From Clostridia bacterium (GTDB lineage: Bacteria; Bacillota; Clostridia; Christensenellales; Aristaeellaceae), in contig JAFUDS010000004.1 of NCBI GenBank assembly GCA_017464305.1, forward strand, positions 28,285 to 92,284: a stretch of 64,000 nt of DNA, in the 5' to 3' direction. Position numbers and translations under genes: made by a program. This document shows, piece by piece, positions 1-64,000 of this stretch. A model generated the notes under the pieces. The model was not told the origin of the DNA. It made no database searches and saw nothing but the letters and a program-made list of their open reading frames with translations. Numbering within the stretch: the stretch's first letter is position 1; each line of letters opens with the position of its first letter.

Positions 1-121
1 CAAGACGAACACAATCGAGAGATAGAATAATCCTGCCGAAGGGAGCGGAACCACCACCCTCCCGGAGGAACCCTTTTCCTGACACCTTATCGTGTCAGAC
101 CTCCCTATCCTCCATATTAAG

Positions 122-156
122 CAGCCCATCCTCCGGGATGGGCTGTGTATCGTTTT
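122..156 (+). terminator. Terminator-like hairpin
   Basis: A perfect 10-bp stem (CAGCCCATCC at 122-131 with GGATGGGCTG at 136-145) closes a TCCG loop and is followed by a modest T-rich tail. It would end a transcript entering from the left of the window. Confidence 0.6.
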
Positions 157-356
157 GGAGAATTGCAACTTGATCGCGCGAAATCCTTCCCGTCTTGCAA
201 ATAGGGCCGATGGACGGTACGCGGCGAAAAGCGGGATGAATGCTGGAGAAATTCCTGCACGCAGGAGAAAACAGCTGTGATTGCAGGGAGGAAGGGACAA
301 TGGTGGTTTGTGCAAATTGCATAAATTAGAAACAGCAAATTTGTCAAAAATACCCC

Positions 357-385
357 TTTTCAAAGCTGGGAAAATCTGGTATGAT
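357..385 (+). promoter_or_regulatory. Promoter of msmK
   Basis: TTTTCA at 357-362, a 17-bp spacer and TATGAT at 380-385 preceded by TG at 377-378 make an extended -10 promoter. The predicted transcript starts near 392, about 40 nt before the msmK start codon. Confidence 0.7.
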
Positions 386-432
386 ATGAGCCATCAAGGG
401 CAAGGCCCGAATTTATGAGGAGGAATTTTAAA

Positions 433-1554
433 ATGGCAAGTGTATCTCTGCAGCACATCTACAAGATCTACACGGGCAACGTGACCGCCGTTAGCGACTT
501 CTGCCTGGACATCGCGGATAAGGAATTTATCGTTCTGGTCGGTCCTTCTGGCTGCGGTAAGTCCACCACCCTGCGCATGGTCGCCGGTCTGGAAGAGATC
601 TCCGATGGTGAGCTGTACATTGGCGACAAGCTGGTAAACGACGTGGCTCCCAAGGATCGCGACATCGCCATGGTGTTCCAGAACTACGCTCTGTATCCCC
701 ATATGACCGTGTATGACAACATGGCCTTCGGTCTGAAGCTGCGCAAGACCCCCAAGGATGAAATCAAGCGCCGCGTGGAAGAAGCTGCCAAGATCCTGGA
801 CATCGCTCACCTGCTGAACCGGAAGCCCAAGGCTCTGTCCGGTGGTCAGCGTCAGCGTGTTGCTCTGGGCCGTGCTATCGTCCGTGAGCCCAAGGTTTTC
901 CTGTTCGACGAACCTCTGTCCAACTTGGACGCCAAGCTGCGTGTAGCCATGCGTACTGAGATCACCAAGCTGCATCAGCGTCTGCAGACCACCTTCATCT
1001 ACGTTACTCATGACCAGACCGAAGCCATGACCATGGCCAGCCGGATCGTGGTTATGAAGGACGGCGTTGTGCAGCAGGTGGATACCCCCCAGAACCTGTA
1101 CGACTATCCCACCAACGAGTTCGTCGCCGGCTTCATCGGCAGCCCCCAGATGAACTTCTTCGATGTGAAGCTGGCTCGCGAAGGCCAGGATGTGGTCGCC
1201 AAGTTCGGCAACAACAAGATCATCGTGCCCGCCGCCAAGATCGGCAAGTTCACGGACGAGAGCTACATTGGCAAGGAAGTTGTCATGGGCATCCGTCCCG
1301 AGAACATCCACGACAGCGAAGACAAGCTGGCTGAGTTCTCCACCGCCACCATCGATGTGGACGTGGAAGTGACCGAACTGATGGGCTCTGAGACCTATCT
1401 GTATCTGTCCACCACCGGCAAGGAAGGCAACATCGTGGCCCGCGTTGATCCTCGCTCCACCAGCCGCGCTGGCAGCAAGATCAAGATCGCGCTGGACACC
1501 AACCGGCTGCACTTTTTCGACAAGGAAACTGAGAAGACCATCCTGAACAAGTAA
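433..1554 (+). CDS. msmK: MsmK/UgpC-type sugar ABC transporter ATPase
   Basis: This 373-residue protein is an ABC ATPase of the MalK/MsmK/UgpC class that powers carbohydrate importers at the cytoplasmic membrane. Visible motifs are Walker [10 protein letters not shown] (37-45), signature LSGGQ (135-139), Walker B VFLFDEP (155-161), the switch His near 193, and a MalK-like C-terminal OB-type regulatory region holding GIRPENIH. The start at 433 was chosen over an in-frame ATG at 415 because GAGGAGG (417-423) sits 9 nt before it. No permease or binding-protein gene adjoins it. In streptococci such solitary MsmK proteins serve several sugar importers encoded elsewhere, and the same role is inferred here. 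It has its own promoter and terminator. Confidence 0.93.
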
Positions 1555-1572
1555 TTGTGAAAGGATCTTTTC

Positions 1573-1600
1573 CCCGGGAGAGCAATCTCCCGGGTTTTTT
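1573..1600 (+). terminator. Intrinsic terminator after msmK
   Basis: A perfect 9-bp GC-rich stem (1573-1581 with 1586-1594) has a GCAA loop and is followed directly by six T residues. It isolates msmK from the next gene. Confidence 0.92.
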
Positions 1601-1604
1601 CTGC

Positions 1605-1634
1605 TTGTAGGGGAGAATTGTCCTGTGATATAAT
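1605..1634 (+). promoter_or_regulatory. Promoter of the PucR-like gene
   Basis: TATAAT at 1629-1634 is preceded by TGA (extended -10), with a weak TTGTAG -35 at 1605-1610 and an 18-bp spacer. It lies just after the msmK terminator. Confidence 0.7.
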
Positions 1635-1668
1635 GCCATCGAATTTGTTAGGGAGGGAGTGACGAGCT

Positions 1669-2331
1669 TTGGCTGAAAATAATAGATTTCCTGAGGCAAG
1701 CTGCATCATTGCCTTCCGTCCAGAAGACAACACATCCCAATCCTTTCTACAACCCCTGCGGGACTTAGCCCCTCTGGAAGAAAATGACATCCTGGCGGAG
1801 GATGGCGCGGGCCGGGTGCTGATGATCAAAGCCGGCGAGGAGCCGGAGGAAATCGCAGAATTCGCCCTGGCCCTGATCGACACCATGCAGGGCGAAACGG
1901 GCCTGCGCCTGAAGGCGGGCATCAGCGATGTGCATCATGCGCCGGAGGAATGGCCCGCCGGATATCGGGAAGCCCTGGAGGCGCTGCAGGTGGGGGGTCG
2001 CTTCCACCCCAAGGCCCCGGTCCAGGTCTATGCCCACCAGATGCTGGAGCGCATGGTGGAACAGATTCCGCCTGAGCTGCGTCGCAGCCTGCGGGCCCAG
2101 GTCTTCGGCGAGCATCCTTCCGACATCCTGACGGAGGAAACCCTTGAGACGGCGGAAAGCCTTTTCGAGGCGGACTTAAATCTGTCCGACGCCGCGCGGC
2201 AGATGTTTGTGCATCGGAACACCCTGACCTACCGTCTGGACCGGATCAAGCGGGAGACGGGGCTGGATCTGCGGGTGTTCCGGGACGCGGTGATTTTCCG
2301 GCTGCTGATGACCATGCCGGAGGAAAAGTGA
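1669..2331 (+). CDS. PucR/CdaR-type helix-turn-helix regulator
   Basis: This 220-residue protein ends in the helix-turn-helix typical of PucR/CdaR (sugar-diacid) regulators: 'LSDAARQMFVHRNTLTYRLD' followed by 'RIKRETGLDLR' (about residues 170-205). The middle part resembles the GGDEF-like region of this family ('LRLKAGISDVHHAPEEW'). The usual N-terminal diacid-sensor domain is absent, so the protein is short for the family and its ligand is unknown. The start is a TTG, chosen because GGGAGGGAG (1651-1659) precedes it at good spacing. The S41 protease gene follows within about 14 bp, so the two are probably cotranscribed. Confidence 0.75.
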   Translation: MAENNRFPEASCIIAFRPEDNTSQSFLQPLRDLAPLEENDILAEDGAGRVLMIKAGEEPEEIAEFALALIDTMQGETGLRLKAGISDVHHAPEEWPAGYREALEALQVGGRFHPKAPVQVYAHQMLERMVEQIPPELRRSLRAQVFGEHPSDILTEETLETAESLFEADLNLSDAARQMFVHRNTLTYRLDRIKRETGLDLRVFRDAVIFRLLMTMPEEK

Positions 2332-2344
2332 GGTGCGAGTGAAA

Positions 2345-3592
2345 ATGAAGAAGAAATGGATGCTGGCGTTGTGTTTGGGGTTGGCGGCTTGCCTGCTAGC
2401 GGGGTGTACCTTTATCCCCTTTACCAGCCTGAACGCCCTCTATCGCCGGGGTGGAAATGTGGCGCTGTCCGAAAGCGGGGATACGGTAACCATTCCTCGA
2501 GAGCTCTACGAGCGCTACGCCCAGTTCGACGAGCTGCTGGATCTGCTGGACACGGTGGACTATTACTATTACAAAGAGCCGGACATCACCTCCATGCTGC
2601 AGGGAGCCAGCGCGGGCCTGCTGGCGGGGCTGGAGGATCCCTATACCTTCTATTACACCCCCGAAGCCTGGACCCAGATGTGGGAGGATGACGAAGGAGA
2701 ATACGCCGGGGTGGGCATCCTGATTTCTTCCAATTACAAGACCGGCATCTGCACCATCAGCCGGGTGTTCAAGGGCAGCCCCGCGGAAGCAGCGGGGGTC
2801 CAGCGGGGAGATATCCTCTACCGGGTGGGCGAGGATCTGTACGTCGTGCCGGAAACCCTGCAGGACGCGGTGGATATTATGCGAGGCACGCCGGGAACGG
2901 ATGTAGACGTAACCTTCCTGCGGGGCGGGGAGGAGCTGACCTTCACCCTGACCCGGGCCATCATCAACGTGAACCAGGTGGAGAGCGTCATGCTGACGGA
3001 GGATATCGGCCTCATCGCCATGTATGAATTCTCCGGCAAATGCGATGAGGAATTCGAGGCCGCGCTGAACAATCTGGTGGCCCAGGGGGCCAAGGGCCTG
3101 ATCATCGATCTGCGGGATAATCCCGGCGGATGGGTGGACGCGGCCCAGCATATCGGGGACCTATTCCTGGACGAAGGGGACCTGTGCTATCTGGTGTACC
3201 GGGACGGGGAGGAGGATCACTGCTATCCCACCAAGAACGGCAAGATCGAGATGCCCCTGGTGATGCTGGTGAACGAGAACAGCGCCAGCGCCTCCGAAAT
3301 TTTGACCGGAGCCCTGCGGGACCGGGCAGGAGCCACAGTAGTGGGTGTGAACACCTATGGCAAGGGCATCGTGCAGGCGGTGCTGCCCGTGGGCCAGGCG
3401 GGGGCCGGCTTCCAGCTGACCATTGCGGAATACTTCACCCCCAACGGCAACGCGGTGCATCAGGTGGGTCTGGCGCCGGATGTGGAAATCCCCCTGGAGG
3501 AGGGTGACAACGGCGGATATGATTTCGCGGACAAGGAGAAGGATCCGCAGCTGAAAAAAGCCCTGGAAACCATGGAGGAAAAGTTGAACTAA
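2345..3592 (+). CDS. S41 family C-terminal processing peptidase (lipoprotein)
   Basis: This 415-residue exported serine protease is of the CtpA/Prc type. It starts with a signal peptide ending in a lipobox, LLAGC, so it should be lipid-anchored on the outer face of the membrane. A PDZ domain (about 120-200, 'YAGVGILISSNYKTGICTIS' onwards) precedes the S41 catalytic domain. The nucleophile lies in NENSASASEI and the general-base Lys in NTYGKGIVQ. ATG 2345 was preferred to GTG 2333 because GAGGTG (2330-2335) is well spaced for it and the signal peptide then begins MKKK. It overlaps or follows the PucR-like gene closely. The -35 element of the next promoter lies inside its last codons. Confidence 0.9.
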   Translation: MKKKWMLALCLGLAACLLAGCTFIPFTSLNALYRRGGNVALSESGDTVTIPRELYERYAQFDELLDLLDTVDYYYYKEPDITSMLQGASAGLLAGLEDPYTFYYTPEAWTQMWEDDEGEYAGVGILISSNYKTGICTISRVFKGSPAEAAGVQRGDILYRVGEDLYVVPETLQDAVDIMRGTPGTDVDVTFLRGGEELTFTLTRAIINVNQVESVMLTEDIGLIAMYEFSGKCDEEFEAALNNLVAQGAKGLIIDLRDNPGGWVDAAQHIGDLFLDEGDLCYLVYRDGEEDHCYPTKNGKIEMPLVMLVNENSASASEILTGALRDRAGATVVGVNTYGKGIVQAVLPVGQAGAGFQLTIAEYFTPNGNAVHQVGLAPDVEIPLEEGDNGGYDFADKEKDPQLKKALETMEEKLN

Positions 3593-3612
3593 TTTTCAAA
3601 ATATGATATGAT
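3584..3612 (+). promoter_or_regulatory. Promoter of the structured leader
   Basis: TTGAAC (3584-3589), a 17-bp spacer and TATGAT (3607-3612) form a near-consensus promoter overlapping the 3' end of the S41 gene. The predicted start near 3619 gives a leader of about 170 nt before the terminator at 3746-3791. Confidence 0.75.
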
Positions 3613-3733
3613 TCCTCCTGTCGCGGGAGGGCCAGAGCCGGAGGCGAAAGCGGAAGGCCGAGGGAGGCCCGCGGGAGAACCGATTGAGCGCGGAGGGGAG
3701 CCGAAGCGCGAGATGAGAAGGGAGGAAAGGAAT

Positions 3734-3757
3734 ATGTTTACTTTGCGCGCGGCGTAA
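3734..3757 (+). CDS. Putative 7-residue leader peptide
   Basis: ATG at 3734 opens the ORF MFTLRAA-stop and is preceded by a strong Shine-Dalgarno, GGGAGGAAAGGA. Its last codons (CGC GCG GCG) are the 5' arm of the terminator stem, so a ribosome reaching the stop codon would physically prevent terminator formation. This arrangement fits translation-coupled antitermination of the downstream gene. The coding call rests only on the RBS and geometry. Confidence 0.4.
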   Translation: MFTLRAA

Positions 3758-3791
3758 GCAAGAGTCAACTTTGCTTGCCGCGCGTTTTTTT
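3746..3791 (+). terminator. Strong intrinsic terminator / attenuator
   Basis: CGCGCGGC (3746-3753) pairs with GCCGCGCG (3777-3784) and AAGCAA (3756-3761) with TTGCTT (3771-3776), leaving a two-base bulge, followed by seven T residues (3785-3791). It stands 67 bp upstream of the next start codon, inside the presumed 5' UTR, so readthrough is needed for expression from the promoter at 3584. Confidence 0.88.
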
Positions 3792-3857
3792 CGTGAACAG
3801 CGGCGATTCCGCCTTTTCAAGCAAAGGACGGCAACCGCGGGAGGGAGCAAACCAAGA

Positions 3858-4115
3858 ATGGAAAGCGAGAAAAGGTTGGGCTTTGTGGGCATCGTGGTGG
3901 ATTCCCGGGAGGAAATCGCCCGGGTCAACAAGGTGTTGACGGATTACGGCGCCCTGATCAAGGGCCGAATCGGCGTGCCCAACCAGGAAGACGGGACGGC
4001 CGTCATCGGCCTCATCGTCGAAGGGACCAATGAAAACCTGGGAGCCATGACCGGCAAGCTGGGCAACATCCCCGGCATCACGGTCAAGAGCGCTCTGACA
4101 GGGAAAAAGAAGTAG
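3858..4115 (+). CDS. TM1266-family ACT-like regulator
   Basis: This 85-residue protein consists of one ACT-like domain: GFVGIVVDSREEIARVNKVL at the start, then GRIGVP and a final GITVKSALTGKK. It matches the TM1266 family, often annotated as iron-only hydrogenase system regulator because some members sit beside hydrogenase maturation genes. No hydrogenase gene is present here; the neighbours are an SBP and a permease. The start at 3858 is set by GGGAGGGAG (3839-3847), and the longer in-frame start upstream lies inside the terminator. Ligand and target are unknown. Expression probably depends on the leader upstream. Confidence 0.75.
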   Translation: MESEKRLGFVGIVVDSREEIARVNKVLTDYGALIKGRIGVPNQEDGTAVIGLIVEGTNENLGAMTGKLGNIPGITVKSALTGKKK

Positions 4116-4224
4116 TGTCGAGAAAGTTACTCCGTCGGTTCTCAAAAGGGGCCGATGGGGCGAAGCCTCCCCCCAAAAGCAGGGGAAAGGGGCTCCCCTC
4201 AACAAACAGAAAGGACTGATAACA

Positions 4225-5130
4225 ATGAAAAAGCTGATTGCACTGATCCTCACCCTCACCATGCTGCTGACCGCCGCCTTCGCGACGGCGGAAGCCTTCA
4301 CTCTGGTGGCCCCCACCGGTGCCCCGGCCCTGGCGGTCGCCACCCTGGCGGTAGAAAATCCCGATAACTACAACTTCATCACCGCGGACACCATCGGCGC
4401 GGAATTCGCCAAGAACGAAGCGGATTTCATCATCGCCCCCATCAACGCCGGTGCCAAGCTGTTCAAGGCGGGTAAATCCACCTATCAGCTGGCGGCGGTG
4501 GTCACCTGGGGCAACCTGTATTTCGCCTCCCAGAAGGCGGATTTCACCCTGGAGAGCCTGAACGGCGCGGAGGTGACCCTCTTCGGGGAAAACACCATCA
4601 ACGCCTCCGTGGTGCTGAAGGTGCTGGAAGCCAAGGGCATCAACCCCGCCGCCATCAATTATCTGGCCGGCGCGGCGGAAACCCAGGCGGAGCTGCTGAG
4701 CAATGCGGAAGCCATCGTGGTGACGGCGGACCCTGCAGTGACCGCGGCGAAGATTAAGAATGAAAGCGTTCAAACCATCTCCCTTCAGGAGCTGCTGAAG
4801 GAAACCATGGACATGGACGGCTACACCCAGGCGGGCCTGTTCGTCCGGGCGGAAACTCGGACGGCCCAGCCGGAAGAAGTGAAGGCCTATCTGGCTTCCG
4901 TCCAGGAAGCGGCGGAGAAGGCTGCCAGCGACGTGGCTGCGGTGGCGGAAGCTGCGGTGGCCCTGGAAATCCTCCCCAACGCTAAGGTGGCCAACGCTGC
5001 CATCCCTGGCTGCAACATCCGCTTTGTGCCCGCTGCGGAAGCGAAGGAAGACATCGCCAAGACCGTCTCCATCGACCCTACCCAGTTCGGCGGCCAGCCG
5101 GAAGACAGCTTCTATTTTATCGCTGAATGA
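4225..5130 (+). CDS. NitT/TauT-type ABC substrate-binding protein
   Basis: This 301-residue exported solute-binding protein has a Sec signal peptide (MKKLIALILTLTML..., cleavage probably after AEA) and the family pattern 'LVAPTGAPALAVATLAVE'. The pattern ADFIIAPINAGAKLFKAG is typical of SsuA/THI5/NMT1-like proteins that bind sulfonates, thiamine precursors or similar small molecules. The ligand cannot be told. There is no lipobox Cys, which is unusual for a Gram-positive SBP. The RBS AAAGGA lies about 10 nt upstream. The gene overlaps the permease by four bases (ATGA), so they are translationally coupled. Confidence 0.82.
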   Translation: MKKLIALILTLTMLLTAAFATAEAFTLVAPTGAPALAVATLAVENPDNYNFITADTIGAEFAKNEADFIIAPINAGAKLFKAGKSTYQLAAVVTWGNLYFASQKADFTLESLNGAEVTLFGENTINASVVLKVLEAKGINPAAINYLAGAAETQAELLSNAEAIVVTADPAVTAAKIKNESVQTISLQELLKETMDMDGYTQAGLFVRAETRTAQPEEVKAYLASVQEAAEKAASDVAAVAEAAVALEILPNAKVANAAIPGCNIRFVPAAEAKEDIAKTVSIDPTQFGGQPEDSFYFIAE

Positions 5131-5882
5131 ACAAACACCAAAAAGCACTTTCTTACTTTTTAGGAATTTGTTTGCTGGCAGCCCTTCTCCAAAGCGCCAG
5201 CTGGCTGAAGGGGGACGCACTGGTTTTCCCCGGCGTCCCCCGCATCCTGCAGGCCTTCTTCCGCCTGCTGGGGGAAAACAGAACCTGGCAACAGATCGGC
5301 GTCACCCTGTGGCATCTGGCCCTGACCATGGCGGTCTCCACCGTCATTGGTGTCGCCCTGGGGCTTCTCCAGGGCCTCAGCGATTTCGCCTATCGCCTGT
5401 TCCGCCCTTTGATGGCCTTCCTGCGGGCGATTCCCATGATCGTGCTGACGGTTATCATCATGGTGATGACCAGCTATGACCGGGTGCCGGTGGAGGCCAG
5501 CAGCCTGATTCTGATTCCCATGATTTCGGAAGCCACCTGTGAGGGCTGCAGACGAATCGAGCCGGAGCTGATCGACGTCTATCGCATGAACAGCGGCCTC
5601 ACTCTCCGTATCCTATTCCGGGTCTACCTCCCCCTGATGGCGGGCTATCTTCGCCAGGCCTGGTTCAACGCGGCGGGGATGGGGATTCGCATGGTGGTGA
5701 CCACGGAATACCTGGTCCAGACCAAGAATTCCCTGGGCAAAGCTGTGTTCACCAGCGGCTATTTCTTTGAATATGATGAGATTTATGCCTACGCGCTGAT
5801 CATGATTCTGTTGGTGCTGTGCCTCAGCGAATTGCCCCGAATTGTTACAAAAGCTTTACATTCCGGAAAAAAGGGGCTATAA
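5127..5882 (+). CDS. NitT/TauT-type ABC transporter permease
   Basis: This 251-residue membrane protein with about six hydrophobic segments belongs to the SsuC/TauC permease family. The cytoplasmic EAA-like loop is seen around 'EPELIDVYRMNSGLTLRILF' and the core holds FRPLMAFLRAIPMIVLTV. It starts inside the stop codon of the binding protein gene. No ATPase gene of this transporter follows; the next gene encodes a VanW protein. The ATPase must come from another locus if the importer works as a standard ABC system. Confidence 0.85.
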   Translation: MNKHQKALSYFLGICLLAALLQSASWLKGDALVFPGVPRILQAFFRLLGENRTWQQIGVTLWHLALTMAVSTVIGVALGLLQGLSDFAYRLFRPLMAFLRAIPMIVLTVIIMVMTSYDRVPVEASSLILIPMISEATCEGCRRIEPELIDVYRMNSGLTLRILFRVYLPLMAGYLRQAWFNAAGMGIRMVVTTEYLVQTKNSLGKAVFTSGYFFEYDEIYAYALIMILLVLCLSELPRIVTKALHSGKKGL

Positions 5883-5883
5883 T
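5855..5883 (+). promoter_or_regulatory. Promoter of the VanW-family gene
   Basis: TTTACA (5855-5860), 17-bp spacer and TATAAT (5878-5883) form a near-consensus promoter overlapping the permease stop codon. Confidence 0.8.
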
Positions 5884-6009
5884 GCCCCTGAGGCAGGAGC
5901 TGGGAAGTAGAACGCTCAGAGGACGGCTGCCGGGATGAACAGGAATGATCGCGCAGGAAATAAACGCCCCGCGCGTAGGGTTGAATCGCTTTTGCGGGAG
6001 GCAGGTATT

Positions 6010-7215
6010 TTGGAGAGTAAGGATTTCTGGAAGAAGATAATGGCGGGGCTGCTGGCCCTGATGATCGGATGGACGGCTCTTCCTGCGGTAACGATGGCGG
6101 AGGACGCCTTCGACGGCGAGGAGGTCGAAGGCCAGGAGGACGCGGAAGGGGATAACACCGAGGACGTCATCGTGGCGGACCCCAACGCTGTATACCACGA
6201 GAAGACCCTGGCGGACTTCGACGCCAATTCCCCGGCGCTGTATCAGGGCAAGATTACGGACGTCATCGGGGAATACAGCATCTACAAGGAAAAGAACATC
6301 AAGTCCGACCGGGTGGCCCGGGGCTTGAAGAATGTCAAGGTGGACGTAATCTACGTGGGCCTGGTGTGGGTCATCGTGCGCTATCAGGGCCAGCTGGGCT
6401 ATGTGAAGCGGGAATATCTGACGAAGAATTTCCTGGCCTATGACCCGGTGAACACACCCCCCTTCAATGTGCAAAAGCACCAGTACATCGCCACCGTGGC
6501 CCGAGAATGCTATGTCCGGAAGACCATGACCAAGGAGCCCCTGGAGGAGAAGAAGTACAGCACCTATTGGGTGAAGCTGAACCCCGGGACCCGGATCTCC
6601 ATCTGGCAGTTCCAGGACGGATGGGCCATCGTCAACTACATGCGGTCCTACGGCTATATTGACCCCAACGACCTGACGGATCTGATCCCCGTCAGCCCCA
6701 CGGACCAGCCCATCAGCAAGGAGAGCCCCATCGCGGCCTACACCAGCTATTACACCATGAAGCATCTGCTGCCCGGGGCGGACAAGGAAACGAAGACCAA
6801 CAACCTGAACCGTATCTGGAATATCGGCCACGGCGCGGAGAAGATCACCGCCAAGGGGCTCATGCAGCCGGGGGACGTGTTCAACGGCAACAAGGGGAAC
6901 ATCGGCCCCTATCGGGAGTATAAACTGGCCATCGGCCTGGTGGGGGGTAAGGCGGTGCTGTCCAGCGGCGGCGGAACCTGCCAGGTTTCCAGCACGCTGT
7001 ATAACATCATCTGTCAGCTGCCCGGCATGACCATTACCCAGCGGCGACCCCATGGCTATGGCGGTGCCAGCTATCTGCCCATCCATTGTGACGCGGCGGT
7101 GGGTAACGACAGCCTGAATTTCGTTTTCCGCAATGATTACGATTTCCCGATTCGGCTGGTAAGCGAGAGCACCGGCGATGGCGCTCTGCTGATGCTGGCC
7201 TATCGGGCGGATTGA
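6010..7215 (+). CDS. VanW-family exported protein
   Basis: This protein of about 401 residues has an N-terminal signal or anchor ('FWKKIMAGLLALMIGWTALP'), an acidic linker, two SH3-like beta segments (about residues 55-200) and a C-terminal VanW domain with the hallmark GGGTCQVSSTLYN. VanW proteins are common in Clostridia and are linked loosely to cell-wall or peptidoglycan functions; the biochemical role is unknown. I prefer TTG 6010, which has GGGAGG (5996-6001) at 8-nt spacing and gives a normal signal peptide. An in-frame ATG at 5935 would add 25 residues but has a weaker RBS. The gene has its own promoter and terminator. Confidence 0.8.
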   Translation: MESKDFWKKIMAGLLALMIGWTALPAVTMAEDAFDGEEVEGQEDAEGDNTEDVIVADPNAVYHEKTLADFDANSPALYQGKITDVIGEYSIYKEKNIKSDRVARGLKNVKVDVIYVGLVWVIVRYQGQLGYVKREYLTKNFLAYDPVNTPPFNVQKHQYIATVARECYVRKTMTKEPLEEKKYSTYWVKLNPGTRISIWQFQDGWAIVNYMRSYGYIDPNDLTDLIPVSPTDQPISKESPIAAYTSYYTMKHLLPGADKETKTNNLNRIWNIGHGAEKITAKGLMQPGDVFNGNKGNIGPYREYKLAIGLVGGKAVLSSGGGTCQVSSTLYNIICQLPGMTITQRRPHGYGGASYLPIHCDAAVGNDSLNFVFRNDYDFPIRLVSESTGDGALLMLAYRAD

Positions 7216-7226
7216 ACGAATCAATC

Positions 7227-7259
7227 TTCAGCGCGCGAAGACCTTCGCGCGCTGAATTT
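7227..7259 (+). terminator. Terminator after the VanW-family gene
   Basis: A perfect 13-bp stem (7227-7239 with 7244-7256), loop GACC, is followed by TTT. It lies 12 bp after the stop codon and leads into the tandem repeat array. Confidence 0.8.
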
Positions 7260-7264
7260 GTAAA

Positions 7265-7530
7265 AACCTGATTGAAATTCTCCCCCGGAGGGGGAGAAGA
7301 AAAAAGCTCCTAATACAGGAAACAATTGAATCCCCGGAAAAATAACGAAAAATCCAATCAAAGTTCTTCCCCGCGAAGCAGGGGAGAACTGGAAAAGCCG
7401 AAAAAAACAAGAAACAATTGCATCGAGGAAAAATAACGAAAAGATCAATCAAAATCCTCCCCCGCGAAGCGGGGGAGAGTGGAAAAGCTGAAAAAATACA
7501 GGAAACAATTGCATCGAAGAAAAATAACAG
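7265..7530 (+). repeat. Three tandem units of about 91 bp, each with a palindrome
   Basis: Three imperfect direct repeats occur with a period of 91-92 bp, tracked by the word CAGGAAACAATTG and its variants at 7316, 7408 and 7499. Each unit carries a GC palindrome (for example CCTCCCCCGCGAAGCGGGGG in the third) followed by an A-rich stretch and ATAACGAAAA. The last unit runs into the promoter of the next gene. Units 2 and 3 are more alike than unit 1. Confidence 0.85.
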
Positions 7531-7537
7531 GTATAAT
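7509..7537 (+). promoter_or_regulatory. Promoter of the receiver-like gene
   Basis: TTGCAT (7509-7514), 17-bp spacer, TATAAT (7532-7537). The -35 lies in the conserved part of the third tandem repeat unit, so the promoter was partly built from repeat sequence. Confidence 0.8.
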
Positions 7538-7580
7538 TCTCTTGTGGATTTGGCCACGGACGAGCGCAGGAGGTGCGTGT

Positions 7581-8384
7581 ATGTACAAACTTTTGCTGGT
7601 TTCGGATCGCGAGGATGTGCTGGAAGCCTATGACCAGGTGCACAACTGGGGGTACAATGGGTTCAACCGGCCCCATGTCCGGCGCGATCTGGAAGGCGCG
7701 AAGGAAACCCTGCAAAAGCATCATGTGGACGGGATCGGCATCGCGCTGGATCCCGAGGCGGAGGATCAATTGATCATTTATCTTCGCCAGGAGTATCCCT
7801 TGCTGCCGATTTTTGAAACGGCGACCAACCCGGCGGACGCGCTGGCGCATCTGGGCGGGCTGAAGACGCTGCTGAATCGCCTTCGGAGCGATTTTTCTAG
7901 CGATACCTTTGATGAACAACAGATGATGATCCGTTCCCGGCGGCATTTCTTCCGCAAGCTGGTGAGCGGCCAAAAGATGACCAGCCAGGAGGTGCGCCGG
8001 GAGATGCGCCTGCTGCGCAGCCGGATGGATCCGGACAAGACCTGCATCCTCATGGAGCTGCAACAGACGGCCCTGGAGGAGGATCGGCTGGTGGGCCGCT
8101 GGCAGGATAGCGACCATTTGCTGGAGCGAGAGCTGTTCCAGTCCTTCGGCGGCGATGTGAAAGGGTATCACGTACTGCCCCTGGTGACAGAGGAAGGAAA
8201 GGTCATCGTCCTGGCGGGTGCCCTGCGGGATCAGGCCCAGGAAGAGGATATGACCACTGCCCTGGACGAATGTGTCCGAGAAGGGATTCAACACGCGGAG
8301 GAGTACCGGGGCCTGCATCTCAGGGTTACCAACGTCCAGGTGCTTCCCAGCCTCTACGCCCTCTGCTCTGATTATGCCGACTGA
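7581..8384 (+). CDS. Response-regulator-like protein without DNA-binding domain
   Basis: The first 105 residues of this 267-residue protein read as a CheY-like fold (YKLLLVSDREDVLEAYDQVH, then HHVDGIGIALDP, then LLPIFETATNP). The usual phospho-acceptor context (DxxMP) is replaced by IALDPEAEDQ, so it may be a pseudo-receiver. The rest resembles the middle region of YesN-type regulators, but no C-terminal AraC helix-turn-helix follows. The start at 7581 is fixed by AGGAGGT just upstream; a longer in-frame start lies inside the repeat array. It stands alone with its own promoter. Function is unknown. Confidence 0.6.
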   Translation: MYKLLLVSDREDVLEAYDQVHNWGYNGFNRPHVRRDLEGAKETLQKHHVDGIGIALDPEAEDQLIIYLRQEYPLLPIFETATNPADALAHLGGLKTLLNRLRSDFSSDTFDEQQMMIRSRRHFFRKLVSGQKMTSQEVRREMRLLRSRMDPDKTCILMELQQTALEEDRLVGRWQDSDHLLERELFQSFGGDVKGYHVLPLVTEEGKVIVLAGALRDQAQEEDMTTALDECVREGIQHAEEYRGLHLRVTNVQVLPSLYALCSDYAD

Positions 8385-8458
8385 AAGGCAACAATATAGT
8401 TTGTTCGGGCGGACTAGCATGTAGTTTACGGATTAGCGATTATCGAGAAAAACAGGGC

Positions 8459-8528
8459 GATGGGGACGAAGCCCCCATCCCAGAAAGATCCCCTTCCCCC
8501 ACCGCAGTGGGGGAAAGGGGGCAGGGGG
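8459..8528. repeat. GC palindrome repeat (R2 family)
   Basis: Two hairpins in a row: GATGGGG (8459-8465) with CCCCATC (8473-8479) around ACGAA, then CCCCTTCCCCCAC (8490-8502) with GTGGGGGAAAGGGG (8507-8520). The same composite occurs in reverse orientation at 18253-18345 and in relatives at 11765-11850 and 16752-16830. The family is intergenic only within this window. Confidence 0.75.
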
Positions 8529-8630
8529 ACTCACAACCGATGACCGCCAGTGGCGGAAATTTCATCGGTTGTGAGTTCAACCGAAACGAGCGAGCTCCCC
8601 AGTGGGGAGTCGCGATGATTGAGGTTGCGG
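8529..8630. repeat. Two-hairpin intergenic element, copy A (R3 family)
   Basis: The first hairpin has a perfect 15-bp outer stem (8529-8543 with 8562-8576), enclosing CCGCC-AGT-GGCGG and a single-stranded AAATT. The second is closed by CAACC (8578-8582) with GGTTG (8623-8627) and encloses GCGA.CTCCCC-AGT-GGGGAG.TCGC. The same architecture recurs at 47905-48129 with different stem sequences but the same loops and linkers. Confidence 0.8.
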
Positions 8631-8702
8631 ATAAAGGGGTCCTTCCCGCTGGAATAAAGAATAGTAACGTGAATTAAGTTACCATAAAAGGAGGAAAAAA
8701 GG

Positions 8703-9773
8703 ATGGGAATTCTGAACATGATCAAGGGTCAGCTGATCGACGTCATCGAATGGACCGACAACAGCAACAAAACCATGGTCTACAAGTACGACATGAACGG
8801 CAAGGAAATCATGATGGGCGCCCAGCTCACCGTCCGTGAAGGCCAAACCGCCATCTTCGTCAACGAAGGTCAGCTGGCGGACGTTTTTGGCCCGGGCCGC
8901 TACGAGCTGCAGACCAGCAACATGCCGATCATGACTGCGCTGAAGAGCTGGAAGTACGGCTTCAACAGCCCCTTCAAATCCGACGTCTACTTTGTCAACA
9001 CCAAGCAGTTCCTGGACATGAAGTGGGGTACCAGCAATCCCGTCATGATGCGGGACGCTGAATTCGGCATGATCCGCCTGCGGGCCTTCGGTATCTACAG
9101 CTTTAAGGTCAGCGACGCGGAAACCTTCCTGAAGGAGGTTTTTGGCACCAGCGCGCTGTTCACCGTGGATGGCGTGGAGGGCCAGATTAAGCGGACCATC
9201 GTTTCCGGCCTCAGTGATGCCATTGCGGAAAGCAAGATTCCCGCCCTGGACCTGGCCGCGAACTACGAGGAGCTGGGCACCTACGCTATGAACGCGGTCA
9301 ATCCCAAGCTGGCGCAGCTGGGCCTGACCCTGTGCAGCTTCGTGGTGGAGAACATCTCTCTGCCGGAAGAGGTCGAGAAGACCATGGATAAGCGGACCAG
9401 CATGGGCGTGCTGGGCAATCTGGATCAATACGCGAAGTATCAAGCGGCGGAAGCCATGCGCGAGGCGGCCAACAGCAATGGCGGCGCCGGCATGGCGGGC
9501 ATGGGCGTCGGCATGGGCGCTGGCGCAGCCATGGGCCAGATGTTTGCTCAGAGCCTGGGTCAGCAGACGGCGCCGGCTGCCGCGCCCGCGGCTGCTCCGG
9601 CTCCCACCGCGGCGACAACGGCGTGCCCGGCCTGCGGAGCTCAGATCCCGCAGGGGGCGAAGTTCTGCCCCGAATGTGGCGCCAAGCAGGCGGTGAACGC
9701 CTTCTGCGTGGAATGCGGTTCCCCCATCACTCCCGGAGCCAAGTTCTGCCCCGAGTGTGGCGCGAAGCAGTAA
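8703..9773 (+). CDS. SPFH-domain protein with zinc-ribbon tail (YdjI-like)
   Basis: This 356-residue protein has an SPFH/band-7-like region (about 10-245; 'VREGQTAIFVNEGQLADVFG', 'GRYELQTSNMPIMTALKSWK') related to the YdjI 'virion core protein' family. A Gly/Met- and Ala/Pro-rich linker (about 255-305) follows. The C-terminus has two zinc ribbons with CPACG...CPECG and CVECG...CPECG. It has no signal peptide. SPFH proteins oligomerise on membranes; YdjI-type proteins are tied to membrane stress in Bacillus, which is only a family analogy here. The RBS AAAGGAGGAAAAAAGG is very strong. It follows directly after repeat elements. Confidence 0.82.
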   Translation: MGILNMIKGQLIDVIEWTDNSNKTMVYKYDMNGKEIMMGAQLTVREGQTAIFVNEGQLADVFGPGRYELQTSNMPIMTALKSWKYGFNSPFKSDVYFVNTKQFLDMKWGTSNPVMMRDAEFGMIRLRAFGIYSFKVSDAETFLKEVFGTSALFTVDGVEGQIKRTIVSGLSDAIAESKIPALDLAANYEELGTYAMNAVNPKLAQLGLTLCSFVVENISLPEEVEKTMDKRTSMGVLGNLDQYAKYQAAEAMREAANSNGGAGMAGMGVGMGAGAAMGQMFAQSLGQQTAPAAAPAAAPAPTAATTACPACGAQIPQGAKFCPECGAKQAVNAFCVECGSPITPGAKFCPECGAKQ

Positions 9774-9815
9774 GATAGGAGATACTGTACTAAAACCGAG
9801 GGGGAGGCGAGAAAG

Positions 9816-10145
9816 TTGTGCACCATGGATGAAGCGGTCGTCATTATGCAGGAGGCTTATCACGAGACGAATCAAATCATGCCGATTCAGGATGCCTGGC
9901 TGTATGGATCATATGCGCGCGGCGATTATCGCCCCGATTCGGATGTAGATATTTTGCTGCTGACGCCGCTATCCCAAAGTGAAATCAACAGAAAACAATG
10001 GGATATTGCGGGGGTTGCAAGTGATTTATCTCTGGATCATGATGTAACGGTCTCGGTAATTGTTCGACCAATAGATGCTTTCCAACCGGAAATGAGCCTT
10101 TATTTCGCAAATGTCGCGAAAGATGGGATTAAGATGTTGGCGTGA
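9816..10145 (+). CDS. MNT-type minimal nucleotidyltransferase
   Basis: This 109-residue protein carries the polymerase-beta-like nucleotidyltransferase signature GSYARGDYRPDSDVDILLL with the conserved Gly-Ser and two Asp residues. The fold is shared by antitoxins of HEPN/MNT modules, which adenylylate their toxin. No HEPN partner adjoins it; the next gene is mutY. The start is taken as TTG 9816 because GGGGAGG (about 9801-9807) is spaced correctly; ATG 9825 would leave the RBS too far upstream. Codon use is more AT-rich than in neighbouring genes. It could be an orphan antitoxin or a general nucleotidyltransferase. Confidence 0.75.
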   Translation: MCTMDEAVVIMQEAYHETNQIMPIQDAWLYGSYARGDYRPDSDVDILLLTPLSQSEINRKQWDIAGVASDLSLDHDVTVSVIVRPIDAFQPEMSLYFANVAKDGIKMLA

Positions 10146-10151
10146 AACTAA

Positions 10152-10175
10152 GCCGGACATTGCGTCCGGCTTTTT
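10152..10175 (+). terminator. Terminator after the nucleotidyltransferase gene
   Basis: GCCGGAC (10152-10158) pairs with GTCCGGC (10164-10170) and five T residues follow at once. Confidence 0.9.
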
Positions 10176-10214
10176 GCTACAAGAAAAATGTTGAATGGGA
10201 AGTGAGAAAGACGG

Positions 10215-11246
10215 ATGCATCGGATTACGGAAGCATTGATGAGCTGGTATGACAAAAACGCCCGGGAGATGCCCTGGCGGGGAATTTCGGACCCTTACGG
10301 CACCTGGGTCAGTGAAATCATGCTGCAGCAGACACGAGTGGAGACGGTCCGGGATTATTATCCCCGATTCATGGAACGCTTTCCCACACTGCGGGATCTG
10401 GCGGAGGCTCCGGAAGAGGATGTGCTGAAAATGTGGGAGGGGTTGGGATACTATTCCCGGGCCAGAAACCTGCGAAAGGGCGCTCAGCAGGTGATGGCGG
10501 AATACGGCGGCGTAATTCCCAGAGAACCGGAGCAGCTGATCAAAATCAAAGGAATTGGCCCCTACACCTCCTGTTCTATTGCCTCCATTGCCTTCGACGT
10601 TCCTGTGCCGGCGGTGGATGGAAACGTGATTCGTGTCATTTCCCGGCTCTATGATCTCCATGATGATCCAACAGAAGTAAAAGCCCACGAAGTAATAGAG
10701 AAATTTGCGGCGGAGCTGGTGCCACAGCAGCGGGCCGGAGATCATAACCAGGCCATGATGGACCTGGGAGCCACCGTCTGTGTGCCCGGCACGCCGGATT
10801 GCGACAGTTGTCCTCTCAAGAAGATGTGCAAAGCCTTTGCCGCCGGCACCGCGGAGGAATTACCCCACCTGCCCAAAGCAAAGTCGCCCAAAGAAATTGC
10901 GTACGATGTCCTCCTAATCCATCATAAAGACCAGGTGCTGATGTATCGCAGAACAGAAAGCATGCTCCAGGGCCTGTGGTGTTTCCCAATGCTGGAAGGG
11001 CAGAGAGAGGAAAAAGAGCTCATCGCTGCCATCGAGAAGAAATGGAAGCTGAAGGCAAAGAGCATCCAGTTTGAACAGCAAGCCAAACACATCTTTACCC
11101 ATCAGGTCTGGAAAATGAGCATATACACGATAACAGTAGATGATAAAAAAGAGATAGACGGAATGGAATGGGTGAAAAGGGATCAGATAGCGGACTTACC
11201 GTTACCCACCGCCATGAAAGTGGCAAAATTAACGCTTAAATTATGA
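10215..11246 (+). CDS. mutY: A/G-specific adenine glycosylase MutY
   Basis: This 343-residue base-excision repair enzyme removes adenine mispaired with 8-oxoguanine. Visible features are the catalytic-region SEIMLQQTRVETV (Glu in motif), the helix-hairpin-helix/GPD segment IKGIGPYTSCSIASIAF followed by VPAVDGNVIRV with the catalytic Asp, and the iron-sulfur cluster loop CVPGTPDCDSCPLKKMC. A C-terminal NUDIX-like domain, 'EIAYDVLLIHHKDQVLMYRR' onwards, recognises 8-oxoG. Length and domain order are normal. The gene stands alone between a terminator and the groES promoter. Confidence 0.96.
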   Translation: MHRITEALMSWYDKNAREMPWRGISDPYGTWVSEIMLQQTRVETVRDYYPRFMERFPTLRDLAEAPEEDVLKMWEGLGYYSRARNLRKGAQQVMAEYGGVIPREPEQLIKIKGIGPYTSCSIASIAFDVPVPAVDGNVIRVISRLYDLHDDPTEVKAHEVIEKFAAELVPQQRAGDHNQAMMDLGATVCVPGTPDCDSCPLKKMCKAFAAGTAEELPHLPKAKSPKEIAYDVLLIHHKDQVLMYRRTESMLQGLWCFPMLEGQREEKELIAAIEKKWKLKAKSIQFEQQAKHIFTHQVWKMSIYTITVDDKKEIDGMEWVKRDQIADLPLPTAMKVAKLTLKL

Positions 11247-11325
11247 AATATCGAGAAAAACAGAGAAAAATAAAGAAATATTTAGAAACATAGATAAAAA
11301 ACGATAAAATAGCGCACCAAAAAGC

Positions 11326-11354
11326 TTGCGTAAAGCGCCCAAAAGCATTATAGT
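11326..11354 (+). promoter_or_regulatory. Promoter of groESL
   Basis: TTGCGT (11326-11331), 17-bp spacer, TATAGT (11349-11354). The predicted start near 11361 places the CIRCE operator at the very 5' end of the transcript, the classical arrangement. Confidence 0.8.
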
Positions 11355-11366
11355 TATCCACGGTTG

Positions 11367-11715
<349 letters not shown>

Positions 11716-11764
11716 AATCTCGAGAGCATAAAGGAATGATCGACAGAGCGCTTCCCGGCTCTTT

Positions 11765-11850
11765 CTGGGGCCGGTGGGGCGCAGCTCCACCTACTAAATA
11801 ATCCCCGTCCCCCGCGCACGGGGGGAGGGGTGCAGGGGAGAGGGGTCCTG
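11765..11850. repeat. GC palindrome repeat between groES and groEL (R2 family)
   Basis: The spacer carries GGTGGGGCGCAGCTCCACC followed by a C-rich/G-rich palindrome (CCCCGTCCCCC...GGGGGGAGGGG) and TGCAGGGGAGAGGGG. It is the same composite layout as 8459-8528 and would form stable RNA hairpins inside the groESL message. Confidence 0.7.
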
Positions 11851-11871
11851 CTACTGCCGATTGAAGACTAA

Positions 11872-13533
<1,662 letters not shown>

Positions 13534-13557
13534 TCCCCTCAGGTCAAATCGAAAAAA

Positions 13558-13590
13558 ATGGCGCCCGCGATTTTCGCGGGCGCCATTTTT
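13558..13590 (+). terminator. Bidirectional terminator between groEL and mntP
   Basis: ATGGCGCCCGCGA (13558-13570) pairs perfectly with TCGCGGGCGCCAT (13574-13586), with A residues on the left and T residues on the right, so it can end transcripts from both convergent genes. Confidence 0.9.
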
Positions 13591-13611
13591 CAGGAAAATG
13601 TAGGGAAAGGA

Positions 13612-14175
13612 TTAGGCAACCGAGGAGAGATGTTCGATTAGGATCTTGAGGCCAATCAGGATCAGGACGATGCCGCCCAGGAGCTCCGCATGGTTTTGCA
13701 GCCGGGTGCCGATGAGTTTGCCCAGGAGGACACCCGCCGCGCAGACCAGGAAGGTGACCACGCCGATCAACAGGATGGAGGTCCAGATGTTGACGGAGAG
13801 GAAGGCGAAGGTGACGCCTGTGATGAGGGCATCAATGCTGGTAGCAATGGCCAGGGGGAACATGGTTTTGAAGGACACATCGTCATTGGCCTTGTCGCTG
13901 TCGGGATGAAAGGATTCCCGAACCATGTTGCCGCCGATGAGAACCAGGAGGGCAAAGGCGATCCAATGGGCTGCGCTGGCCACGATGGCGGAAAGCTGAT
14001 GACCAGCCAGGAAGCCCAACAGGGGCATCAGCATCTGGAAGATGGCAAAATAGCCGGCGATGATGACGGTCTTCTTGATGCTCCGGCGGGGCATGGTGAG
14101 GCCCTTGCAGACGGAAATCGCGAAGGCGTCCATGGCCAGGCCGAAGCCGATGACGAGAATATCTCCAAAATTCAT
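13612..14175 (-). CDS. mntP: Manganese efflux pump MntP
   Basis: This 187-residue integral membrane protein has six hydrophobic helices arranged as two similar halves. Family hallmarks are 'GLAMDAFAISVCKGLTMPRR' in the first half and LAIATSIDALITGVTFAFL in the second; the buried Asp residues of these helices are conserved. It exports Mn(II). AGGAAGGA sits 9 nt before the ATG on the minus strand. The short 5' UTR holds a perfect hairpin (14200-14227), but no yybP-ykoY manganese riboswitch was recognised. Confidence 0.93.
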   Translation of the reverse strand: MNFGDILVIGFGLAMDAFAISVCKGLTMPRRSIKKTVIIAGYFAIFQMLMPLLGFLAGHQLSAIVASAAHWIAFALLVLIGGNMVRESFHPDSDKANDDVSFKTMFPLAIATSIDALITGVTFAFLSVNIWTSILLIGVVTFLVCAAGVLLGKLIGTRLQNHAELLGGIVLILIGLKILIEHLSSVA

Positions 14176-14199
14176 GGAAAATGTTCCTTCCTGAGAAAG

Positions 14200-14227
14200 A
14201 AAACAGCCTGAGAGTGCAGGCTGTTTT
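14200..14227 (-). promoter_or_regulatory. Hairpin in the mntP 5' UTR
   Basis: AAAACAGCCTG and CAGGCTGTTTT form a perfect 11-bp stem with a 6-nt loop. On the minus strand it ends in TTTTCTTTCTC, like an intrinsic terminator, and lies between a TATAAT box (14244-14249, minus strand; no good -35) and the mntP RBS. It could attenuate mntP or end readthrough from the esterase gene. Confidence 0.5.
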
Positions 14228-14264
14228 CAGGTTTTGAAGAGGGATTATAGGGTGCAGGATTTTT

Positions 14265-14313
14265 TGCTCCCCCGCTCCGCGGGGGAGTTTTTTTTCCCGC
14301 GGAGCGGGGAAGC
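14265..14313. repeat. Inverted GC repeat (R1 family), terminator-like
   Basis: GCTCCCCCGCTCCGCGGG faces CCCGCGGAGCGGGGAAGC around a T-rich loop. It lies just past the 3' end of the minus-strand esterase gene and may act as its terminator. Close relatives are at 15250-15280, 34783-34805 and 37021-37046. Confidence 0.65.
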
Positions 14314-14341
14314 ATTTTTGTTTGTCGCGGGAGAGCTTCCC

Positions 14342-15190
14342 TCACAGTCCGGTGTGGCGTTTGATGAACCTTACAGCCAGGGGGATCCAGGCGGCGTTAT
14401 CCGGGACGATCTGTTCCGGGGCGGTGGAGGTGATCTCCTCGCAGGTGGAAAGACCGTGGCCGCCGTGTTCGAAGATATGCAGCTCAAAGGGTACGTTGTT
14501 CCGGCGGCAGGCGGCGGCGTACATCAGGCTGTTTTCTACGGGAACGGCGCCATCCTCGGCGGTGTGCCAAAGGAAGGTGGGCGGCGTCTGGGCGGAAACC
14601 CGGGTCTCCAGGGAGAGGGAATCCACCTTCTCCAGCTGGTTAGCGGGATCGTCCGCTGGACCCAGCAGATTGAAGCGGGAGCCTTCATGGGCGAATTCTC
14701 CCAGGGTCAGGACGGGATAGCACAGCAGCTGGCTATCCGGCCGCCAGGTGACTTCCGGGCCGAAGACCTGCTTGAAGACCGGTTCATCCCAGAGGGTCCC
14801 CAGGGTGCCGGCCAGATGTCCACCGGCGGAGAAGCCGCAGACGGAGATGGCGCCCGGATTCACATGCCATTCGGCGGCATGGGCCCGGATATATTGCAGG
14901 CTCCAGGCCAGCTCCAGGGCGGCGGCGGGGTACCGATTGGGGGCGACACTATAGCGCAGGACGGCGGCATGGATGCCTTCCGCCAGGAATTTCAGGGCGA
15001 TGGCTTCCGCTTCCCGGGGGGAGCAATAGGCATAGGCGCCGCCGGGAACGACGATGACCAGGGGACGGTCCGGATGCTGAGTGATCTCCTCCAGATAGGG
15101 CAGGATCAACAGGTTCAAGGTAGCGGGGGGTTCCGGCGCGGGAACGCCCGCTTTTTCGTATTCCACAGTTACGGGGATTTGCTGCTGCAT
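14342..15190 (-). CDS. Alpha/beta hydrolase (esterase-like)
   Basis: This 282-residue cytoplasmic protein is of the esterase/lipase alpha/beta-hydrolase type close to BD-FAE and acetyl-xylan-esterase-like enzymes. It shows an oxyanion-type PGGAYAYCSPRE segment, the nucleophile elbow GFSAGGHLAGTL, a probable acid residue in HTAEDGAVPVENS, and the terminal His in EHGGHGLS. No signal peptide is present. The substrate cannot be predicted beyond small acyl esters. It lies between mntP and purB with terminators on both sides. Confidence 0.8.
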   Translation of the reverse strand: MQQQIPVTVEYEKAGVPAPEPPATLNLLILPYLEEITQHPDRPLVIVVPGGAYAYCSPREAEAIALKFLAEGIHAAVLRYSVAPNRYPAAALELAWSLQYIRAHAAEWHVNPGAISVCGFSAGGHLAGTLGTLWDEPVFKQVFGPEVTWRPDSQLLCYPVLTLGEFAHEGSRFNLLGPADDPANQLEKVDSLSLETRVSAQTPPTFLWHTAEDGAVPVENSLMYAAACRRNNVPFELHIFEHGGHGLSTCEEITSTAPEQIVPDNAAWIPLAVRFIKRHTGL

Positions 15191-15249
15191 TTTTCATGCC
15201 TCCAATCATGGGTCAATGGCGAAGGAATCGCTGATATTATATACTTTTT

Positions 15250-15280
15250 CGCTCCCCCGCTCCACGGGGGAGCTTTTTTT
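15250..15280 (-). terminator. Palindrome between esterase and purB genes
   Basis: GCTCCCCC and GGGGGAGC enclose GCTCCAC, followed on the plus strand by seven T residues. As a palindrome it can fold in purB transcripts on the minus strand, though the U-tract favours plus-strand transcripts. R1-type repeat. Confidence 0.6.
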
Positions 15281-15291
15281 AGCGTTTCTGT

Positions 15292-16707
15292 TTACACAGA
15301 GATATCCACGGAAGAAGACTGGACTTCTTTCAAAAGGGGGGCCAGGGTCTGGAGATAGGCTTCCACCTGCTCCGGACATCTGCCGATATACTTTTCCGGC
15401 TGCAGACCGGCCCGGATCTGTTCCTCGGTAAGGTGGAATTCGGAATCCTGGGCCAGAAGCTGAGGCAGATTGCAGGGCTCGCCGTTCTTCATGCGGGCGG
15501 TTGCTTCCATGGAACAGCGGCGGATGGCCTCATGGGCCTGCTGGCGGTCCGCGCCCTGTTTGACAGCCTCCATCATCAGATTCTCCGTGGCGATGAAGGG
15601 CAGATATTCCTCCACGGCCCGGGCGATGATCTTCTCATTCACATGCAGGCCATTGGTTACGTTTTGCACCAGGCGCAAGATTGCGTCCGCGCAGAGGAAG
15701 CCCTCCGGCAAGGAGATGCGGCGATTGGCGGAATCGTCCAGAGTCCGCTCCAGCCACTGGGTCGAGGCGGTCATGGCGGCGTTCATGGTATCCACCATCA
15801 AGTAGCGGCTGAGAGAGCAGATTCGCTCGCAGCGCATGGGATTCCGCTTGTAGGGCATGGCGGAGGAGCCGATCTGATTCTTCTCGAAGGGTTCCTCCAC
15901 CTGGCGGTCATGCTGCAGCAGGCGCAGATCATTGGCAAAGCGATAGCAGCTCTGGGCGATGGCGCTGAGGCAGGAAAGAATGCGGCTATCCAGCTTCCGG
16001 GGATAGGTTTGGCCGGAGACGGCATACAGGTGGTCAAAGCCAAATTTCTCCGCCAGGCGGCAGTTCAGCTCCTCCACCTTGACATGATCCCCATCGAACA
16101 GCTCCAGCAGGCTGGCCTCGGTGCCCGTGGCGCCCCGGCAGCCCAGGAAGGGGATGGTGGAGATAACAAAATCCAGCTCCTCCAGGTCGGAAGCCAGATC
16201 CTGCAGCCAGAGGGTAGCCCGCTTACCGACGGTAACCAGCTGGGCGGGCTGATAATGGGTATAGCCCAGGGTGGGGAGGGATTTGTATTGCGCCGCGAAA
16301 TCTGCCAGGTTTTTCATGGCCTTCAGCAGCTCGCCCCGCAGATAGCGCAGGGCGGAGCGATAAAGGATCAGGTCCGCGTTGTCCGTCACATAGCAGGAGG
16401 TGGCGCCCAGATGGATGATGCCCGCGGCTTCGGGGGCGGCCAGGCCATAGGTATGGACATGGGCCATGACGTCATGGCGGACTTCCTTTTCCCGGGCCGC
16501 GGCGGCTTCGAAGTCGATGTCGTTTTGGTGGGCCTCCAGGGCCTGGACCTGGGCGGCGGTGATGGGCAGGCCCAGTTCGCTTTCCGCCCGGGCCAGCTCC
16601 GTCCAGAGCTGGCGCCAGGTGCGGATGCGGGTTTGGGCGGAGAAGAGCTCCAGCATGTAGGGACTGGCGTAGCGGGAGCTGAGGGGGGATTCGTATTGTG
16701 TATACAT
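15292..16707 (-). CDS. purB: Adenylosuccinate lyase
   Basis: This 471-residue fumarase/aspartase-superfamily enzyme cleaves adenylosuccinate and SAICAR in purine synthesis. It shows the family signature GSSAMPYKRNPMRCE, the HLGATSCYVTDNAD region, and GYTHYQPAQLVTVGKR with the catalytic His. Length is normal. It is transcribed in the same direction as purA, with about 210 bp holding an R2 repeat between them. Confidence 0.96.
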   Translation of the reverse strand: MYTQYESPLSSRYASPYMLELFSAQTRIRTWRQLWTELARAESELGLPITAAQVQALEAHQNDIDFEAAAAREKEVRHDVMAHVHTYGLAAPEAAGIIHLGATSCYVTDNADLILYRSALRYLRGELLKAMKNLADFAAQYKSLPTLGYTHYQPAQLVTVGKRATLWLQDLASDLEELDFVISTIPFLGCRGATGTEASLLELFDGDHVKVEELNCRLAEKFGFDHLYAVSGQTYPRKLDSRILSCLSAIAQSCYRFANDLRLLQHDRQVEEPFEKNQIGSSAMPYKRNPMRCERICSLSRYLMVDTMNAAMTASTQWLERTLDDSANRRISLPEGFLCADAILRLVQNVTNGLHVNEKIIARAVEEYLPFIATENLMMEAVKQGADRQQAHEAIRRCSMEATARMKNGEPCNLPQLLAQDSEFHLTEEQIRAGLQPEKYIGRCPEQVEAYLQTLAPLLKEVQSSSVDISV

Positions 16708-16751
16708 TGTTTATTTGCTTTCTGTCGATCTTTATTAGTCTTTTGTGTCTG

Positions 16752-16830
16752 CCCCTTCCCCTGCACCCCTTCCCGCGCTGCGGGACGGGGAAATTTTTGG
16801 AGGCGGGGCTGCGCCCCGCCGGGCCCCCTG
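16752..16830. repeat. GC palindrome repeat (R2 family) between purA and purB
   Basis: C-rich/G-rich palindrome (CCCCTTCCCGCGCTGCGGGACGGGG) followed by a perfect hairpin GGCGGGGC (16802-16809) with GCCCCGCC (16813-16820). Orientation is opposite to the copy at 8459. The rest of the 212-bp gap (16708-16919) shows no gene. Confidence 0.7.
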
Positions 16831-16919
16831 CAGATTGCTTAGGGTGCGATCCGTAAGACAGGGTGTCGAGCCCTGATTGCGGGAGAACGTAAACAAAGGG
16901 CTTTCAGTGACAATTAAAC

Positions 16920-18197
16920 TCAGGGACGATAGATATACGCGTCTCTTTCTGGCCCTACGGAGACGTAGGCGATGTGGCAGCCGATGGCTTTTTCGATCAT
17001 TTCCACGTAGTCCTGGGCGGCCTTGGGCAGATCCTCCCAGCGGCGGACGGCGGAGATATCCTGCTGCCAGCCGGGGACGGTGGTCAGGACGGGCTTGGAA
17101 CGATTCAGCAGGGTGGGGAAGGGAAATTCGTCCGTTTCCTGGCCATCCAGCTCATAGCGGACGCAGACGGGGATTTCCTTCAGGTCGCTGAGAACGTCCA
17201 GCTTGGTGAGGGCGATGGCCGTGGCGGACTGCATTTCCACGCCATAGCGGGTGGCCACCAGATCGATGGGGCCCACCCGGCGGGGGCGGCCGGTCTTGGC
17301 GCCGTATTCCGCGCCGGCCTGGCGCAGGCGTTCCGCTTCCTCCCCGAACATTTCGCAGACGAAGGGGCCTTCGCCCACGCAGGTGGAATAGGCCTTGACC
17401 ACGCCCACCACTTCATCCACGGAGGCGGAGGGCAGGCCGGAACCCACCGGGGCATAGGCGGCGATGGGGTTGGAGGAGGTGGTGTAGGGCACGATGCCAT
17501 AATCCAGATCCCGCAGGGCGCCCAGCTGGGCTTCGTAGAGGAAGCTCTTGCCCTCCTGCTGGGCCTGGCGCAGGACCTTGGTGGTATTGCAGATAAAGGG
17601 CTTCAACTTTTCGCCATAATCATCCAGCCAGGCCATCAGCTCCTCCAGGCGGACGGGCGCCGCGCCATAGACCCCGGTGAGGGTCAGGTTTTTCCACTCC
17701 AGCAGCTGGGCGGCATGGGCTTTCAGAGCCTCCCGATCGAACAGCTCGCCGGCCAGGAGGGTCTTTTTCTGGTACTTATCGGAATAGAAGGGGGCGATAC
17801 CTTGCTTGGTGGAGCCATAGGCATGATCCTTCAGGCGGGCTTCCTCCAGGCCGTCCAGCTGGCGATGCCAGGGGAGCAGCAGGGAGGCGCGGTCGCTGAT
17901 GCGCAGGTTTTCCGGCGTCAGGGGCACTCCCTGGGAGCGGACCTGCTCCATCTCGATCCACAGGTTTTCCAGATCCAGGGCCACGCCGTTGCCCAGGATG
18001 TTCAGGACGCCCTGGCGGAAGATGCCGGAGGGCAGGAGATGGAGGGCGAATTTGCCATATTCGTTGATGACGGTATGGCCGGCGTTGCCGCCGCCCTGAT
18101 AGCGGATGACGACGTCGTAGCGTTCGGTGAGGAGGTCGACCATGCGGCCTTTGCCTTCGTCGCCCCAATTGATACCTACAATTGCGCAGTTGCTCAT
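16920..18197 (-). CDS. purA: Adenylosuccinate synthetase
   Basis: This 425-residue enzyme joins IMP and aspartate using GTP, the first committed step to AMP. It begins MSNCAIVGINWGDEGKGRMV (P-loop GDEGKG), followed by YQGGGNAGHTV and the conserved AYGSTKQGIAP-type segment HAYGSTKQGIAPFYSD. Length is normal. Together with purB it completes the AMP branch. Confidence 0.97.
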   Translation of the reverse strand: MSNCAIVGINWGDEGKGRMVDLLTERYDVVIRYQGGGNAGHTVINEYGKFALHLLPSGIFRQGVLNILGNGVALDLENLWIEMEQVRSQGVPLTPENLRISDRASLLLPWHRQLDGLEEARLKDHAYGSTKQGIAPFYSDKYQKKTLLAGELFDREALKAHAAQLLEWKNLTLTGVYGAAPVRLEELMAWLDDYGEKLKPFICNTTKVLRQAQQEGKSFLYEAQLGALRDLDYGIVPYTTSSNPIAAYAPVGSGLPSASVDEVVGVVKAYSTCVGEGPFVCEMFGEEAERLRQAGAEYGAKTGRPRRVGPIDLVATRYGVEMQSATAIALTKLDVLSDLKEIPVCVRYELDGQETDEFPFPTLLNRSKPVLTTVPGWQQDISAVRRWEDLPKAAQDYVEMIEKAIGCHIAYVSVGPERDAYIYRP

Positions 18198-18252
18198 CGG
18201 ATAATTTCTCCTTTTTTTGTTACTGCTTTGGTGTTAGTGGTTTTTCTTGTTA

Positions 18253-18345
18253 ATTGGGGGACCCCTTTACCCCCTGCCCCCTTTCCCCCACTGCGGTGGG
18301 GGAAGGGGATTATTTTGGGGTGGGGCTTCGCCCCACGCCCCTTGA
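18253..18345. repeat. GC palindrome repeat (R2 family) between purA and carB-dapF
   Basis: This is an inverted copy of the 8459-8528 element: CCCCCTGCCCCCTTTCCCCCAC then GTGGGGGAAGGGG, then GTGGGGC (18320-18326) with GCCCCAC (18330-18336). No gene is seen in 18198-18406. Confidence 0.75.
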
Positions 18346-18406
18346 AAGCGGGTACCCGCTGCGGGCATACTAAACGAGAGTTGTCGTTGAAAGAGAGCGA
18401 TCCGCG

Positions 18407-21400
18407 TTAGTATTCGATGCTCGCTTCATACACTTGGCCGACGTTTCCTCGGAGGGTTACTCTTTGGGATTCGTAGCGGACATAGAGGTTCCCGCCGGGG
18501 ACCTGGACCTGGATGTCCGTTCCCTCCTGGCAGTAGCCATTGACCACGGCGGCGGCGACGGCGGCGCAGGCCCCGGTGCCGCAGGCGGTGGTTTCCCCGC
18601 TGCCCCTCTCCCAAACCCGCATGCGCAGGGTGGTGGGATTCACGACGCGGATAAACTCCGTGTTCACCCGATTGGGGAAGAGGGGAGAATGCTCGAAGAG
18701 GGGCCCCAGATGGGGCAGATCCAGCAGGTCGATTTCGTCCGTAAAGACCACGCAGTGGGGGTTGCCCACGGAGACGCAGGTGACCCGGAAATTCTGAATT
18801 TCCACGCCCGTGCGGGCCTTGTTGGGGCCGGTGATCTGAATAGGCACATGAATGGCCTGCTCATAGTCCAGATTCACCGGCACATCCGCCGGGGCGAAGC
18901 TGACGGGCCCCATGTCGATGGTGACGGACTGGACCTGGCCAAAGCGGGTCATGGCCCGGAGGGAGCGAATGCCGCCGGCGGTCTCGATGGTGATCTCCTG
19001 GCCGGAAACCAGCCCCCGATCCACCAGATATTTGGCCACGCAGCGCAGGGCGTTGCCCCCGATGGCGGCCTCGGTGCCATCCCGGTTGAACAGCAGCATC
19101 CGCACATCCGCCTTCTGGCTGGGCCGCAGCAGGGCCAGGCCTTCCGCCCCGGCGCCGAAGTGATTTTCACACAGCCGGACGCAGAGGCTTTCGATGCCGT
19201 CGATGCGCTCCTGGAGGGCGTCGATGAGGATATAATCATTGCCGGTGGCCTGCATCTTGACGAAACGCAGCTGCTGGCGGGCGGCGCGCATGGCGTTCAG
19301 GTTCACCAGCTCCGTGTTCCGCTCGGAATAGCGGGACAGCAGGGTGTCCGCCAGAGCTCGAGCGGTGTCCAGGCTGGTAAAGCAGGGAATGCCCAGGGCC
19401 AGGGCCCGGCGATGCAGGGCGATATATTCCGCCAGGGTATCATCCAGCAGGGCGCCGGTATACACAATGTAACGAATCTCTCCGCTGGAGAGGAGATCGA
19501 AAACGTGGTCGCTTTCCCGCAGGCCGGAGACGGTCTTCACCGGGATGCCCAGCCGGGCGATGGTCTGGGCCGTGCCCTCCGTGGCATAGAGGGGACAATG
19601 CAGATCATGGAAGCGACGGGCCAGGTCGATGATCTCCGGATAATCATAATCCGCCACGCTCAGCAGCACGCCGGCTTCCTCCTCGGCCTCCGTGACTCGC
19701 AGGCCGGCGGCGGTGAGCCCCTTGAACAGAGCCTCGCTGACAGTTTTGCCGATGCCCAGCACCTCGCCGGTGGACTTCATTTCCGGCCCCAGATAGGCGT
19801 TGGCATCGGTCAGCTTTTCGAAGGAGAACACCGGCACCTTCACGGCCCAATAGGGCGGCGGGGTCCGCAGGCCCGTGCCATAGCCCAGGCTCGCCAGGGG
19901 CTGGCCCAGCATGACCCGGGCGGCCAGATCCACCATGGGCACCCCCGTCACCTTGCTGATATAGGGTACGGTGCGGGAAGCCCGGGGGTTCACCTCGATG
20001 ACATACAGCTCCCCATGGAAAACCAGATACTGAATGTTTACCAGCCCCTTCGTCCCCAGGGCCAGGGCCAGCTGCTCGCTGGCGGAGACCACGGTGTCCA
20101 TCATGTGGTCATCCAGGGTGAAGGGGGGATAGACGGCGATGGAGTCGCCGGAATGGACGCCGGCCCGCTCCACATGCTGCATGATGCCGGGGATCAGCAC
20201 GTCCTTCCCATCGGAGATGACGTCCACCTCCAGCTCCGTGCCGGGCATGTATTGATCCACCAGCACGGGATTCTCGATGCCGTGGGCCAGGATGCGGGTC
20301 ATGTAGGTCACCACATCCTCATCCCGCCGGGCGATGGTCATATTCTGTCCGCCGATGACGTAGCTGGGGCGCAGCAGCACGGGATAACCCAGCCGCTGGG
20401 CGGCCGCCAGGGCCTCCTCCAGGGTCAGGACGGATTCCCCCTGGGGCCGGCGGATGCCGAAGCGCTCCAGCAGGGCGTCGAACCGGGAGCGATCCTCCGC
20501 CAGGTCGATGCCGTCGGCGCTGGTGCCCAGGATGGGAATGCCATGGCGATCCAGGGCCTGCACCAGGCGGATGGCGGTTTGGCCACCGAAGGCCACCACC
20601 ACGCCCTCCGGCTTTTCCACCTCCATGACCCGCAGGACATCCTCCTCGGTCAGGGGCTCGAAATACAGGCGGTCGGCGGTGTCGTAATCCGTGGAGACGG
20701 TTTCGGGGTTATTGTTGATGATCACCACATCGTAACCCAGCTGGCGCAGGGTCCAGACGCAGTGGACGCTGGAATAATCGAACTCAATGCCCTGGCCGAT
20801 GCGGATGGGCCCGGAGCCCAGCACCAGCATCACCGGCTTGCCGGACCGGGGATGGAGCCGGGATTCGCACAGGGTTTCCGCCCCGGGACGCAGGGCGCTT
20901 CCCTCTTCCGAATCGCCCTCTCCGAAGGCCAGACGCAGGGGGGGCTGCTCATAGGTGGCGTAGAAATAAGGCGTCTCGGCGTCGAACTCCGCCGCGCAGG
21001 TATCCACCATGCGATAGATCGCCTGGGCCTGGGGCAGCTCCGCCCGGCCGGAGAGCCGGCGCAGGGCCCCGTCCGGATATCCCAGGCGCTTGCCCTCCAG
21101 ATATTGGGCGTCCGTCAGCCCGCCAGCGATGGCGGCCTCGAAATCCGCCAGGCCCTTCAGCTTCCAGAGGAAGAATTCGTCTATTTTGGTAATTTCGTGA
21201 ATCTCGTCTACAGAAATTCCGGCCTTCAGGGCTTCGAAGACGGTGAACAGCCGATGATCGTCCGCCCGATGCAGCCGCTCTCGCAGGGGGGCGGGGTCCT
21301 GGGCATCCCGGTTCAGAGTGTCCAGGCCGATCTCCGCCCCGCGGATGGCCTTCATCAGGGCCATTTCGAAGCTGGGCCCGATGGCCATCACTTCGCCGGT

Positions 21401-22540
21401 GGCCTTCATCTGGGTTCCCAGAGTTCGGGAGGCGGAGGCGAATTTATCGAAGGGCCATTTGGGCATCTTCACCACCACATAGTCCAACGTGGGCTCGAAG
21501 CAGGCGCAGGTCTTGCCCGTGACCTCGTTTTTGATCTCGTCCAGGGTATAGCCCAGGGCGATGCGGGTGGCCACCTTGGCGATGGGATATCCCGTGGCCT
21601 TGGAGGCCAGGGCGGAGGAGCGGGACACCCGGGGATTGACCTCGATGACCGCGTACTCAAAGCTCTCCGGATCCAGGGCGAACTGGCAGTTGCACCCGCC
21701 GACGATGCCCAGGGCGGAGATGATATCCAGAGAGGCGGAGCGGAGTATCTGGTACTCCTTGTCCGACAGGGTCAGGGCCGGAGCCACCACCACGCTGTCG
21801 CCGGTGTGAACGCCTACGGGGTCCACATTCTCCATGGAGCAGACGGCGATGACGTTGCCGATGCCGTCTCGCATGACCTCGAACTCGATCTCCTTCCACC
21901 CGGCTACGGATTTCTCGATCAGCACCTGAGTGATGGGGGAGAGGGTCAAGCCGCCCTTGGCGATCTCCCGCAGAGCGGCCTCGTCCGCCGCGCTGCCGCC
22001 GCCAGCGCCCCCCAGGGTATAGGCGGGGCGCACGATGACGGGATAACCGATCTCCCGGGCGATATTTACCGCCTCCTCCACGGAGGTGGCGATGCCGGAG
22101 GGGATCACCGGCTGGCCGATCTCCTCCATGGTTTCCTTAAACAGCTTCCGGTCTTCCGCCTTTTCGATGGCCTCCGTGTTGACGCCGATGAGCCGGACGC
22201 CCTCCTGGGCCAGGAAGCCCTCCTCCTGCAGCTGCATGGCCAGGGTCAGGGCGGTTTGGCCCCCCAGGCCCGCCAGCAGGCTGTCCGGCTTCTCCTTCTG
22301 GATAATGCGCTTCAGGGTCGGCACCGTCAGGGGCTCCAGATAGATCTCGTCCGCCAGGGCCTGATCTGTCATGATGGTGGCGGGGTTGGAGTTCACCAGG
22401 GCTACCTCCACCCCCTCCTGCCGCAGCACGCGGCAGGCCTGGGCGCCGGCGTAGTCAAACTCAGCGGCCTGGCCGATGACGATGGGGCCGGAGCCGATCA
22501 TCAGCACTTTGCGGATCCCTTCATCCTTCGGCATGCCCAT
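18407..22540 (-). CDS. carB-dapF: Carbamoyl-phosphate synthase large subunit fused to diaminopimelate epimerase
   Basis: One uninterrupted 1377-codon frame encodes two complete enzymes. Residues 1 to about 1075 are CarB: first ATP-grasp half from [20 protein letters not shown], second half from [20 protein letters not shown], then an MGS-like allosteric domain ('[20 protein letters not shown]'). A linker of about 17 residues (near [17 protein letters not shown]) leads into DapF, residues 1093-1377 (DNA 19264-18407), from [16 protein letters not shown]. Both DapF catalytic cysteines are present: [12 protein letters not shown] (Cys about 1167) and [11 protein letters not shown] (Cys about 1320). 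CarB makes carbamoyl phosphate for pyrimidines and arginine; DapF makes meso-diaminopimelate for peptidoglycan and lysine. The gene overlaps carA by about 20 bp. No stop codon, frameshift or internal RBS-like start was evident at the junction. Confidence 0.93.
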
Positions 22541-23600
22541 CGCCTCCCATCAGCTTACAGAATCGGTCGAAGAGGAAACCAGTGTCCTTCGGGCCCGCGC
22601 AGGCCTCGGGATGGAACTGGGTGGTAAAAGCCTGGAGGTCCGGATAATCGATGCCCTCGCAGGTATTGTCATTGGCGTTGACGAAGCGAACCTGGCCCAT
22701 GGGCAAGCTGTCGGACACCACGGCGTAGCCATGGTTCTGGCTGGTGATCCAGGTGCGGCCGGTTTGCAGATCCTTCACGGGCTGATTGGCCCCGCGATGG
22801 CCGAATTTCATCTTTTCCGTTTTCCCGCCCGCCGCCAGGGCCGTCAGCTGATGCCCCAGGCAGATGCCGAAAAGGGGTAGCTTGCCCAGCAGCTTTTTGA
22901 TCTGTTCAATGCAGAAAACATTCTCCGCCGGATCCCCTGGGCCGTTGGACAGCATGACCCCGTCGGGCCGCAGGGCGAAGATTTCCTCGGCAGCGGCCGT
23001 GGCGGGCACAACTGTGACTTCGCAGCCCCGCCGAGTCAGCTCCCGAATGATGTTCCGCTTCGCGCCATAGTCGATCAGGGCCACGGAGAAGCGCTTTTCC
23101 CCCTGGGCGGGATAGACCTGAGACGCGGCGCAGGTGACCTGATTCACTACCCCGGAAACGATATAGCTCTGAATCTCTGCCAGATCCTGCTTCGAGGGCA
23201 GAGAATGGCGGATAGCAGCGTTGATGACCCCCTGCTTCCGGATCAGCCGGGTCAGGGCCCGGGTGTCCACCCCCGCGATGGCGGGAATGCCCTGGGCCGT
23301 CAGATAGTCCCGCAGAGCGCCCTCGCAGCGGAAATTGCTGGGATCATCGCAGACCTCCCGGACCACATAGCCCCGGACGGCGCTCTTCCCCTCAAAATCC
23401 GGCGAGATGACGCCGTAATTCCCGATCAAGGGGAAGGTCTGCATCACGATCTGCCCGGCGTAGCTGGGATCCGTCAGGGTCTCCAAATACCCGCAGACCC
23501 CGGTGGTGAACACTAGCTCCCCCACGGAATCCACCGGGGCGCCAAAGCTCCGCCCGGGGAAAACCGTGCCGTCCGCCAGGACCAAATAAGCTTCCTTCAT
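22521..23600 (-). CDS. carA: Carbamoyl-phosphate synthase small subunit (glutaminase)
   Basis: This 359-residue amidotransferase subunit hydrolyses glutamine and passes ammonia to CarB. The N-terminal CPSase domain begins [18 protein letters not shown]. The class I glutaminase domain holds the nucleophile motif [13 protein letters not shown] and the His/Glu pair in [12 protein letters not shown]. The start at 23600 (minus strand) is set by TAGGAGAT about 7 nt upstream; an in-frame start 24 bases earlier is less likely. It overlaps the carB-dapF start, giving tight coupling. Confidence 0.95.
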
Positions 23601-23649
23601 GTATAATCTCCTATAGGGTGACATCTTTTCCGTTTGTGCAAGCAGGAGT

Positions 23650-24387
23650 TCATTCGACCGGCGTGAAATACATGGTCATCATCATGCCGTTTTCCACCTG
23701 ACGGGTAAAGGACAGAGAACCATCTTCTGTCACTTCCAATGTCACATGATCAAAATACACATTGTTGAATTGAAGCGTATTGTCTTGAAGAGTGCTTTTT
23801 ACAGGGCCGCCCTCATCATCAATCAGCATGGATACGCTGCCCGGTTCAATAGACAAATCGATGCTCAATCCCAGCGTCGAAACGGGAAGGGTATGTCCGT
23901 CCATAGACATGCTGGTCAAATTCCATTTACCCAGGAACGCTTCCTCGCTTATTGTGTTATCAGAGTCAGCGGCGTTTTCTTTCCGTGCCTCCACTGATGC
24001 TGTCGCTTCCGGAGTTGCGGAATCAGTTGCTTCCTCCTTCGCGAAAAAAGCAACCATGCCATCCAGACCCAGATCAATGCTCAGTTCCTCTCCGGATACA
24101 ACCACTTCTCTCTTTTCGCCATCAATTTCCAGCAGAAGAGAACCGATGCTCCAAACGCCGATATGTTCCTCCGCTTCTTCGTCTTCCCCCGTAATGATCG
24201 AAGCCGTGCCATCTTCATTGATTTTCAGCACCATCGTCATTCCCAGAACTGTTGGATCCGTTTTCTCGCCTTCCACTTGAAGCTCATTCAGTTTCCACGC
24301 TCCGTTTACGTTCGCGGTATCCCCCCATGCAATCCCAATCATGCAGATCATTAGCATGACAATCGTCAGAATAAAGCTTTTCTTCAT
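23650..24387 (-). CDS. Exported protein with two lipocalin-like repeats
   Basis: This 245-residue protein has a signal peptide (MKKSFILTIVMLMICMIGIAWG) and two similar beta-rich domains joined by a Ser/Ala/Glu-rich linker. The first starts NGAWKLNELQVEG with VLGMTMVLKINEDGTASI. The second starts GKWNLTSMSMDGHTLPVSTLG with LSIDLSIEPGSVSMLIDDEG. Both have the G-x-W start and alternating strands of small lipocalin-like or copper-resistance-like domains. No lipobox is visible. Function is unknown. It has a divergent upstream region shared with cpsC and lies 50 bp before carA on the same strand. Confidence 0.65.
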   Translation of the reverse strand: MKKSFILTIVMLMICMIGIAWGDTANVNGAWKLNELQVEGEKTDPTVLGMTMVLKINEDGTASIITGEDEEAEEHIGVWSIGSLLLEIDGEKREVVVSGEELSIDLGLDGMVAFFAKEEATDSATPEATASVEARKENAADSDNTISEEAFLGKWNLTSMSMDGHTLPVSTLGLSIDLSIEPGSVSMLIDDEGGPVKSTLQDNTLQFNNVYFDHVTLEVTEDGSLSFTRQVENGMMMTMYFTPVE

Positions 24388-24525
24388 AACGTTTCACCCT
24401 CCATTGTTTAGCATAGGGACTAAGGCTTCCGCTAGTTCCTGGACTATTATACATGAATGATCTGTATATTTCCAGTACTTCTCTTCCCTGTGAAATCAGC
24501 GTGAAATCAGCGCTGAAATTTAAAC

Positions 24526-24554
24526 TTGTTTCCTATAGAAAGTTTTGCTATAAT
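24526..24554 (+). promoter_or_regulatory. Promoter of the cpsC-cpsD operon
   Basis: TTGTTT (24526-24531), 17-bp spacer, TATAAT (24549-24554) preceded by TGC: an extended -10 promoter. A TATAAT on the opposite strand (near 24445) probably serves the divergent exported-protein gene. Confidence 0.78.
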
Positions 24555-24617
24555 TTTATAGCCTGTTTTTGCTGTGGGCAAAAATGGGGATTGAACGATC
24601 AAAGGATGAGGTGGAGC

Positions 24618-25466
24618 ATGGCAAGGAGAGCGGATCGGGACCAGAGCTTGCAGCAGGCAACTTGGACCAATGTAAACGTGGAAACGAACGATGAGATGGA
24701 AATTGACCTGGGCGCGCTAGTGATGCGTTTCCTGGAGAAGATCCATTGGATTCTGTTGGCCGCCTTCGTGTGCGCTGCGATTGCCGGAGCATACGTTTAT
24801 TTCCTGGCGACGCCCATTTATGAAGCGACATCCAAGATCTACATCGTCGGTTCAGAGAGCGCGATTTCTTTGTCCGACCTGCAGATTGGTAGCAACCTGG
24901 CGGCGGACTATCAGGAGGTTTTTAAAAACTGGCATGTCCATGAGCTGGTGGACCAGCGGCTAGGGCTGGACTACAGCTATACCGAGCTGGCCGGCATGCT
25001 CAGCGTGACGAACCCCAGCAACACCCATGTGCTGTATATCACCGCCAAATCCACCGACCCGGAGGAAGCCAAGGTTCTGGCCGATACCTACGCCAACGTT
25101 GCGCGGGAATTTATTGCCGCCAAGATGGACATCCGGGAGCCGAACATCTTTGAAGAAGCCATGATGCCTACGAGGCCCGTCTCTCCCCGGAAAACGCGGA
25201 CCATTGCTATCGGCTTTCTGCTGGGCATGATTGCCGCTATGGCGGTGGTGACCATCCGCTTCATCGTGGACGATCGAATCACCAACAGCGACGAAATCGC
25301 CAAGGTGGGCAATCTGCCGACCCTGGGTATGGTGCCGATTCAGGATCTGTCCGCGAATAATGCGGCGGAGCAGGAGGCCAAGAAGCGGGGATTCCGGCCG
25401 CATAAGAAGAATGATGATCAAAAAACCGCTGACGGCGAGCAAAAGCAGGAGGAGGAAAAGGCATGA
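24618..25466 (+). CDS. Polysaccharide chain-length / tyrosine-kinase adaptor protein (CpsC/YveK, Wzz type)
   Basis: This 282-residue membrane protein has an N-terminal helix ('IHWILLAAFVCAAIAGAYVY'), an extracellular Wzz domain, and a second helix preceded by the Pro-rich family motif MMPTRPVSPRKTRTIAIG. A charged cytoplasmic tail (about 235-282) likely activates the CpsD kinase. ATG 24618 was chosen because GAGGTGG sits just before it; earlier in-frame starts have no RBS. The last bases overlap cpsD (ATGA). Confidence 0.88.
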   Translation: MARRADRDQSLQQATWTNVNVETNDEMEIDLGALVMRFLEKIHWILLAAFVCAAIAGAYVYFLATPIYEATSKIYIVGSESAISLSDLQIGSNLAADYQEVFKNWHVHELVDQRLGLDYSYTELAGMLSVTNPSNTHVLYITAKSTDPEEAKVLADTYANVAREFIAAKMDIREPNIFEEAMMPTRPVSPRKTRTIAIGFLLGMIAAMAVVTIRFIVDDRITNSDEIAKVGNLPTLGMVPIQDLSANNAAEQEAKKRGFRPHKKNDDQKTADGEQKQEEEKA

Positions 25467-26218
25467 ATTCCGCAATGATCAATCGAGACCTGAATTTGAA
25501 CTACTCCGGCGCGGAGGCGATCAATACCATTTGCTCCAACCTGACTTTTAGTGGGAAAAATATTAAGAAAATCGTTATTACCAGCTGCGAAGCCAACGAT
25601 GGGAAAACCTTTATCTCTATGCAAATTGCTGTCAACATGGCGAAGCGTGGCAAGCGCGTGCTGCTGATGGATGCGGATATGCGCCTGAGCGTAATGACTG
25701 CCCAATATGATATTCAGCTGGGGGGAAATGCAGTAGGGTTGGCTCACCTCCTCTCCGGCCAGTGCATGCTGGAGGACGCGATTTACAGGACCAATATCCC
25801 GAATTTTTATCTGATTCCCATCGGTACGGACGTAAAGGCGCCTCTGTCCCTGATTGCGACGCCGGATTTTGAAAACCTGCTGAACGCGGTGGGGGAGAGC
25901 TTCGATCTGGTGGTGATCGACGCGCCACCGGTAGGGTTGGTCATTGACGCGGCGGAAATTGCGAAGCGGTGTGATGGCTCCGTATTGGTGCTGGAATATA
26001 ACAAGACGCATCGCCGTTCCCTGCAGGATGCGCAGCAACAGATGCAGCGGACGGGGACGCCTGTGCTGGGATGCGTCCTGAATAAGGTGGCGATGGATCG
26101 GCTTAGCACGAAGAAGTACTATTACCACTATGGCACCAAGTACAAGTATAAGTACGGAAACGAATATGGCTACGGTTACGGTCGCGGAGAGTATGCTCGG
26201 GGAGAATACAAAAGATAA
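25463..26218 (+). CDS. Bacterial tyrosine kinase CpsD/YwqD
   Basis: This 251-residue P-loop BY-kinase pairs with CpsC to control exopolysaccharide length. The Walker A region reads ITSCEANDGKTFISMQIAVN, keeping GKT but lacking the usual E-P-G; Walker A' is VLLMDADMRLS and Walker B VVIDAPPVG. The C-terminus is a dense tyrosine cluster (from KKYYYHYGTKYKYKYG to the end, about ten Tyr), the usual autophosphorylation site. It is translationally coupled to the adaptor gene. Confidence 0.9.
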   Translation: MNSAMINRDLNLNYSGAEAINTICSNLTFSGKNIKKIVITSCEANDGKTFISMQIAVNMAKRGKRVLLMDADMRLSVMTAQYDIQLGGNAVGLAHLLSGQCMLEDAIYRTNIPNFYLIPIGTDVKAPLSLIATPDFENLLNAVGESFDLVVIDAPPVGLVIDAAEIAKRCDGSVLVLEYNKTHRRSLQDAQQQMQRTGTPVLGCVLNKVAMDRLSTKKYYYHYGTKYKYKYGNEYGYGYGRGEYARGEYKR

Positions 26219-26230
26219 GCATAGAAAGAT

Positions 26231-26265
26231 AAGGATTCTCACCCCTCCGGGGGCGAGAATCCTTT
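26231..26265 (+). terminator. Hairpin after cpsD
   Basis: AAGGATTCTC (26231-26240) pairs with GAGAATCCTT (26255-26264), with an inner CCCC/GGGG. The tail is TTTC rather than a long T run, so termination may be partial. An R1-like GC repeat follows at 26283-26310. Confidence 0.6.
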
Positions 26266-26368
26266 CAAAAAGCGCTGATTAAAGCTCCCACGCGGAGCAG
26301 GGGAGCGAGAAAACGCTTCCGAATCAGTGTTTATTTAGCAGCGGAAAAGAGAAAGGAGGCAGACGGCC

Positions 26369-27376
26369 GTGTCGAAACAAAGAAGAGCTAGAATCAGGGG
26401 GTTGATCTTCCTGGTGATTGGCGTCGCTGTATTGGCAGGGGTTCTGATTTTCCTGCAGCTCAATGAGAATGGGCAGTTCCAAGAAAGCCGGGGGACCATG
26501 TCCGAAGGCTTTGGTACGCTGAAAACCATCGACTGGAATGGACAAAAGTATCGGGAGAAGCCTGCGGTGACCACGATGCTGATCGCCGGCGTAGACCGGG
26601 ATGGAACCATTACGGAGACCAACACCACCAGTTATCGGGATGGCGGACAGGCTGACTTCCTGCTGCTGATGGCGATCGACCACACGGACAAGAAAATCTA
26701 TCGCTTCCAGATCGAGCGGGACACCATGGCGGAAGTGGATATTTTAGGCGTTTTCGGTAATGAGGTTGGCACCCGGATTCTGCAAATCTGCCTGGCCCAT
26801 AGCTTTGGCGCGACACCCGCGGACAATGCAAAATATACTGTTCGCGCGGTACAGAATCTGCTGGGCGGGCTGGAGATCGACGGATACTACATGGTGGATT
26901 ACACCTCCGTTCCCGTGCTGAATGATGCCCTTGGGGGCGTAACGGTGCATTTGGATTTCGACATGACCAGCGTGCATCCGGAGTGGACCTTGGGCAGCAC
27001 CGTGACCTTGCAGGGAAAGGAAGCGGAGGACTTCGTCCGGGCCCGGATGACCGTAGGGGCGGGGACCAACGAAGAGCGCATGGTACGGCAGAACGAATTT
27101 ATGACCAATGCCATCAAGCAAATGAACAGCAAACTGTCGGAGAATCTTTCCTTCGGGGAGGAGCTGCTGACCACGCTGAAGGATATCTCTGTAACCAATT
27201 TCACCCAGAAGCGACTGCTGGAAGAATTGAATCAGGCATACAATTTTGAGATCCAGGCAGTGGATCACCCCGCTGGAGAATATACCATTGGATCCGATGG
27301 CTTTGTTGAATTCCACATGGAAGAGGATGCGGCGGTGGAATGGGTGCTGAACCACCTGTACACGAAGGTGGAGTAA
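26369..27376 (+). CDS. LytR-CpsA-Psr (LCP) family protein
   Basis: This 335-residue protein has one N-terminal transmembrane helix (LIFLVIGVAVLAGVLIFL) and an extracellular LCP domain. Family marks are TTMLIAGVDRDG, the Arg-Asp of FQIERDTMAEVD, and the distal RARMTVGAGTNEERMVRQNE cluster. LCP enzymes move polymers from undecaprenyl phosphate onto peptidoglycan. The GTG start at 26369 is preceded by AAAGGAGG at 9-nt spacing. Its place between cpsD and cpsB fits an exopolysaccharide attachment role. Confidence 0.88.
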   Translation: MSKQRRARIRGLIFLVIGVAVLAGVLIFLQLNENGQFQESRGTMSEGFGTLKTIDWNGQKYREKPAVTTMLIAGVDRDGTITETNTTSYRDGGQADFLLLMAIDHTDKKIYRFQIERDTMAEVDILGVFGNEVGTRILQICLAHSFGATPADNAKYTVRAVQNLLGGLEIDGYYMVDYTSVPVLNDALGGVTVHLDFDMTSVHPEWTLGSTVTLQGKEAEDFVRARMTVGAGTNEERMVRQNEFMTNAIKQMNSKLSENLSFGEELLTTLKDISVTNFTQKRLLEELNQAYNFEIQAVDHPAGEYTIGSDGFVEFHMEEDAAVEWVLNHLYTKVE

Positions 27377-27386
27377 AGGACAACAG

Positions 27387-28094
27387 ATGTATATTGACAT
27401 TCATTGCCATGTGATTTGGGGTGTGGATGACGGCGGAAACACCCGGGAGGAAACTTTTCATATGTTGGATGCAGCCGCTGCGGATGGAATCAGCAAGATT
27501 ATCGCGACGCCGCATATGACGCCTGGAGTGTACGAGTTTCCGGAAAAGCGGTTTCAAGAGCATATGGCCATTGCCCGGGAGTATATCGCCGAAAAGGGGT
27601 TGGACATCGAACTGGACCGGGGGGCAGAGCTGCTGTATACAGAGCTGACGCCGAGATTGCTTCGGGAAGGAAAGGTGCCGACCCTGGTGGGGACCAACCA
27701 TCCCTTGATCGAGTTTTCCCCGACAGACAGCTGGGAACATATTCGGAATGCCTTACAGAAGGTTTCCAGCGCTGGCTTTTCCCCGGTGATTGCGCATATG
27801 GAGAGGTATCCGGCTGTCAAGTCCATCGATCAGGTGAGGCTGTTGAAGGATTCTTTTCGTTCCCTGGTGCAGATCAATGCGAGAACGCTATTGAAGAAGC
27901 AACCACTGATGAGAAGAAAGTTTTTCAACCGCTTGTTTGAGGAGAATTTGGTGGATTTCATCGCGACGGATACGCATTCGATACCGGGACGGGAGACCTG
28001 CATGACAGAGGGCCTGGCTGCTTTAGAAGCACAATATGGGGAAGAATGTCTGAGCCGAATCCTGCAGAAGACGGAGTATTTTTTCGGATCGTGA
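27387..28094 (+). CDS. CpsB/YwqE-type PHP tyrosine-protein phosphatase
   Basis: This 235-residue metal-dependent phosphatase dephosphorylates BY-kinases. Metal-binding motifs of the PHP fold are present: YIDIHCHVIWGVDDGG, IIATPHMTPGVYE, RGAELLYTE, VIAHMERY and FIATDTHS. It completes the CpsB/C/D control module with the adaptor and kinase upstream. No glycosyltransferase or flippase genes lie in the window, so the polymer is unknown. Confidence 0.92.
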   Translation: MYIDIHCHVIWGVDDGGNTREETFHMLDAAAADGISKIIATPHMTPGVYEFPEKRFQEHMAIAREYIAEKGLDIELDRGAELLYTELTPRLLREGKVPTLVGTNHPLIEFSPTDSWEHIRNALQKVSSAGFSPVIAHMERYPAVKSIDQVRLLKDSFRSLVQINARTLLKKQPLMRRKFFNRLFEENLVDFIATDTHSIPGRETCMTEGLAALEAQYGEECLSRILQKTEYFFGS

Positions 28095-28169
28095 AGTGCG
28101 ATAGAAAAATTTTATGGCGGACGATAGGGAAATAATACCGGTAAAAAACAAAAAAATTCAATTAAACCC

Positions 28170-28198
28170 TTTACAAAGAGAGAAAAATGTGGTAAAAC
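28170..28198 (+). promoter_or_regulatory. Promoter of the exported-protein gene at 28275
   Basis: TTTACA (28170-28175), 17-bp spacer, TAAAAC (28193-28198) with TGG just upstream (extended -10). The predicted start is near 28205, giving a 70-nt 5' UTR. Confidence 0.6.
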
Positions 28199-28221
28199 TG
28201 GTTCTGTTATCGACGTGCCGA

Positions 28222-28265
28222 CCTCCTGAAGGGGGGACACGATCACAAATTTTGTTTTCAGGAGG
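28222..28265 (+). promoter_or_regulatory. Hairpin sequestering the ribosome-binding site
   Basis: CCTCCTGAA (28222-28230) is perfectly complementary to TTCAGGAGG (28257-28265), which contains the Shine-Dalgarno of the gene at 28275. Two more G-U pairs extend the stem inward, leaving a 22-nt loop. When folded, the RBS is hidden, as in RNA thermometers or translational riboregulators. Confidence 0.65.
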
Positions 28266-28274
28266 AAAACGGAG

Positions 28275-28850
28275 ATGAAGAAGATTTTTGCACTGATCCT
28301 GGCTCTGGCCCTGGTGCTGACCGCCGTGAGCGCTTTCGCTGCTGGCTCTAAGACCAACAACGATATCGCGACCTCTACTGCGAGCACTGGTTCCACCGGC
28401 TCCACTTCCGCCAAGGAAGACGCGAGCGAAGCGGATGACGAAGAGATTACGAGCGACATTCTGGATGACAACGACGCCACCAAGGCCCTGAAGGAAAAGC
28501 TGGCTGCCGCGCTGGAAGCGGGCGATGTGCTGAGCGCTCTGCCTGAAGATGTGCGTGCCGAGATTCCGGAAGGCTACACCAATGTGAACGAAGTTGTTAC
28601 CTACAAGCTGGACAAGGTACCGGAAGGAACCACTTCCCTGACCCTGAACTTCAAGTTCGAGACCCTCTACGCTGAAGGCGAGAAGGTGATCGTGGCCTTC
28701 GTGATCCCCGCCGAAGATGAAGGCGAAGATGAGTGGATCCTGCTGGAAGGTATCGGCCAGGCTGACGGCAGCGTGAACGTGACTCTGAATGAAGAGAACA
28801 TCGAGAAGATTGTTGGCAAAGAAGTGACCGTGATCGTCATCAGCAAGTAA
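28275..28850 (+). CDS. Exported acidic protein, unknown function
   Basis: This 191-residue protein has a classic signal peptide (MKKIFALILALALVLTAVSAFA), a Ser/Thr/Gly- then Asp/Glu-rich low-complexity stretch (about 24-60), and a C-terminal beta-rich domain (VTYKLDKVPEGTTSLTLNFK onwards). No family was recognised. The very strong AGGAGG RBS and its sequestration in a hairpin suggest high but controlled expression. It has its own promoter and terminator, so it is monocistronic. Confidence 0.75.
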   Translation: MKKIFALILALALVLTAVSAFAAGSKTNNDIATSTASTGSTGSTSAKEDASEADDEEITSDILDDNDATKALKEKLAAALEAGDVLSALPEDVRAEIPEGYTNVNEVVTYKLDKVPEGTTSLTLNFKFETLYAEGEKVIVAFVIPAEDEGEDEWILLEGIGQADGSVNVTLNEENIEKIVGKEVTVIVISK

Positions 28851-28870
28851 TTTCGAGCAAACGAAATTCA

Positions 28871-28903
28871 AACTCCTTTAGCGCATGCTGAAGGAGTTTT
28901 TTT
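28871..28903 (+). terminator. Terminator after the exported-protein gene
   Basis: AACTCCTTTAGC (28871-28882) pairs with GCTGAAGGAGTT (28887-28898) with one G-U pair, followed by seven T residues. Confidence 0.93.
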
Positions 28904-28914
28904 CTGCCTATGGC

Positions 28915-28944
28915 TTGCCATGGGCTGCTCTTTCGAGATACAAT
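28915..28944 (+). promoter_or_regulatory. Promoter of rqcH
   Basis: TTGCCA (28915-28920), 18-bp spacer, TACAAT (28939-28944), about 80 bp before the rqcH start. Confidence 0.65.
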
Positions 28945-29028
28945 GTAAACCGTAATTTGTGCTCGGGGGCCAAGGATCCCTTGGAGAGAAAACGAAATGG
29001 AAAGCGACACTTTGGAGGATGAAATTCC

Positions 29029-30771
29029 ATGCCGATGGATGGATTGATGGTAGGGTTTGTGGCCCGGGAGCTGGATGAAGCCCTGCGGGGCGGGCGGATT
29101 GACCGGATTACCCAGCCGGAGCGGGATACAGTGATCCTGGTGATTCGGGCGGGAAACGAGAACAAGAACCTGCTGCTGTGCGCCTCGGCCAACAACGCCC
29201 GATGCCATTTGACGAGCAGCAAGTTTCCCAACCCCTTGGAGCCCCCGGCGCTGTGCATGCTGATGCGGAAGCAGCTGCTGGGCGGCCGGGTCATGAGCGT
29301 GCGCCAGGTGGGCGGGGACCGGATTATCTATATCGACATGGACACCATCGGCGAGCTGGGGGACCATGAATCCCGGCGGCTGGTGCTGGAAATCATGGGG
29401 CGGCATTCCAATCTGATGCTGCTGAACGGCGAGGGAAAGATTTTGGAATCCGCCCATCATGTGAACATGGAGATGAGCCGGGTCCGGCAGGTGCAGCCGG
29501 GGTTGAGCTACAATCCGCCGCCGGAGCAGGATCGCCTGGATCCCTGGGAAATGAGCCCGGAGGCTTTAAACGAAAAATTGAATAATTCAATGGGGCAGCC
29601 CTTTGCCAAGGCCATCGCCGGGGCCATTCGGGGATTGAGCATGCCCACCGCCCGGGAGATCGCTTTCCGAGTGACAGGCAGCCTGGATCAATGGCCGGGA
29701 GACTTGGCTGCGGGATGCGAAAAGATAGTGGAGCTATTCCGCCGGATGCCGGGGATGGTGAGCCCCCAGGTGGAATATGGAGACAGCGGAGAGGCGGCAG
29801 AGGTTTACCCCTTTGCCTATCTGAGCGGGAACATAGAAGGGCAGAAGGAGTTCCCTTCCCTGAGCCGGGCTCTGGAAGCCTATTATGGCACTCGGGACCA
29901 GCAGGATCGTCTGCGGCAGAAGAGTGCCTCCATGGTTCGCCTGCTGAAAACCCACATCGAGCGATGCGAAAAGAAGCTGGCCCTGCAAGAGGAGGAGCTG
30001 GCCGGCGCGGCCCGGATGGAGGAATATCGGGTTATGGGAGAGGTGTTGAACGCAAACCTCTACACCCTGAAGAAGGGACCAGCGGAGGTAATTCTGCCCA
30101 ACTGGTATGACCCGGAGGGCGGAAACATCACTATACCCCTGGATACCCGGCTGACCCCCAGCCAGAACGCCCAGAAATATTTCAAGAAGTATCAGAAGGC
30201 CCGGTCCGCCCGGCAGGTGGCGTCGGAGCAGAAGGAGAAGACCCTGCAGGAGCTGGACTATCTGGAGGGCATGCTGCTGGACGTGGGAAAATGCGTGGGA
30301 GAAAGCGAGCTGGAGGAGATTCGGGCGGAGCTGGTGCGGACGGGGTACATGAAGAAGAACACTAACCGACGGCAGCAGCGGAGCCTGCCCCAGAGCAAGC
30401 CCTATCGGTATGTTTCCGCGGATGGGATTGAGATCTGGGTGGGGAAAAACGCGGTACAAAATGACCGTTTGACCCTGGATTCCCCGGCGGACTGCATGTG
30501 GCTCCATGCCAAGGATATGCCGGGCAGCCATGTGATCATCCGGCAGGAGGGGGAGATTCCCCAGGAGACCCTGCGGCAGGGGGCGATGCTGGCGGCCTGG
30601 TACAGCAAGGGACAGCGGAGCTCCCTGGTGCCCATTGACTACACCCGACGGAAATATGTGAAAAAGCCCTCTGGTGCCGCGCCGGGGAAGGTGATTTATA
30701 CGCATCAAAAGACGGCGTATATGACTGTGGAGGAAAAGGAGCTCCAAGAAATTCAATTGCTGGAGTCATAG
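29029..30771 (+). CDS. rqcH: NFACT-family ribosome quality control protein RqcH
   Basis: This 580-residue protein, once called fibronectin-binding protein, has an N-terminal NFACT-N domain from MDGLMVGFVARELDEALRGG, a coiled-coil middle (about 300-420) and a C-terminal NFACT-R domain ('KPYRYVSADGIEIWVGKNAV', WLHAKDMPGSHVII). The DR pair (GGDRIIYI) needed for recruiting alanyl-tRNA in B. subtilis RqcH is present. By family analogy it binds stalled 50S subunits and adds C-terminal alanine tails. GGAGG lies 10 nt upstream. Confidence 0.93.
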   Translation: MPMDGLMVGFVARELDEALRGGRIDRITQPERDTVILVIRAGNENKNLLLCASANNARCHLTSSKFPNPLEPPALCMLMRKQLLGGRVMSVRQVGGDRIIYIDMDTIGELGDHESRRLVLEIMGRHSNLMLLNGEGKILESAHHVNMEMSRVRQVQPGLSYNPPPEQDRLDPWEMSPEALNEKLNNSMGQPFAKAIAGAIRGLSMPTAREIAFRVTGSLDQWPGDLAAGCEKIVELFRRMPGMVSPQVEYGDSGEAAEVYPFAYLSGNIEGQKEFPSLSRALEAYYGTRDQQDRLRQKSASMVRLLKTHIERCEKKLALQEEELAGAARMEEYRVMGEVLNANLYTLKKGPAEVILPNWYDPEGGNITIPLDTRLTPSQNAQKYFKKYQKARSARQVASEQKEKTLQELDYLEGMLLDVGKCVGESELEEIRAELVRTGYMKKNTNRRQQRSLPQSKPYRYVSADGIEIWVGKNAVQNDRLTLDSPADCMWLHAKDMPGSHVIIRQEGEIPQETLRQGAMLAAWYSKGQRSSLVPIDYTRRKYVKKPSGAAPGKVIYTHQKTAYMTVEEKELQEIQLLES

Positions 30772-30780
30772 GGGGTTGTG

Positions 30781-30812
30781 CGCGCGGGAGTGAAACGTCC
30801 CTTCGCACAGAG
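30781..30812. repeat. Short GC element related to 43788-43965 (R4)
   Basis: CGCGCGGGAGTGAAACGTCC followed by CTTCGCACAGAGAAAA joins the two ends of the longer element near 43788-43965 (GCGCGCGGGAGT... and ...GGAGTGAAACATCCCTTCGCA), as if the middle was lost between GGAGT words. It lies just upstream of the methyltransferase RBS. Confidence 0.6.
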
Positions 30813-30835
30813 AAAATACTTAGGAGGTACCCATC

Positions 30836-32056
30836 GTGTACGTACAGGCGCGGGCGGCCAGGACCGTCTATGACTCGGGAGAGAACCTGCTGATTTGCGG
30901 CAGCGGGCTGCAATTGCCTCCGGAGGTGGCCGCGAAAAAAGGGGAAATCCAGTTTGTATATCTGGATCCGCCCTTTATGACTGGAGAAAGCTTCGACCGG
31001 AAGCGGGCCTATGGAGAGCAGGGATGGAAAAAGGGGAGCCCCACCCTGACAGTACCCGGATATGTGGACAAATTCGCGGATGAAGAGACCTATTTGGCCT
31101 TTTTACAGGGCATGATCGAAAACGCCCGGGTGCTGCTGCGGCAGGAGGGGGTCTTCTGCCTGCATCTGGACTGGCGCATGTCCTCCCAGGCGAGGCTGCT
31201 GTGCGACCAGATTTTCGGGAAGGAGATGTTCCTGAACGAAATCATCTGGGCTTACGAAAGCGGTGGGCGCAGCAAGAAATTCTTTCCCCGGAAGCATGAT
31301 ACTATCCTGATGTACGCCCGGAGCAAAAAGTATCGGTTTGATCTAACCCAGGTGCCCATTCCCCGGGGCGAAAACCGGAAGAACCACATGGCCCGAAAGA
31401 TTGACGAGGAGGGCCGCAGCTACTCCAGCATCCTATCCGGGGGTAAAGAGTACCGGTATTACGACGATGACCCGGTGTATCCCGGAGACGTGTGGACGGA
31501 CATCAGCATCCTGCAGCAGAAGGATCCCGAGCGGACGGGATATCCCACTCAGAAGCCTTTAAAGCTCTTGGAGCGGCTGATGAAGCCGGTGGTTCAGGAG
31601 GGGGACTGGGTGGCGGATCTTTGCTGCGGCAGCGGAACCACCGTGGCGGCGGCGGAGCGGATTGGCTGTCATTTTCTGGGCCTGGACGCCAACCCGGAAG
31701 CCATTGCGGTGGCGGCGGCCCGGCTGAAGGCGGAGGATTTGACGATCCTCTCCGAGACAGTGGTGGATGGGGTGGAAACCAGCGCGACTTATGACCCGGA
31801 GACGAAAAGAGTAAAGCTCGGGGCCCTGAACCTGGAGGGAGAACCTTACCCGGCAGAGGCCCGGAAGGAAGACCTGACGGAATCCTGGGAGCTGGGCTGG
31901 CTGGAGGGGGAGGTTTTCCGAGGAGAGAAGCGATACCAGCGGAGCTTCCAGTATCCCGCGCTGGTGGATGACGTGGCAGTTGGTGGAGACAGGATTCCCG
32001 ATCTGCTGATGACGGACGCAGCGGGGAGACGAAGAGTTTACACATGGAAGGAATAA
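30836..32056 (+). CDS. Orphan site-specific DNA methyltransferase (N4/N6)
   Basis: This 406-residue amino-methyltransferase has the catalytic motif DPPF (44-47) near the N-terminus and the SAM-binding motif DLCCGSGTT near residue 260, the order seen in beta-type enzymes of the N6-adenine/N4-cytosine family. YPTQKPLKLLERLMKPVV marks motif X. A C-terminal part of about 95 residues (after AAARLKAEDLTIL) is not recognised and may set specificity or bind a partner. The GTG start is preceded by TAGGAGGT. No restriction endonuclease or specificity subunit adjoins it. The next gene overlaps or abuts it. Confidence 0.85.
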   Translation: MYVQARAARTVYDSGENLLICGSGLQLPPEVAAKKGEIQFVYLDPPFMTGESFDRKRAYGEQGWKKGSPTLTVPGYVDKFADEETYLAFLQGMIENARVLLRQEGVFCLHLDWRMSSQARLLCDQIFGKEMFLNEIIWAYESGGRSKKFFPRKHDTILMYARSKKYRFDLTQVPIPRGENRKNHMARKIDEEGRSYSSILSGGKEYRYYDDDPVYPGDVWTDISILQQKDPERTGYPTQKPLKLLERLMKPVVQEGDWVADLCCGSGTTVAAAERIGCHFLGLDANPEAIAVAAARLKAEDLTILSETVVDGVETSATYDPETKRVKLGALNLEGEPYPAEARKEDLTESWELGWLEGEVFRGEKRYQRSFQYPALVDDVAVGGDRIPDLLMTDAAGRRRVYTWKE

Positions 32057-32061
32057 AGCAG

Positions 32062-32550
32062 ATGGATGTGGTAGCCAATGCCCGGGAGATGCTGGCGGAG
32101 ATAACGCCTCTGAGGACGGACTGCGGCCGGGTGTGCGGCGCCCGGTGCTGCCAGTCCCTGGAGGGGGAGGAGACGGGGATGCTGCTGTTCCCGGGGGAAG
32201 AGGATTTCTACGAGGACCTGGAGGGTTGGCGGATGGCGCCGGCGGGGAAGGATCTGCTGCTGATCTGCCCCGGGGAATGTGCTCGGGAGGATCGGCCCCT
32301 GGCCTGCCGAATGTTTCCGTTGCTGCCGGGATGGAAGGAGGATCACGTGATCGTCCGGACGGATGAACGCTCCCGGGCGGTTTGTCCCCTGGCCCGACAG
32401 GGCAAGAAGGGGATGCAGCCGGAATTCGTGGAGGCGGTACGTCGAGCTGGGGAAGCGCTGTACGAGGACGGGGAACAGCGGGGATTTTTGAACCGGCTCA
32501 ACGAGGAACAGGAGGACTTGAAGGCGCTGCGGAAGCAACTGCTGGGGTAA
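32062..32550 (+). CDS. YkgJ-like cysteine-cluster protein
   Basis: This 162-residue protein has the Cys pattern of the YkgJ/UPF0153 zinc- or iron-chelating family: DCGRVCGARCCQSLEG, ICPGECAREDRPLACRMFP and a later Cys (AVCPLARQ). ATG 32062 is preferred because GAAGGA (32048-32053) is 8 nt upstream; an ATG at 32044 would overlap the methyltransferase gene and has no RBS. It is probably cotranscribed with the methyltransferase. The biochemical role is unknown. Confidence 0.72.
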   Translation: MDVVANAREMLAEITPLRTDCGRVCGARCCQSLEGEETGMLLFPGEEDFYEDLEGWRMAPAGKDLLLICPGECAREDRPLACRMFPLLPGWKEDHVIVRTDERSRAVCPLARQGKKGMQPEFVEAVRRAGEALYEDGEQRGFLNRLNEEQEDLKALRKQLLG

Positions 32551-32673
32551 GAGCTATCAGGCCCGAGGCTGCGCCCGTTTTTCGCTGAAAATTGTTCACC
32601 AGACGGTGTTTCGGATGCAGCAAAAACCCAGATATCCCTTCATTCATACAATCAGGAAGGATGGAAGTACAAG

Positions 32674-33435
32674 ATGAGAATACTGTTGATTCGCCACGGA
32701 GAGCCGGATTATTCCGGGGATACCCTGACCCCTAAGGGGCGGGTGGAGGCGGAGCTGCTGAGCCTGCGGATGACGAAATATGACATTCGGGATTTCTATG
32801 TCTCCCCCCTGGGGCGAGCACAGAAGACGGCGGAATATACCCTGCGCCGGCTCGGGCGGCAGGCGGAAACCCTAGACTGGCTGCAGGAGTTTCGAGCCAG
32901 ATACGTGGACCCCGAGACGGGGCGGAACACCGTGGTCTGGGATCGGAAGCCGCGATTCTGGACCCAGTATCCGGACAGCTTCGACCCGGACAAATGGGCG
33001 GATATTCCTCCCTTCCAGGGCAACGGAACCCGGCAGGTGTGGGAGGAAACGAAGGCGGGCATCGATGGACTGATGGCCAGATACGGCTTCCGGAAGGCGG
33101 GGCAGATTTGGCTGGCGGAGAAGAACACCCCGGACACCATCGCCCTGTTCTGCCATTTCGGCATCTCCATGGCGATTTTGGGCTACCTGACGGAGGTAAG
33201 CCCCATGGTGTATTGGCACCATATGCTGACCCTGCCCTCCTCCCTGACGGAGGTGGTCACGGAGGAACGGGTGCAAGGGGAGGTCAATTTCCGCATCACG
33301 AAGCTGGGGGATGCGACCCATTTGGAGATGAACGGAGAGCCCCGATCCACCCATGGGCTGTTTCCGGAGTGCTATACAGGGGTGGATTCCACTGACCCCC
33401 AGGTCAACGGCATGCCCTTTCGAATTGAGAGTTGA
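32674..33435 (+). CDS. Histidine phosphatase family protein
   Basis: This 253-residue protein of the phosphoglycerate mutase-like superfamily opens with the catalytic RHG motif (MRILLIRHGEPDYSGDTLTP), followed by FYVSPLGRAQKTAEYT with the second Arg and LFCHFGISMAILG with the distal His. It probably acts as a phosphatase on a small metabolite; the substrate is not predictable. The RBS AGGAAGG sits upstream. The flanking gaps (32551-32673 and 33436-33545) show no gene. Confidence 0.85.
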   Translation: MRILLIRHGEPDYSGDTLTPKGRVEAELLSLRMTKYDIRDFYVSPLGRAQKTAEYTLRRLGRQAETLDWLQEFRARYVDPETGRNTVVWDRKPRFWTQYPDSFDPDKWADIPPFQGNGTRQVWEETKAGIDGLMARYGFRKAGQIWLAEKNTPDTIALFCHFGISMAILGYLTEVSPMVYWHHMLTLPSSLTEVVTEERVQGEVNFRITKLGDATHLEMNGEPRSTHGLFPECYTGVDSTDPQVNGMPFRIES

Positions 33436-33545
33436 GGATTTTGATGGAAGCCCTCCCGTGGAGTGGACTTCATCTATCCCTTGTATATGAGCGCTTTCCT
33501 GCGATCATCGGAGTGGGGAATCCATAGCAAACGAGGAGCGGGACC

Positions 33546-34730
33546 ATGGATATTCGGACCGTAAACGAACAGATACAGAACGCAATCGCCTTCTTCACAA
33601 AAGAAACAGGGATCATGGATTCATTGGCGGTCTCCTTTGGCGATCATCAGCAATGCTATGCGGCATGGGATGGACAGGACACGAGCAATCATGCCTTGTT
33701 TGATCTGGCCTCTGTGACCAAGATCTTTACGGGCCTTTGCCTGATGCGCTTGTGGGAAGAGGGAGAGCTGAATCCTTATCAGCGGGTTACTTATTACTGC
33801 CCGGAATTCTCCCGCTTAGGTTCGGTCACGGTGGAGCAGCTGATGGGTTTCCAGGTACAGCTCGTCACCCCAGAACGCATCGACGCCCAGCCGGACAGGG
33901 ATTCCGCCCTCCACTGCCTGCGGGAGGTTTATTCTGCGGGGGCGGTCGTTGGGCGGGCTTATTCCGATATCCCTGCCATGGTGCTAAAATATGTGATCGA
34001 AAAAGCCGCAGGGATGTCCTTGATGCAATATATTCAAAGCGGCATCCTGGCCCCTGCAGGCATGGAAAATACCTTCGCCCAGGTGCCAGCGAACCGCCTC
34101 TCTTCTTGTTTGCTCTACGGCCCAGAATATCGAATTGAAAAAGAAAATTGGATTTGCAGAGATGATATTCAGCGTGGAATTCCCCATGATCCCAAGGCTG
34201 CAGTGTTGCAGGGGAATACAGATGACCTTTGCGGGCATGCCGGACTTTTCTCCACCCTGGAAGATATGCATAAATTGGCAAAGGCTCTGCTTTCAGAAAA
34301 AATCATTTCCCGCAACAGCCTGCATTGCATGGTCGTGAACCGAACCGGACGACAACGTCTCGACGGCAGCCATACCCAGTATCTGGGGTATTGCTGTTAT
34401 CGAAAGCACCCAGATCAATATTTCTCAGAAATCCCTGCCGCTATGTCGGAGGAAGCTTTTGGCATCGGTGGCTTTACGGGGAATCACTTCAGCGTGGATC
34501 CCGTTACCGGACGATATACCATCTTCCTGGGCAATCGGGTTCAAAATCGCCTGACCGTGCTGATTCCCTCGCCTGGCAAAAAGTTGGAAGATTACGGACT
34601 CCAGCCGGACGGGTTAGGCGAAATTCGCTGGAAGGATGGTACGCTCCACCCCTCCTCCGTCAACTATGTCCACCAGAAGGATCAGCACCTGCATGCCGTC
34701 ATCGATCAGATTCTTTCAGATTCCTTCTGA
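33546..34730 (+). CDS. Beta-lactamase-family serine hydrolase
   Basis: This 394-residue class C-like serine hydrolase shows the SxxK motif in FDLASVTKIFTGLCLMRLWE and the tyrosine motif region GRAYSDIPAMVLKYVIEKA (YSD in place of YxN). A later FGIGGFTGNHFSVDP stands where the K/H-T-G motif is expected. No signal peptide is seen, so it is likely a cytoplasmic esterase or peptidase and not a resistance enzyme. Base composition is more AT-rich than its neighbours, which hints at separate ancestry. RBS GAGGAGCGGG precedes the ATG. Confidence 0.8.
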   Translation: MDIRTVNEQIQNAIAFFTKETGIMDSLAVSFGDHQQCYAAWDGQDTSNHALFDLASVTKIFTGLCLMRLWEEGELNPYQRVTYYCPEFSRLGSVTVEQLMGFQVQLVTPERIDAQPDRDSALHCLREVYSAGAVVGRAYSDIPAMVLKYVIEKAAGMSLMQYIQSGILAPAGMENTFAQVPANRLSSCLLYGPEYRIEKENWICRDDIQRGIPHDPKAAVLQGNTDDLCGHAGLFSTLEDMHKLAKALLSEKIISRNSLHCMVVNRTGRQRLDGSHTQYLGYCCYRKHPDQYFSEIPAAMSEEAFGIGGFTGNHFSVDPVTGRYTIFLGNRVQNRLTVLIPSPGKKLEDYGLQPDGLGEIRWKDGTLHPSSVNYVHQKDQHLHAVIDQILSDSF

Positions 34731-34782
34731 TGGCAGTTCTGTATAATATCTACTCGCTTTCTTCTGGCCTACAAGTTTCCAT

Positions 34783-34805
34783 CCCTCGCTCTGCGGGGGA
34801 GTTTT
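34783..34805 (+). terminator. GC hairpin after the serine hydrolase gene
   Basis: CTCGCTCTGCGGGGGAGTTTTC resembles the R1 palindrome GCTCCCCCGCTCCGCGGGGGAG but with a degraded left arm. It may act as a weak terminator. Confidence 0.4.
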
Positions 34806-34825
34806 CATTATTGGGCCAACTTTTG

Positions 34826-34852
34826 TTAGCACTCTTTTACGGTGAGTGCTAA
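34826..34852 (+). promoter_or_regulatory. CIRCE operator (HrcA site) of htpG
   Basis: An exact TTAGCACTC, nine bases, GAGTGCTAA lies directly upstream of the htpG -35 element. The site is identical in both arms to the groESL operator at 11367-11393. Confidence 0.96.
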
Positions 34853-34859
34853 ATTTTTC

Positions 34860-34888
34860 TTGCTTTTCGTTTCTCCTGGTGTTACAAT
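34860..34888 (+). promoter_or_regulatory. Promoter of htpG
   Basis: TTGCTT (34860-34865), 17-bp spacer, TACAAT (34883-34888). The CIRCE ends 7 bp before the -35, so bound HrcA would contact or block RNA polymerase from the upstream side, unlike the groESL layout. Confidence 0.8.
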
Positions 34889-34943
34889 ACACTTTGGAAC
34901 AGATTTTTCGCCCCTATGGGGCTGACTTAGGAGGTTGATTTTC

Positions 34944-36848
34944 ATGGCGATTCAAAAGGAAAACGGCAGCGTCTCCATCGACGCGCAAAATATTATGCCG
35001 GTCATCAAGCGGTGGCTGTATTCCGATAAGGATATCTTCCTGCGGGAGACGGTGTCCAACGCCTGCGACGCAATTACCAAATTCCGCATGCTCCATCCCG
35101 ACTCCGAGGAAGAGATGCAGGTCATGGTCACGGTGGATAAGGAAAAGAAGCTGATCCGCATCTCTGATACCGGGATCGGCATGACCGACGAGGAAGTGAA
35201 GAAGTATATCAATCAGGTGGCCTTCTCCGGCGCTACGGAGTTCATGAAGCAGTTTGAGGAAGGGGAAGCCAAGGACAAGGGGGACATCATCGGGCATTTC
35301 GGCCTGGGGTTCTATTCCGTGTTCATGGTTTCTGAAAAGGTGGAGATCGAAACTCTCTCCAGCCAGGAGGGTGCGGAGCCGGTGCACTGGGTGTCTGAAG
35401 ACGGCATGGGCTTCGAGATTTCAGAAGGAACTCGGAAATCCCACGGAACGGACATTATCCTGCACGTCACCGAAGAGGAAAAGGAATTCTTGGATCAGTG
35501 GAAGGTGCGGGAGATTCTAAAGCGCTATTGCGGCTTCATGGCCTATCCCATCTTCCTGGAGGACGCCAACGCCAAGCCCGTGGAGCGGGACGTGCCCGTG
35601 GGCGATGAAAAGAACGAGGATGGCACCCCCAAGACGGAAAAGATTCTGGAAATGCCCAAGCCAGAAAAGATCAACGATACCGAGCCCCTCTGGCTGCGGA
35701 AGCCCAGCGATTGCAAGGACGAGGAATATAAGGAATTCTATCATCGGGTGTTCATGGACTATGATGATCCCTTGTTCTGGATCCATTTGAACGTGGATTA
35801 TCCCTTCAACCTGAAGGGCATCCTGTTCTTCCCGAAGCTGAAGAACGATTTCGGTACCCACGAGGGCGAGATCAAGCTCTTCGCCGGCCAGGTCTTCGTC
35901 GCCGATAACATCAAGGAGGTCATTCCTGAATTCCTGATGCTGCTGAAGGGCGTCATCGATTGCCCCGATCTGCCCCTGAATGTCAGCCGTTCCTTCCTGC
36001 AGAACGACGGCTACGTAAAGAAGATTTCCTCCCACATTACCAAGAAGGTGGCTGATAAGCTGAATTCCCTGATGAACACCGAGCGGGAGACCTACGAGGG
36101 CTATTGGGATGACATCGCCCCCTTCGTCAAGTATGGCTGCATCAAGGAGGAGAAGTTCTTCGACCAGGTGAAGGGTTCCCTGCTGCTGAAGAAGACCGAC
36201 GGGAAGTATGTCACCATCGAGGAGTACAAAGCTGCCAACTTCGACAAAACGGAAAAGAAGATCTATTACACCAATGATGAAAAGCGCCAGGCGGCCTCCG
36301 TCAAGCTCTATACCGACCGGGGCATTGACGTGGCCATCATGAACACCATCATCGACGGCAACTTCATGTCCTTCCTGGAATACTCCGGCAAGGAGGAGGA
36401 TCGGGTCACCTTCGCCCGGGTGGACGCGGATATCGACGGCCTGAAGGAGGAATCCGAGGAGGGCAAGGATCTGGATCCCGAGAAGCTGCAAACCCTGTTC
36501 CGGGGCGCCCTGGGCCAGGAGGAGCTGGAAGTAAAGCTGGAGTCTCTGGGCGACCCGGAGATGACCGCCATGGTCACCGAGGATGAGCAGATGCGCCGCT
36601 ATAAAGAGATGAGCCGCCTCTATGGCGAGCGCTTCCCCCTGCCGGATCGCTTCACCCTGGTGCTGAACCGCCGGAATGAAACCGTACAAGCCCTGGCGGG
36701 TCGGGATCCTGAGGATGAAACCACGAAGCTGCTCTGCGCTCAGGTATATGACCTGGCCCGCATGGCTGCCCAGCCCCTGGAGGCGGAAGAAATTACAGCC
36801 TTCCTGGAGCGTAGCCGCAAGCTGCTGAGCATGGTCGTCAAGGCGTAA
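34944..36848 (+). CDS. htpG: Hsp90-family chaperone HtpG
   Basis: This 634-residue Hsp90 carries the GHKL ATP-binding motifs in order: LRETVSNACDAITKFR, ISDTGIGMTDEEV and IGHFGLGFYSVFMV. The middle domain holds PLNVSRSFLQNDGYVKK with the catalytic Arg, and the C-terminal dimerisation region is full length. ATG 34944 is set by TAGGAGGT (34928-34935); a TTG nine bases earlier lies in the RBS. It has its own CIRCE-linked promoter. Terminator-like hairpins follow at 36913-36939 and 36953-36985. Confidence 0.97.
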   Translation: MAIQKENGSVSIDAQNIMPVIKRWLYSDKDIFLRETVSNACDAITKFRMLHPDSEEEMQVMVTVDKEKKLIRISDTGIGMTDEEVKKYINQVAFSGATEFMKQFEEGEAKDKGDIIGHFGLGFYSVFMVSEKVEIETLSSQEGAEPVHWVSEDGMGFEISEGTRKSHGTDIILHVTEEEKEFLDQWKVREILKRYCGFMAYPIFLEDANAKPVERDVPVGDEKNEDGTPKTEKILEMPKPEKINDTEPLWLRKPSDCKDEEYKEFYHRVFMDYDDPLFWIHLNVDYPFNLKGILFFPKLKNDFGTHEGEIKLFAGQVFVADNIKEVIPEFLMLLKGVIDCPDLPLNVSRSFLQNDGYVKKISSHITKKVADKLNSLMNTERETYEGYWDDIAPFVKYGCIKEEKFFDQVKGSLLLKKTDGKYVTIEEYKAANFDKTEKKIYYTNDEKRQAASVKLYTDRGIDVAIMNTIIDGNFMSFLEYSGKEEDRVTFARVDADIDGLKEESEEGKDLDPEKLQTLFRGALGQEELEVKLESLGDPEMTAMVTEDEQMRRYKEMSRLYGERFPLPDRFTLVLNRRNETVQALAGRDPEDETTKLLCAQVYDLARMAAQPLEAEEITAFLERSRKLLSMVVKA

Positions 36849-36912
36849 GCCACCGGCCGGCTGAGGCTCAGCGAAGGTCTTCGAATAAGCAGTTCTATTT
36901 TCACTACATCTT

Positions 36913-36985
36913 ACGCTCTCCCCTTCGGGGAGAGCGCTTTCAAATGACGAAGGGCTTACCCGCAATGTGGTAAGCCCTTCGCTAT
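36913..36985 (+). terminator. Two consecutive hairpins after htpG
   Basis: GCTCTCCCC-TTC-GGGGAGAGC (near 36913-36933) is followed by TTTC, then a second perfect stem between CGAAGGGCTTACC and GGTAAGCCCTTCG. They separate htpG from the convergent recA. The rest of 36849-37067 holds one R1 palindrome (37021-37046) and no gene. Confidence 0.7.
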
Positions 36986-37020
36986 GTATATGAGGGAAAT
37001 GCTGATTTTATAAGGATTTT

Positions 37021-37046
37021 CTCGCTCCCCCGCTCCGCGGGAGAGC
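37021..37046. repeat. R1 GC palindrome downstream of recA
   Basis: CGCTCCCCCGCTCCGCGGGAGAGC, a member of the same short palindrome family as 14265-14313 and 15250-15280, lies 20 bp beyond the recA stop codon (minus strand). It may help end recA transcripts. Confidence 0.6.
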
Positions 37047-37067
37047 TTGCATCTGCGCTTTCTTCGA

Positions 37068-38213
37068 TCAAATATCTTCGTCGTCCAGGTCCACTTCCAG
37101 CAGGGCCAGATCGTCCTCCTCTTCCTCCTGCTGCTGCGCGATGGCTGCGGCGTCCTCCGCGGTCGGTTCCTGCTTGGCGAAGAGCTCCGCCCGCAGCTTC
37201 TGATCGATCTCGGCGGTGAGCTCCGGATGATCCTTCAGATAGAGTCGGGCGTTATCCCGCCCTTGGGCCAGCCGCAGATCGCCATAGCTGAAGAAGGCGC
37301 CGCTCTTGTGGATAATATCCTTTTCCACCGCCATGTCAAGCAGCGTCCCCTCCGTGCTGATGCCCTCGCCATAGATGATATCAAATTCCGCCAGGCGGAA
37401 GGGCGGGGCCACCTTGTTCTTCACCACCTTGACCTTGGTGCGGTTCCCGATGATCTCAGATCCGTTCTTCAGCGGCTCGCCCTTGCGGACATCCAGCCGC
37501 ACGGAGGAATAGAACTTCAGGGCCCGGCCGCCAGGAGTCGTCTCCGGGTTGCCGTACATGACGCCCACCTTTTCCCGCAGCTGGTTGATAAATACAGCGA
37601 CGCAGCCCGTCTTGTTAATCACGCCGGTCAGTTTCCGCAGCGCCTGGCTCATGAGCCGGGCCTGGAGGCCCACAAAGGAATCTCCCATCTCGCCATCGAT
37701 CTCCGCCTTTGGCACCAGGGCCGCCACAGAGTCGATGACCACCACGTCCAGCGCGCCGGAGCGAACCAGGGCCTCCGCGATCTCCAGGGCCTGCTCGCCG
37801 GTATCCGGCTGGGAAACGTAGAGCTCCTCAATATTCACGCCCAGCTTTTTCGCGTACAGGGGATCCAGGGCATGCTCCGCGTCCACAAAGGCGGCGATAC
37901 CCCCGGCCTTTTGGGCTTCCGCCACGATATGCAGGGCCACCGTGGTCTTACCGGAGGATTCCGGCCCGTAGATTTCCACAATGCGGCCCCGGGGAATCCC
38001 TCCCACGCCCAGCGCCGCGTCCAGCGTCAGGCACCCTGTGGGGATCACGGGGATATCACGATTCACCGAATCAGCGCCCAGCTTCATCACCGAGCCCTTG
38101 CCAAACTGCTTGTCCAGATCGGCCAAAGCATGCTCCAGGGCTTTTAACTTCTCTTCCTGCACATCCGTCGTTACGATCGATTTTTCTGGCTTCGCCGCTT
38201 TCTTCGCTGCCAT
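37068..38213 (-). CDS. recA: Recombinase RecA
   Basis: This 381-residue recombinase has Walker [10 protein letters not shown], the RecA signature region [15 protein letters not shown], and an acidic tail rich in Glu/Asp. It forms filaments on single-stranded DNA for repair and induces LexA cleavage. The minus-strand RBS GAGGGAG precedes ATG 38213. It has its own promoter (38272-38300). No Gram-positive LexA box was found upstream, but two short inverted repeats flank the promoter. Confidence 0.98.
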
Positions 38214-38271
38214 CGTTTACTCCCTCGCTTTCAAATCATACGCCTATGGGCGTTCCGTTACTGACAAATCT

Positions 38272-38300
38272 ATCTTAACAGATTTCTTTCTCCTTTTCAA
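38272..38300 (-). promoter_or_regulatory. Promoter of recA
   Basis: On the minus strand, TTGAAA (38300-38295), a 17-bp spacer and TAAGAT (38277-38272) form a good sigma-A promoter. Confidence 0.78.
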
Positions 38301-38302
38301 GA

Positions 38303-38346
38303 GTAAAACACAAAATTATTTACTCGAAGCACAAAATTAATGTGCA
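38303..38346. promoter_or_regulatory. Two inverted repeats in the recA-mutS2 divergent region
   Basis: GAGTAAA-N11-TTTACTC and, next to it, GCACA-N7-TGTGC share the word ACAAAATTA in their spacers. They lie just upstream of the recA -35, where an activator or repressor could bind. No known operator was matched. Confidence 0.45.
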
Positions 38347-38375
38347 AACAATACAGAATGTGCTATGCAACTCTC

Positions 38376-38404
38376 TTGCACAGACTTCCTGGGTGTGGTA
38401 TATT
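38376..38404 (+). promoter_or_regulatory. Promoter of mutS2
   Basis: TTGCAC (38376-38381), 17-bp spacer, TATATT (38399-38404) preceded by TGG: extended -10 promoter, divergent from recA. Confidence 0.78.
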
Positions 38405-38487
38405 TTCTGCGAAGAACGGGGAACGATAGATGACCAACGGATGTTATATCAATAGACATAGAGCTGGTTTGCTGGAGGATGGAGTTC

Positions 38488-40956
38488 ATGATGACAGAAC
38501 GGACGCTGCGGGTGCTGGAATTCCCGCGGATTCGGGAGATGCTGGCGGAGGGGGCCCTGACGGCCATCGGCGCGGAGAAGTGCCGGGCTTTGGTTCCTTT
38601 CGATACTTTCTATGATATTGACCTGGCCCAGCGGGAGACGGAGGAGGCCACCGTGATCCTGCAATACGTGGGGGGCCACCCCTTGACGGAGTTCCCGGAC
38701 GCCCGGCCGGCGCTGGTGGTCTGCGAAAAGGGAGGCACCTTGAGCCCCGCCATGCTGCTGAGCGTGGCGGCGCTGCTGCGGGCCAGCCGGGCAGCCCGGG
38801 ATGTGCTGATCACCGACCGGGAAAACACCCCCCTGCTGCGGGGGCGGGCGGAGCTGCTGACAGAGGCCCGGAACGTGGAGCGGGATATCACTGACGCCAT
38901 ACTCAGCGAGGACGAGATCGCCGACCGGGCTTCCTCCGAGCTGATGAACATTCGGCGGCATCTGCGGGGGGCTCAGGATCGAATCAAGGAAAAGCTGAAC
39001 CAGATGATCCGATCCGCCAATATGCAGAAATATCTGCAGGAGTCCATCATCACCGTTCGCAACGACCGATACGTGATCCCTGTCCGGGCGGAATACCGCG
39101 CCCAGGTGCCGGGACTGGTGCATGACCAGAGCACCTCCGGGGCCACCCTGTTCATCGAACCTATGGCGGCGGTGGAGATGGGGAACGAGATTCGGGAATG
39201 GGAGATCAAGGAAGCCCGGGAAATCGAGCGGATTTTAGCCAGCCTCAGCGCGGAGGTGGCCCCATACGCGGAGCAGCTGCGGGACAATGTGGAAAGCCTG
39301 GGAGAGCTGGATTTCATCTTCGCCAAGGGGCTGCTGAGCCGGCGGCTGTATTGCGTGGCCCCGAAGATGAATGAGAAGGGCTTCCTGCACATCATCCGGG
39401 GGCGGCATCCCTTGATCGACCCGGAGAAGGTGGTGCCCAGCAATATTTATCTGGGCTATCCCCCGGAGGAAAAGAAAGGAAATAATCAGGAGAGCAACCC
39501 GGAGAAGCGGAAGAGCTGGAAGGCGGAGCAGAAGCAGGCAGCCCAGCAAAGCCCTGAGGGAGAGGCAGGCACCGGGTTCAATACCCTGGTGATCACCGGG
39601 CCCAACACCGGCGGCAAGACCGTGACCCTGAAAACCATTGGCCTTCTGACCCTGATGGCCCAGGCGGGGCTGCAGGTGCCTGCGGAGCTGGGGACGGAGC
39701 TGGCCATCTTTGAGCAGGTATGGGCGGACATCGGGGATGAGCAGTCCATCGAGCAAAGCCTGAGCACCTTCAGCGGGCACATGACCAATATCGTCAACAT
39801 CATGCGGGAGGTGACGCCCCGGGATCTGGTGCTGTTTGACGAGCTGGGGGCGGGCACGGACCCCACGGAGGGGGCGGCCCTGGCCCAGAGCATCCTGACC
39901 CGGCTGCTGCACATCCGGGTGCGGACGGTGGCCACCACCCATTACAGCGAGCTGAAGGTTTTCGCCCTGACAACGGAGGGGGTGGAGAACGCCAGCGTGG
40001 AATTCAATGTGGAGACCTTGCGGCCCACCTATCGGCTGAGCATCGGCGTGCCGGGAAAGAGCAATGCCTTCGAGATCAGCCGGCGGCTGGGGCTGCCGGA
40101 GAACCTGATCGACGGGGCGAAGAAGCTGCTGAGTAGCGACGAGGTGCGCTTCGAGGACGTCATCGCCAACGCGGAATATCATCGGCAGATCGCGGAGCGG
40201 GAGCGGCAGCTGGCTCAGGAGGCCAGCCGGGAGACCCTCCAGCTGCGGGACGAGGCGGAGAAGCTGCGCCGGGAGATGGAGGAAAAGCGGGAGCAGAGCG
40301 TTCGCAAGGCCAAGGAGGAAGCTCGGCGCATCCTGCAGGACGCGAAGCGGGAGAGCGAGAGCATCATCAGCGAGCTCAAGCGGATGAAGAAGGAAGCGGG
40401 CTCCGCGGCGGACATCAATGCCCTGAGGCATCAGTTGGATCAGGGCATCGACCAGATGAGCGAGGGCCTGGGAAAGCCCCGGCCAGAGGAGGGGGAAGCC
40501 CCGAAGACGGTGCGCCCCGGGGATCAGGTAAAGGTACTGACCTTTGGCACGGAGGCCTCCGTGCTCAGCGAGCCCAACGCGCGGGGCGAGGTGGAGCTGG
40601 CCAGCGGGAACATGAAGTTCAAGGCGAAGCTGGCGGATCTGCGGCTGATGAAGGCGGCCCAGCCGAAGGAAAAGACAGTCGTGAAGACGAAGACCGGCGC
40701 CATGATCCGGACGGTGCCCATGGAGTGCGATGTGCGGGGCATGAACCTGGAGGAGGCCCTCAGCGCGGTGGAGATCTACCTGGACGAGGCCGTCATGGCG
40801 GGGCTGCACGAGGTGAGCGTGATCCATGGGAAGGGCACCGGGGTGCTGAAGAGCGGCATCCGCCAGGATCTGCGGCGGAACAAGCATGTGAAAACCTGCC
40901 GCCCCGGCATGTACGGCGAGGGTGAGGACGGCGTTACAGTGGTTACGCTGAAGTAA
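38488..40956 (+). CDS. mutS2: MutS2 endonuclease / ribosome-rescue ATPase
   Basis: This 822-residue protein is built like MutS2: core and lever region, ABC-type ATPase with Walker A GPNTGGKT (about 371-378) and Walker B LVLFDELGAGTDPTEG, a long coiled coil (about 520-640), and a C-terminal Smr nuclease domain (CDVRGMNLEEALS, VIHGKGTGVLKSGIR). MutS2 limits recombination and, in B. subtilis, splits collided ribosomes. An unusual hydrophilic insert (about 331-363, rich in Lys/Glu/Gln) precedes Walker A. ATG 38488 fits GGAGG (38474-38478); ATGs at 38479 and 38491 are also in frame. The two-component genes follow within 10 bp. Confidence 0.94.
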   Translation: MMTERTLRVLEFPRIREMLAEGALTAIGAEKCRALVPFDTFYDIDLAQRETEEATVILQYVGGHPLTEFPDARPALVVCEKGGTLSPAMLLSVAALLRASRAARDVLITDRENTPLLRGRAELLTEARNVERDITDAILSEDEIADRASSELMNIRRHLRGAQDRIKEKLNQMIRSANMQKYLQESIITVRNDRYVIPVRAEYRAQVPGLVHDQSTSGATLFIEPMAAVEMGNEIREWEIKEAREIERILASLSAEVAPYAEQLRDNVESLGELDFIFAKGLLSRRLYCVAPKMNEKGFLHIIRGRHPLIDPEKVVPSNIYLGYPPEEKKGNNQESNPEKRKSWKAEQKQAAQQSPEGEAGTGFNTLVITGPNTGGKTVTLKTIGLLTLMAQAGLQVPAELGTELAIFEQVWADIGDEQSIEQSLSTFSGHMTNIVNIMREVTPRDLVLFDELGAGTDPTEGAALAQSILTRLLHIRVRTVATTHYSELKVFALTTEGVENASVEFNVETLRPTYRLSIGVPGKSNAFEISRRLGLPENLIDGAKKLLSSDEVRFEDVIANAEYHRQIAERERQLAQEASRETLQLRDEAEKLRREMEEKREQSVRKAKEEARRILQDAKRESESIISELKRMKKEAGSAADINALRHQLDQGIDQMSEGLGKPRPEEGEAPKTVRPGDQVKVLTFGTEASVLSEPNARGEVELASGNMKFKAKLADLRLMKAAQPKEKTVVKTKTGAMIRTVPMECDVRGMNLEEALSAVEIYLDEAVMAGLHEVSVIHGKGTGVLKSGIRQDLRRNKHVKTCRPGMYGEGEDGVTVVTLK

Positions 40957-40966
40957 GGAGAAAATC

Positions 40967-41659
40967 ATGAAAGAAAAACCCTATATCCTGATCGTGGACG
41001 ACGATCCGAACATCTCCCAGCTGGTGGCTTTGTACCTGGACAAGGAGGGCTACGAGGTGAAGACCGTGGCCCGGGGGGACGACGCGGTGAACGAGTTCAG
41101 CCGCCTGCCGCCGGACCTGATGGTGCTGGACGTCATGCTGCCGGGGATGGATGGATACCAGGTGCTGAAAAGCGTAAGGAAGAGCAGCGCTATTCCGGTG
41201 ATTATGCTGACGGCCCGGGACGAAACCTTCGACAAGGTGCTGGGGCTGGAGCTGGGGGCGGATGATTATATCACCAAGCCCTTCGACGCCAAGGAGCTGG
41301 TGGCCCGGGTGAAGGCCGTGCTGCGGCGAACCCAGGGCGGGGAGGAGGAGAAGAAGACGGATCTTTCCTTCCCGGGGCTGACGGTGTCCATCGCGGAATA
41401 CGCGGTATATTTTGAAGGAAAGCGGCTGGAGATGCCCCCCAAGGAGCTGGAGGTGCTGTATTTCCTGGCGGGATCTCCCAATCAGGTGTTTACCCGGGAG
41501 CAGCTGCTGAAGCAGGTGTGGGGCTTTGATTTCTTCGGCGACAGCCGCACGGTGGACGTGCATATCAAGCGGCTGCGGGAGAAGCTGCCGGACAGCGAGA
41601 AGTATGGATGGAGCATCCACACCGTCCGGGGTGTGGGGTACAAATTTGAGTTAAACTAA
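40967..41659 (+). CDS. OmpR/PhoB-family response regulator
   Basis: This 230-residue regulator has a receiver domain (IVDDDPNISQLV, phospho-acceptor Asp55 in LMVLDVMLPGMDG, Lys in DDYITKPFD) and a winged-helix output domain ('QLLKQVWGFDFFGDSRTVDV', HIKRLREKL). It starts 10 bp after mutS2 with RBS AAGGAG and is followed by its kinase gene, so all three are probably one transcript. The target genes are unknown. Confidence 0.94.
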   Translation: MKEKPYILIVDDDPNISQLVALYLDKEGYEVKTVARGDDAVNEFSRLPPDLMVLDVMLPGMDGYQVLKSVRKSSAIPVIMLTARDETFDKVLGLELGADDYITKPFDAKELVARVKAVLRRTQGGEEEKKTDLSFPGLTVSIAEYAVYFEGKRLEMPPKELEVLYFLAGSPNQVFTREQLLKQVWGFDFFGDSRTVDVHIKRLREKLPDSEKYGWSIHTVRGVGYKFELN

Positions 41660-41674
41660 GGAGACGATGGCATT

Positions 41675-43105
41675 TTGAACAGCCTGTTCGCGCGGATCAT
41701 GGCGGTGGTGTTGAGCGTGATTCTAGCCATTACCATCTCCATCAGCGTGCTGAGCTATTTCAGCCTGCGGGAGCAGCGAATCTCGGCCCGGCTGGATTAT
41801 CTGGCGGCGGAGGCGGAGGAGATCGCGTACCTGGCGGCGGATTTGAACAGCGGCAATGGGTATTTCTTTTCCCAGAACACCCGGCAGTATCTGAACCGCA
41901 TGGCTCAGAAGGTGAACGATGAATTCGGGGCCTATATTGCCGTGGTGGACCGATGGGGAAACGTGATGACCAACATCCAGACGGCCTACAGCGAGGATCC
42001 GGACTTTGTGGCCAGCCTCAGCGGTGACGAGATTACGGAGGCCCTGGGCCAGGTGCTGGCGGGGGAGAACATCCGGGTTCGCAGCATGGCGGGGTCGGAC
42101 CCCACCTTCACCGTGGGGGTGCCCTTTACCCAATATGAAACGGTGACGGGGGCCGTGTTTATCCAGACCAAGGCTCAGCGGATTCAGAGCGGCATGGAGG
42201 ATTTGCTGTGGCAGGTGGTGGCCATTGCCCTGGCCGCCGCGGCCCTGGGGGCGGTGGCGGTGGGGGTCATCGTCCGTTCCATCATGCGCCCCCTGGGGGA
42301 GATCAGCGAGGCGGCCCACGCCATGGGGGAAGGGGACTTCAGCCGGAGGCTGGATGAAACCCGGGGGGACCGGGAGCTGCGGCAGCTGGCCCGGACCTTC
42401 AACGGCATGAGCGATAAGCTGGCGGACGTGGAAAATGGCCGGCGGGAATTCGTGGCCAACGTGAGCCATGAGCTGCGCAGCCCCATCACCAGCATCAAGG
42501 GCTTTGCCGAGGGCATGGCGGACGGAGTGATTCCGGCGGAGGAGCATCCCAAATATCTGCGCCTGGTGGCGGAGGAAAGCAATCGGCTGAGCCGCCTGGT
42601 GGGGGATCTTTTGCAGCTGAGCCGCCTGGAGCGGGAGGACGCCACCCTGGAGATGACGGAATTCGACATGGACGAGATGCTGCGCCGGGCCATCATCCGG
42701 CGGATGAACGACCTGGACCAGAAGCGGATCGACGTGGAGTGCGATTTCCGGGTGGATCCCTGCCTGGTGGAGGCGGATGCGGAGCGCATCGAGCAGGTGG
42801 TGATTAACCTGCTGGACAACGCCATCAAATTCACCGGGGAAGAGGGGAAGATCACCCTGACCACGGAGAAACAAGGGGATCAGGCGCTGATCACTGTATG
42901 GGATAATGGCATCAGCATTCCGGAGGAGGACCGGGGACGGGTGTTCGAGCGATTCTTCACGGCGGATCGGGCTCACACCTCCGGCAAGGGCACGGGCCTG
43001 GGGCTGAGCATCTGCCAGCGAATCTTGGAGATGCACGGCCAGGAGATTCGCCTGCTGGACCCGGAGGAGGGCACGGCCTTCCGGTTCACCCTGGCGGCGA
43101 AATAG
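41675..43105 (+). CDS. Sensor histidine kinase
   Basis: This 476-residue membrane kinase has two transmembrane helices (about 7-29 and 178-200) around an extracytoplasmic sensor of about 145 residues, then a HAMP linker (about 200-252), a DHp domain with the phospho-accepting His265 in ANVSHELRSPITSIKG, and a GHKL ATPase (N box VVINLLDNAIKF, G2-type GKGTGLGLSIC). The TTG start is supported by AAGGAG (41658-41663). It pairs with the regulator just upstream. The stimulus is unknown. Confidence 0.93.
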   Translation: MNSLFARIMAVVLSVILAITISISVLSYFSLREQRISARLDYLAAEAEEIAYLAADLNSGNGYFFSQNTRQYLNRMAQKVNDEFGAYIAVVDRWGNVMTNIQTAYSEDPDFVASLSGDEITEALGQVLAGENIRVRSMAGSDPTFTVGVPFTQYETVTGAVFIQTKAQRIQSGMEDLLWQVVAIALAAAALGAVAVGVIVRSIMRPLGEISEAAHAMGEGDFSRRLDETRGDRELRQLARTFNGMSDKLADVENGRREFVANVSHELRSPITSIKGFAEGMADGVIPAEEHPKYLRLVAEESNRLSRLVGDLLQLSRLEREDATLEMTEFDMDEMLRRAIIRRMNDLDQKRIDVECDFRVDPCLVEADAERIEQVVINLLDNAIKFTGEEGKITLTTEKQGDQALITVWDNGISIPEEDRGRVFERFFTADRAHTSGKGTGLGLSICQRILEMHGQEIRLLDPEEGTAFRFTLAAK

Positions 43106-43127
43106 GAAAACCACTTTTTCGTTTGTT

Positions 43128-43165
43128 TCGCGCGGGAGGGAAGCGGCTCGTCGCGTGACGGAATG
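43128..43165. repeat. GC element start-like fragment (R4 family)
   Basis: TTCGCGCGGGAGGGAAGCGG resembles the left end of the element at 43788-43965. Only the left part is similar, so it may be a fragment. Confidence 0.35.
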
Positions 43166-43187
43166 GGAAGAATAGAAAAGAAATCAA

Positions 43188-43216
43188 CTGACAAATCAGG
43201 TTGCTTGTGGTATACT
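43188..43216 (+). promoter_or_regulatory. Promoter of aroK
   Basis: CTGACA (43188-43193), 17-bp spacer, TATACT (43211-43216) with TGG before it (extended -10). Confidence 0.72.
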
Positions 43217-43265
43217 GCCCCTTGGAGAGGAAGGGAGAACGGGACGGAAGGAGGAAGCCGAGCAC

Positions 43266-43781
43266 ATGTTGAACAGACAGATTTTTCTGACGGGGATGCC
43301 GGGCAGCGGCAAGAGCGCCCTGGGCCGCCGGGCGGCCAAAGAGGTCGGGACGCCCTTTATCGACCTGGACAGCTGGATTGAGGAACGGGCGGGGATTTCC
43401 ATTCCCGAGATCTTCGAGAAATACGGCGAGGCCGGCTTCCGAAGGATGGAGACCGGGGCCCTGACCTTTCTGACCCGGACGCCTCCGGGAATTATCGCCC
43501 TGGGCGGTGGCGCGGCCATGAACGAGGTGAATCGGAAGATCATGCGGAATTACGGCAGTGTCCTGCTGATCGACCGGCCGGTGGAGCGGATTTTGACGGA
43601 CCTGGACGCGGAGAACCGGCCCCTGCTGAAGGAGGATCCGGAGGGGAAGCTGCGGGAGCTCTATGATCAGCGGATGCCCACCTATCGCCAGCTGGCGGAT
43701 GTGACCATTCGGAACGATGGGGAGTTCCAGGCGACGCTGAATCTGCTGGTCCGGGTGCTGAAGGAAAGATATCACGCCTGA
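43266..43781 (+). CDS. aroK: Shikimate kinase
   Basis: This 171-residue NMP-kinase-fold enzyme phosphorylates shikimate in aromatic amino-acid synthesis. It has Walker A GMPGSGKSALG, the shikimate-binding FIDLDSWIEERAGISIPEIF region with Asp, the Arg of GEAGFRRMET, and the GGG of IIALGGGAAM; the adenine-lid Arg lies in ENRPLL. Length is normal. No other aro genes are nearby. RBS GGAAGGAGG lies about 10 nt upstream. Confidence 0.93.
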   Translation: MLNRQIFLTGMPGSGKSALGRRAAKEVGTPFIDLDSWIEERAGISIPEIFEKYGEAGFRRMETGALTFLTRTPPGIIALGGGAAMNEVNRKIMRNYGSVLLIDRPVERILTDLDAENRPLLKEDPEGKLRELYDQRMPTYRQLADVTIRNDGEFQATLNLLVRVLKERYHA

Positions 43782-43787
43782 TGCATG

Positions 43788-43965
43788 CGCGCGGGAGTTC
43801 CACTCCGGGGCACGCTTTCGCTCCGTTCCAGACGTAGCGGCACAAAGCGGCTGCCTTCGCGCGCAAGGAATCGCACGCGCACCGCGCGCGGCAGCGCTCG
43901 CCACCCGCTAAGTGCCGACGTCTTCCAAGGGCCCCGGAGTGAAACATCCCTTCGCAGAAAGAGAA
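43788..43965. repeat. Complex GC-rich palindromic element (R4 family)
   Basis: This 178-bp intergenic block is dense in CGCG words (GCGCGCGGGAGT, CGCGCGCAAGG, CACCGCGCGCGG) and ends GGAGTGAAACATCCCTTCGC. The ends match the 32-bp element at 30781, which looks like this block with its middle removed. An open frame crosses it in phase with the next gene, but the true RBS and start are downstream. Confidence 0.6.
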
Positions 43966-43994
43966 CATTATCGAGGAATGAAAAGGGTACAAGC

Positions 43995-44819
43995 ATGAGC
44001 TATCAATTTGAACTGGTGGGAAAGATCGGATCTATGGCCTTGATTCGGCCGGAGGATCACGACATGAACTACAATATTTTCTCCCGTCTGGGGGCGGAGC
44101 TGCGGCCGGGGATGATCTGGGTCACCAGCGGCGCCACGGAAATCGGCCGGTTGGATTATCTGAAGCGGACGGGCTGCGAGCTCTGTGGCGATCCGGAGCA
44201 GGACAAGGCGGATTATGCAGCTCAGGGGCAGGCCATTCTGATGCAGACCTATCGGCAGTTTGTGCCCCCGGAATACGGCATTCGTCAGATCCTGGTGGAG
44301 CACACCCATTTCAACGATCCGGAGAAACGGGAGCATATCCGCACCCTGCTGGAGCGGGCTGCCCGGCAGAAAACCATTCCCATCGTGAACTACAACGACC
44401 CCGTGTCCGACGAGGAGAACCGGAAAATGGAGCTGGCGGCCCGGCGGATGGCAGGGGCGGAGGTTCATGAGTGCGTGGATAACGATGAGACCGCCGCGGT
44501 TATTGCTAATTTGGTGCATGCGAAAACCTTGGTGCTGATGACCTCCACGGAGGGGATCTATCGAGCGCCCGGGGATCCAGAGACCCTGGTGCGGGATGTC
44601 ATGGGCCGGGATGTGGAGGAGCTGAAGCAGCAGATCCGCACCCTGCAGGAAAGCTGCGTCGGCGTCAGCCGGGCGGGGGCCAACGGGGCCCGGGCCAAGC
44701 TGGAATACGCCCTGCAGAGCGCCAAGAACGGCACCACCGTCATCATCGGCCATGCCCGCCATCGGATTTCGGACCTGGTGGAGGGACGGGTTCCCTGCAC
44801 GCGAATCGGCATCCAGTAG
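43995..44819 (+). CDS. Amino-acid kinase family protein, glutamate-5-kinase-like
   Basis: This 274-residue protein has the amino-acid kinase fold. Its motif order follows glutamate 5-kinase: WVTSGATEIGRL, YRQFVPPEYGIRQILVEHTH, TIPIVNYNDPVSDEENRK, CVDNDETAAVIANLVHAKTL, LMTSTEGIYRAPGDPE and TTVIIGHARH. There is no C-terminal PUA domain and no proA neighbour. GATE replaces the usual GA(V/I)xxG, so the substrate may not be glutamate. The start at 43995 follows AAAGGG; the longer frame upstream runs through a repeat element. Function is uncertain. Confidence 0.65.
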   Translation: MSYQFELVGKIGSMALIRPEDHDMNYNIFSRLGAELRPGMIWVTSGATEIGRLDYLKRTGCELCGDPEQDKADYAAQGQAILMQTYRQFVPPEYGIRQILVEHTHFNDPEKREHIRTLLERAARQKTIPIVNYNDPVSDEENRKMELAARRMAGAEVHECVDNDETAAVIANLVHAKTLVLMTSTEGIYRAPGDPETLVRDVMGRDVEELKQQIRTLQESCVGVSRAGANGARAKLEYALQSAKNGTTVIIGHARHRISDLVEGRVPCTRIGIQ

Positions 44820-44899
44820 GAATAACGAGATCATCGGCGAGGCTAGCAGCTCCATCCGGGATAACAAACAGCGAAAGCCTTGCTGGAAGGAGGAGCGCA

Positions 44900-44986
44900 T
44901 TGCTGCGTTTGAAGCTCATTCTGCTAGCACATGATCGAAAAAGAGAATTTATCCGGGAAAAGGACGGAAAAACATCGAAGCCATAA
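44900..44986 (+). CDS. Candidate small protein, 28 residues
   Basis: TTG 44900 is preceded by a strong GAAGGAGGAG and opens a frame to TAA at 44984-44986, directly before a terminator. The product starts with a hydrophobic half (MLRLKLILLAHD) and continues with a highly basic half (RKREFIREKDGKTSKP). No homologue is recognised. The RBS and terminator are the only support. Confidence 0.3.
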   Translation: MLRLKLILLAHDRKREFIREKDGKTSKP

Positions 44987-44990
44987 AGAG

Positions 44991-45016
44991 AACCTATGGT
45001 AAGTCATAGGTTTTTT
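44991..45016 (+). terminator. Terminator before the met leader
   Basis: AACCTATG (44991-44998) pairs with CATAGGTT (45005-45012), followed by T residues to 45016. It ends transcripts from the amino-acid kinase gene. Confidence 0.85.
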
Positions 45017-45019
45017 CTT

Positions 45020-45049
45020 TTGGACAGGGGATAAACGATGTGTTATCTT
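45020..45049 (+). promoter_or_regulatory. Promoter of the metNIQ leader
   Basis: TTGGAC (45020-45025), 18-bp spacer, TATCTT (45044-45049) with TGT just upstream. The predicted start is near 45057, giving a leader of about 190 nt before metN. Confidence 0.6.
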
Positions 45050-45089
45050 ATGACTCGTTCCGGGAGAAAGCGGGAAAGGGGGAGGATTC

Positions 45090-45179
45090 ATGAAGCGGAT
45101 ACACGATCTGCGGATGCGCGACACCATGGAGATGTGGATGGGCATGTCCTCTTCTTTGCGGCGTGTTTTTCCGGGATAG
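45090..45179 (+). CDS. Methionine-rich leader peptide of metNIQ
   Basis: A 29-codon ORF is preceded by a strong GGGGGAGG and ends at TAG 45177. Six of its residues are Met (1, 9, 13, 15, 17, 19), with the core MEMWMGM, in front of a methionine transporter operon and followed by an intrinsic terminator 16 nt after the stop. This is the layout of amino-acid leader peptides such as TrpL or HisL. A stalled ribosome on the Met codons would free UUUGCGGC (45155-45162) to pair with GCCGCGGA (45201-45208) and break the terminator; a ribosome at the stop codon would cover the region. The mechanism is inferred. Confidence 0.6.
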   Translation: MKRIHDLRMRDTMEMWMGMSSSLRRVFPG

Positions 45180-45194
45180 GGGTGATCGCATGTT

Positions 45195-45224
45195 CCGGCA
45201 GCCGCGGAGGCCGCCGGTTTTTTT
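45195..45224 (+). terminator. Attenuator terminator upstream of metN
   Basis: CCGGCAGCC (45195-45203) pairs with GGCCGCCGG (45209-45217) with one A-C mismatch, loop GCGGA, followed by seven T residues (45218-45224). It lies inside the metN 5' UTR, 23 bp before the start codon. Confidence 0.88.
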
Positions 45225-45246
45225 GTGAAAGGGATGGAGGAAAACG

Positions 45247-46293
45247 ATGGCGGATGAGGCAATGATCTCACTGCGGGGGGTGGCAAAGAACTTTGGCGGC
45301 GGCGGCCAGGAAATTCACGCCGTACAGGAGGTGACGCTGGACATCCAGCGGGGGGAAATCTTTGGCATTGTGGGCTTCTCCGGCGCGGGGAAATCCACGC
45401 TGGTGCGCTGCATGAATCTGCTGGAGGTTCCGACCAAGGGTCAGGTTTTCGTAGACGGCGTGGAGCTGACGGGGCTCAGCAAGAAGGAGCTGAACGGGCA
45501 GCGGAAGAAGATCGGCATGATCTTCCAGCAGTTTAACCTCTTCGCCAGCCGCACGGTGCTGGAGAACGTGGCCTTCCCCCTGAAGCATTCGGGGCTGAGC
45601 AAGGAGCAGATTCGGGAAAAGGCGGCGCGGCTGCTGGATTTCGTGGAGCTGGGGGAAAAGAAGGACGCCTATCCCTCCCAGCTCTCCGGCGGGCAGAAGC
45701 AGCGGGTGGCCATCGCCCGGGCTCTGGCCAGCGACCCGAAGGTGCTGCTGTGCGACGAGGCGACCTCCGCCTTGGATCCGCAGACGACCCATTCCATCCT
45801 GCAGCTGCTGAAAAAGCTGAACCAGGAATTGGGGATCACTATCGTGGTCATTACCCACCAGATGCAGGTGGTGAAGGAGATTTGCCAGCGGGTGGCGCTG
45901 ATGGAAGCCGGCCGAGTGGTGGAGCAGGGCTGGGTATACGACATCTTCGCCCAACCCCAGCAGGAGATTACCAAGGATTTCGTCGCCTCGGCGGATAATT
46001 CAAACCAGCTGAGCGAGGTGCTGGCGGAGACCAGCGTGCGGGAAAGCCTGGGGCAGGGCGCTCGGGTGTTCCGGTTCCGCTTTCTGCACACCAGCGGCGG
46101 CAAGGCCCTGGTGAGCCAGATTTCCCGGGAATTCGGCATCGACCTGAACATCATCCACGGCAATCTGGAAATGATCGACGGCCGCTTCCTGGGGGTGCTG
46201 ATCCTGCTGGCCCAAGGGGATAAACAGGCGGTGGATGACGCCCTGGCCTATGCCAGAGCGCAAGGCGTGAATGTGGAGGAGCTGCGGGGATGA
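45247..46293 (+). CDS. metN: Methionine ABC transporter ATP-binding protein
   Basis: This 348-residue ATPase has Walker A GFSGAGKSTLV, signature LSGGQKQRVAIARAL, Walker B VLLCDEATSALDP and switch VITHQM. The C-terminal NIL domain (about 265-348, 'GKALVSQISREFGIDLNIIH') binds methionine and inhibits transport in MetN proteins. RBS GATGGAGG sits just upstream. It is the first gene of metNIQ and overlaps metI by ATGA. Confidence 0.95.
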   Translation: MADEAMISLRGVAKNFGGGGQEIHAVQEVTLDIQRGEIFGIVGFSGAGKSTLVRCMNLLEVPTKGQVFVDGVELTGLSKKELNGQRKKIGMIFQQFNLFASRTVLENVAFPLKHSGLSKEQIREKAARLLDFVELGEKKDAYPSQLSGGQKQRVAIARALASDPKVLLCDEATSALDPQTTHSILQLLKKLNQELGITIVVITHQMQVVKEICQRVALMEAGRVVEQGWVYDIFAQPQQEITKDFVASADNSNQLSEVLAETSVRESLGQGARVFRFRFLHTSGGKALVSQISREFGIDLNIIHGNLEMIDGRFLGVLILLAQGDKQAVDDALAYARAQGVNVEELRG

Positions 46294-46970
46294 ACGAAAT
46301 ACTGACAAACCTTTTCCCCTATGTGATGAAGAAGCCGGAGCAGCTGTGGAAAAGCCTGAGCGAAACGCTGCAGATGACCCTGTGGAGCGGCAGCATCATG
46401 TTCGTCCTGGGGCTGGCCCTGGGGCTGCTGCTGACGGTGACCCGGGAGGGAGGCATCCTGGAAAACAAGGGGGTCTACCAGGTGTTGGACAAGGTGATTA
46501 ACATCTTCCGCTCCATTCCCTTCGTCATCCTGATCGCCCTGCTGATGAATTTGACCAAATGGATCATGGGCACCCGCATTGGGGTACGGGGCGTGATCGT
46601 GCCCCTGGTGTTTGGATCGGTGCCCTTCTTCGCCCGGCAGGTGGACGCTGCCCTGGCGGGGGTGGATAAGGGGTTGGTAGAAGCGGCCCAGGCCATGGGT
46701 ACCAGCTCCCTGGGCATCATCTTCCGGGTTTATCTGCGGGAAGGGGCGCCGGCCATCGCCCGGGGAACTACCATTACTCTGATCAACCTGGTCGGGCTCA
46801 CGGCCATGTCCGGCTATGTAGGGGCCGGCGGCCTGGGGGACTATGCCATTACCTATGGCTATAACTACAACCGGATCGATATCGTCTGGGCGGCGGTCAT
46901 CGTGACGGTGCTGCTGGTGTCCATCATTCAGGCCATCGGTTCCCTGGTGGCCCGGAAGACCACCCACTAA
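46290..46970 (+). CDS. metI: Methionine ABC transporter permease
   Basis: This 226-residue permease has five or so transmembrane helices. Family segments include WKSLSETLQMTLWSGSIMFV, NIFRSIPFVILIALLM and the EAA loop VEAAQAMGTSSLGIIFRVYL that docks on MetN. It is translationally coupled to metN. Confidence 0.95.
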   Translation: MNEILTNLFPYVMKKPEQLWKSLSETLQMTLWSGSIMFVLGLALGLLLTVTREGGILENKGVYQVLDKVINIFRSIPFVILIALLMNLTKWIMGTRIGVRGVIVPLVFGSVPFFARQVDAALAGVDKGLVEAAQAMGTSSLGIIFRVYLREGAPAIARGTTITLINLVGLTAMSGYVGAGGLGDYAITYGYNYNRIDIVWAAVIVTVLLVSIIQAIGSLVARKTTH

Positions 46971-47094
46971 TCGGGAAAATCCCGTGCCCGGTCTCCTGTT
47001 CCGATCGATCCGGACCTTCGGCGGAGGAGGCAGCGCGGGTTTCCATCATAGAGGCGAACAATATAAAAAAGGGAAATTAAAGGAGGAAAACAAA

Positions 47095-47916
47095 ATGAAG
47101 AAGATCGCGATTTTGGCTCTGGCCTTGGTGCTGGCCCTGGTGCCCACCCTGACGCTGGCGGATGAGACGGTGCGCCTGGGCGTGACTGGCGCTTTCTACG
47201 AGGATCTGTGGCAGCCGGCCATTGACAAGCTGGCGGAGGAAGGCATCAAGGTGGAACTGGTCCAGTTCAGCGATTTCTCCCTGCCCAACAACGCCCTGAA
47301 CGGCGGTGAGTTGGAAGTCAACGCCTTCCAGCATCATGCCTACTTCAATAACGACACCACCACCAACGGATATGATCTGCAGGTGCTGGCGGATACCTTT
47401 GTCATTACCATGAATCTGTATTCCGCCAAGTATCCCACCGTGGAAGAGCTGCAGGCCAAGGTAGCCGCCGGGGAAGCGGTCAACGTGGTGATCCCCAACG
47501 ACGCCACCAACCAGGGCCGGGCGCTGCTGGTGCTGAAGGACGCGGGCATCATCGATCTGACGGATGATTATGAAGGCACCCCCAACACGGAGAACGTGGT
47601 GCAGGTGGAAGGCGGCAAGGTGGAGCTGACGCCCGTCAACGCGGCCCAGACCTACCAGTTCCTGGAGGATTCCGACGCGGCGGTCATCAACGGCAACTAT
47701 GCCGCCAGCTATGGTGTGGATCCTGCCAGCGCTATTTTCCAAGAGAATGTGGACCTGTCCGACGAGCGGTTCATCTGCCTGATCGCCGTCCGGACCGCGG
47801 ACATCGACAATCCCACCTATCAGCGCGTTGCGGAGGTGTTCCGCAGCGATGTGACCACCCAGGTCGTGAAGGAAAAGTTTGATGGGTTCTTCTATCTGAC
47901 GTGGGACAACGAGTGA
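47095..47916 (+). CDS. metQ: Methionine-binding protein, MetQ/NlpA family
   Basis: This 273-residue solute-binding protein has a signal peptide ending LTLADETVRLG and the MetQ pattern: LVQFSDFSLPNNALNGGELE, VNAFQHHAYF and VNVVIPNDATNQGRALLVL. It lacks the lipobox Cys normally found in Gram-positive MetQ. ATG 47095 is fixed by AAAGGAGG; the frame is open upstream but without another RBS. Its last codons and stop lie within the left arm of a two-hairpin repeat element. Confidence 0.93.
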   Translation: MKKIAILALALVLALVPTLTLADETVRLGVTGAFYEDLWQPAIDKLAEEGIKVELVQFSDFSLPNNALNGGELEVNAFQHHAYFNNDTTTNGYDLQVLADTFVITMNLYSAKYPTVEELQAKVAAGEAVNVVIPNDATNQGRALLVLKDAGIIDLTDDYEGTPNTENVVQVEGGKVELTPVNAAQTYQFLEDSDAAVINGNYAASYGVDPASAIFQENVDLSDERFICLIAVRTADIDNPTYQRVAEVFRSDVTTQVVKEKFDGFFYLTWDNE

Positions 47917-48129
47917 TGACCCGCAGTGCGGGAAATTTCATCACTCGTTGTCTCAACCGAAAAGGAGCAAGCTGCCCAGTGGGCAGTTGCGACTGTTGAG
48001 GTTGCGGAAAGGCGAGTGATGACCCGCTGTGCGGGAAATTTCATCACTCGTTGTCTCAACCGAAAAGGAGCAAGCTGCTCAGTGGGCAGTTGCGACTATT
48101 GAGGTTGCGGAAGGACGAGTGATGACCCG
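47905..48129. repeat. Tandem two-hairpin elements, copies B and C (R3 family)
   Basis: Two direct repeats with an exact period of 103 bp (starts at 47910 and 48013) are followed by the first 14 bases of a third (48116). Copy B opens with a perfect 15-bp stem (47905-47919 with 47938-47952) whose left arm is the last three metQ codons, the TGA stop and a second TGA. It encloses CCCGC-AGT-GCGGG and AAATT. The second hairpin (CAACC...GGTTG) encloses GCAA.CTGCCC-AGT-GGGCAG.TTGC. Copy C has only 10 bp of the outer stem and a TGT loop. The architecture matches copy A at 8529-8630. Confidence 0.85.
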
Positions 48130-48150
48130 TCATTAGGATAAAATTTCAAA

Positions 48151-48178
48151 GCCGGGGAGAGATATGCTCTTCCCGGCT
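48151..48178 (+). terminator. Hairpin after the repeat pair
   Basis: AGCCGGGGAGAG and GCTCTTCCCGGCT form a stem around ATAT, without a T run. It may be a weak terminator or a processing signal between metQ and the oxidase gene. Confidence 0.4.
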
Positions 48179-48207
48179 AAATCCATGAAGAAAGAGCGTG
48201 AAAAAGC

Positions 48208-49584
48208 ATGAGTTTGGTGAATCAGCTGCGGGAAATCATCGGAGAGGCCGCCCGGGTGCTGCCGGGAGAGGAAATCGAGGAACAGTATTTGACGGACACC
48301 CTGGGCCGGTTGAAGGGGGAAGCGGACGCGCTGGTGTTCGCCCTGAGCACGGAGGAAGTTTCCCGGGTCATGAAATTTGCCCATGAAAACGGCATCCCGG
48401 TGACGCCCCGGGGGGCAGGGACCAATCTGGTGGGCTCCACCGTGCCCACCCGGCGGGGGATCATTCTGGATCTGAGCCGGATGAACCGCATTCTGGAGGT
48501 GGACGAGGAAACCTTTACCGCTGTGGTGGAGCCCGGCGTCATCCTGCAGGAATTCCAGGCCTATGTGGAAAGCCTGGGGCTGTTTTATCCTCCGGATCCC
48601 GGTGAGAAAACCGCCAGCATCGGTGGAAACATCGCCACCAACGCTGGGGGCATGCGGGCGGTGAAATACGGCGTGACCCGGGATTATGTCCGGGGGCTGG
48701 AGGTGGTGCTGGCGGATGGCACCGTCATCACCAGCGGCAGCAAGAACGTGAAGGACGCCTCCGGTCTGCAGCTGCGCCAGCTGTTCGTTGGATCGGAGGG
48801 AACCCTGTGCGTCATCACCAAATGCATCCTGCGGCTGGTGCCCAAGCCGGAAAAAAGTCTCAGTGTGTTCCTGGCCTATCCGGACCTGAAGAGCGGCATT
48901 CAGTCCGTTCATGCCATCATCAAAGCCAACGCGGGCCCCACGGCCATTGAGTTCATCGAGCGCAGCGTGGTGGAGCTGGGAGAAAAGTTCACCGGCGGCA
49001 CCTTCCCCTGCCCGGAAGCGAAGGCGTACATCCTGCTGACCTTCGACGGCAATGCGGAGCAGGTTCAGCAAAACGCCCAGCGGATTCAGTCTGTGGCGGA
49101 AAAGACCGGCGCCATGGCCTATATCCCCCTGACCGACCCGGCCCAGGCGGCGGAGATCTGGAAGGTGCGGGGCTGTTTCGTCAAGGCGGTGGAGGCGGTC
49201 AGCGAGCAGGAGCCGGTGGATCTGGTGGTGCCCATCAACCAGACCGCGGCCTACATCGACTATGTCCACCAGGTGGAAGCGGAAACCGGCATGCATATGA
49301 TCGCCTTCGGCCATGCCGGGGACGGAAACGTGCATCTGTGCATCATCCGGGGGGATCGGGACGAGGAAACCTGGAAGACGGAGCTGAACGAGGTCATGCA
49401 TCTGCTGTATCGCCGGGCTCATGAGCTGGGCGGGCTCACCAGCGGGGAGCATGGCGTGGGCATCGCCAAGCAGCCCTATTTCTTCCGGAATGCGGATCCC
49501 CTGCTGCTGCAGACCATGCGGTCCATCAAGGACGCCCTGGATCCGGACCATATTCTGAACGATCATATTTCCTATTTGAAGTGA
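48208..49584 (+). CDS. FAD-linked oxidase, GlcD/D-lactate dehydrogenase type
   Basis: This 458-residue flavoprotein has the PCMH-type FAD domain (VTPRGAGTNLVGSTVPTRRG, PGEKTASIGGNIATNAGGMR) and the C-terminal FAD-oxidase domain ending GHAGDGNVHLCIIRG and TSGEHGVGIAKQPYF. Members oxidise D-2-hydroxy acids such as D-lactate or glycolate. The aminotransferase gene follows after 10 bp; the two could interconvert 2-hydroxy, 2-keto and amino acids, an inference from adjacency only. Confidence 0.9.
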   Translation: MSLVNQLREIIGEAARVLPGEEIEEQYLTDTLGRLKGEADALVFALSTEEVSRVMKFAHENGIPVTPRGAGTNLVGSTVPTRRGIILDLSRMNRILEVDEETFTAVVEPGVILQEFQAYVESLGLFYPPDPGEKTASIGGNIATNAGGMRAVKYGVTRDYVRGLEVVLADGTVITSGSKNVKDASGLQLRQLFVGSEGTLCVITKCILRLVPKPEKSLSVFLAYPDLKSGIQSVHAIIKANAGPTAIEFIERSVVELGEKFTGGTFPCPEAKAYILLTFDGNAEQVQQNAQRIQSVAEKTGAMAYIPLTDPAQAAEIWKVRGCFVKAVEAVSEQEPVDLVVPINQTAAYIDYVHQVEAETGMHMIAFGHAGDGNVHLCIIRGDRDEETWKTELNEVMHLLYRRAHELGGLTSGEHGVGIAKQPYFFRNADPLLLQTMRSIKDALDPDHILNDHISYLK

Positions 49585-49594
49585 GGAGCGCGGC

Positions 49595-50749
49595 ATGAAA
49601 AATTTATCTTCCCGAACCGCTGGATTTACGGATTCCGTCATTCGCCGGATGACCCGGGTTTCCTTGCAATACGGCGCGGTGAACCTGTCCCAGGGCTTTC
49701 CGGACTTTGACCCGCCCCAGGAGCTGCTGAAGGTGCTGCGGGAGCAGGCGCTGCCCCATCAATATGCCATCACCTGGGGCGCGAAGAATTTTCGGGAGGC
49801 CCTAGCGGCAAAACAGAAGCACTTTACCGGACTGGACATCAATCCGGAAACGGAGATCGTGGTCACCTGCGGATCCACGGAAGCCATGATGGCCGCCATG
49901 ATGACGGTCTGCGACCCGGGGGATAAGGTCATCGTCTTCTCCCCCTTCTATGAAAACTACGGGGCGGACGCCATCCTCAGCGGGGCGGAGCCCATCTACG
50001 TGCCGCTAGTGCCGCCGGAATTCAATTTCGACCCCGAACTGCTGGAGGATGCCTTCCGCCAGGGGGCCAAGGCGCTGATTCTGTGCAATCCCTCCAACCC
50101 CTGCGGCAAGGTGTTCACCCGGCCGGAGCTGGAGATCATTGCCAGCTTGGCGAAGAAATATGACGCCTATGTTATTACGGACGAGGTCTATGAGCACATC
50201 GTGTACGCGCCCCATGAGCATATCTATTTTTCCACCCTGCCGGGGATGTTTGAGCGGACCATCAGCTGTTCCTCCCTCAGCAAGACCTATTCCATCACCG
50301 GGTGGCGGCTGGGATACATTATCGCCCCGGCGGAAATTGTGGACACGGCCCGGAAGGTGCATGACTTCCTGACCGTGGGCGCGGCGGCCCCTCTGCAGGA
50401 GGCCGCGGTGGTGGGGCTGCAGCTGGGCGACGAGTATTATCGGGAGCTGGCGGCTCTGTACACCCGGAAGCGGGAGCTGATGCTGAACGGCCTTCGCAGC
50501 CTGGGCATCGCCCATACGGAGCCCCAGGGGGCCTATTACCTGATGCTGGACATCAGCGAATACGGTTATGAGGATGATTATCTTTTCTGTGAGGATCTGG
50601 CCCGGGTGGTGGGCGTCGGTGCGGTGCCGGGGTCCAGCTTCTTCCGGGAGCCGGTGAATCATCTGATTCGGCTACATTTCGCCAAGAAGGAAGAAACCCT
50701 GACGGAGGCTTTGAACCGGCTGGAAAACATCGGGAAGCTGAAGAAATAA
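49595..50749 (+). CDS. PLP-dependent class I/II aminotransferase
   Basis: This 384-residue fold-type I aminotransferase carries the Schiff-base Lys in SSLSKTYSITGWRLGY, the NPSNPCGKVF and DEVYEHIVY motifs, and the substrate-carboxylate Arg near HLIRLHFAKKEE. It resembles the broad aspartate/aromatic/methionine (YbdL-like) group. Its place after metNIQ and a hydroxy-acid oxidase makes methionine or 4-methylthio-2-oxobutyrate a possible substrate, but this is speculative. Confidence 0.88.
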   Translation: MKNLSSRTAGFTDSVIRRMTRVSLQYGAVNLSQGFPDFDPPQELLKVLREQALPHQYAITWGAKNFREALAAKQKHFTGLDINPETEIVVTCGSTEAMMAAMMTVCDPGDKVIVFSPFYENYGADAILSGAEPIYVPLVPPEFNFDPELLEDAFRQGAKALILCNPSNPCGKVFTRPELEIIASLAKKYDAYVITDEVYEHIVYAPHEHIYFSTLPGMFERTISCSSLSKTYSITGWRLGYIIAPAEIVDTARKVHDFLTVGAAAPLQEAAVVGLQLGDEYYRELAALYTRKRELMLNGLRSLGIAHTEPQGAYYLMLDISEYGYEDDYLFCEDLARVVGVGAVPGSSFFREPVNHLIRLHFAKKEETLTEALNRLENIGKLKK

Positions 50750-50824
50750 TCAGCGAGGCCGGCAGGAATTCCCCTGGGGAAGGGAGAATATACCAGGGAG
50801 AAAACTACGCGGGAGGATGGATCC

Positions 50825-51028
50825 ATGACGAAGACCATCGAGATCAAGGGAATGATGTGCGCCCACTGCGAGGCCCATGTGAAGAAGGCCCTGGAGGCCA
50901 TCGACGGCGTGACCAGTGCGGTCACCAGCCACGAGAAGGGCAACGCCGTGCTGGAGCTGACCAAGGAGGTGCCGGCGGAAGCCCTGCGCCAGGCGGTGGA
51001 AGAGGCCGGATACGAGCTGGTCGGATAA
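50825..51028 (+). CDS. Heavy-metal-associated domain protein (CopZ-like)
   Basis: This 67-residue protein is a single HMA domain with the metal-binding GMMCAHCEAHVKKAL motif (CxxC), expected to carry Cu(I) in the cytoplasm. No copper ATPase adjoins it. RBS GGGAGG lies upstream, and a terminator (51046-51066) follows. Confidence 0.9.
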   Translation: MTKTIEIKGMMCAHCEAHVKKALEAIDGVTSAVTSHEKGNAVLELTKEVPAEALRQAVEEAGYELVG

Positions 51029-51045
51029 ATTCGACGGAGGAAAAG

Positions 51046-51066
51046 AGGAGCGGGAAGCTCCTTTTT
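51046..51066 (+). terminator. Terminator after the copper-chaperone-like gene
   Basis: GGAGC-GGGAA-GCTCC followed by six T residues. Confidence 0.88.
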
Positions 51067-51110
51067 TCCGTTTTGGCGGGTCGGGGAGCATTTTGCCCGG
51101 GGGGAAAATC

Positions 51111-51140
51111 TTGACAACGCAAGGGCTGGAAACCTATAAT
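51111..51140 (+). promoter_or_regulatory. Promoter of the ACT/UPF0210 operon
   Basis: TTGACA (51111-51116) and TATAAT (51135-51140), both full consensus, with an 18-bp spacer. One of the best promoters in the window; it may also feed obgE and downstream genes. Confidence 0.88.
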
Positions 51141-51175
51141 ATACTGTATTTTTGTGTGAACGCGAGGTGGGAAGG

Positions 51176-51448
51176 ATGAAGAAAGCGTTAATCAGCGTCA
51201 CGGGGCTGGACGCCACGGGGATCATCGCCCGGGTGGCGACGAAGCTCAGCGAATTGAATGTCAACATTCTGGACATCAGCCAGACCATTCTGGGGGGCTA
51301 TTTCACGATGATGATGATCGTGGATCTCAGCGGCGCGCCGGTGGATTTTGACGAAATTAACAAAGCGCTGCAGCCCATTCGGGAAGAGCTGAAAATGGAA
51401 ATTCACATGCAGCGGATGGACATTTTTGACGCCATGCATCGGATTTGA
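51176..51448 (+). CDS. ACT-domain protein (UPF0237 family)
   Basis: This 90-residue protein is a single ACT domain of the UPF0237 type: [40 protein letters not shown]. It is classically encoded just before a UPF0210 gene, as here. ACT domains bind small ligands, often amino acids. ATG 51176 follows GAGGTGG; a GTG 24 bases earlier is unlikely. Confidence 0.9.
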
Positions 51449-51464
51449 GGACAGGAGATTCTGC

Positions 51465-52811
51465 ATGATAGAGACAGGTGAAATTCTGCAAACCCTCCGC
51501 ATGATTCAGGAGGAGCATTTTGACGTCCGGACCATTACCCTGGGCATCAATCTGCTGGATTGTTCCGATCGGGATCCCCAGGTCTGCGCCCAGCGGGTGT
51601 ATGACAAGATCTGCGCCGTGGCCCGAAATCTGGTGCCCACGGGGGAACGCATCGAGGCGGAATTTGGCATTCCCATTGTGAACAAGCGGATCAGCGTCAC
51701 GCCGGTGAGCCTGATCTGTCAGGGGGATCCCCGGCTCATCGCCCAGGCCCTGGACCGGGCGGCGAAGGAGATGGGGGTCAATTTCCTGGGCGGATACAGC
51801 GCCCTGATGCACAAGGGCGCGACCCAGGCGGACGAACGGCTGCTCAGCTCCATTCCGGAGGTGCTCAGCGAGACGGAGCGTCTCTGCTCCAGCGTCAACG
51901 TGGCTTCCACTCGGGCGGGCATCAACATGAATGCCGTGCGGGAGATGGGGGAGATCATCAAAGCCACGGCGGAAAAAACGGCGAACAGCGACGGGCTGGG
52001 CTGTGCGAAGCTGGTGGTTTTCGCCAACGCGGTGGAGGATAACCCCTTCATGGCGGGCGCCTTCTGCGGCGTGGGGGAGCCGGAATGCGCCATCAACGTC
52101 GGGGTCAGCGGCCCCGGCGTGGTCAAGCGGGCCCTGGAGGAGGTCAAGGGGCAGCCCTTCGACGTGGTGGCGGAGACAGTGAAGCGTACCGCCTTCAAGA
52201 TCACCCGGGTGGGCCAGCTGGTGGCCCGGGAGGCCAGCCAGCGGATGAATATTCCCTTTGGCATCGTGGACCTGAGCTTGGCGCCCACCCCGGCCCGGGG
52301 GGATTCCGTGGCCCATATCCTGGAGGAGATGGGGCTGGAAAGCACTGGCGCGCCGGGCACCACGGCGGCTCTGGCCCTGCTGAACGATGCGGTGAAGAAG
52401 GGCGGCGTCATGGCCAGCAACCATGTGGGCGGACTCAGCGGCGCCTTTATCCCCGTCAGCGAGGATATCGGCATGATCGAGGCGGCGGCCAAGGGGGCGC
52501 TGACCCTGGAAAAGCTGGAGGCCATGACCTGCGTTTGCTCCGTGGGGCTGGATATGATCGCCATCCCCGGGGATACCTCCGCGGCGGCCATCAGCGGGAT
52601 CATCGCGGACGAGGCGGCCATCGGCATGGTGAACAACAAGACCACCGCGGTGCGGATCATTCCTGCCGTGGGTAAACAGGCCGGGGACCAGGTGGAGTTC
52701 GGCGGGCTGCTGGGCTTTGCCCCGGTGATGCCGGTCAACACCTATGGGAATGAAGCCTTCATTGCCCGGGGAGGAAGAATTCCGGCCCCGCTGCATTCCC
52801 TGCGGAATTAA
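51465..52811 (+). CDS. UPF0210 (PFL) family protein
   Basis: This 448-residue cytoplasmic protein of the UPF0210 family starts [20 protein letters not shown] and holds [14 protein letters not shown] and [20 protein letters not shown]. It is conserved next to the ACT-domain gene across many Firmicutes. Some relatives are compared with pyruvate-formate-lyase-like folds, but no activity is established. The start has GGAGA upstream. Confidence 0.9.
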
Positions 52812-52867
52812 TCAGAAATCACGAAAAGCCTTCTCCCAAAAGGGGAGGGAAAATATACAGGAGCAAC

Positions 52868-54139
52868 ATGAGCAATTTTGTAGACCAGGTGAAGATTACG
52901 GCGAAGGCAGGCAACGGGGGCAACGGCTCCGCCTCCTTCCACCGGGAAAAATATGTGCAAAACGGCGGGCCCGACGGCGGCGACGGCGGCCGGGGCGGCG
53001 ACGTGCTGTTGTACGCGGATGAGAATATGCATACCCTGTTGGACTTCCGCTTCCGCAGCAAATACACGGCGGAAAACGGGGGCGACGGCCTGGGCAACCT
53101 GCGCACGGGCAAGAACGGGGAAGACCTGGTGATCAAGGTCCCCGTGGGAACCATCGTCCGGGAGGACAGCACCGGCCGGGTCATGGCGGACATGGACCAG
53201 GCGGGGGAAACCCGGGTGCTGCTGAAGGGCGGCCGGGGCGGATGGGGTAATCGGCATTTCGCCACCCCGACCCGTCAGGCGCCGAATTTTGCCAAGCCCG
53301 GCACGAAGACGGAGATCTTTACCCTGCGGCTGGAGCTAAAGACCATTGCGGACGTGGGCCTGGTGGGCTATCCCAACGTAGGCAAGAGCTCCATCCTTTC
53401 CGTGGTCACCAGCGCGAAGCCCAAGGTGGGGAATTATCATTTCACCACCCTGACGCCGAATCTGGGCATCGTGCGGAAATACGGCCAGGATATCGTGCTG
53501 GCGGATATTCCCGGGCTGATTGAAGGCGCGGCGGAGGGCGCCGGGCTGGGACATGATTTTCTGCGCCATGTGGAGCGGACCCGCTTGCTGATGCACGTCA
53601 TCGACGTCAGCGGCAGCGAGGGGCGGGATCCGCTGGACGATCTGGACCAGATCAACACGGAGCTGGAGAACTATGGTGAGCTGAGCCAGAAGCCTCAGAT
53701 CATTGTCTGCAACAAGATGGATCTGCCGGGAGCGGAGGAGAATCTGGCCCGGGTACAGGCTCTGGCCAAGGGCATGGATACGCCGGTTTTCGCCGTCAGC
53801 GCCGCCACCCATCAGGGGTTCGACCAGCTGATGGAGGCCGCGGCTAAAATGCTGGAGGATCTGCCGCCCATCCTGCACTATCAGGAGGAGGAAGCGCCCC
53901 TGCCGGAGAAGAAGCAGGAGGACGATTTCCGGGTGGTGTTCGACGGCGCTACCTACATGGTGGAAGGCCCGGGCATGGAGCGGCTGCTGGATAGCGTGAA
54001 TTTTGACGATCTGGAGAGCCTGAACTGGTTCCACCGGACCCTGCGCCGCTGGGGCGTCATCGACGCGCTGCGGGAGGCGGGGGCCGGGGAAGGCGCCACC
54101 GTGGCCATCGGAGAAATGGAATTTGACTTTGTGGAGTGA
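52868..54139 (+). CDS. obgE: Obg family GTPase
   Basis: This 423-residue ribosome-associated GTPase has the Gly-rich Obg domain (DQVKITAKAGNGGNGSASF, GGPDGGDGGRGGDV), the G domain (P-loop GYPNVGKSS, DIPGL, NKMD) and a C-terminal OCT domain (about 345-423). It acts in late 50S assembly and growth control. yhbY follows within 10 bp, a common ribosome-biogenesis pairing. Confidence 0.97.
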   Translation: MSNFVDQVKITAKAGNGGNGSASFHREKYVQNGGPDGGDGGRGGDVLLYADENMHTLLDFRFRSKYTAENGGDGLGNLRTGKNGEDLVIKVPVGTIVREDSTGRVMADMDQAGETRVLLKGGRGGWGNRHFATPTRQAPNFAKPGTKTEIFTLRLELKTIADVGLVGYPNVGKSSILSVVTSAKPKVGNYHFTTLTPNLGIVRKYGQDIVLADIPGLIEGAAEGAGLGHDFLRHVERTRLLMHVIDVSGSEGRDPLDDLDQINTELENYGELSQKPQIIVCNKMDLPGAEENLARVQALAKGMDTPVFAVSAATHQGFDQLMEAAAKMLEDLPPILHYQEEEAPLPEKKQEDDFRVVFDGATYMVEGPGMERLLDSVNFDDLESLNWFHRTLRRWGVIDALREAGAGEGATVAIGEMEFDFVE

Positions 54140-54147
54140 GGACGAAG

Positions 54148-54435
54148 ATGACTGGAAAGCAAAGAGCCCAGCTGCGGGCCATGGCAAACACGCTGGAGAC
54201 CATCCTGTACATCGGGAAGGATGGCATTGGAGAAAACACCATCCGGGAGACGGAGGACGCCCTGGAGGCCCGGGAGCTGATCAAGGGCTGCGTGCAGCAG
54301 GAATGCCCCCTGGACGCCCGGGAGGCGCTGCAGGAGCTGTGCGAAAAGACCCACGCGGAGCCGATTCAGCATATCGGTCGGCGCTTCGTGCTGTACCGGC
54401 CCAGCCGGAAGAACCCAAAAATTGTGATCGAATAA
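54148..54435 (+). CDS. yhbY: YhbY-type CRM-domain RNA-binding protein
   Basis: This 95-residue protein is a single CRM domain beginning MTGKQRAQLRAMANTLETIL with GKDGI and a basic end. The family binds pre-50S subunits. ATG 54148 is set by GAGGA just upstream; the in-frame GTG 12 bases earlier overlaps obgE. murC follows after 16 bp. Confidence 0.92.
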   Translation: MTGKQRAQLRAMANTLETILYIGKDGIGENTIRETEDALEARELIKGCVQQECPLDAREALQELCEKTHAEPIQHIGRRFVLYRPSRKNPKIVIE

Positions 54436-54451
54436 GAAAGAGCGTGAGCGA

Positions 54452-55852
54452 ATGAGCATGCCTCATATCAGAGATTATCAGGGCCAGCGGATTCACCTCA
54501 TTGGCATCGGGGGCAGCAGCATGAGCGGCCTGGCGGAGATGCTGATGGACCAGGGATACCAGGTGTCCGGCAGCGACCGGGACGAGGGGTATCTGATTCA
54601 GAACGTGCGGGAGAAGGGGGCCCAGGTTTCCATCGGCCATCGGGCGGAGAACGTCCATGGCGCGGCGCTGGTGTGCTACAGCGCGGCCATCCATCCGGAC
54701 AATCCGGAGCGACAGGAGGCGGACCGGTTGGGCATTCCCAGCCTGGAGCGGGCCTATCTGCTGGGGCAGCTGATGGAGGGCTTTGACAAGGCGGTGGGCA
54801 TCTGCGGCGCCCACGGCAAAACCACCGTGACCTCCCTGCTGAGTGAAATGCTGCTGGAGCATGGTATGGATCCCAGCATCCACATCGGCGGCCGGCTGGA
54901 TGCCATCGGCGGCAGCACCCGGGTGGGCCACAGCGACATTTTTGTGGCGGAGGCCTGCGAGTTCAATCGCAGCTTTCTGCGGATGAACCCGACGGTGGCC
55001 GTGGTGTTGAACATCGACGCGGATCATCTGGATTGCTACAAGGATATCGATGAAATTGAGGAAACCTTTGGCCAATATCTGGGGCTGCTGCCGGAGAACG
55101 GCATCGCCATCGGCAACGGGGATGATGTCCGGGTGCGGCGGCAGATCGAGAAGCTGACCTGCCGGAAGATTTTCTTTGGCTTCGGCGAGGGGAACGACTG
55201 GTATCCGGCGAACCTGACAGAGGATGACCGGGGATATGCCTCCTTTGACCTGATGCATGGGGATCAGCAGGTTGCCCAAGTGAAGATGGGGGTGCCAGGG
55301 GATTTCAATGTCATGAACGCCCTGGCGGCCCTGGCCGCGGCGGAGGCCTTGGGCCTGCCGGCGGCGAAGGCGGCGGAGACGGTGACCCGCTTTGTGGGCG
55401 CCCATCGCCGGTTTGAATTGACGGATACCATCGATGGCGTGGAAATCTTCCACGATTATGGCCACAACCCTGCGGAGATGCGGAATGCTCTCTCCATCGC
55501 CCGGAAGCGCTGCAAAGGCCGGCTGTGGGCGGTGATGCAGCCCCATACCTTCAGCAGGGTCCGGTCCCTGTTCCAGGACTACCTGACCTGCACGGAGGTG
55601 GCGGATTTTACCCTGGTGACGGACATCTGCGCCGCCCGGGAGGCGGATCCGGGGGATCTGAACAGCGGGATGCTGGTAGAGGGCATGAAGCGGCATGGCA
55701 TCGACGCCGTATGGACCCCCAGCTTTGATGACACGGAAAAATATCTGCGGGAGCATTGGCAGCCGGGGGATCTGGTGATCACCATGGGCTGCGGAGATAT
55801 TAATCTGCTGAATGTCCAGATTCATCAGCATGAATCCCCGGAAAGGAAATGA
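54452..55852 (+). CDS. murC: UDP-N-acetylmuramate-L-alanine ligase
   Basis: This 466-residue Mur ligase adds L-Ala to UDP-MurNAc. It has the N-terminal GIGGSSMSGLAEMLM loop, the ATP-binding GAHGKTTVTSLLSEM, and the C-terminal DYGHNPAEMRNAL segment. It overlaps the alanine racemase gene by ATGA, so the D- and L-alanine steps of wall-precursor synthesis are coupled. Confidence 0.96.
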   Translation: MSMPHIRDYQGQRIHLIGIGGSSMSGLAEMLMDQGYQVSGSDRDEGYLIQNVREKGAQVSIGHRAENVHGAALVCYSAAIHPDNPERQEADRLGIPSLERAYLLGQLMEGFDKAVGICGAHGKTTVTSLLSEMLLEHGMDPSIHIGGRLDAIGGSTRVGHSDIFVAEACEFNRSFLRMNPTVAVVLNIDADHLDCYKDIDEIEETFGQYLGLLPENGIAIGNGDDVRVRRQIEKLTCRKIFFGFGEGNDWYPANLTEDDRGYASFDLMHGDQQVAQVKMGVPGDFNVMNALAALAAAEALGLPAAKAAETVTRFVGAHRRFELTDTIDGVEIFHDYGHNPAEMRNALSIARKRCKGRLWAVMQPHTFSRVRSLFQDYLTCTEVADFTLVTDICAAREADPGDLNSGMLVEGMKRHGIDAVWTPSFDDTEKYLREHWQPGDLVITMGCGDINLLNVQIHQHESPERK

Positions 55853-57000
55853 ACACGCGAAACATGACGCCCAGGAATGTTCGGATCATTGACCCGGAAG
55901 CCATCCGGCGCAATATGGCGACCTTGCGGGGGGCGGTGCCGGCCTCGGCGAAGATCATGGCGGTGGTCAAGGCGGATGGATACGGCCATGGCGCGGTCTG
56001 CGCCGCCCGGGCCGCCCTGTCGGGGGGCGCGGAGGCGCTGGCGGTGGCCACCGTGGAGGAGGGCCTGGAGCTGCGGGAGGCAGGGTTGGAAGCGCCGACG
56101 CTGGTGCTGGGCGCGGTGGATCCCGCGAACGTAAAGCAGGCGGTGGCCGGAGGGCTAACCCTGACGGTTTGCAGCCCCGAGATGGTGTTTGTTTGCCAGG
56201 AGGCTGCGGAAAGTCTGGGCGGGGAAACGAAGGTCCAAGTGCATCTGAAAATCGACAGCGGCATGGGTCGGCTGGGGATTCGCACCCTGGAGGAGCGGGA
56301 AAAGGTGCTCCAGGCATTGGAGGTATGCTCCCGAGTGCGTCTTACCGGCGTGTATACCCATTTCAGCGACGCGGACGGCAACGCGGAGGGGGAGGCCTAT
56401 TCGGAGGCGCAGTTCCAGCGCTTCCTGACCCTGTCGGAGGGGCTGGGAGTCCCCCGGCATTGCGCCAACTCCGCCGCCAGTATCCGGCATCCGGAATGGG
56501 CGCTGGAAATGGTGCGGGAGGGGATTAGCCTCTATGGTTATCCCCCGGTGGAGACAGGGCTGGCGCTGCTGTCCTGCATGGAATGGCGGGCGAAGGTCAG
56601 CTATGTGAAGGAGCTGCCCCCCGGAGAATACATCAGCTATGGCCGGACCTATCGAACGGATCGGCCCACCCGGGTGGCCACCGTGACCTGCGGCTATGGC
56701 GATGGATACCATCGGGCAGCCAGCGGAAAGGCCCAGGTATTGATCCATGGAAAGCGGGTGCCAGTGCTGGGGCGCATCTGTATGGACCAGATGATGGTGG
56801 ATGTGACGGATATTCCGGAGGTGGCGCCGGAGGACCCGGTGATTCTGATGGGCCGGGACGGGCAAGAAAGCATCTCGGCGGAGGACATCGCCGCCTGGAG
56901 CGGCACCATCTCCTATGAAGTGTTGCTCAGCCGCGGCAGCCGGGTTCCCCGGGTGACGCGGGCGGAAATGGAACGGACGGAAATCGAAAGACAGGAGTGA
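55849..57000 (+). CDS. alr: Alanine racemase
   Basis: This 383-residue PLP enzyme converts L- to D-alanine. The PLP Lys is in AVVKADGYGHGAV; the second catalytic base Tyr is in the YISYGRTYRTDRPTRVATV region; RICMDQMMVDVTD is the family C-terminal motif. It is translationally coupled to murC. Confidence 0.95.
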   Translation: MNTRNMTPRNVRIIDPEAIRRNMATLRGAVPASAKIMAVVKADGYGHGAVCAARAALSGGAEALAVATVEEGLELREAGLEAPTLVLGAVDPANVKQAVAGGLTLTVCSPEMVFVCQEAAESLGGETKVQVHLKIDSGMGRLGIRTLEEREKVLQALEVCSRVRLTGVYTHFSDADGNAEGEAYSEAQFQRFLTLSEGLGVPRHCANSAASIRHPEWALEMVREGISLYGYPPVETGLALLSCMEWRAKVSYVKELPPGEYISYGRTYRTDRPTRVATVTCGYGDGYHRAASGKAQVLIHGKRVPVLGRICMDQMMVDVTDIPEVAPEDPVILMGRDGQESISAEDIAAWSGTISYEVLLSRGSRVPRVTRAEMERTEIERQE

Positions 57001-57006
57001 AGGAAC

Positions 57007-57807
57007 ATGGCGAAGCAAACCAAGAAACCGGTGAAGCCGGTGGTGAAACCCTTTTTGACAGGGTCGCCCATGGACGAGCGCACCTGGAGCGGCGCGCTGA
57101 GCTTCTTTGGCGTGATTCTGATGGTGACGGTAATGACCTTCCTGGTCTGCAGCATGATTACCATGAAGAATGATATTATCCGCGTAGGCCTGTGCGTGGC
57201 GGTGGAGCTGCTGGTGCTGTTTATCCTGTACAACAGCGCCATTGGCCGGGGCGCGGAAGGCGTCGCCCGGGGAGAGATTCTCTACCAGCGGCAGGAGAAG
57301 GGCCAACCCTTTTCCGACAGTGAAAAGGCGGTATGTTTCCATCCCCTGAAGGGATACCTGATGGCTCTGCTGGGGTCGATTCCCTTCCTGATCTGCGCCA
57401 TTCTGCTGGCTGTGACGGCCCATCGGCAGACGACTACCATTGGGACGCTGCCCAGTTGGCTTTCCGCCTATCAGCGGCGTAGCGACATCGGGGACGCCCT
57501 GGTGGCTTACACGACCCAGACCGGGCTGACGATGGAGGATATTCTGAGGCTCATTGTCCGGATTTTGATCATGCCCTTTGTCTCCATGGTAGGGGCGGAG
57601 AATCGGGACGGCTTGCTGTTGCTGGAGCGGCTGAGCCCCCTGATTCTGCTGCTGCCCGCCTGCGCCTATGGCACGGGATATCTGCAGGGCCGTCAGGAGC
57701 GGACCCGGATCCATACCGGCATCGCGGAGAGCAACCGGAAGCGGGTGCGCCGGGAGAAGAAAGCCCGGAAGGCCAGAGTGGCCAAGGGTCCGGAGCAGTT
57801 GAATTGA
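57007..57807 (+). CDS. Membrane protein of unknown function
   Basis: This 266-residue protein has a basic N-terminus, about four or five hydrophobic helices (near 30-50, 58-75, 120-140, 180-195 and 205-220) and a very basic C-terminal tail (RKRVRREKKARKARVAKG). No family is recognised. It starts 6 bp after alr and is probably in the same transcript. Confidence 0.7.
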   Translation: MAKQTKKPVKPVVKPFLTGSPMDERTWSGALSFFGVILMVTVMTFLVCSMITMKNDIIRVGLCVAVELLVLFILYNSAIGRGAEGVARGEILYQRQEKGQPFSDSEKAVCFHPLKGYLMALLGSIPFLICAILLAVTAHRQTTTIGTLPSWLSAYQRRSDIGDALVAYTTQTGLTMEDILRLIVRILIMPFVSMVGAENRDGLLLLERLSPLILLLPACAYGTGYLQGRQERTRIHTGIAESNRKRVRREKKARKARVAKGPEQLN

Positions 57808-57811
57808 CAAA

Positions 57812-57940
57812 ACATGGTGAGCGAAGTTCACCGGAATGAATATTCCCCTTCCCCTTGAGGGGAAAAAGAAGATAATTGTGGTGAGCGAAGCTCACCACTC
57901 CAAATTCCCCTTCCCCTTTAGGGGGAGGGGTAAGGGGAGA
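57812..57940. repeat. Two tandem hairpin units of 66 bp upstream of rsmD
   Basis: TGGTGAGCGAAGyTCACC followed by AATATTCCCC or AAATTCCCC and CTTCCCCTT occurs twice, 66 bp apart. The second hairpin is perfect (GTGGTGAGC 57878-57886 with GCTCACCAC 57890-57898). The unit ends in GGGGGAGGGGTAAGGGGAGAGGG, which acts as the rsmD Shine-Dalgarno region. Confidence 0.7.
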
Positions 57941-57949
57941 GGGTTTAAA

Positions 57950-58513
57950 ATGCTACGAATCATTGCTGGCAGCGCCAGAGGCCGCCGCTTTGAGGCGCCG
58001 GAAGGCCGAGATACCCGCCCCACCCTGGACCGGGTTCGGGAGAACCTGTTCAACATGCTGCAGGGCAAAACTCTGGACGCCCGAACTCTGGATCTGTTCG
58101 CGGGCAGCGGCGCCCTGAGCCTGGAAGCCCTGAGCCGGGGGGCGGCCTTCGCCGTCCTGGCGGATCGGGACCGGGAAGCCATCCGGGTGGAGAAAAAGAA
58201 CATCGCCGCCCTGGGCTTCGAGGAGAAAACCCGGGTCCTGCAAAGCGAATGGAAAAATACCCTCCGGGCCTTATCCGCGGAGGGGGAGAAATTCGACCTC
58301 ATCTTCCTGGATCCTCCCTATGTGATGACCGATCTGCGGGAAGTGACAGAGCGCCTGCTCCCCTTGATGGCGGAGGAGAGCTGGATCGTCATCGAGCATC
58401 AGGCGAAGGCTCAGGTGCAGGTGGCGGAGGGGCTCGGCCTGGTGAAGGAAAGAACCTGGGGCTATTGTGGGGTGAAGATTTATGAGCAGTTGCGTGATTC
58501 CGGGTTCCTTTGA
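57950..58513 (+). CDS. rsmD: 16S rRNA (guanine966-N2)-methyltransferase RsmD
   Basis: This 187-residue methyltransferase opens MLRIIAGSARGRRFEAPEGR and has RPTLDRVRENLFNML, the SAM-binding LDLFAGSGALSLEALSRG, and the catalytic IFLDPPYV. It modifies G966 of 16S rRNA. ATG 57950 is preceded by purine-rich repeat sequence. It overlaps coaD by about 32 bp. Confidence 0.94.
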   Translation: MLRIIAGSARGRRFEAPEGRDTRPTLDRVRENLFNMLQGKTLDARTLDLFAGSGALSLEALSRGAAFAVLADRDREAIRVEKKNIAALGFEEKTRVLQSEWKNTLRALSAEGEKFDLIFLDPPYVMTDLREVTERLLPLMAEESWIVIEHQAKAQVQVAEGLGLVKERTWGYCGVKIYEQLRDSGFL

Positions 58514-58961
58514 CCCGGTGACCCGGGGGCATATGGACCTGATTCGCCGGGCGGCGACGCTGTTTGATCAGGTGACGGTGGTCGTCATGGTGAATATCCA
58601 TAAGCAGGGCAGCTTTTCCCCGGAGGAGCGGGTGGACCTGCTGCGGAAGGCCTGCAAATTCGAGCCCAACGTGCGGGTGGAAAGCTGGCAGGGGCTGCTG
58701 AGCGAATATATGTGGGAAAAAGAGGAACGCACGGTGGTGCGGGGCGTGCGCAACGGCACGGAGTTCGATTCGGAAACCGCCGCCGCCCAGGCGAACCGGA
58801 TGTTGAATCCGAAGATGGAAACCCTGCTGATGCCCGCGGGAGAGGGGTATCAGTGGATTTCCTCCTCCGCGGTGAAGGAGATCGCCGCCTTCGGAGGCGA
58901 TATTCGGGAGTTTATTCCCCGGGAATGCGCGGAGGAAATTCTGGCCCGGCTGTCGAAATAA
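58482..58961 (+). CDS. coaD: Phosphopantetheine adenylyltransferase
   Basis: This 159-residue enzyme makes dephospho-CoA from 4'-phosphopantetheine and ATP. It shows the nucleotidyltransferase VIPGSFDPVTRGHMDLI motif and the distal QWISSSAVKEIA motif. The rsmD-coaD pair is common in bacteria. The start lies inside the rsmD end. Confidence 0.96.
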   Translation: MSSCVIPGSFDPVTRGHMDLIRRAATLFDQVTVVVMVNIHKQGSFSPEERVDLLRKACKFEPNVRVESWQGLLSEYMWEKEERTVVRGVRNGTEFDSETAAAQANRMLNPKMETLLMPAGEGYQWISSSAVKEIAAFGGDIREFIPRECAEEILARLSK

Positions 58962-59006
58962 GTAGAAAAGAACCATATCGGGCGTGCATGGAGGCATAGG
59001 AGCAAA

Positions 59007-59720
59007 ATGGAAACCACATCCAGAAGAAGAAGCCAGAACCGGGAGGAGCAGCCGGAGCAGGCCGTTTCTCAGAACACGGGCCGGACGGTGGGCTTGAACA
59101 GTGCGGAGAACTGCGTCCAGGCGGTGGAGGCCATGAAGCGGGAATTGAACAGCGCGAAGAAGACGCTGATCAACGCGGAAAACTGCGTGGTGAACCGGAA
59201 TGTGCTGCAGGCGCAGCTGGATTATCTGGAGCAGAATCTGCCGGACACCGTGCGCAAGGCGGCGGAGATCGTGAAGGAGGAAGCCACCATCCGCGCCGAG
59301 ACGGAGGCCAAGCGTTCCCAGATTCTGGGAGAAGCCCAGGCAAAAGCCCAGGATATCGAGATGGACGCGAAAAACCAGGCCCGGGAATTCGCCGAGAAGG
59401 TGAAGCAGGAGGCCAGCGAAATGCTGGAGAAGGCGAATCAGGAAGCCTCTGCTTGCGTGGAGGCGGCCCGGGCGGAAGCGGCCCGCATGATGGAGGACGC
59501 GGAGAAAAAGGCCCGACAGATGATCGAGGAGGAAACCATCATGCGCCGGGCCCGGGTGGAGAGCGACGAGATTCGCGAAAAGGCTCAGCAGGAAACCGCC
59601 CAGCTGCGCAAGAACACCCTGGATTTCGTGGACCGCCAGCTGGTGGAGGCGGACCGCAGCATCAGCGAGATGCTCAACGCCATTCGTCTGGAAAGAAACG
59701 AAGTCCGCAACCGGCGGTAA
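59007..59720 (+). CDS. Coiled-coil protein of unknown function
   Basis: This 237-residue protein is almost wholly alpha-helical and charged. From about residue 75 to 215 it shows Ala/Glu/Lys heptad patterns like ATP-synthase b/E-subunit stalks or DivIVA-like proteins (AEAKRSQILGEAQAKAQ, EKVKQEASEMLEKANQ). No signal or membrane helix is seen. It follows coaD by 45 bp. A cell-division or envelope scaffold role is possible but not shown. Confidence 0.65.
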   Translation: METTSRRRSQNREEQPEQAVSQNTGRTVGLNSAENCVQAVEAMKRELNSAKKTLINAENCVVNRNVLQAQLDYLEQNLPDTVRKAAEIVKEEATIRAETEAKRSQILGEAQAKAQDIEMDAKNQAREFAEKVKQEASEMLEKANQEASACVEAARAEAARMMEDAEKKARQMIEEETIMRRARVESDEIREKAQQETAQLRKNTLDFVDRQLVEADRSISEMLNAIRLERNEVRNRR

Positions 59721-59850
59721 AAGCATTTCAGAATAAGAATCTGGTTTGATCTGGCTGGTTCATACATCTCTCCCCAAAAATCTGACGATATATTAATTGG
59801 TTGCGGTTCTCTTTGCTGCGTATTCCTGATATGCTGTTTAATCAAATCTA

Positions 59851-59879
59851 TTGTTCGATCAAAAGATAAATGGTATAAT
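59851..59879 (+). promoter_or_regulatory. Promoter of the LacI-family gene
   Basis: TTGTTC (59851-59856), 17-bp spacer, TATAAT (59874-59879) with TGG before it: extended -10. The start near 59886 makes ATG 59897 too close for an RBS and favours ATG 59912. Confidence 0.8.
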
Positions 59880-59911
59880 GACAAAGGCAATAAAGTATGG
59901 GAGATGACGGG

Positions 59912-60913
59912 ATGGATAACAAGAAAAAAGACAGTTTATCGGTTATCGATATTGCCGAGATGGCTGGGGTTTCTGTTGCCACAGTATCCAGAGTAATCAA
60001 TCAGAATGGTCGCTTTTCTAAAGAAACGGAGGATCGTGTTAAAGAAATCATTCGGAAATATAACTATCAACCTAACCAACTTGCAAGAGGGATGCGCGTC
60101 AGCAAAACGAAGATTGTTGGGATTTTGGTGCCGGACATTACGAATGAGTTCTTTGCCAATATAACGCTGGAATTACAAAAACAATTGCTGGATAATGATT
60201 ATCTAACGATGATCTGCAATACCAATGAAATGAAGGAACTGGAAGCGAAACAAATCAATATGTTGCGGGCGCAACGGGTCGCTGGTATCATCTATGTTGC
60301 GGGCAATGCGAAAGAGAAAACAAAATTGGACGTTCCCGTGATCTATATTGATCGACATCCGGGGAACAGCGTCAGTGAGAAAGATAACATCATTATTGAA
60401 AGCGATAATCGTATGGGAGGCTACATTGCTACAAAGGAGCTCATAGAGCGGGGGTGCAAAAATGTGGTTTGTGTATCTTTCCATCGGGAAATTTCAGCGC
60501 ATGAAAATCGTATTCTGGGCTATCTTGACGCGGTTCGAGAAGCAGGCCTGCCAGAAAGAGTATGCATCGTAGATCGGGTTAGTGCCGATGAGAGCGCAAA
60601 GGCCCTTCGACAGATGTGGGAAAAGGACAGAAATATAGACGGCGCTTTCTGCACGACTGATACACTCGCCCTCGGCGTCATGGAATTTTGCGCGGGGTTC
60701 GGATATTCGATTCCCCATTCCTTTAAGATCGTTGGATATGACGATACATCGATCAGCCAGAAGATATGGCCCCGTTTGACGACGATCAGGCAATCTGTTG
60801 AGACCTTCGGGGAACTGGGCGTAAAGATCCTTCTGGATTTGATAGCAGGGGAGAAACCGGAACAGAATCTTTATCAGATTCCAGTTGAACTGATACGGCG
60901 GGGAACGACCTGA
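59912..60913 (+). CDS. LacI/GalR-family transcriptional regulator
   Basis: This 333-residue repressor has an N-terminal HTH (SVIDIAEMAGVSVATVSRVI, then QPNQLARGMR hinge) and a periplasmic-binding-like sensor domain with GILVPDITNEFFA and IVGYDDTSIS. It is the probable controller of the sugar cluster that follows. Two perfect or near-perfect 16-bp operators of LacI type lie 120-200 bp downstream. GGGAGA (59899-59904) supports the start. GC content drops from this gene onward. Confidence 0.9.
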   Translation: MDNKKKDSLSVIDIAEMAGVSVATVSRVINQNGRFSKETEDRVKEIIRKYNYQPNQLARGMRVSKTKIVGILVPDITNEFFANITLELQKQLLDNDYLTMICNTNEMKELEAKQINMLRAQRVAGIIYVAGNAKEKTKLDVPVIYIDRHPGNSVSEKDNIIIESDNRMGGYIATKELIERGCKNVVCVSFHREISAHENRILGYLDAVREAGLPERVCIVDRVSADESAKALRQMWEKDRNIDGAFCTTDTLALGVMEFCAGFGYSIPHSFKIVGYDDTSISQKIWPRLTTIRQSVETFGELGVKILLDLIAGEKPEQNLYQIPVELIRRGTT

Positions 60914-61002
60914 TTTAGTGGGCAATGATGAATTATGCATAGATGGGTAAGCGTCTATTCATGAAATACTGTTGAAAATCACAGAAATCTTCAAAATCCC
61001 TC

Positions 61003-61031
61003 TTGACAAGTGGTGAGTAGGGGTCTATACT
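61003..61031 (+). promoter_or_regulatory. Promoter of the allose-type operon
   Basis: TTGACA (61003-61008), 17-bp spacer, TATACT (61026-61031). The first operator begins 3 bp after the -10. Confidence 0.88.
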
Positions 61032-61033
61032 TT

Positions 61034-61113
61034 GAGTAAAGGTTTACTCAATGAGTTGATGAGCCACTCTTACCCGAGGGTGGGTAAGACATTAATAGAG
61101 TAAACGTTTACTC
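61034..61113 (+). promoter_or_regulatory. Twin LacI-type operators O1 and O2
   Basis: O1 is GAGTAAAGGTTTACTC (61034-61049) and O2 GAGTAAACGTTTACTC (61098-61113), a perfect 16-bp palindrome with the central CG of LacI-family sites. Their centres are 64 bp apart, close to six helical turns, so one tetramer or two dimers could loop the DNA over the transcription start. Between them CTTACCC/GGGTAAG (near 61069-61088) forms a hairpin. Confidence 0.9.
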
Positions 61114-61197
61114 AATGTAAAGGAGTGGTTCGAAGAACCAGAGCTTCCGTTTTACTGCAACAGTCAACGACACCGATGAAGAAGAGAGGGTTCAAGA

Positions 61198-62367
61198 ATG
61201 GCATATACATATCCAGGAAGGGAAATGTGGGACATTCCTTTTGAATGGGACATGGGGACCCCGAAGGCGACTTTGTTTGAAAAGCTGGGGCACATGAGCC
61301 GCAAGGGTGGGGTTAACCTGAACAAGCTGGCAGACAGCGAGTATGGCGAACGGATCATTCAAGAATTCTGGCAATTCATGACCTGCCCGGATGAGATGGG
61401 GGAGAGCTATCTGGCTTATCTGAAACAGATCGGCCTGACGAAGAAGCTGCACCACGCAGAAAAGTTGTTTGAGAAATGGGCATTGTACCTGCCGGTATCC
61501 ATTGAGGCAGGCGCGAAAGCTGGTCGAAAATACCCGCTGCTGTTTGTCAATCATGGAGCACATATGCCTATCTATTGGGAAGAGCAGTCGGGATTCCTGC
61601 CGATTGCCGGACGGGAAGAGATGATCGTCATCGCGGCCCAGAATCATAACAGCGATCATTTGCTCCAGATCCTGGAGCAAGTGAAGGCGGAATATCCGGT
61701 TGATGAAAGCCGCATCTATTGCACTGGCTATTCCCAGGGTGGCTACAAGACGCAGATGATCGCATTTCACCATCCGAGGCTTTTCGCAGCCATCGCGCCT
61801 TGCGGATTTACATTTAGCCTGCCAGACTGGGACCTGACGGAAGAGGATAACAGGAAGGATGGGAACAACAAGCTGCCGAGTATCATGATTTGTGGTCAGG
61901 AAGAGGTGTTGGAGTTCGTTCCCGTCCATCAGGACAACCTGCCTGGAGAAGAATTCTATGTGCCGGAGAGTACATTGAAGGAAGCGGATCCGACAATTCC
62001 AGGAATTTACGAGGCGCTGCCGACAAAGGCAACGGTGAAGATGGATATGTTGAACAAGAAACTGCGTTCCATCGGCCACAGAGAGATTAGCTATGAGGAA
62101 TGCCGGGCCACGACTGAAAGTGACAACGAAGTCGAACGGCTGCATGGTTTTCCCGCGGATCGAACGGACATCTTCATGCTCGCGGGGGTCAGACACTTCA
62201 TATCCTCCTTCGATGGAGACTATGAAAAAGATGTCTTCAAAGTTGTGAGCATTGAGGGCTTGCCGCACTGGCCACCGGCTACCATGGCTGAGATTGCCTG
62301 GAGCTACATGAAAAAATACGCAAGGAATTGCGAAACCGGAGAGATCATTCATTTGGAAGATGCATGA
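61198..62367 (+). CDS. Alpha/beta hydrolase (esterase/depolymerase-like)
   Basis: This 389-residue cytoplasmic hydrolase resembles PHB-depolymerase/feruloyl-esterase-like proteins. It shows the nucleophile elbow YCTGYSQGGYKTQM, an oxyanion-type LLFVNHGAHMPIYWEE region and a late His in EGLPHWPPATMAEIAW. No signal peptide is seen. It is the first gene behind the twin operators and precedes sugar-kinase and isomerase genes, so it probably removes an acyl group from an imported sugar derivative. That substrate is inferred. Confidence 0.8.
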   Translation: MAYTYPGREMWDIPFEWDMGTPKATLFEKLGHMSRKGGVNLNKLADSEYGERIIQEFWQFMTCPDEMGESYLAYLKQIGLTKKLHHAEKLFEKWALYLPVSIEAGAKAGRKYPLLFVNHGAHMPIYWEEQSGFLPIAGREEMIVIAAQNHNSDHLLQILEQVKAEYPVDESRIYCTGYSQGGYKTQMIAFHHPRLFAAIAPCGFTFSLPDWDLTEEDNRKDGNNKLPSIMICGQEEVLEFVPVHQDNLPGEEFYVPESTLKEADPTIPGIYEALPTKATVKMDMLNKKLRSIGHREISYEECRATTESDNEVERLHGFPADRTDIFMLAGVRHFISSFDGDYEKDVFKVVSIEGLPHWPPATMAEIAWSYMKKYARNCETGEIIHLEDA

Positions 62368-62386
62368 CCTTAGGCAAGGAGAGACT

Positions 62387-63310
62387 ATGGAAAAAGGATA
62401 CATGATTGGCGTTGATATCGGCGGAACAAACATTCGAATCGGTGCAGCCAGGGAAGGCGGGATGTTGGAGGCATTTGAAAAAACCTCCAGCCAGGCCATC
62501 CTCGCTGGAGAACAGGCAGTTGAACACCTTATTGACTTTCTGCGCAATTATATGCATGAGAAACTGAAAAGTCAGGAAATTGAAGGAATCGTCTTGGGCT
62601 TACCCTCGACCCTGAACGCGGCGAGAGATCACGTCATTCAAACGCCGAACATCGAAGGGCTGAATGATGTTCCCTTGAAGAAGCTGTTGGAAGAGGCACT
62701 GCATATCCCAGTACTGATTGAGCGGGATGTCAACCTATTGTTCTGCAACGACGCGGATAGGCTTTCCCTTGATCCAGCAGGCATCAATATTGGGGTCTAT
62801 GTGGGAACCGGCATCGGTAACGCCATCTTTATCGACGGGCTTCCCTATGCCGGGACGGACGGAACCGCCGGTGAATTGGGCCATGTTTACATCGGGCGCA
62901 GGGGAAAGGTTTGCGGATGCGGCAATGAAGGCTGCGCGGAGTGCTACGCAGGAGGAAGACGGCTCGTGGAGCTGCGGGAGGAAGCCTATCCGACAGACAA
63001 AATTGGCAAGTTGTTCCAGAGCCATGGTGAGGATGCCGCGCTGATCGATTTTGTGGACACTGTGGCCGCAATGGTTGCCATGGAGGTCAATATTCTCAAT
63101 CCAGGGGCAATTGTGCTTGGCGGCGGAGTGCTCAACATGGAAGGGTTCCCCAGGGAGCGGCTGATTGAAGCCATTCATCGCCATACCCGAAAGCCCCTTC
63201 CGGAAAAGATGCTCAAGGTATTTTTTTCAGAGGATGCTTCAGAAAATGGCGTGCGTGGGGCGATCATCTATGCACGGATCAGAAACAAGGCTAAACGGGC
63301 TGTGGCGTAA
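62387..63310 (+). CDS. ROK-family sugar kinase, allokinase-like
   Basis: This 307-residue kinase starts MEKGYMIGVDIGGTNIRIGA (phosphate-binding loop) and has GVYVGTGIGNAIFIDG, the ROK His of ELGHVYIG and the zinc-binding VCGCGNEGCAECYAGG. Its pairing with an RpiB/AlsI-type isomerase and an AlsE-like epimerase points to D-allose kinase (AlsK). Other hexoses cannot be excluded. RBS AAGGAGAG sits upstream. Confidence 0.83.
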   Translation: MEKGYMIGVDIGGTNIRIGAAREGGMLEAFEKTSSQAILAGEQAVEHLIDFLRNYMHEKLKSQEIEGIVLGLPSTLNAARDHVIQTPNIEGLNDVPLKKLLEEALHIPVLIERDVNLLFCNDADRLSLDPAGINIGVYVGTGIGNAIFIDGLPYAGTDGTAGELGHVYIGRRGKVCGCGNEGCAECYAGGRRLVELREEAYPTDKIGKLFQSHGEDAALIDFVDTVAAMVAMEVNILNPGAIVLGGGVLNMEGFPRERLIEAIHRHTRKPLPEKMLKVFFSEDASENGVRGAIIYARIRNKAKRAVA

Positions 63311-63322
63311 GGAGGAGTCAAA

Positions 63323-63787
63323 ATGAGAATTGCGATCGGCAACGATCATGTCGCTATCGACATGAAAAACGAGATAAAGAATTATCTCGCAGGCCAGGGC
63401 ATCGAGGTTATTGATGTAGGCACAAACAGCCCTGAGCGTTTCAATTATCCCATCAGTGGCTACAAGGTTGCCAAGCTGGTCACATCCGGCGAAGTAGATT
63501 GTGGCGTATTGATCTGCGGTACAGGTGTAGGCATTAGCCTTGCAGCGAACAAGGTTCATGGCATTCGTGCCTGCGTTTGCAGCGATCCTTATACCGCCCG
63601 GCTTTCCAAGCAGCACAACAACACCAACATCATTGCCTTTGGTGCGCGGGTCGTTGGTATTGAGACGGCGAAAATGATCGTGGACGAGTGGTTGAATGCG
63701 ACTTATGAAGGCGGCAGACACCAAAATCGGATTGACATGATTGCGGAGATTGAACAGACACAGGACTTGAAAGCGGCGGAGGAATAA
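63323..63787 (+). CDS. RpiB/AlsI-type sugar-phosphate isomerase
   Basis: This 154-residue isomerase of the RpiB/LacAB family has IAIGNDHVAIDMKNEI at the start, the active-site GVLICGTGVGISLAANKVHG (Cys, Thr), and SDPYTARLSKQHNNTNIIAF with the His. In E. coli RpiB also acts as allose-6-phosphate isomerase, which fits the neighbours. RBS AAGGAGG is 8 nt upstream. Confidence 0.9.
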   Translation: MRIAIGNDHVAIDMKNEIKNYLAGQGIEVIDVGTNSPERFNYPISGYKVAKLVTSGEVDCGVLICGTGVGISLAANKVHGIRACVCSDPYTARLSKQHNNTNIIAFGARVVGIETAKMIVDEWLNATYEGGRHQNRIDMIAEIEQTQDLKAAEE

Positions 63788-63788
63788 C

Positions 63789-64000
63789 ATGAGCAGACTG
63801 CTTTGTCCCAGCATGATGTGTGCGAACTTTGAGAATTTGGCCGCAGAGGTACGGGCGTTGGATGACGCTGGAGCGGATATTTTCCATTGTGACATCATGG
63901 ACGGCAGCTTTGTGCCGAATTTCACGATGGGCGTCCTGGATGTCAAGACCATTCGGCGCTACACAGATAAGCCAGTGGATTGTCACCTGATGATCGAGAA
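63789..64000 (+). CDS. Ribulose-phosphate/allulose-6-phosphate 3-epimerase, partial
   Basis: The window ends after about 70 codons of a TIM-barrel epimerase. Visible are LLCPSMMCANFENLAAEV, the metal-binding FHCDIMDGSFVPNFTMG and VDCHLMIE. The CPSMMC and DCHLM segments look more like AlsE than typical Rpe. It would convert allulose-6-phosphate to fructose-6-phosphate. The 3' end lies beyond the window. Confidence 0.82.
   Translation, partial: MSRLLCPSMMCANFENLAAEVRALDDAGADIFHCDIMDGSFVPNFTMGVLDVKTIRRYTDKPVDCHLMIE

Follow-up and report, generated by a model that had tools for sequence, protein, structure and literature searches.

Attenuators of the his and trp type combine a leader ORF that carries control codons with terminator and antiterminator structures. 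SAM riboswitches and T-boxes are the familiar controls of methionine genes in Bacillota, the Met T-boxes sensing the charging of tRNA-Met. The described system closest to the locus presented here is metL of Streptomyces lividans TK24, which lies upstream of metNIQ and was proposed in 2021 to be an attenuator (PMC8079986). As described in the available part of that paper, metL resembles our locus in placing a Met/Cys-codon leader (29 aa, with the run CMCRRMC) before metNIQ, but it is leaderless and without a typical Rho-independent terminator, whereas the leader examined here is preceded by a Shine-Dalgarno (SD) sequence and followed by a strong terminator and has a computed antiterminator (PMC8079986). 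In Campylobacter jejuni, MetL was proposed in 2013 upstream of metBA (PMC3847290). It too is a short ORF, with three Met codons and proposed stalling and antitermination; the accessible text differs from our case in describing a leader of biosynthetic genes, reported from C. jejuni, coli and doylei only, and presents no alternative folds (PMC3847290). Ribo-seq methods have detected an initiation signal for this MetL, and the excerpted account of that work also suggests a leader function for a Met-rich ORF that precedes a gene for D-methionine transport (PMC11955535). In Firmicutes, as far as the available text goes, His leader peptides of hisS and hisZ are on record for bacilli (PMC2965389). 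These and the his/trp-type attenuators share leader ORF, control codons and terminator/antiterminator with our locus and serve other amino acids. Control-codon upstream ORFs for a sulfur amino acid are likewise found, in the portions available, before the Mycobacterium cys operons (PMC1262725) and as cysS uORFC-8-2 (PMC8632094), but they carry Cys rather than Met codons and belong to other genes and phyla.

Since Met leader peptides are in print for S. lividans (before metNIQ) and for Campylobacter (before metBA), the kind is already known, and an earlier note on the DNA analysed here had made more of its novelty than these reports allow. In the open-licence literature on leader peptides, methionine attenuation and metNIQ control, part of it available as excerpts, we found no Met leader peptide or Met-leader/terminator attenuator in Bacillota. 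Within this literature, the locus described below is apparently the first Met-leader/terminator attenuator in Bacillota, and apparently of a type common in its order.

Results

A Met-codon leader and a terminator precede metNIQ

The locus lies in a stretch of 64,000 nucleotides (the window) on contig C46 of a 2.53 Mb genome assembly (51 contigs, 68.6% complete). The window contains adjacent metN, metI and metQ genes (Table 1). Of the named NCBIfam models, those for met genes fit them best, yet under their cut-offs; the best model for metN, TIGR02314 (MetN), scored 394.8 bits against a cut-off of 499.7. By eye, the likely start of MetQ is MKKIAILA near position 47095. A 103-bp tandem repeat (2.1 copies, 94% matches) occupies positions 47909-48129, between metQ and a gene for a FAD-linked oxidase.

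The region upstream of metN has the makeup of an attenuator. As the earlier note had described, it contains a promoter, a 29-codon ORF with a strong ribosome binding site and six Met codons, and an intrinsic terminator placed between this leader and metN. The SD motif, GGAGG, lies at −9 to −5 relative to the start of the ORF, whose product, MKRIHDLRMRDTMEMWMGMSSSLRRVFPG, includes the cluster MEMWMGM and has no Cys. When the 300 nt upstream of metN were shuffled 5000 times, an SD-led ORF with at least four Met per 10 residues arose only twice. The promoter was the one site returned by the scan, against a shuffle mean of 0.3, and represents a sequence match only. Folds as good as the terminator were found in 2 of 200 shuffles; when the 67-nt gap was shuffled, a hairpin this stable never preceded a U tract (0 of 500), and a hairpin of any stability did so in 30 of 500. 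A simple terminator scan missed the structure, probably because of an A-C mismatch in the stem. Further upstream, a terminator-like hairpin probably marks the end of an amino-acid-kinase gene (PF00696), separating it from the metN operon.

Table 1. Positions of the leader elements and of the genes behind them in the window.
Feature	Position	Strand	Details
Terminator-like hairpin AACCTATG..CATAGGTT with T-rich tail	44991..45021	+	Hairpin scan listed the minus strand; plus-strand T tract by eye
Promoter TGGACA-17-TATCTT with TG	45021..45049	+	40 nt 5′ of leader start
Region 1, leader SD (AGGGGGAGGAU)	45077..45087	+	Pairing partner 45146-45156, from fold of 45070-45160
Leader peptide gene, 29 codons	45090..45179	+	Internal Met codons at 45114, 45126, 45132, 45138, 45144; TAG at 45177
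Region 2	45146..45165	+	45146-45156 pairs with SD (1:2); 45154-45162 and 45164-45165 form the antiterminator 5′ strand (2:3)
Inner antiterminator helix	45171..45200	+	45171-45178:45191-45198 and 45164-45165:45199-45200; mostly under a stop-codon ribosome
Intrinsic terminator hairpin, regions 3 and 4	45195..45217	+	−15.2 kcal/mol
U tract UUUUUUU (U7)	45218..45224	+	Read from sequence
metN, ABC ATPase with C-terminal NIL domain	45247..46293	+	PF00005, PF09383
metI, permease	46290..46970	+	PF00528; MetI model NF008049, 190.6 bits, cut-off 212
metQ, substrate-binding lipoprotein	46984..47916	+	PF03180; MetQ/NlpA models all under cut-off

Across the genome, MxMxMxM stretches gave 16 matches, many of them overlapping (3 with the reversed pattern as a control). 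Eleven stretches were inspected by eye, and only that of the window belonged to a short ORF with an SD in front and a terminator behind.

Met-rich leaders recur upstream of metN

A search of the order by MetN similarity matched 76 of 396 genomes at E ≤ 1e-80, with 79 rows listed. The count below uses 67 of them (27 loci from the MetN-similarity search and 40 fetched separately) and leaves aside the window, L002, L015 and L018, which were read with the genus, and eight rows that were not fetched. An SD-led ORF with at least three Met per 10 aa was present upstream of metN in 38 of the 67 loci, against 13 of 1340 shuffles and 2 of 67 antisense sequences; Met was the commonest clustered residue (38 loci), followed by Arg (18). 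A wider contig set comprised 80 loci fetched by MetN similarity, 79 of them with at least 150 nt upstream, and yielded 13 such ORFs in the 79 loci (shuffles, 11 of 1580; antisense, 0 of 79). Here Met was narrowly the commonest clustered residue (13 vs 12 each for Leu and Arg, which shuffles also yield). As a control, 571 upstream regions of mechanically listed long ORFs in the wider-set loci gave 8 hits. Six control ORFs passed a stricter cut; two of them are metN read from another start, one precedes a metQ-like gene and two are further leader-like ORFs. Leader-like Met/Cys-rich ORFs before genes other than metN were seen in L079 (MDYMMCSMCIMCCGMPKM, 2363-2663) and L089 (MCCCCNC, 1495-1795).

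Altogether 153 loci were scanned and 59 flagged; L056, L079 and L121 were dropped by eye as chance hits, leaving 56 leaders for the analyses that follow. L121 belongs to the order set, and about two such chance hits fall within 40 loci passing any count filter. L147, with a weak Met/Cys leader (MPNTNSRGHNWVMCGTACYRCSLR) and a terminator recognized by eye, was counted as leaderless in the order and stands outside the 56. L178, L185 and L186 are leader-like but under the filter; together with L016 they were labelled by hand as leaders in the tree only. At two places of the genome, L194 and L201 (G000:C6 and G000:C34), stretches of about 370 bases look identical and would be a repeat or mobile element.

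Clusters include MEMCMRM in L038, whose MetN is 65% identical to that of the window, MMMPMSCMSMMCGS in L128 and L141, NRMMRM in L144 and L168, and KMVMCMC in L153 and L175; the leader of L058 has no clear SD. By record labels, which may err as most records are metagenome bins, leader hosts belong to Bacillota, Synergistaceae, Brachyspira and Succinivibrio. The recurrence of Met codons before metN, on which the earlier note had made its reading depend, holds in the order and, among the ten MetN genes of the wider set closest to that of the window (L038-L047), in five (L038, L039, L042, L044 and L046). Among 29 loci of genus mates (L009-L037), only L017 has a convincing leader, plus L016 by eye; no close orthologue of the window metN was found in the genus, identity being at most 54% among the matches listed. 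A tree of 95 MetN N-termini makes the window sister to L038 (100/85) and requires 16 changes of the leader label, at least seven of them forced by well-supported branches, many forks being unresolved.

Met T-boxes replace the leader in some relatives

A SAM riboswitch or a T-box as the explanation of the leader was rejected. Rfam at gathering scores gave no match in the window, thus no T-box (RF00230) and no SAM riboswitch (RF00162 and others), and at E up to 1 the interval 44900-45300 returned three unrelated families only, far under their cut-offs. The earlier note, which had seen neither kind of element and had itself named an overlooked aptamer as the result that would speak against it, was right on this point. 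The search works, as the same tool recovers both T-boxes and SAM riboswitches from further loci; within the order, the Rfam run covered 60 of the 67 loci. The genome searched, at 68.6% completeness, yielded three T-boxes and no SAM riboswitch.

The leader might still contain a SAM or methionine aptamer of an uncharacterised kind, the Met ORF being incidental. Bacillota often use SAM riboswitches for their methionine genes, and L047 and L051 do contain such elements, on the upstream side of metN at a distance of some 1.3 kb or more. Against this, we weigh the absence of SAM riboswitches from the Rfam results for window and genome, the weak matches at E up to 1 being to unrelated families, and the wide divergence of the leaders in sequence, through which Met/Cys clusters are nevertheless retained; an aptamer of this sort is very improbable.

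T-boxes were found upstream of metN in five loci of the order, at gathering scores in L133 and L172 and below the cut-off (E ≤ 1.7e-11, first spotted by eye) in L130, L131 and L180. Taking as specifier the three bases before a 5-nt stretch plus GAG element, all five read AUG (Met). The same position, likewise located by eye, reads UGG, CUG and UAC in the three T-boxes of the genome under study, whose genes by eye resemble trpB, leuA and an aminotransferase. Three of the T-box rows fall among the leaders of family f10 in the MetN tree, at moderate support. Like the leaders, the Met T-boxes precede metN in the same order; they differ in binding tRNA directly through RNA, with no ORF, and are absent from the window. 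Control of metN in this order seems to lie with a Met T-box in some loci and with a Met leader in others, different devices with a shared signal.

These comparisons bear on what the leader senses. Leaders of some drug-transporter genes respond to translation slowdown, and with this precedent one could suppose that the present leader reports not methionine in particular but a general slowdown, for example by antibiotics, or a shortage of several amino acids. The mixture of Met and Cys in many relatives, and the leaders of L062, L072, L104 and L017, which contain mainly Cys, would agree with that. However, no other residue clusters nearly as often as Met in the order sample, the leader is followed by a gene for a MetN with a NIL domain, Met T-boxes stand in for the leader within the same order and the leader of the window is without Cys. 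We regard a slowdown or multi-amino-acid sensor as improbable and methionine as the likely signal.

Anatomy and possible coding signal of the leaders

Leader length across the 56 sequences has a median of 26 aa (range 14-53). A hairpin-plus-U finder, used without a shuffled control, placed a terminator in 56 of 56, beginning 3′ of the stop codon in 53 (median 22 nt), and a promoter score of at least 10 preceded 46 of the 56 leaders, against 32 of 1120 shuffles. Synonymous divergence exceeded nonsynonymous divergence (pS > pN) in 41 of 50 related leader pairs, the pairs being non-independent and Met codons having no synonymous sites; the other nine include L124/L125 and half of group f1a. The leader of L134 has an in-frame Met insertion. 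On sequence grounds, the SD, this insertion and, indirectly, the excess of pS over pN point toward translation of the leader.

A translated ORF could also be a functional Met/Cys-rich small protein, such as a metal-binding one, with the terminator merely setting stoichiometry. Short peptides rich in Met and Cys can bind metals, and many leaders have both residues; but the spread in length, the little that clades have in common beyond Met/Cys clusters, the constant position ahead of a terminator and a complementarity of the terminator 5′ arm to the post-Met region that exceeds chance over the set (see below) leave this explanation with a very small probability.

Cys codons occur in many leaders, predominating in the four named above. 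In family f1 (L145, L148, L149, L151, L155 and L165), a Cys cluster (CC or CCC) follows the Met cluster near the stop codon and is perhaps a second checkpoint, for cysteine. The Arg codon in Met-Arg-Met contexts is CGA in 12 of 22 cases, against 31 of 512 in the first 130 codons of metN from the same loci (leaders of L042, L097, L123, L144, L148, L151, L161, L167, L168, L177, L183 and L187). This excess may mark a codon that is read slowly next to Met, or may come from common descent. In L170, a ZMP/ZTP riboswitch (RF01750, 58.7 bits) lies at 288-371 of the minus strand, a few hundred bases upstream of the metN leader locus and on the opposite strand.

Computed switching between antiterminator and terminator

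The earlier note had proposed an alternative stem between UUUGCGGC (45155-45162) and GCCGCGGA (45201-45208). Both arms were found in the sequence, and their stem is included in a larger antiterminator hairpin (45154-45209; −25.4 kcal/mol, z −3.16, 1 of 200 shuffles). When the region behind the Met codons was tested for duplex formation with the terminator arm, the 56 leaders together gave a Stouffer score of −8.8, the rows being non-independent, with p < 0.05 in 14 of 56; for the window alone the test was not significant (p 0.29). A masked partition function was then used, in which the ribosome is a 31-nt mask of assumed footprint and folds are at equilibrium; here too the sequences are related. 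With the mask on the Met codons of the window, the terminator 5′ arm was paired upstream with a probability of 0.94 (shuffles 0.28), and with the mask at the stop codon with a probability of 0.34 (shuffles 0.48; switch p 0.03). In the full transcript, the terminator formed with a probability of 0.16 without ribosome, 0.05 with a stalled ribosome and 0.99 with the ribosome at the stop codon, the shuffles giving 0.65, 0.63 and 0.86. The proposed stem stood in these computed folds, the antiterminator forming with a ribosome held on the Met codons and much less with one at the stop. A ribosome at TAG 45177 had been expected to cover the left half of the stem; under the assumed footprint it spans about 45159-45189 and does cover the 3′ end of the left arm, together with the inner strand 45171-45178, rather than the left half as such.

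Across the 56 leaders, antiterminator pairing exceeded the shuffle mean in 48 when the ribosome was stalled and in 28 when it was at the stop. From stall to stop, terminator probability rose by more than 0.1 in no more than 18 of 54 leaders, against 2 of 54 for the shuffle means, and its mean at the stop lay under that of the shuffles (0.854 vs 0.920). In 8 of 56 leaders the terminator had a probability below 0.5 without ribosome. L038, the closest homologue, showed no computed switch (terminator probability 0.96-0.97 in all states, switch p 0.62). In the f14/f19 clade of ten leaders, L144 and L168 behaved as expected, three were flat and five (L153, L161, L166, L175 and L179) were reversed, the terminator being lower at the stop than when stalled. 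L017 and L169 were also reversed, a ribosome at the stop lowering the terminator, against the simple model.

Covariation of both hairpins, which the earlier note had put forward as a check, was obtained in part in a clade of ten sequences, which lends support to two mutually exclusive helices, both picked by eye on the very sequences tested. For the terminator, 98.6% of cells were paired (0 of 500 shuffles), the covariation score was reached by 0 of 500 and the count of pairs changed on both sides by 7 of 500. For the antiterminator, 91.3% of cells were paired (0 of 500) and 1 of 500 shuffles equalled the covariation score, but the number of double-sided changes (two pairs) was no higher than in shuffles (298 of 500). 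The competing inner hairpin of this clade was 96.7% conserved, with little covariation (97 of 500).

A third pairing, between the SD and the stretch just past the Met codons (1:2), was predicted when 45070-45160 was folded (−30.1 kcal/mol, z −1.67, a stability reached by 15 of 200 shuffles). Attenuation might be real and this SD-sequestering hairpin nonetheless be the decisive step, limiting leader translation, with the order of events differing in parts of the family. In the window, 1:2 pairing with the ribosome at the stop reaches 0.72, against 0.19 in shuffles; a similar pairing is made with different letters in L038, L050, L065 and L145 (by eye from folds), and the five reversed leaders of the f14/f19 clade would be accommodated. 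Family-wide, however, the pairing is not above chance, exceeding the shuffle mean in 32 (free) and 21 (at the stop) of the 56 leaders. We consider this variant unlikely, albeit the least unlikely of the alternatives, and favour stalling on the Met codons as the decisive step.

Discussion

From the elements present in the sequence, their return in relatives and the switch obtained by folding, we infer that the leader is translated, that ribosomes stall on it and in which direction control runs. Very likely the leader is a transcription attenuator of the ribosome-mediated kind, which controls metNIQ by sensing charged elongator tRNA-Met. When methionine is plentiful, the ribosome would reach TAG 45177 and shield the inner strand of the antiterminator as well as region 2 in its 3′ part; the terminator at 45195-45217 would then form and turn the operon off. 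With charged tRNA-Met in short supply, the ribosome would halt on the Met codons at 45126-45146, leaving region 2 free to build the antiterminator (45154-45209) with the loop and 5′ arm of the terminator, and transcription would read into metN, turning the operon on. The 1:2 pairing may, in addition, throttle translation of the leader. Since folding favours the antiterminator when the leader of the window is untranslated, scarcity of initiator Met would not shut the importer off.

A broader proposition, to which we give somewhat less than an even chance, is that attenuators with Met/Cys-codon leaders are the main control of metNIQ throughout the order and are found in several phyla, that they trade places with Met T-boxes and respond to both sulfur amino acids by way of two codon clusters, with a codon mix that predicts the cargo of the importer, and that an untranslated leader of the window type defaults to read-through. 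If true, default read-through would remove the difficulty that translation of the leader itself has to begin with methionine. Going by the comparative evidence, many members of the order may rely on ribosomes stalled at Met codons in place of SAM riboswitches or T-boxes. Their leaders would provide dozens of natural variants with which to probe how an attenuator senses the amino acid that starts every protein, and perhaps allow the substrate of a MetNIQ-type importer, Met or Cys, to be predicted.
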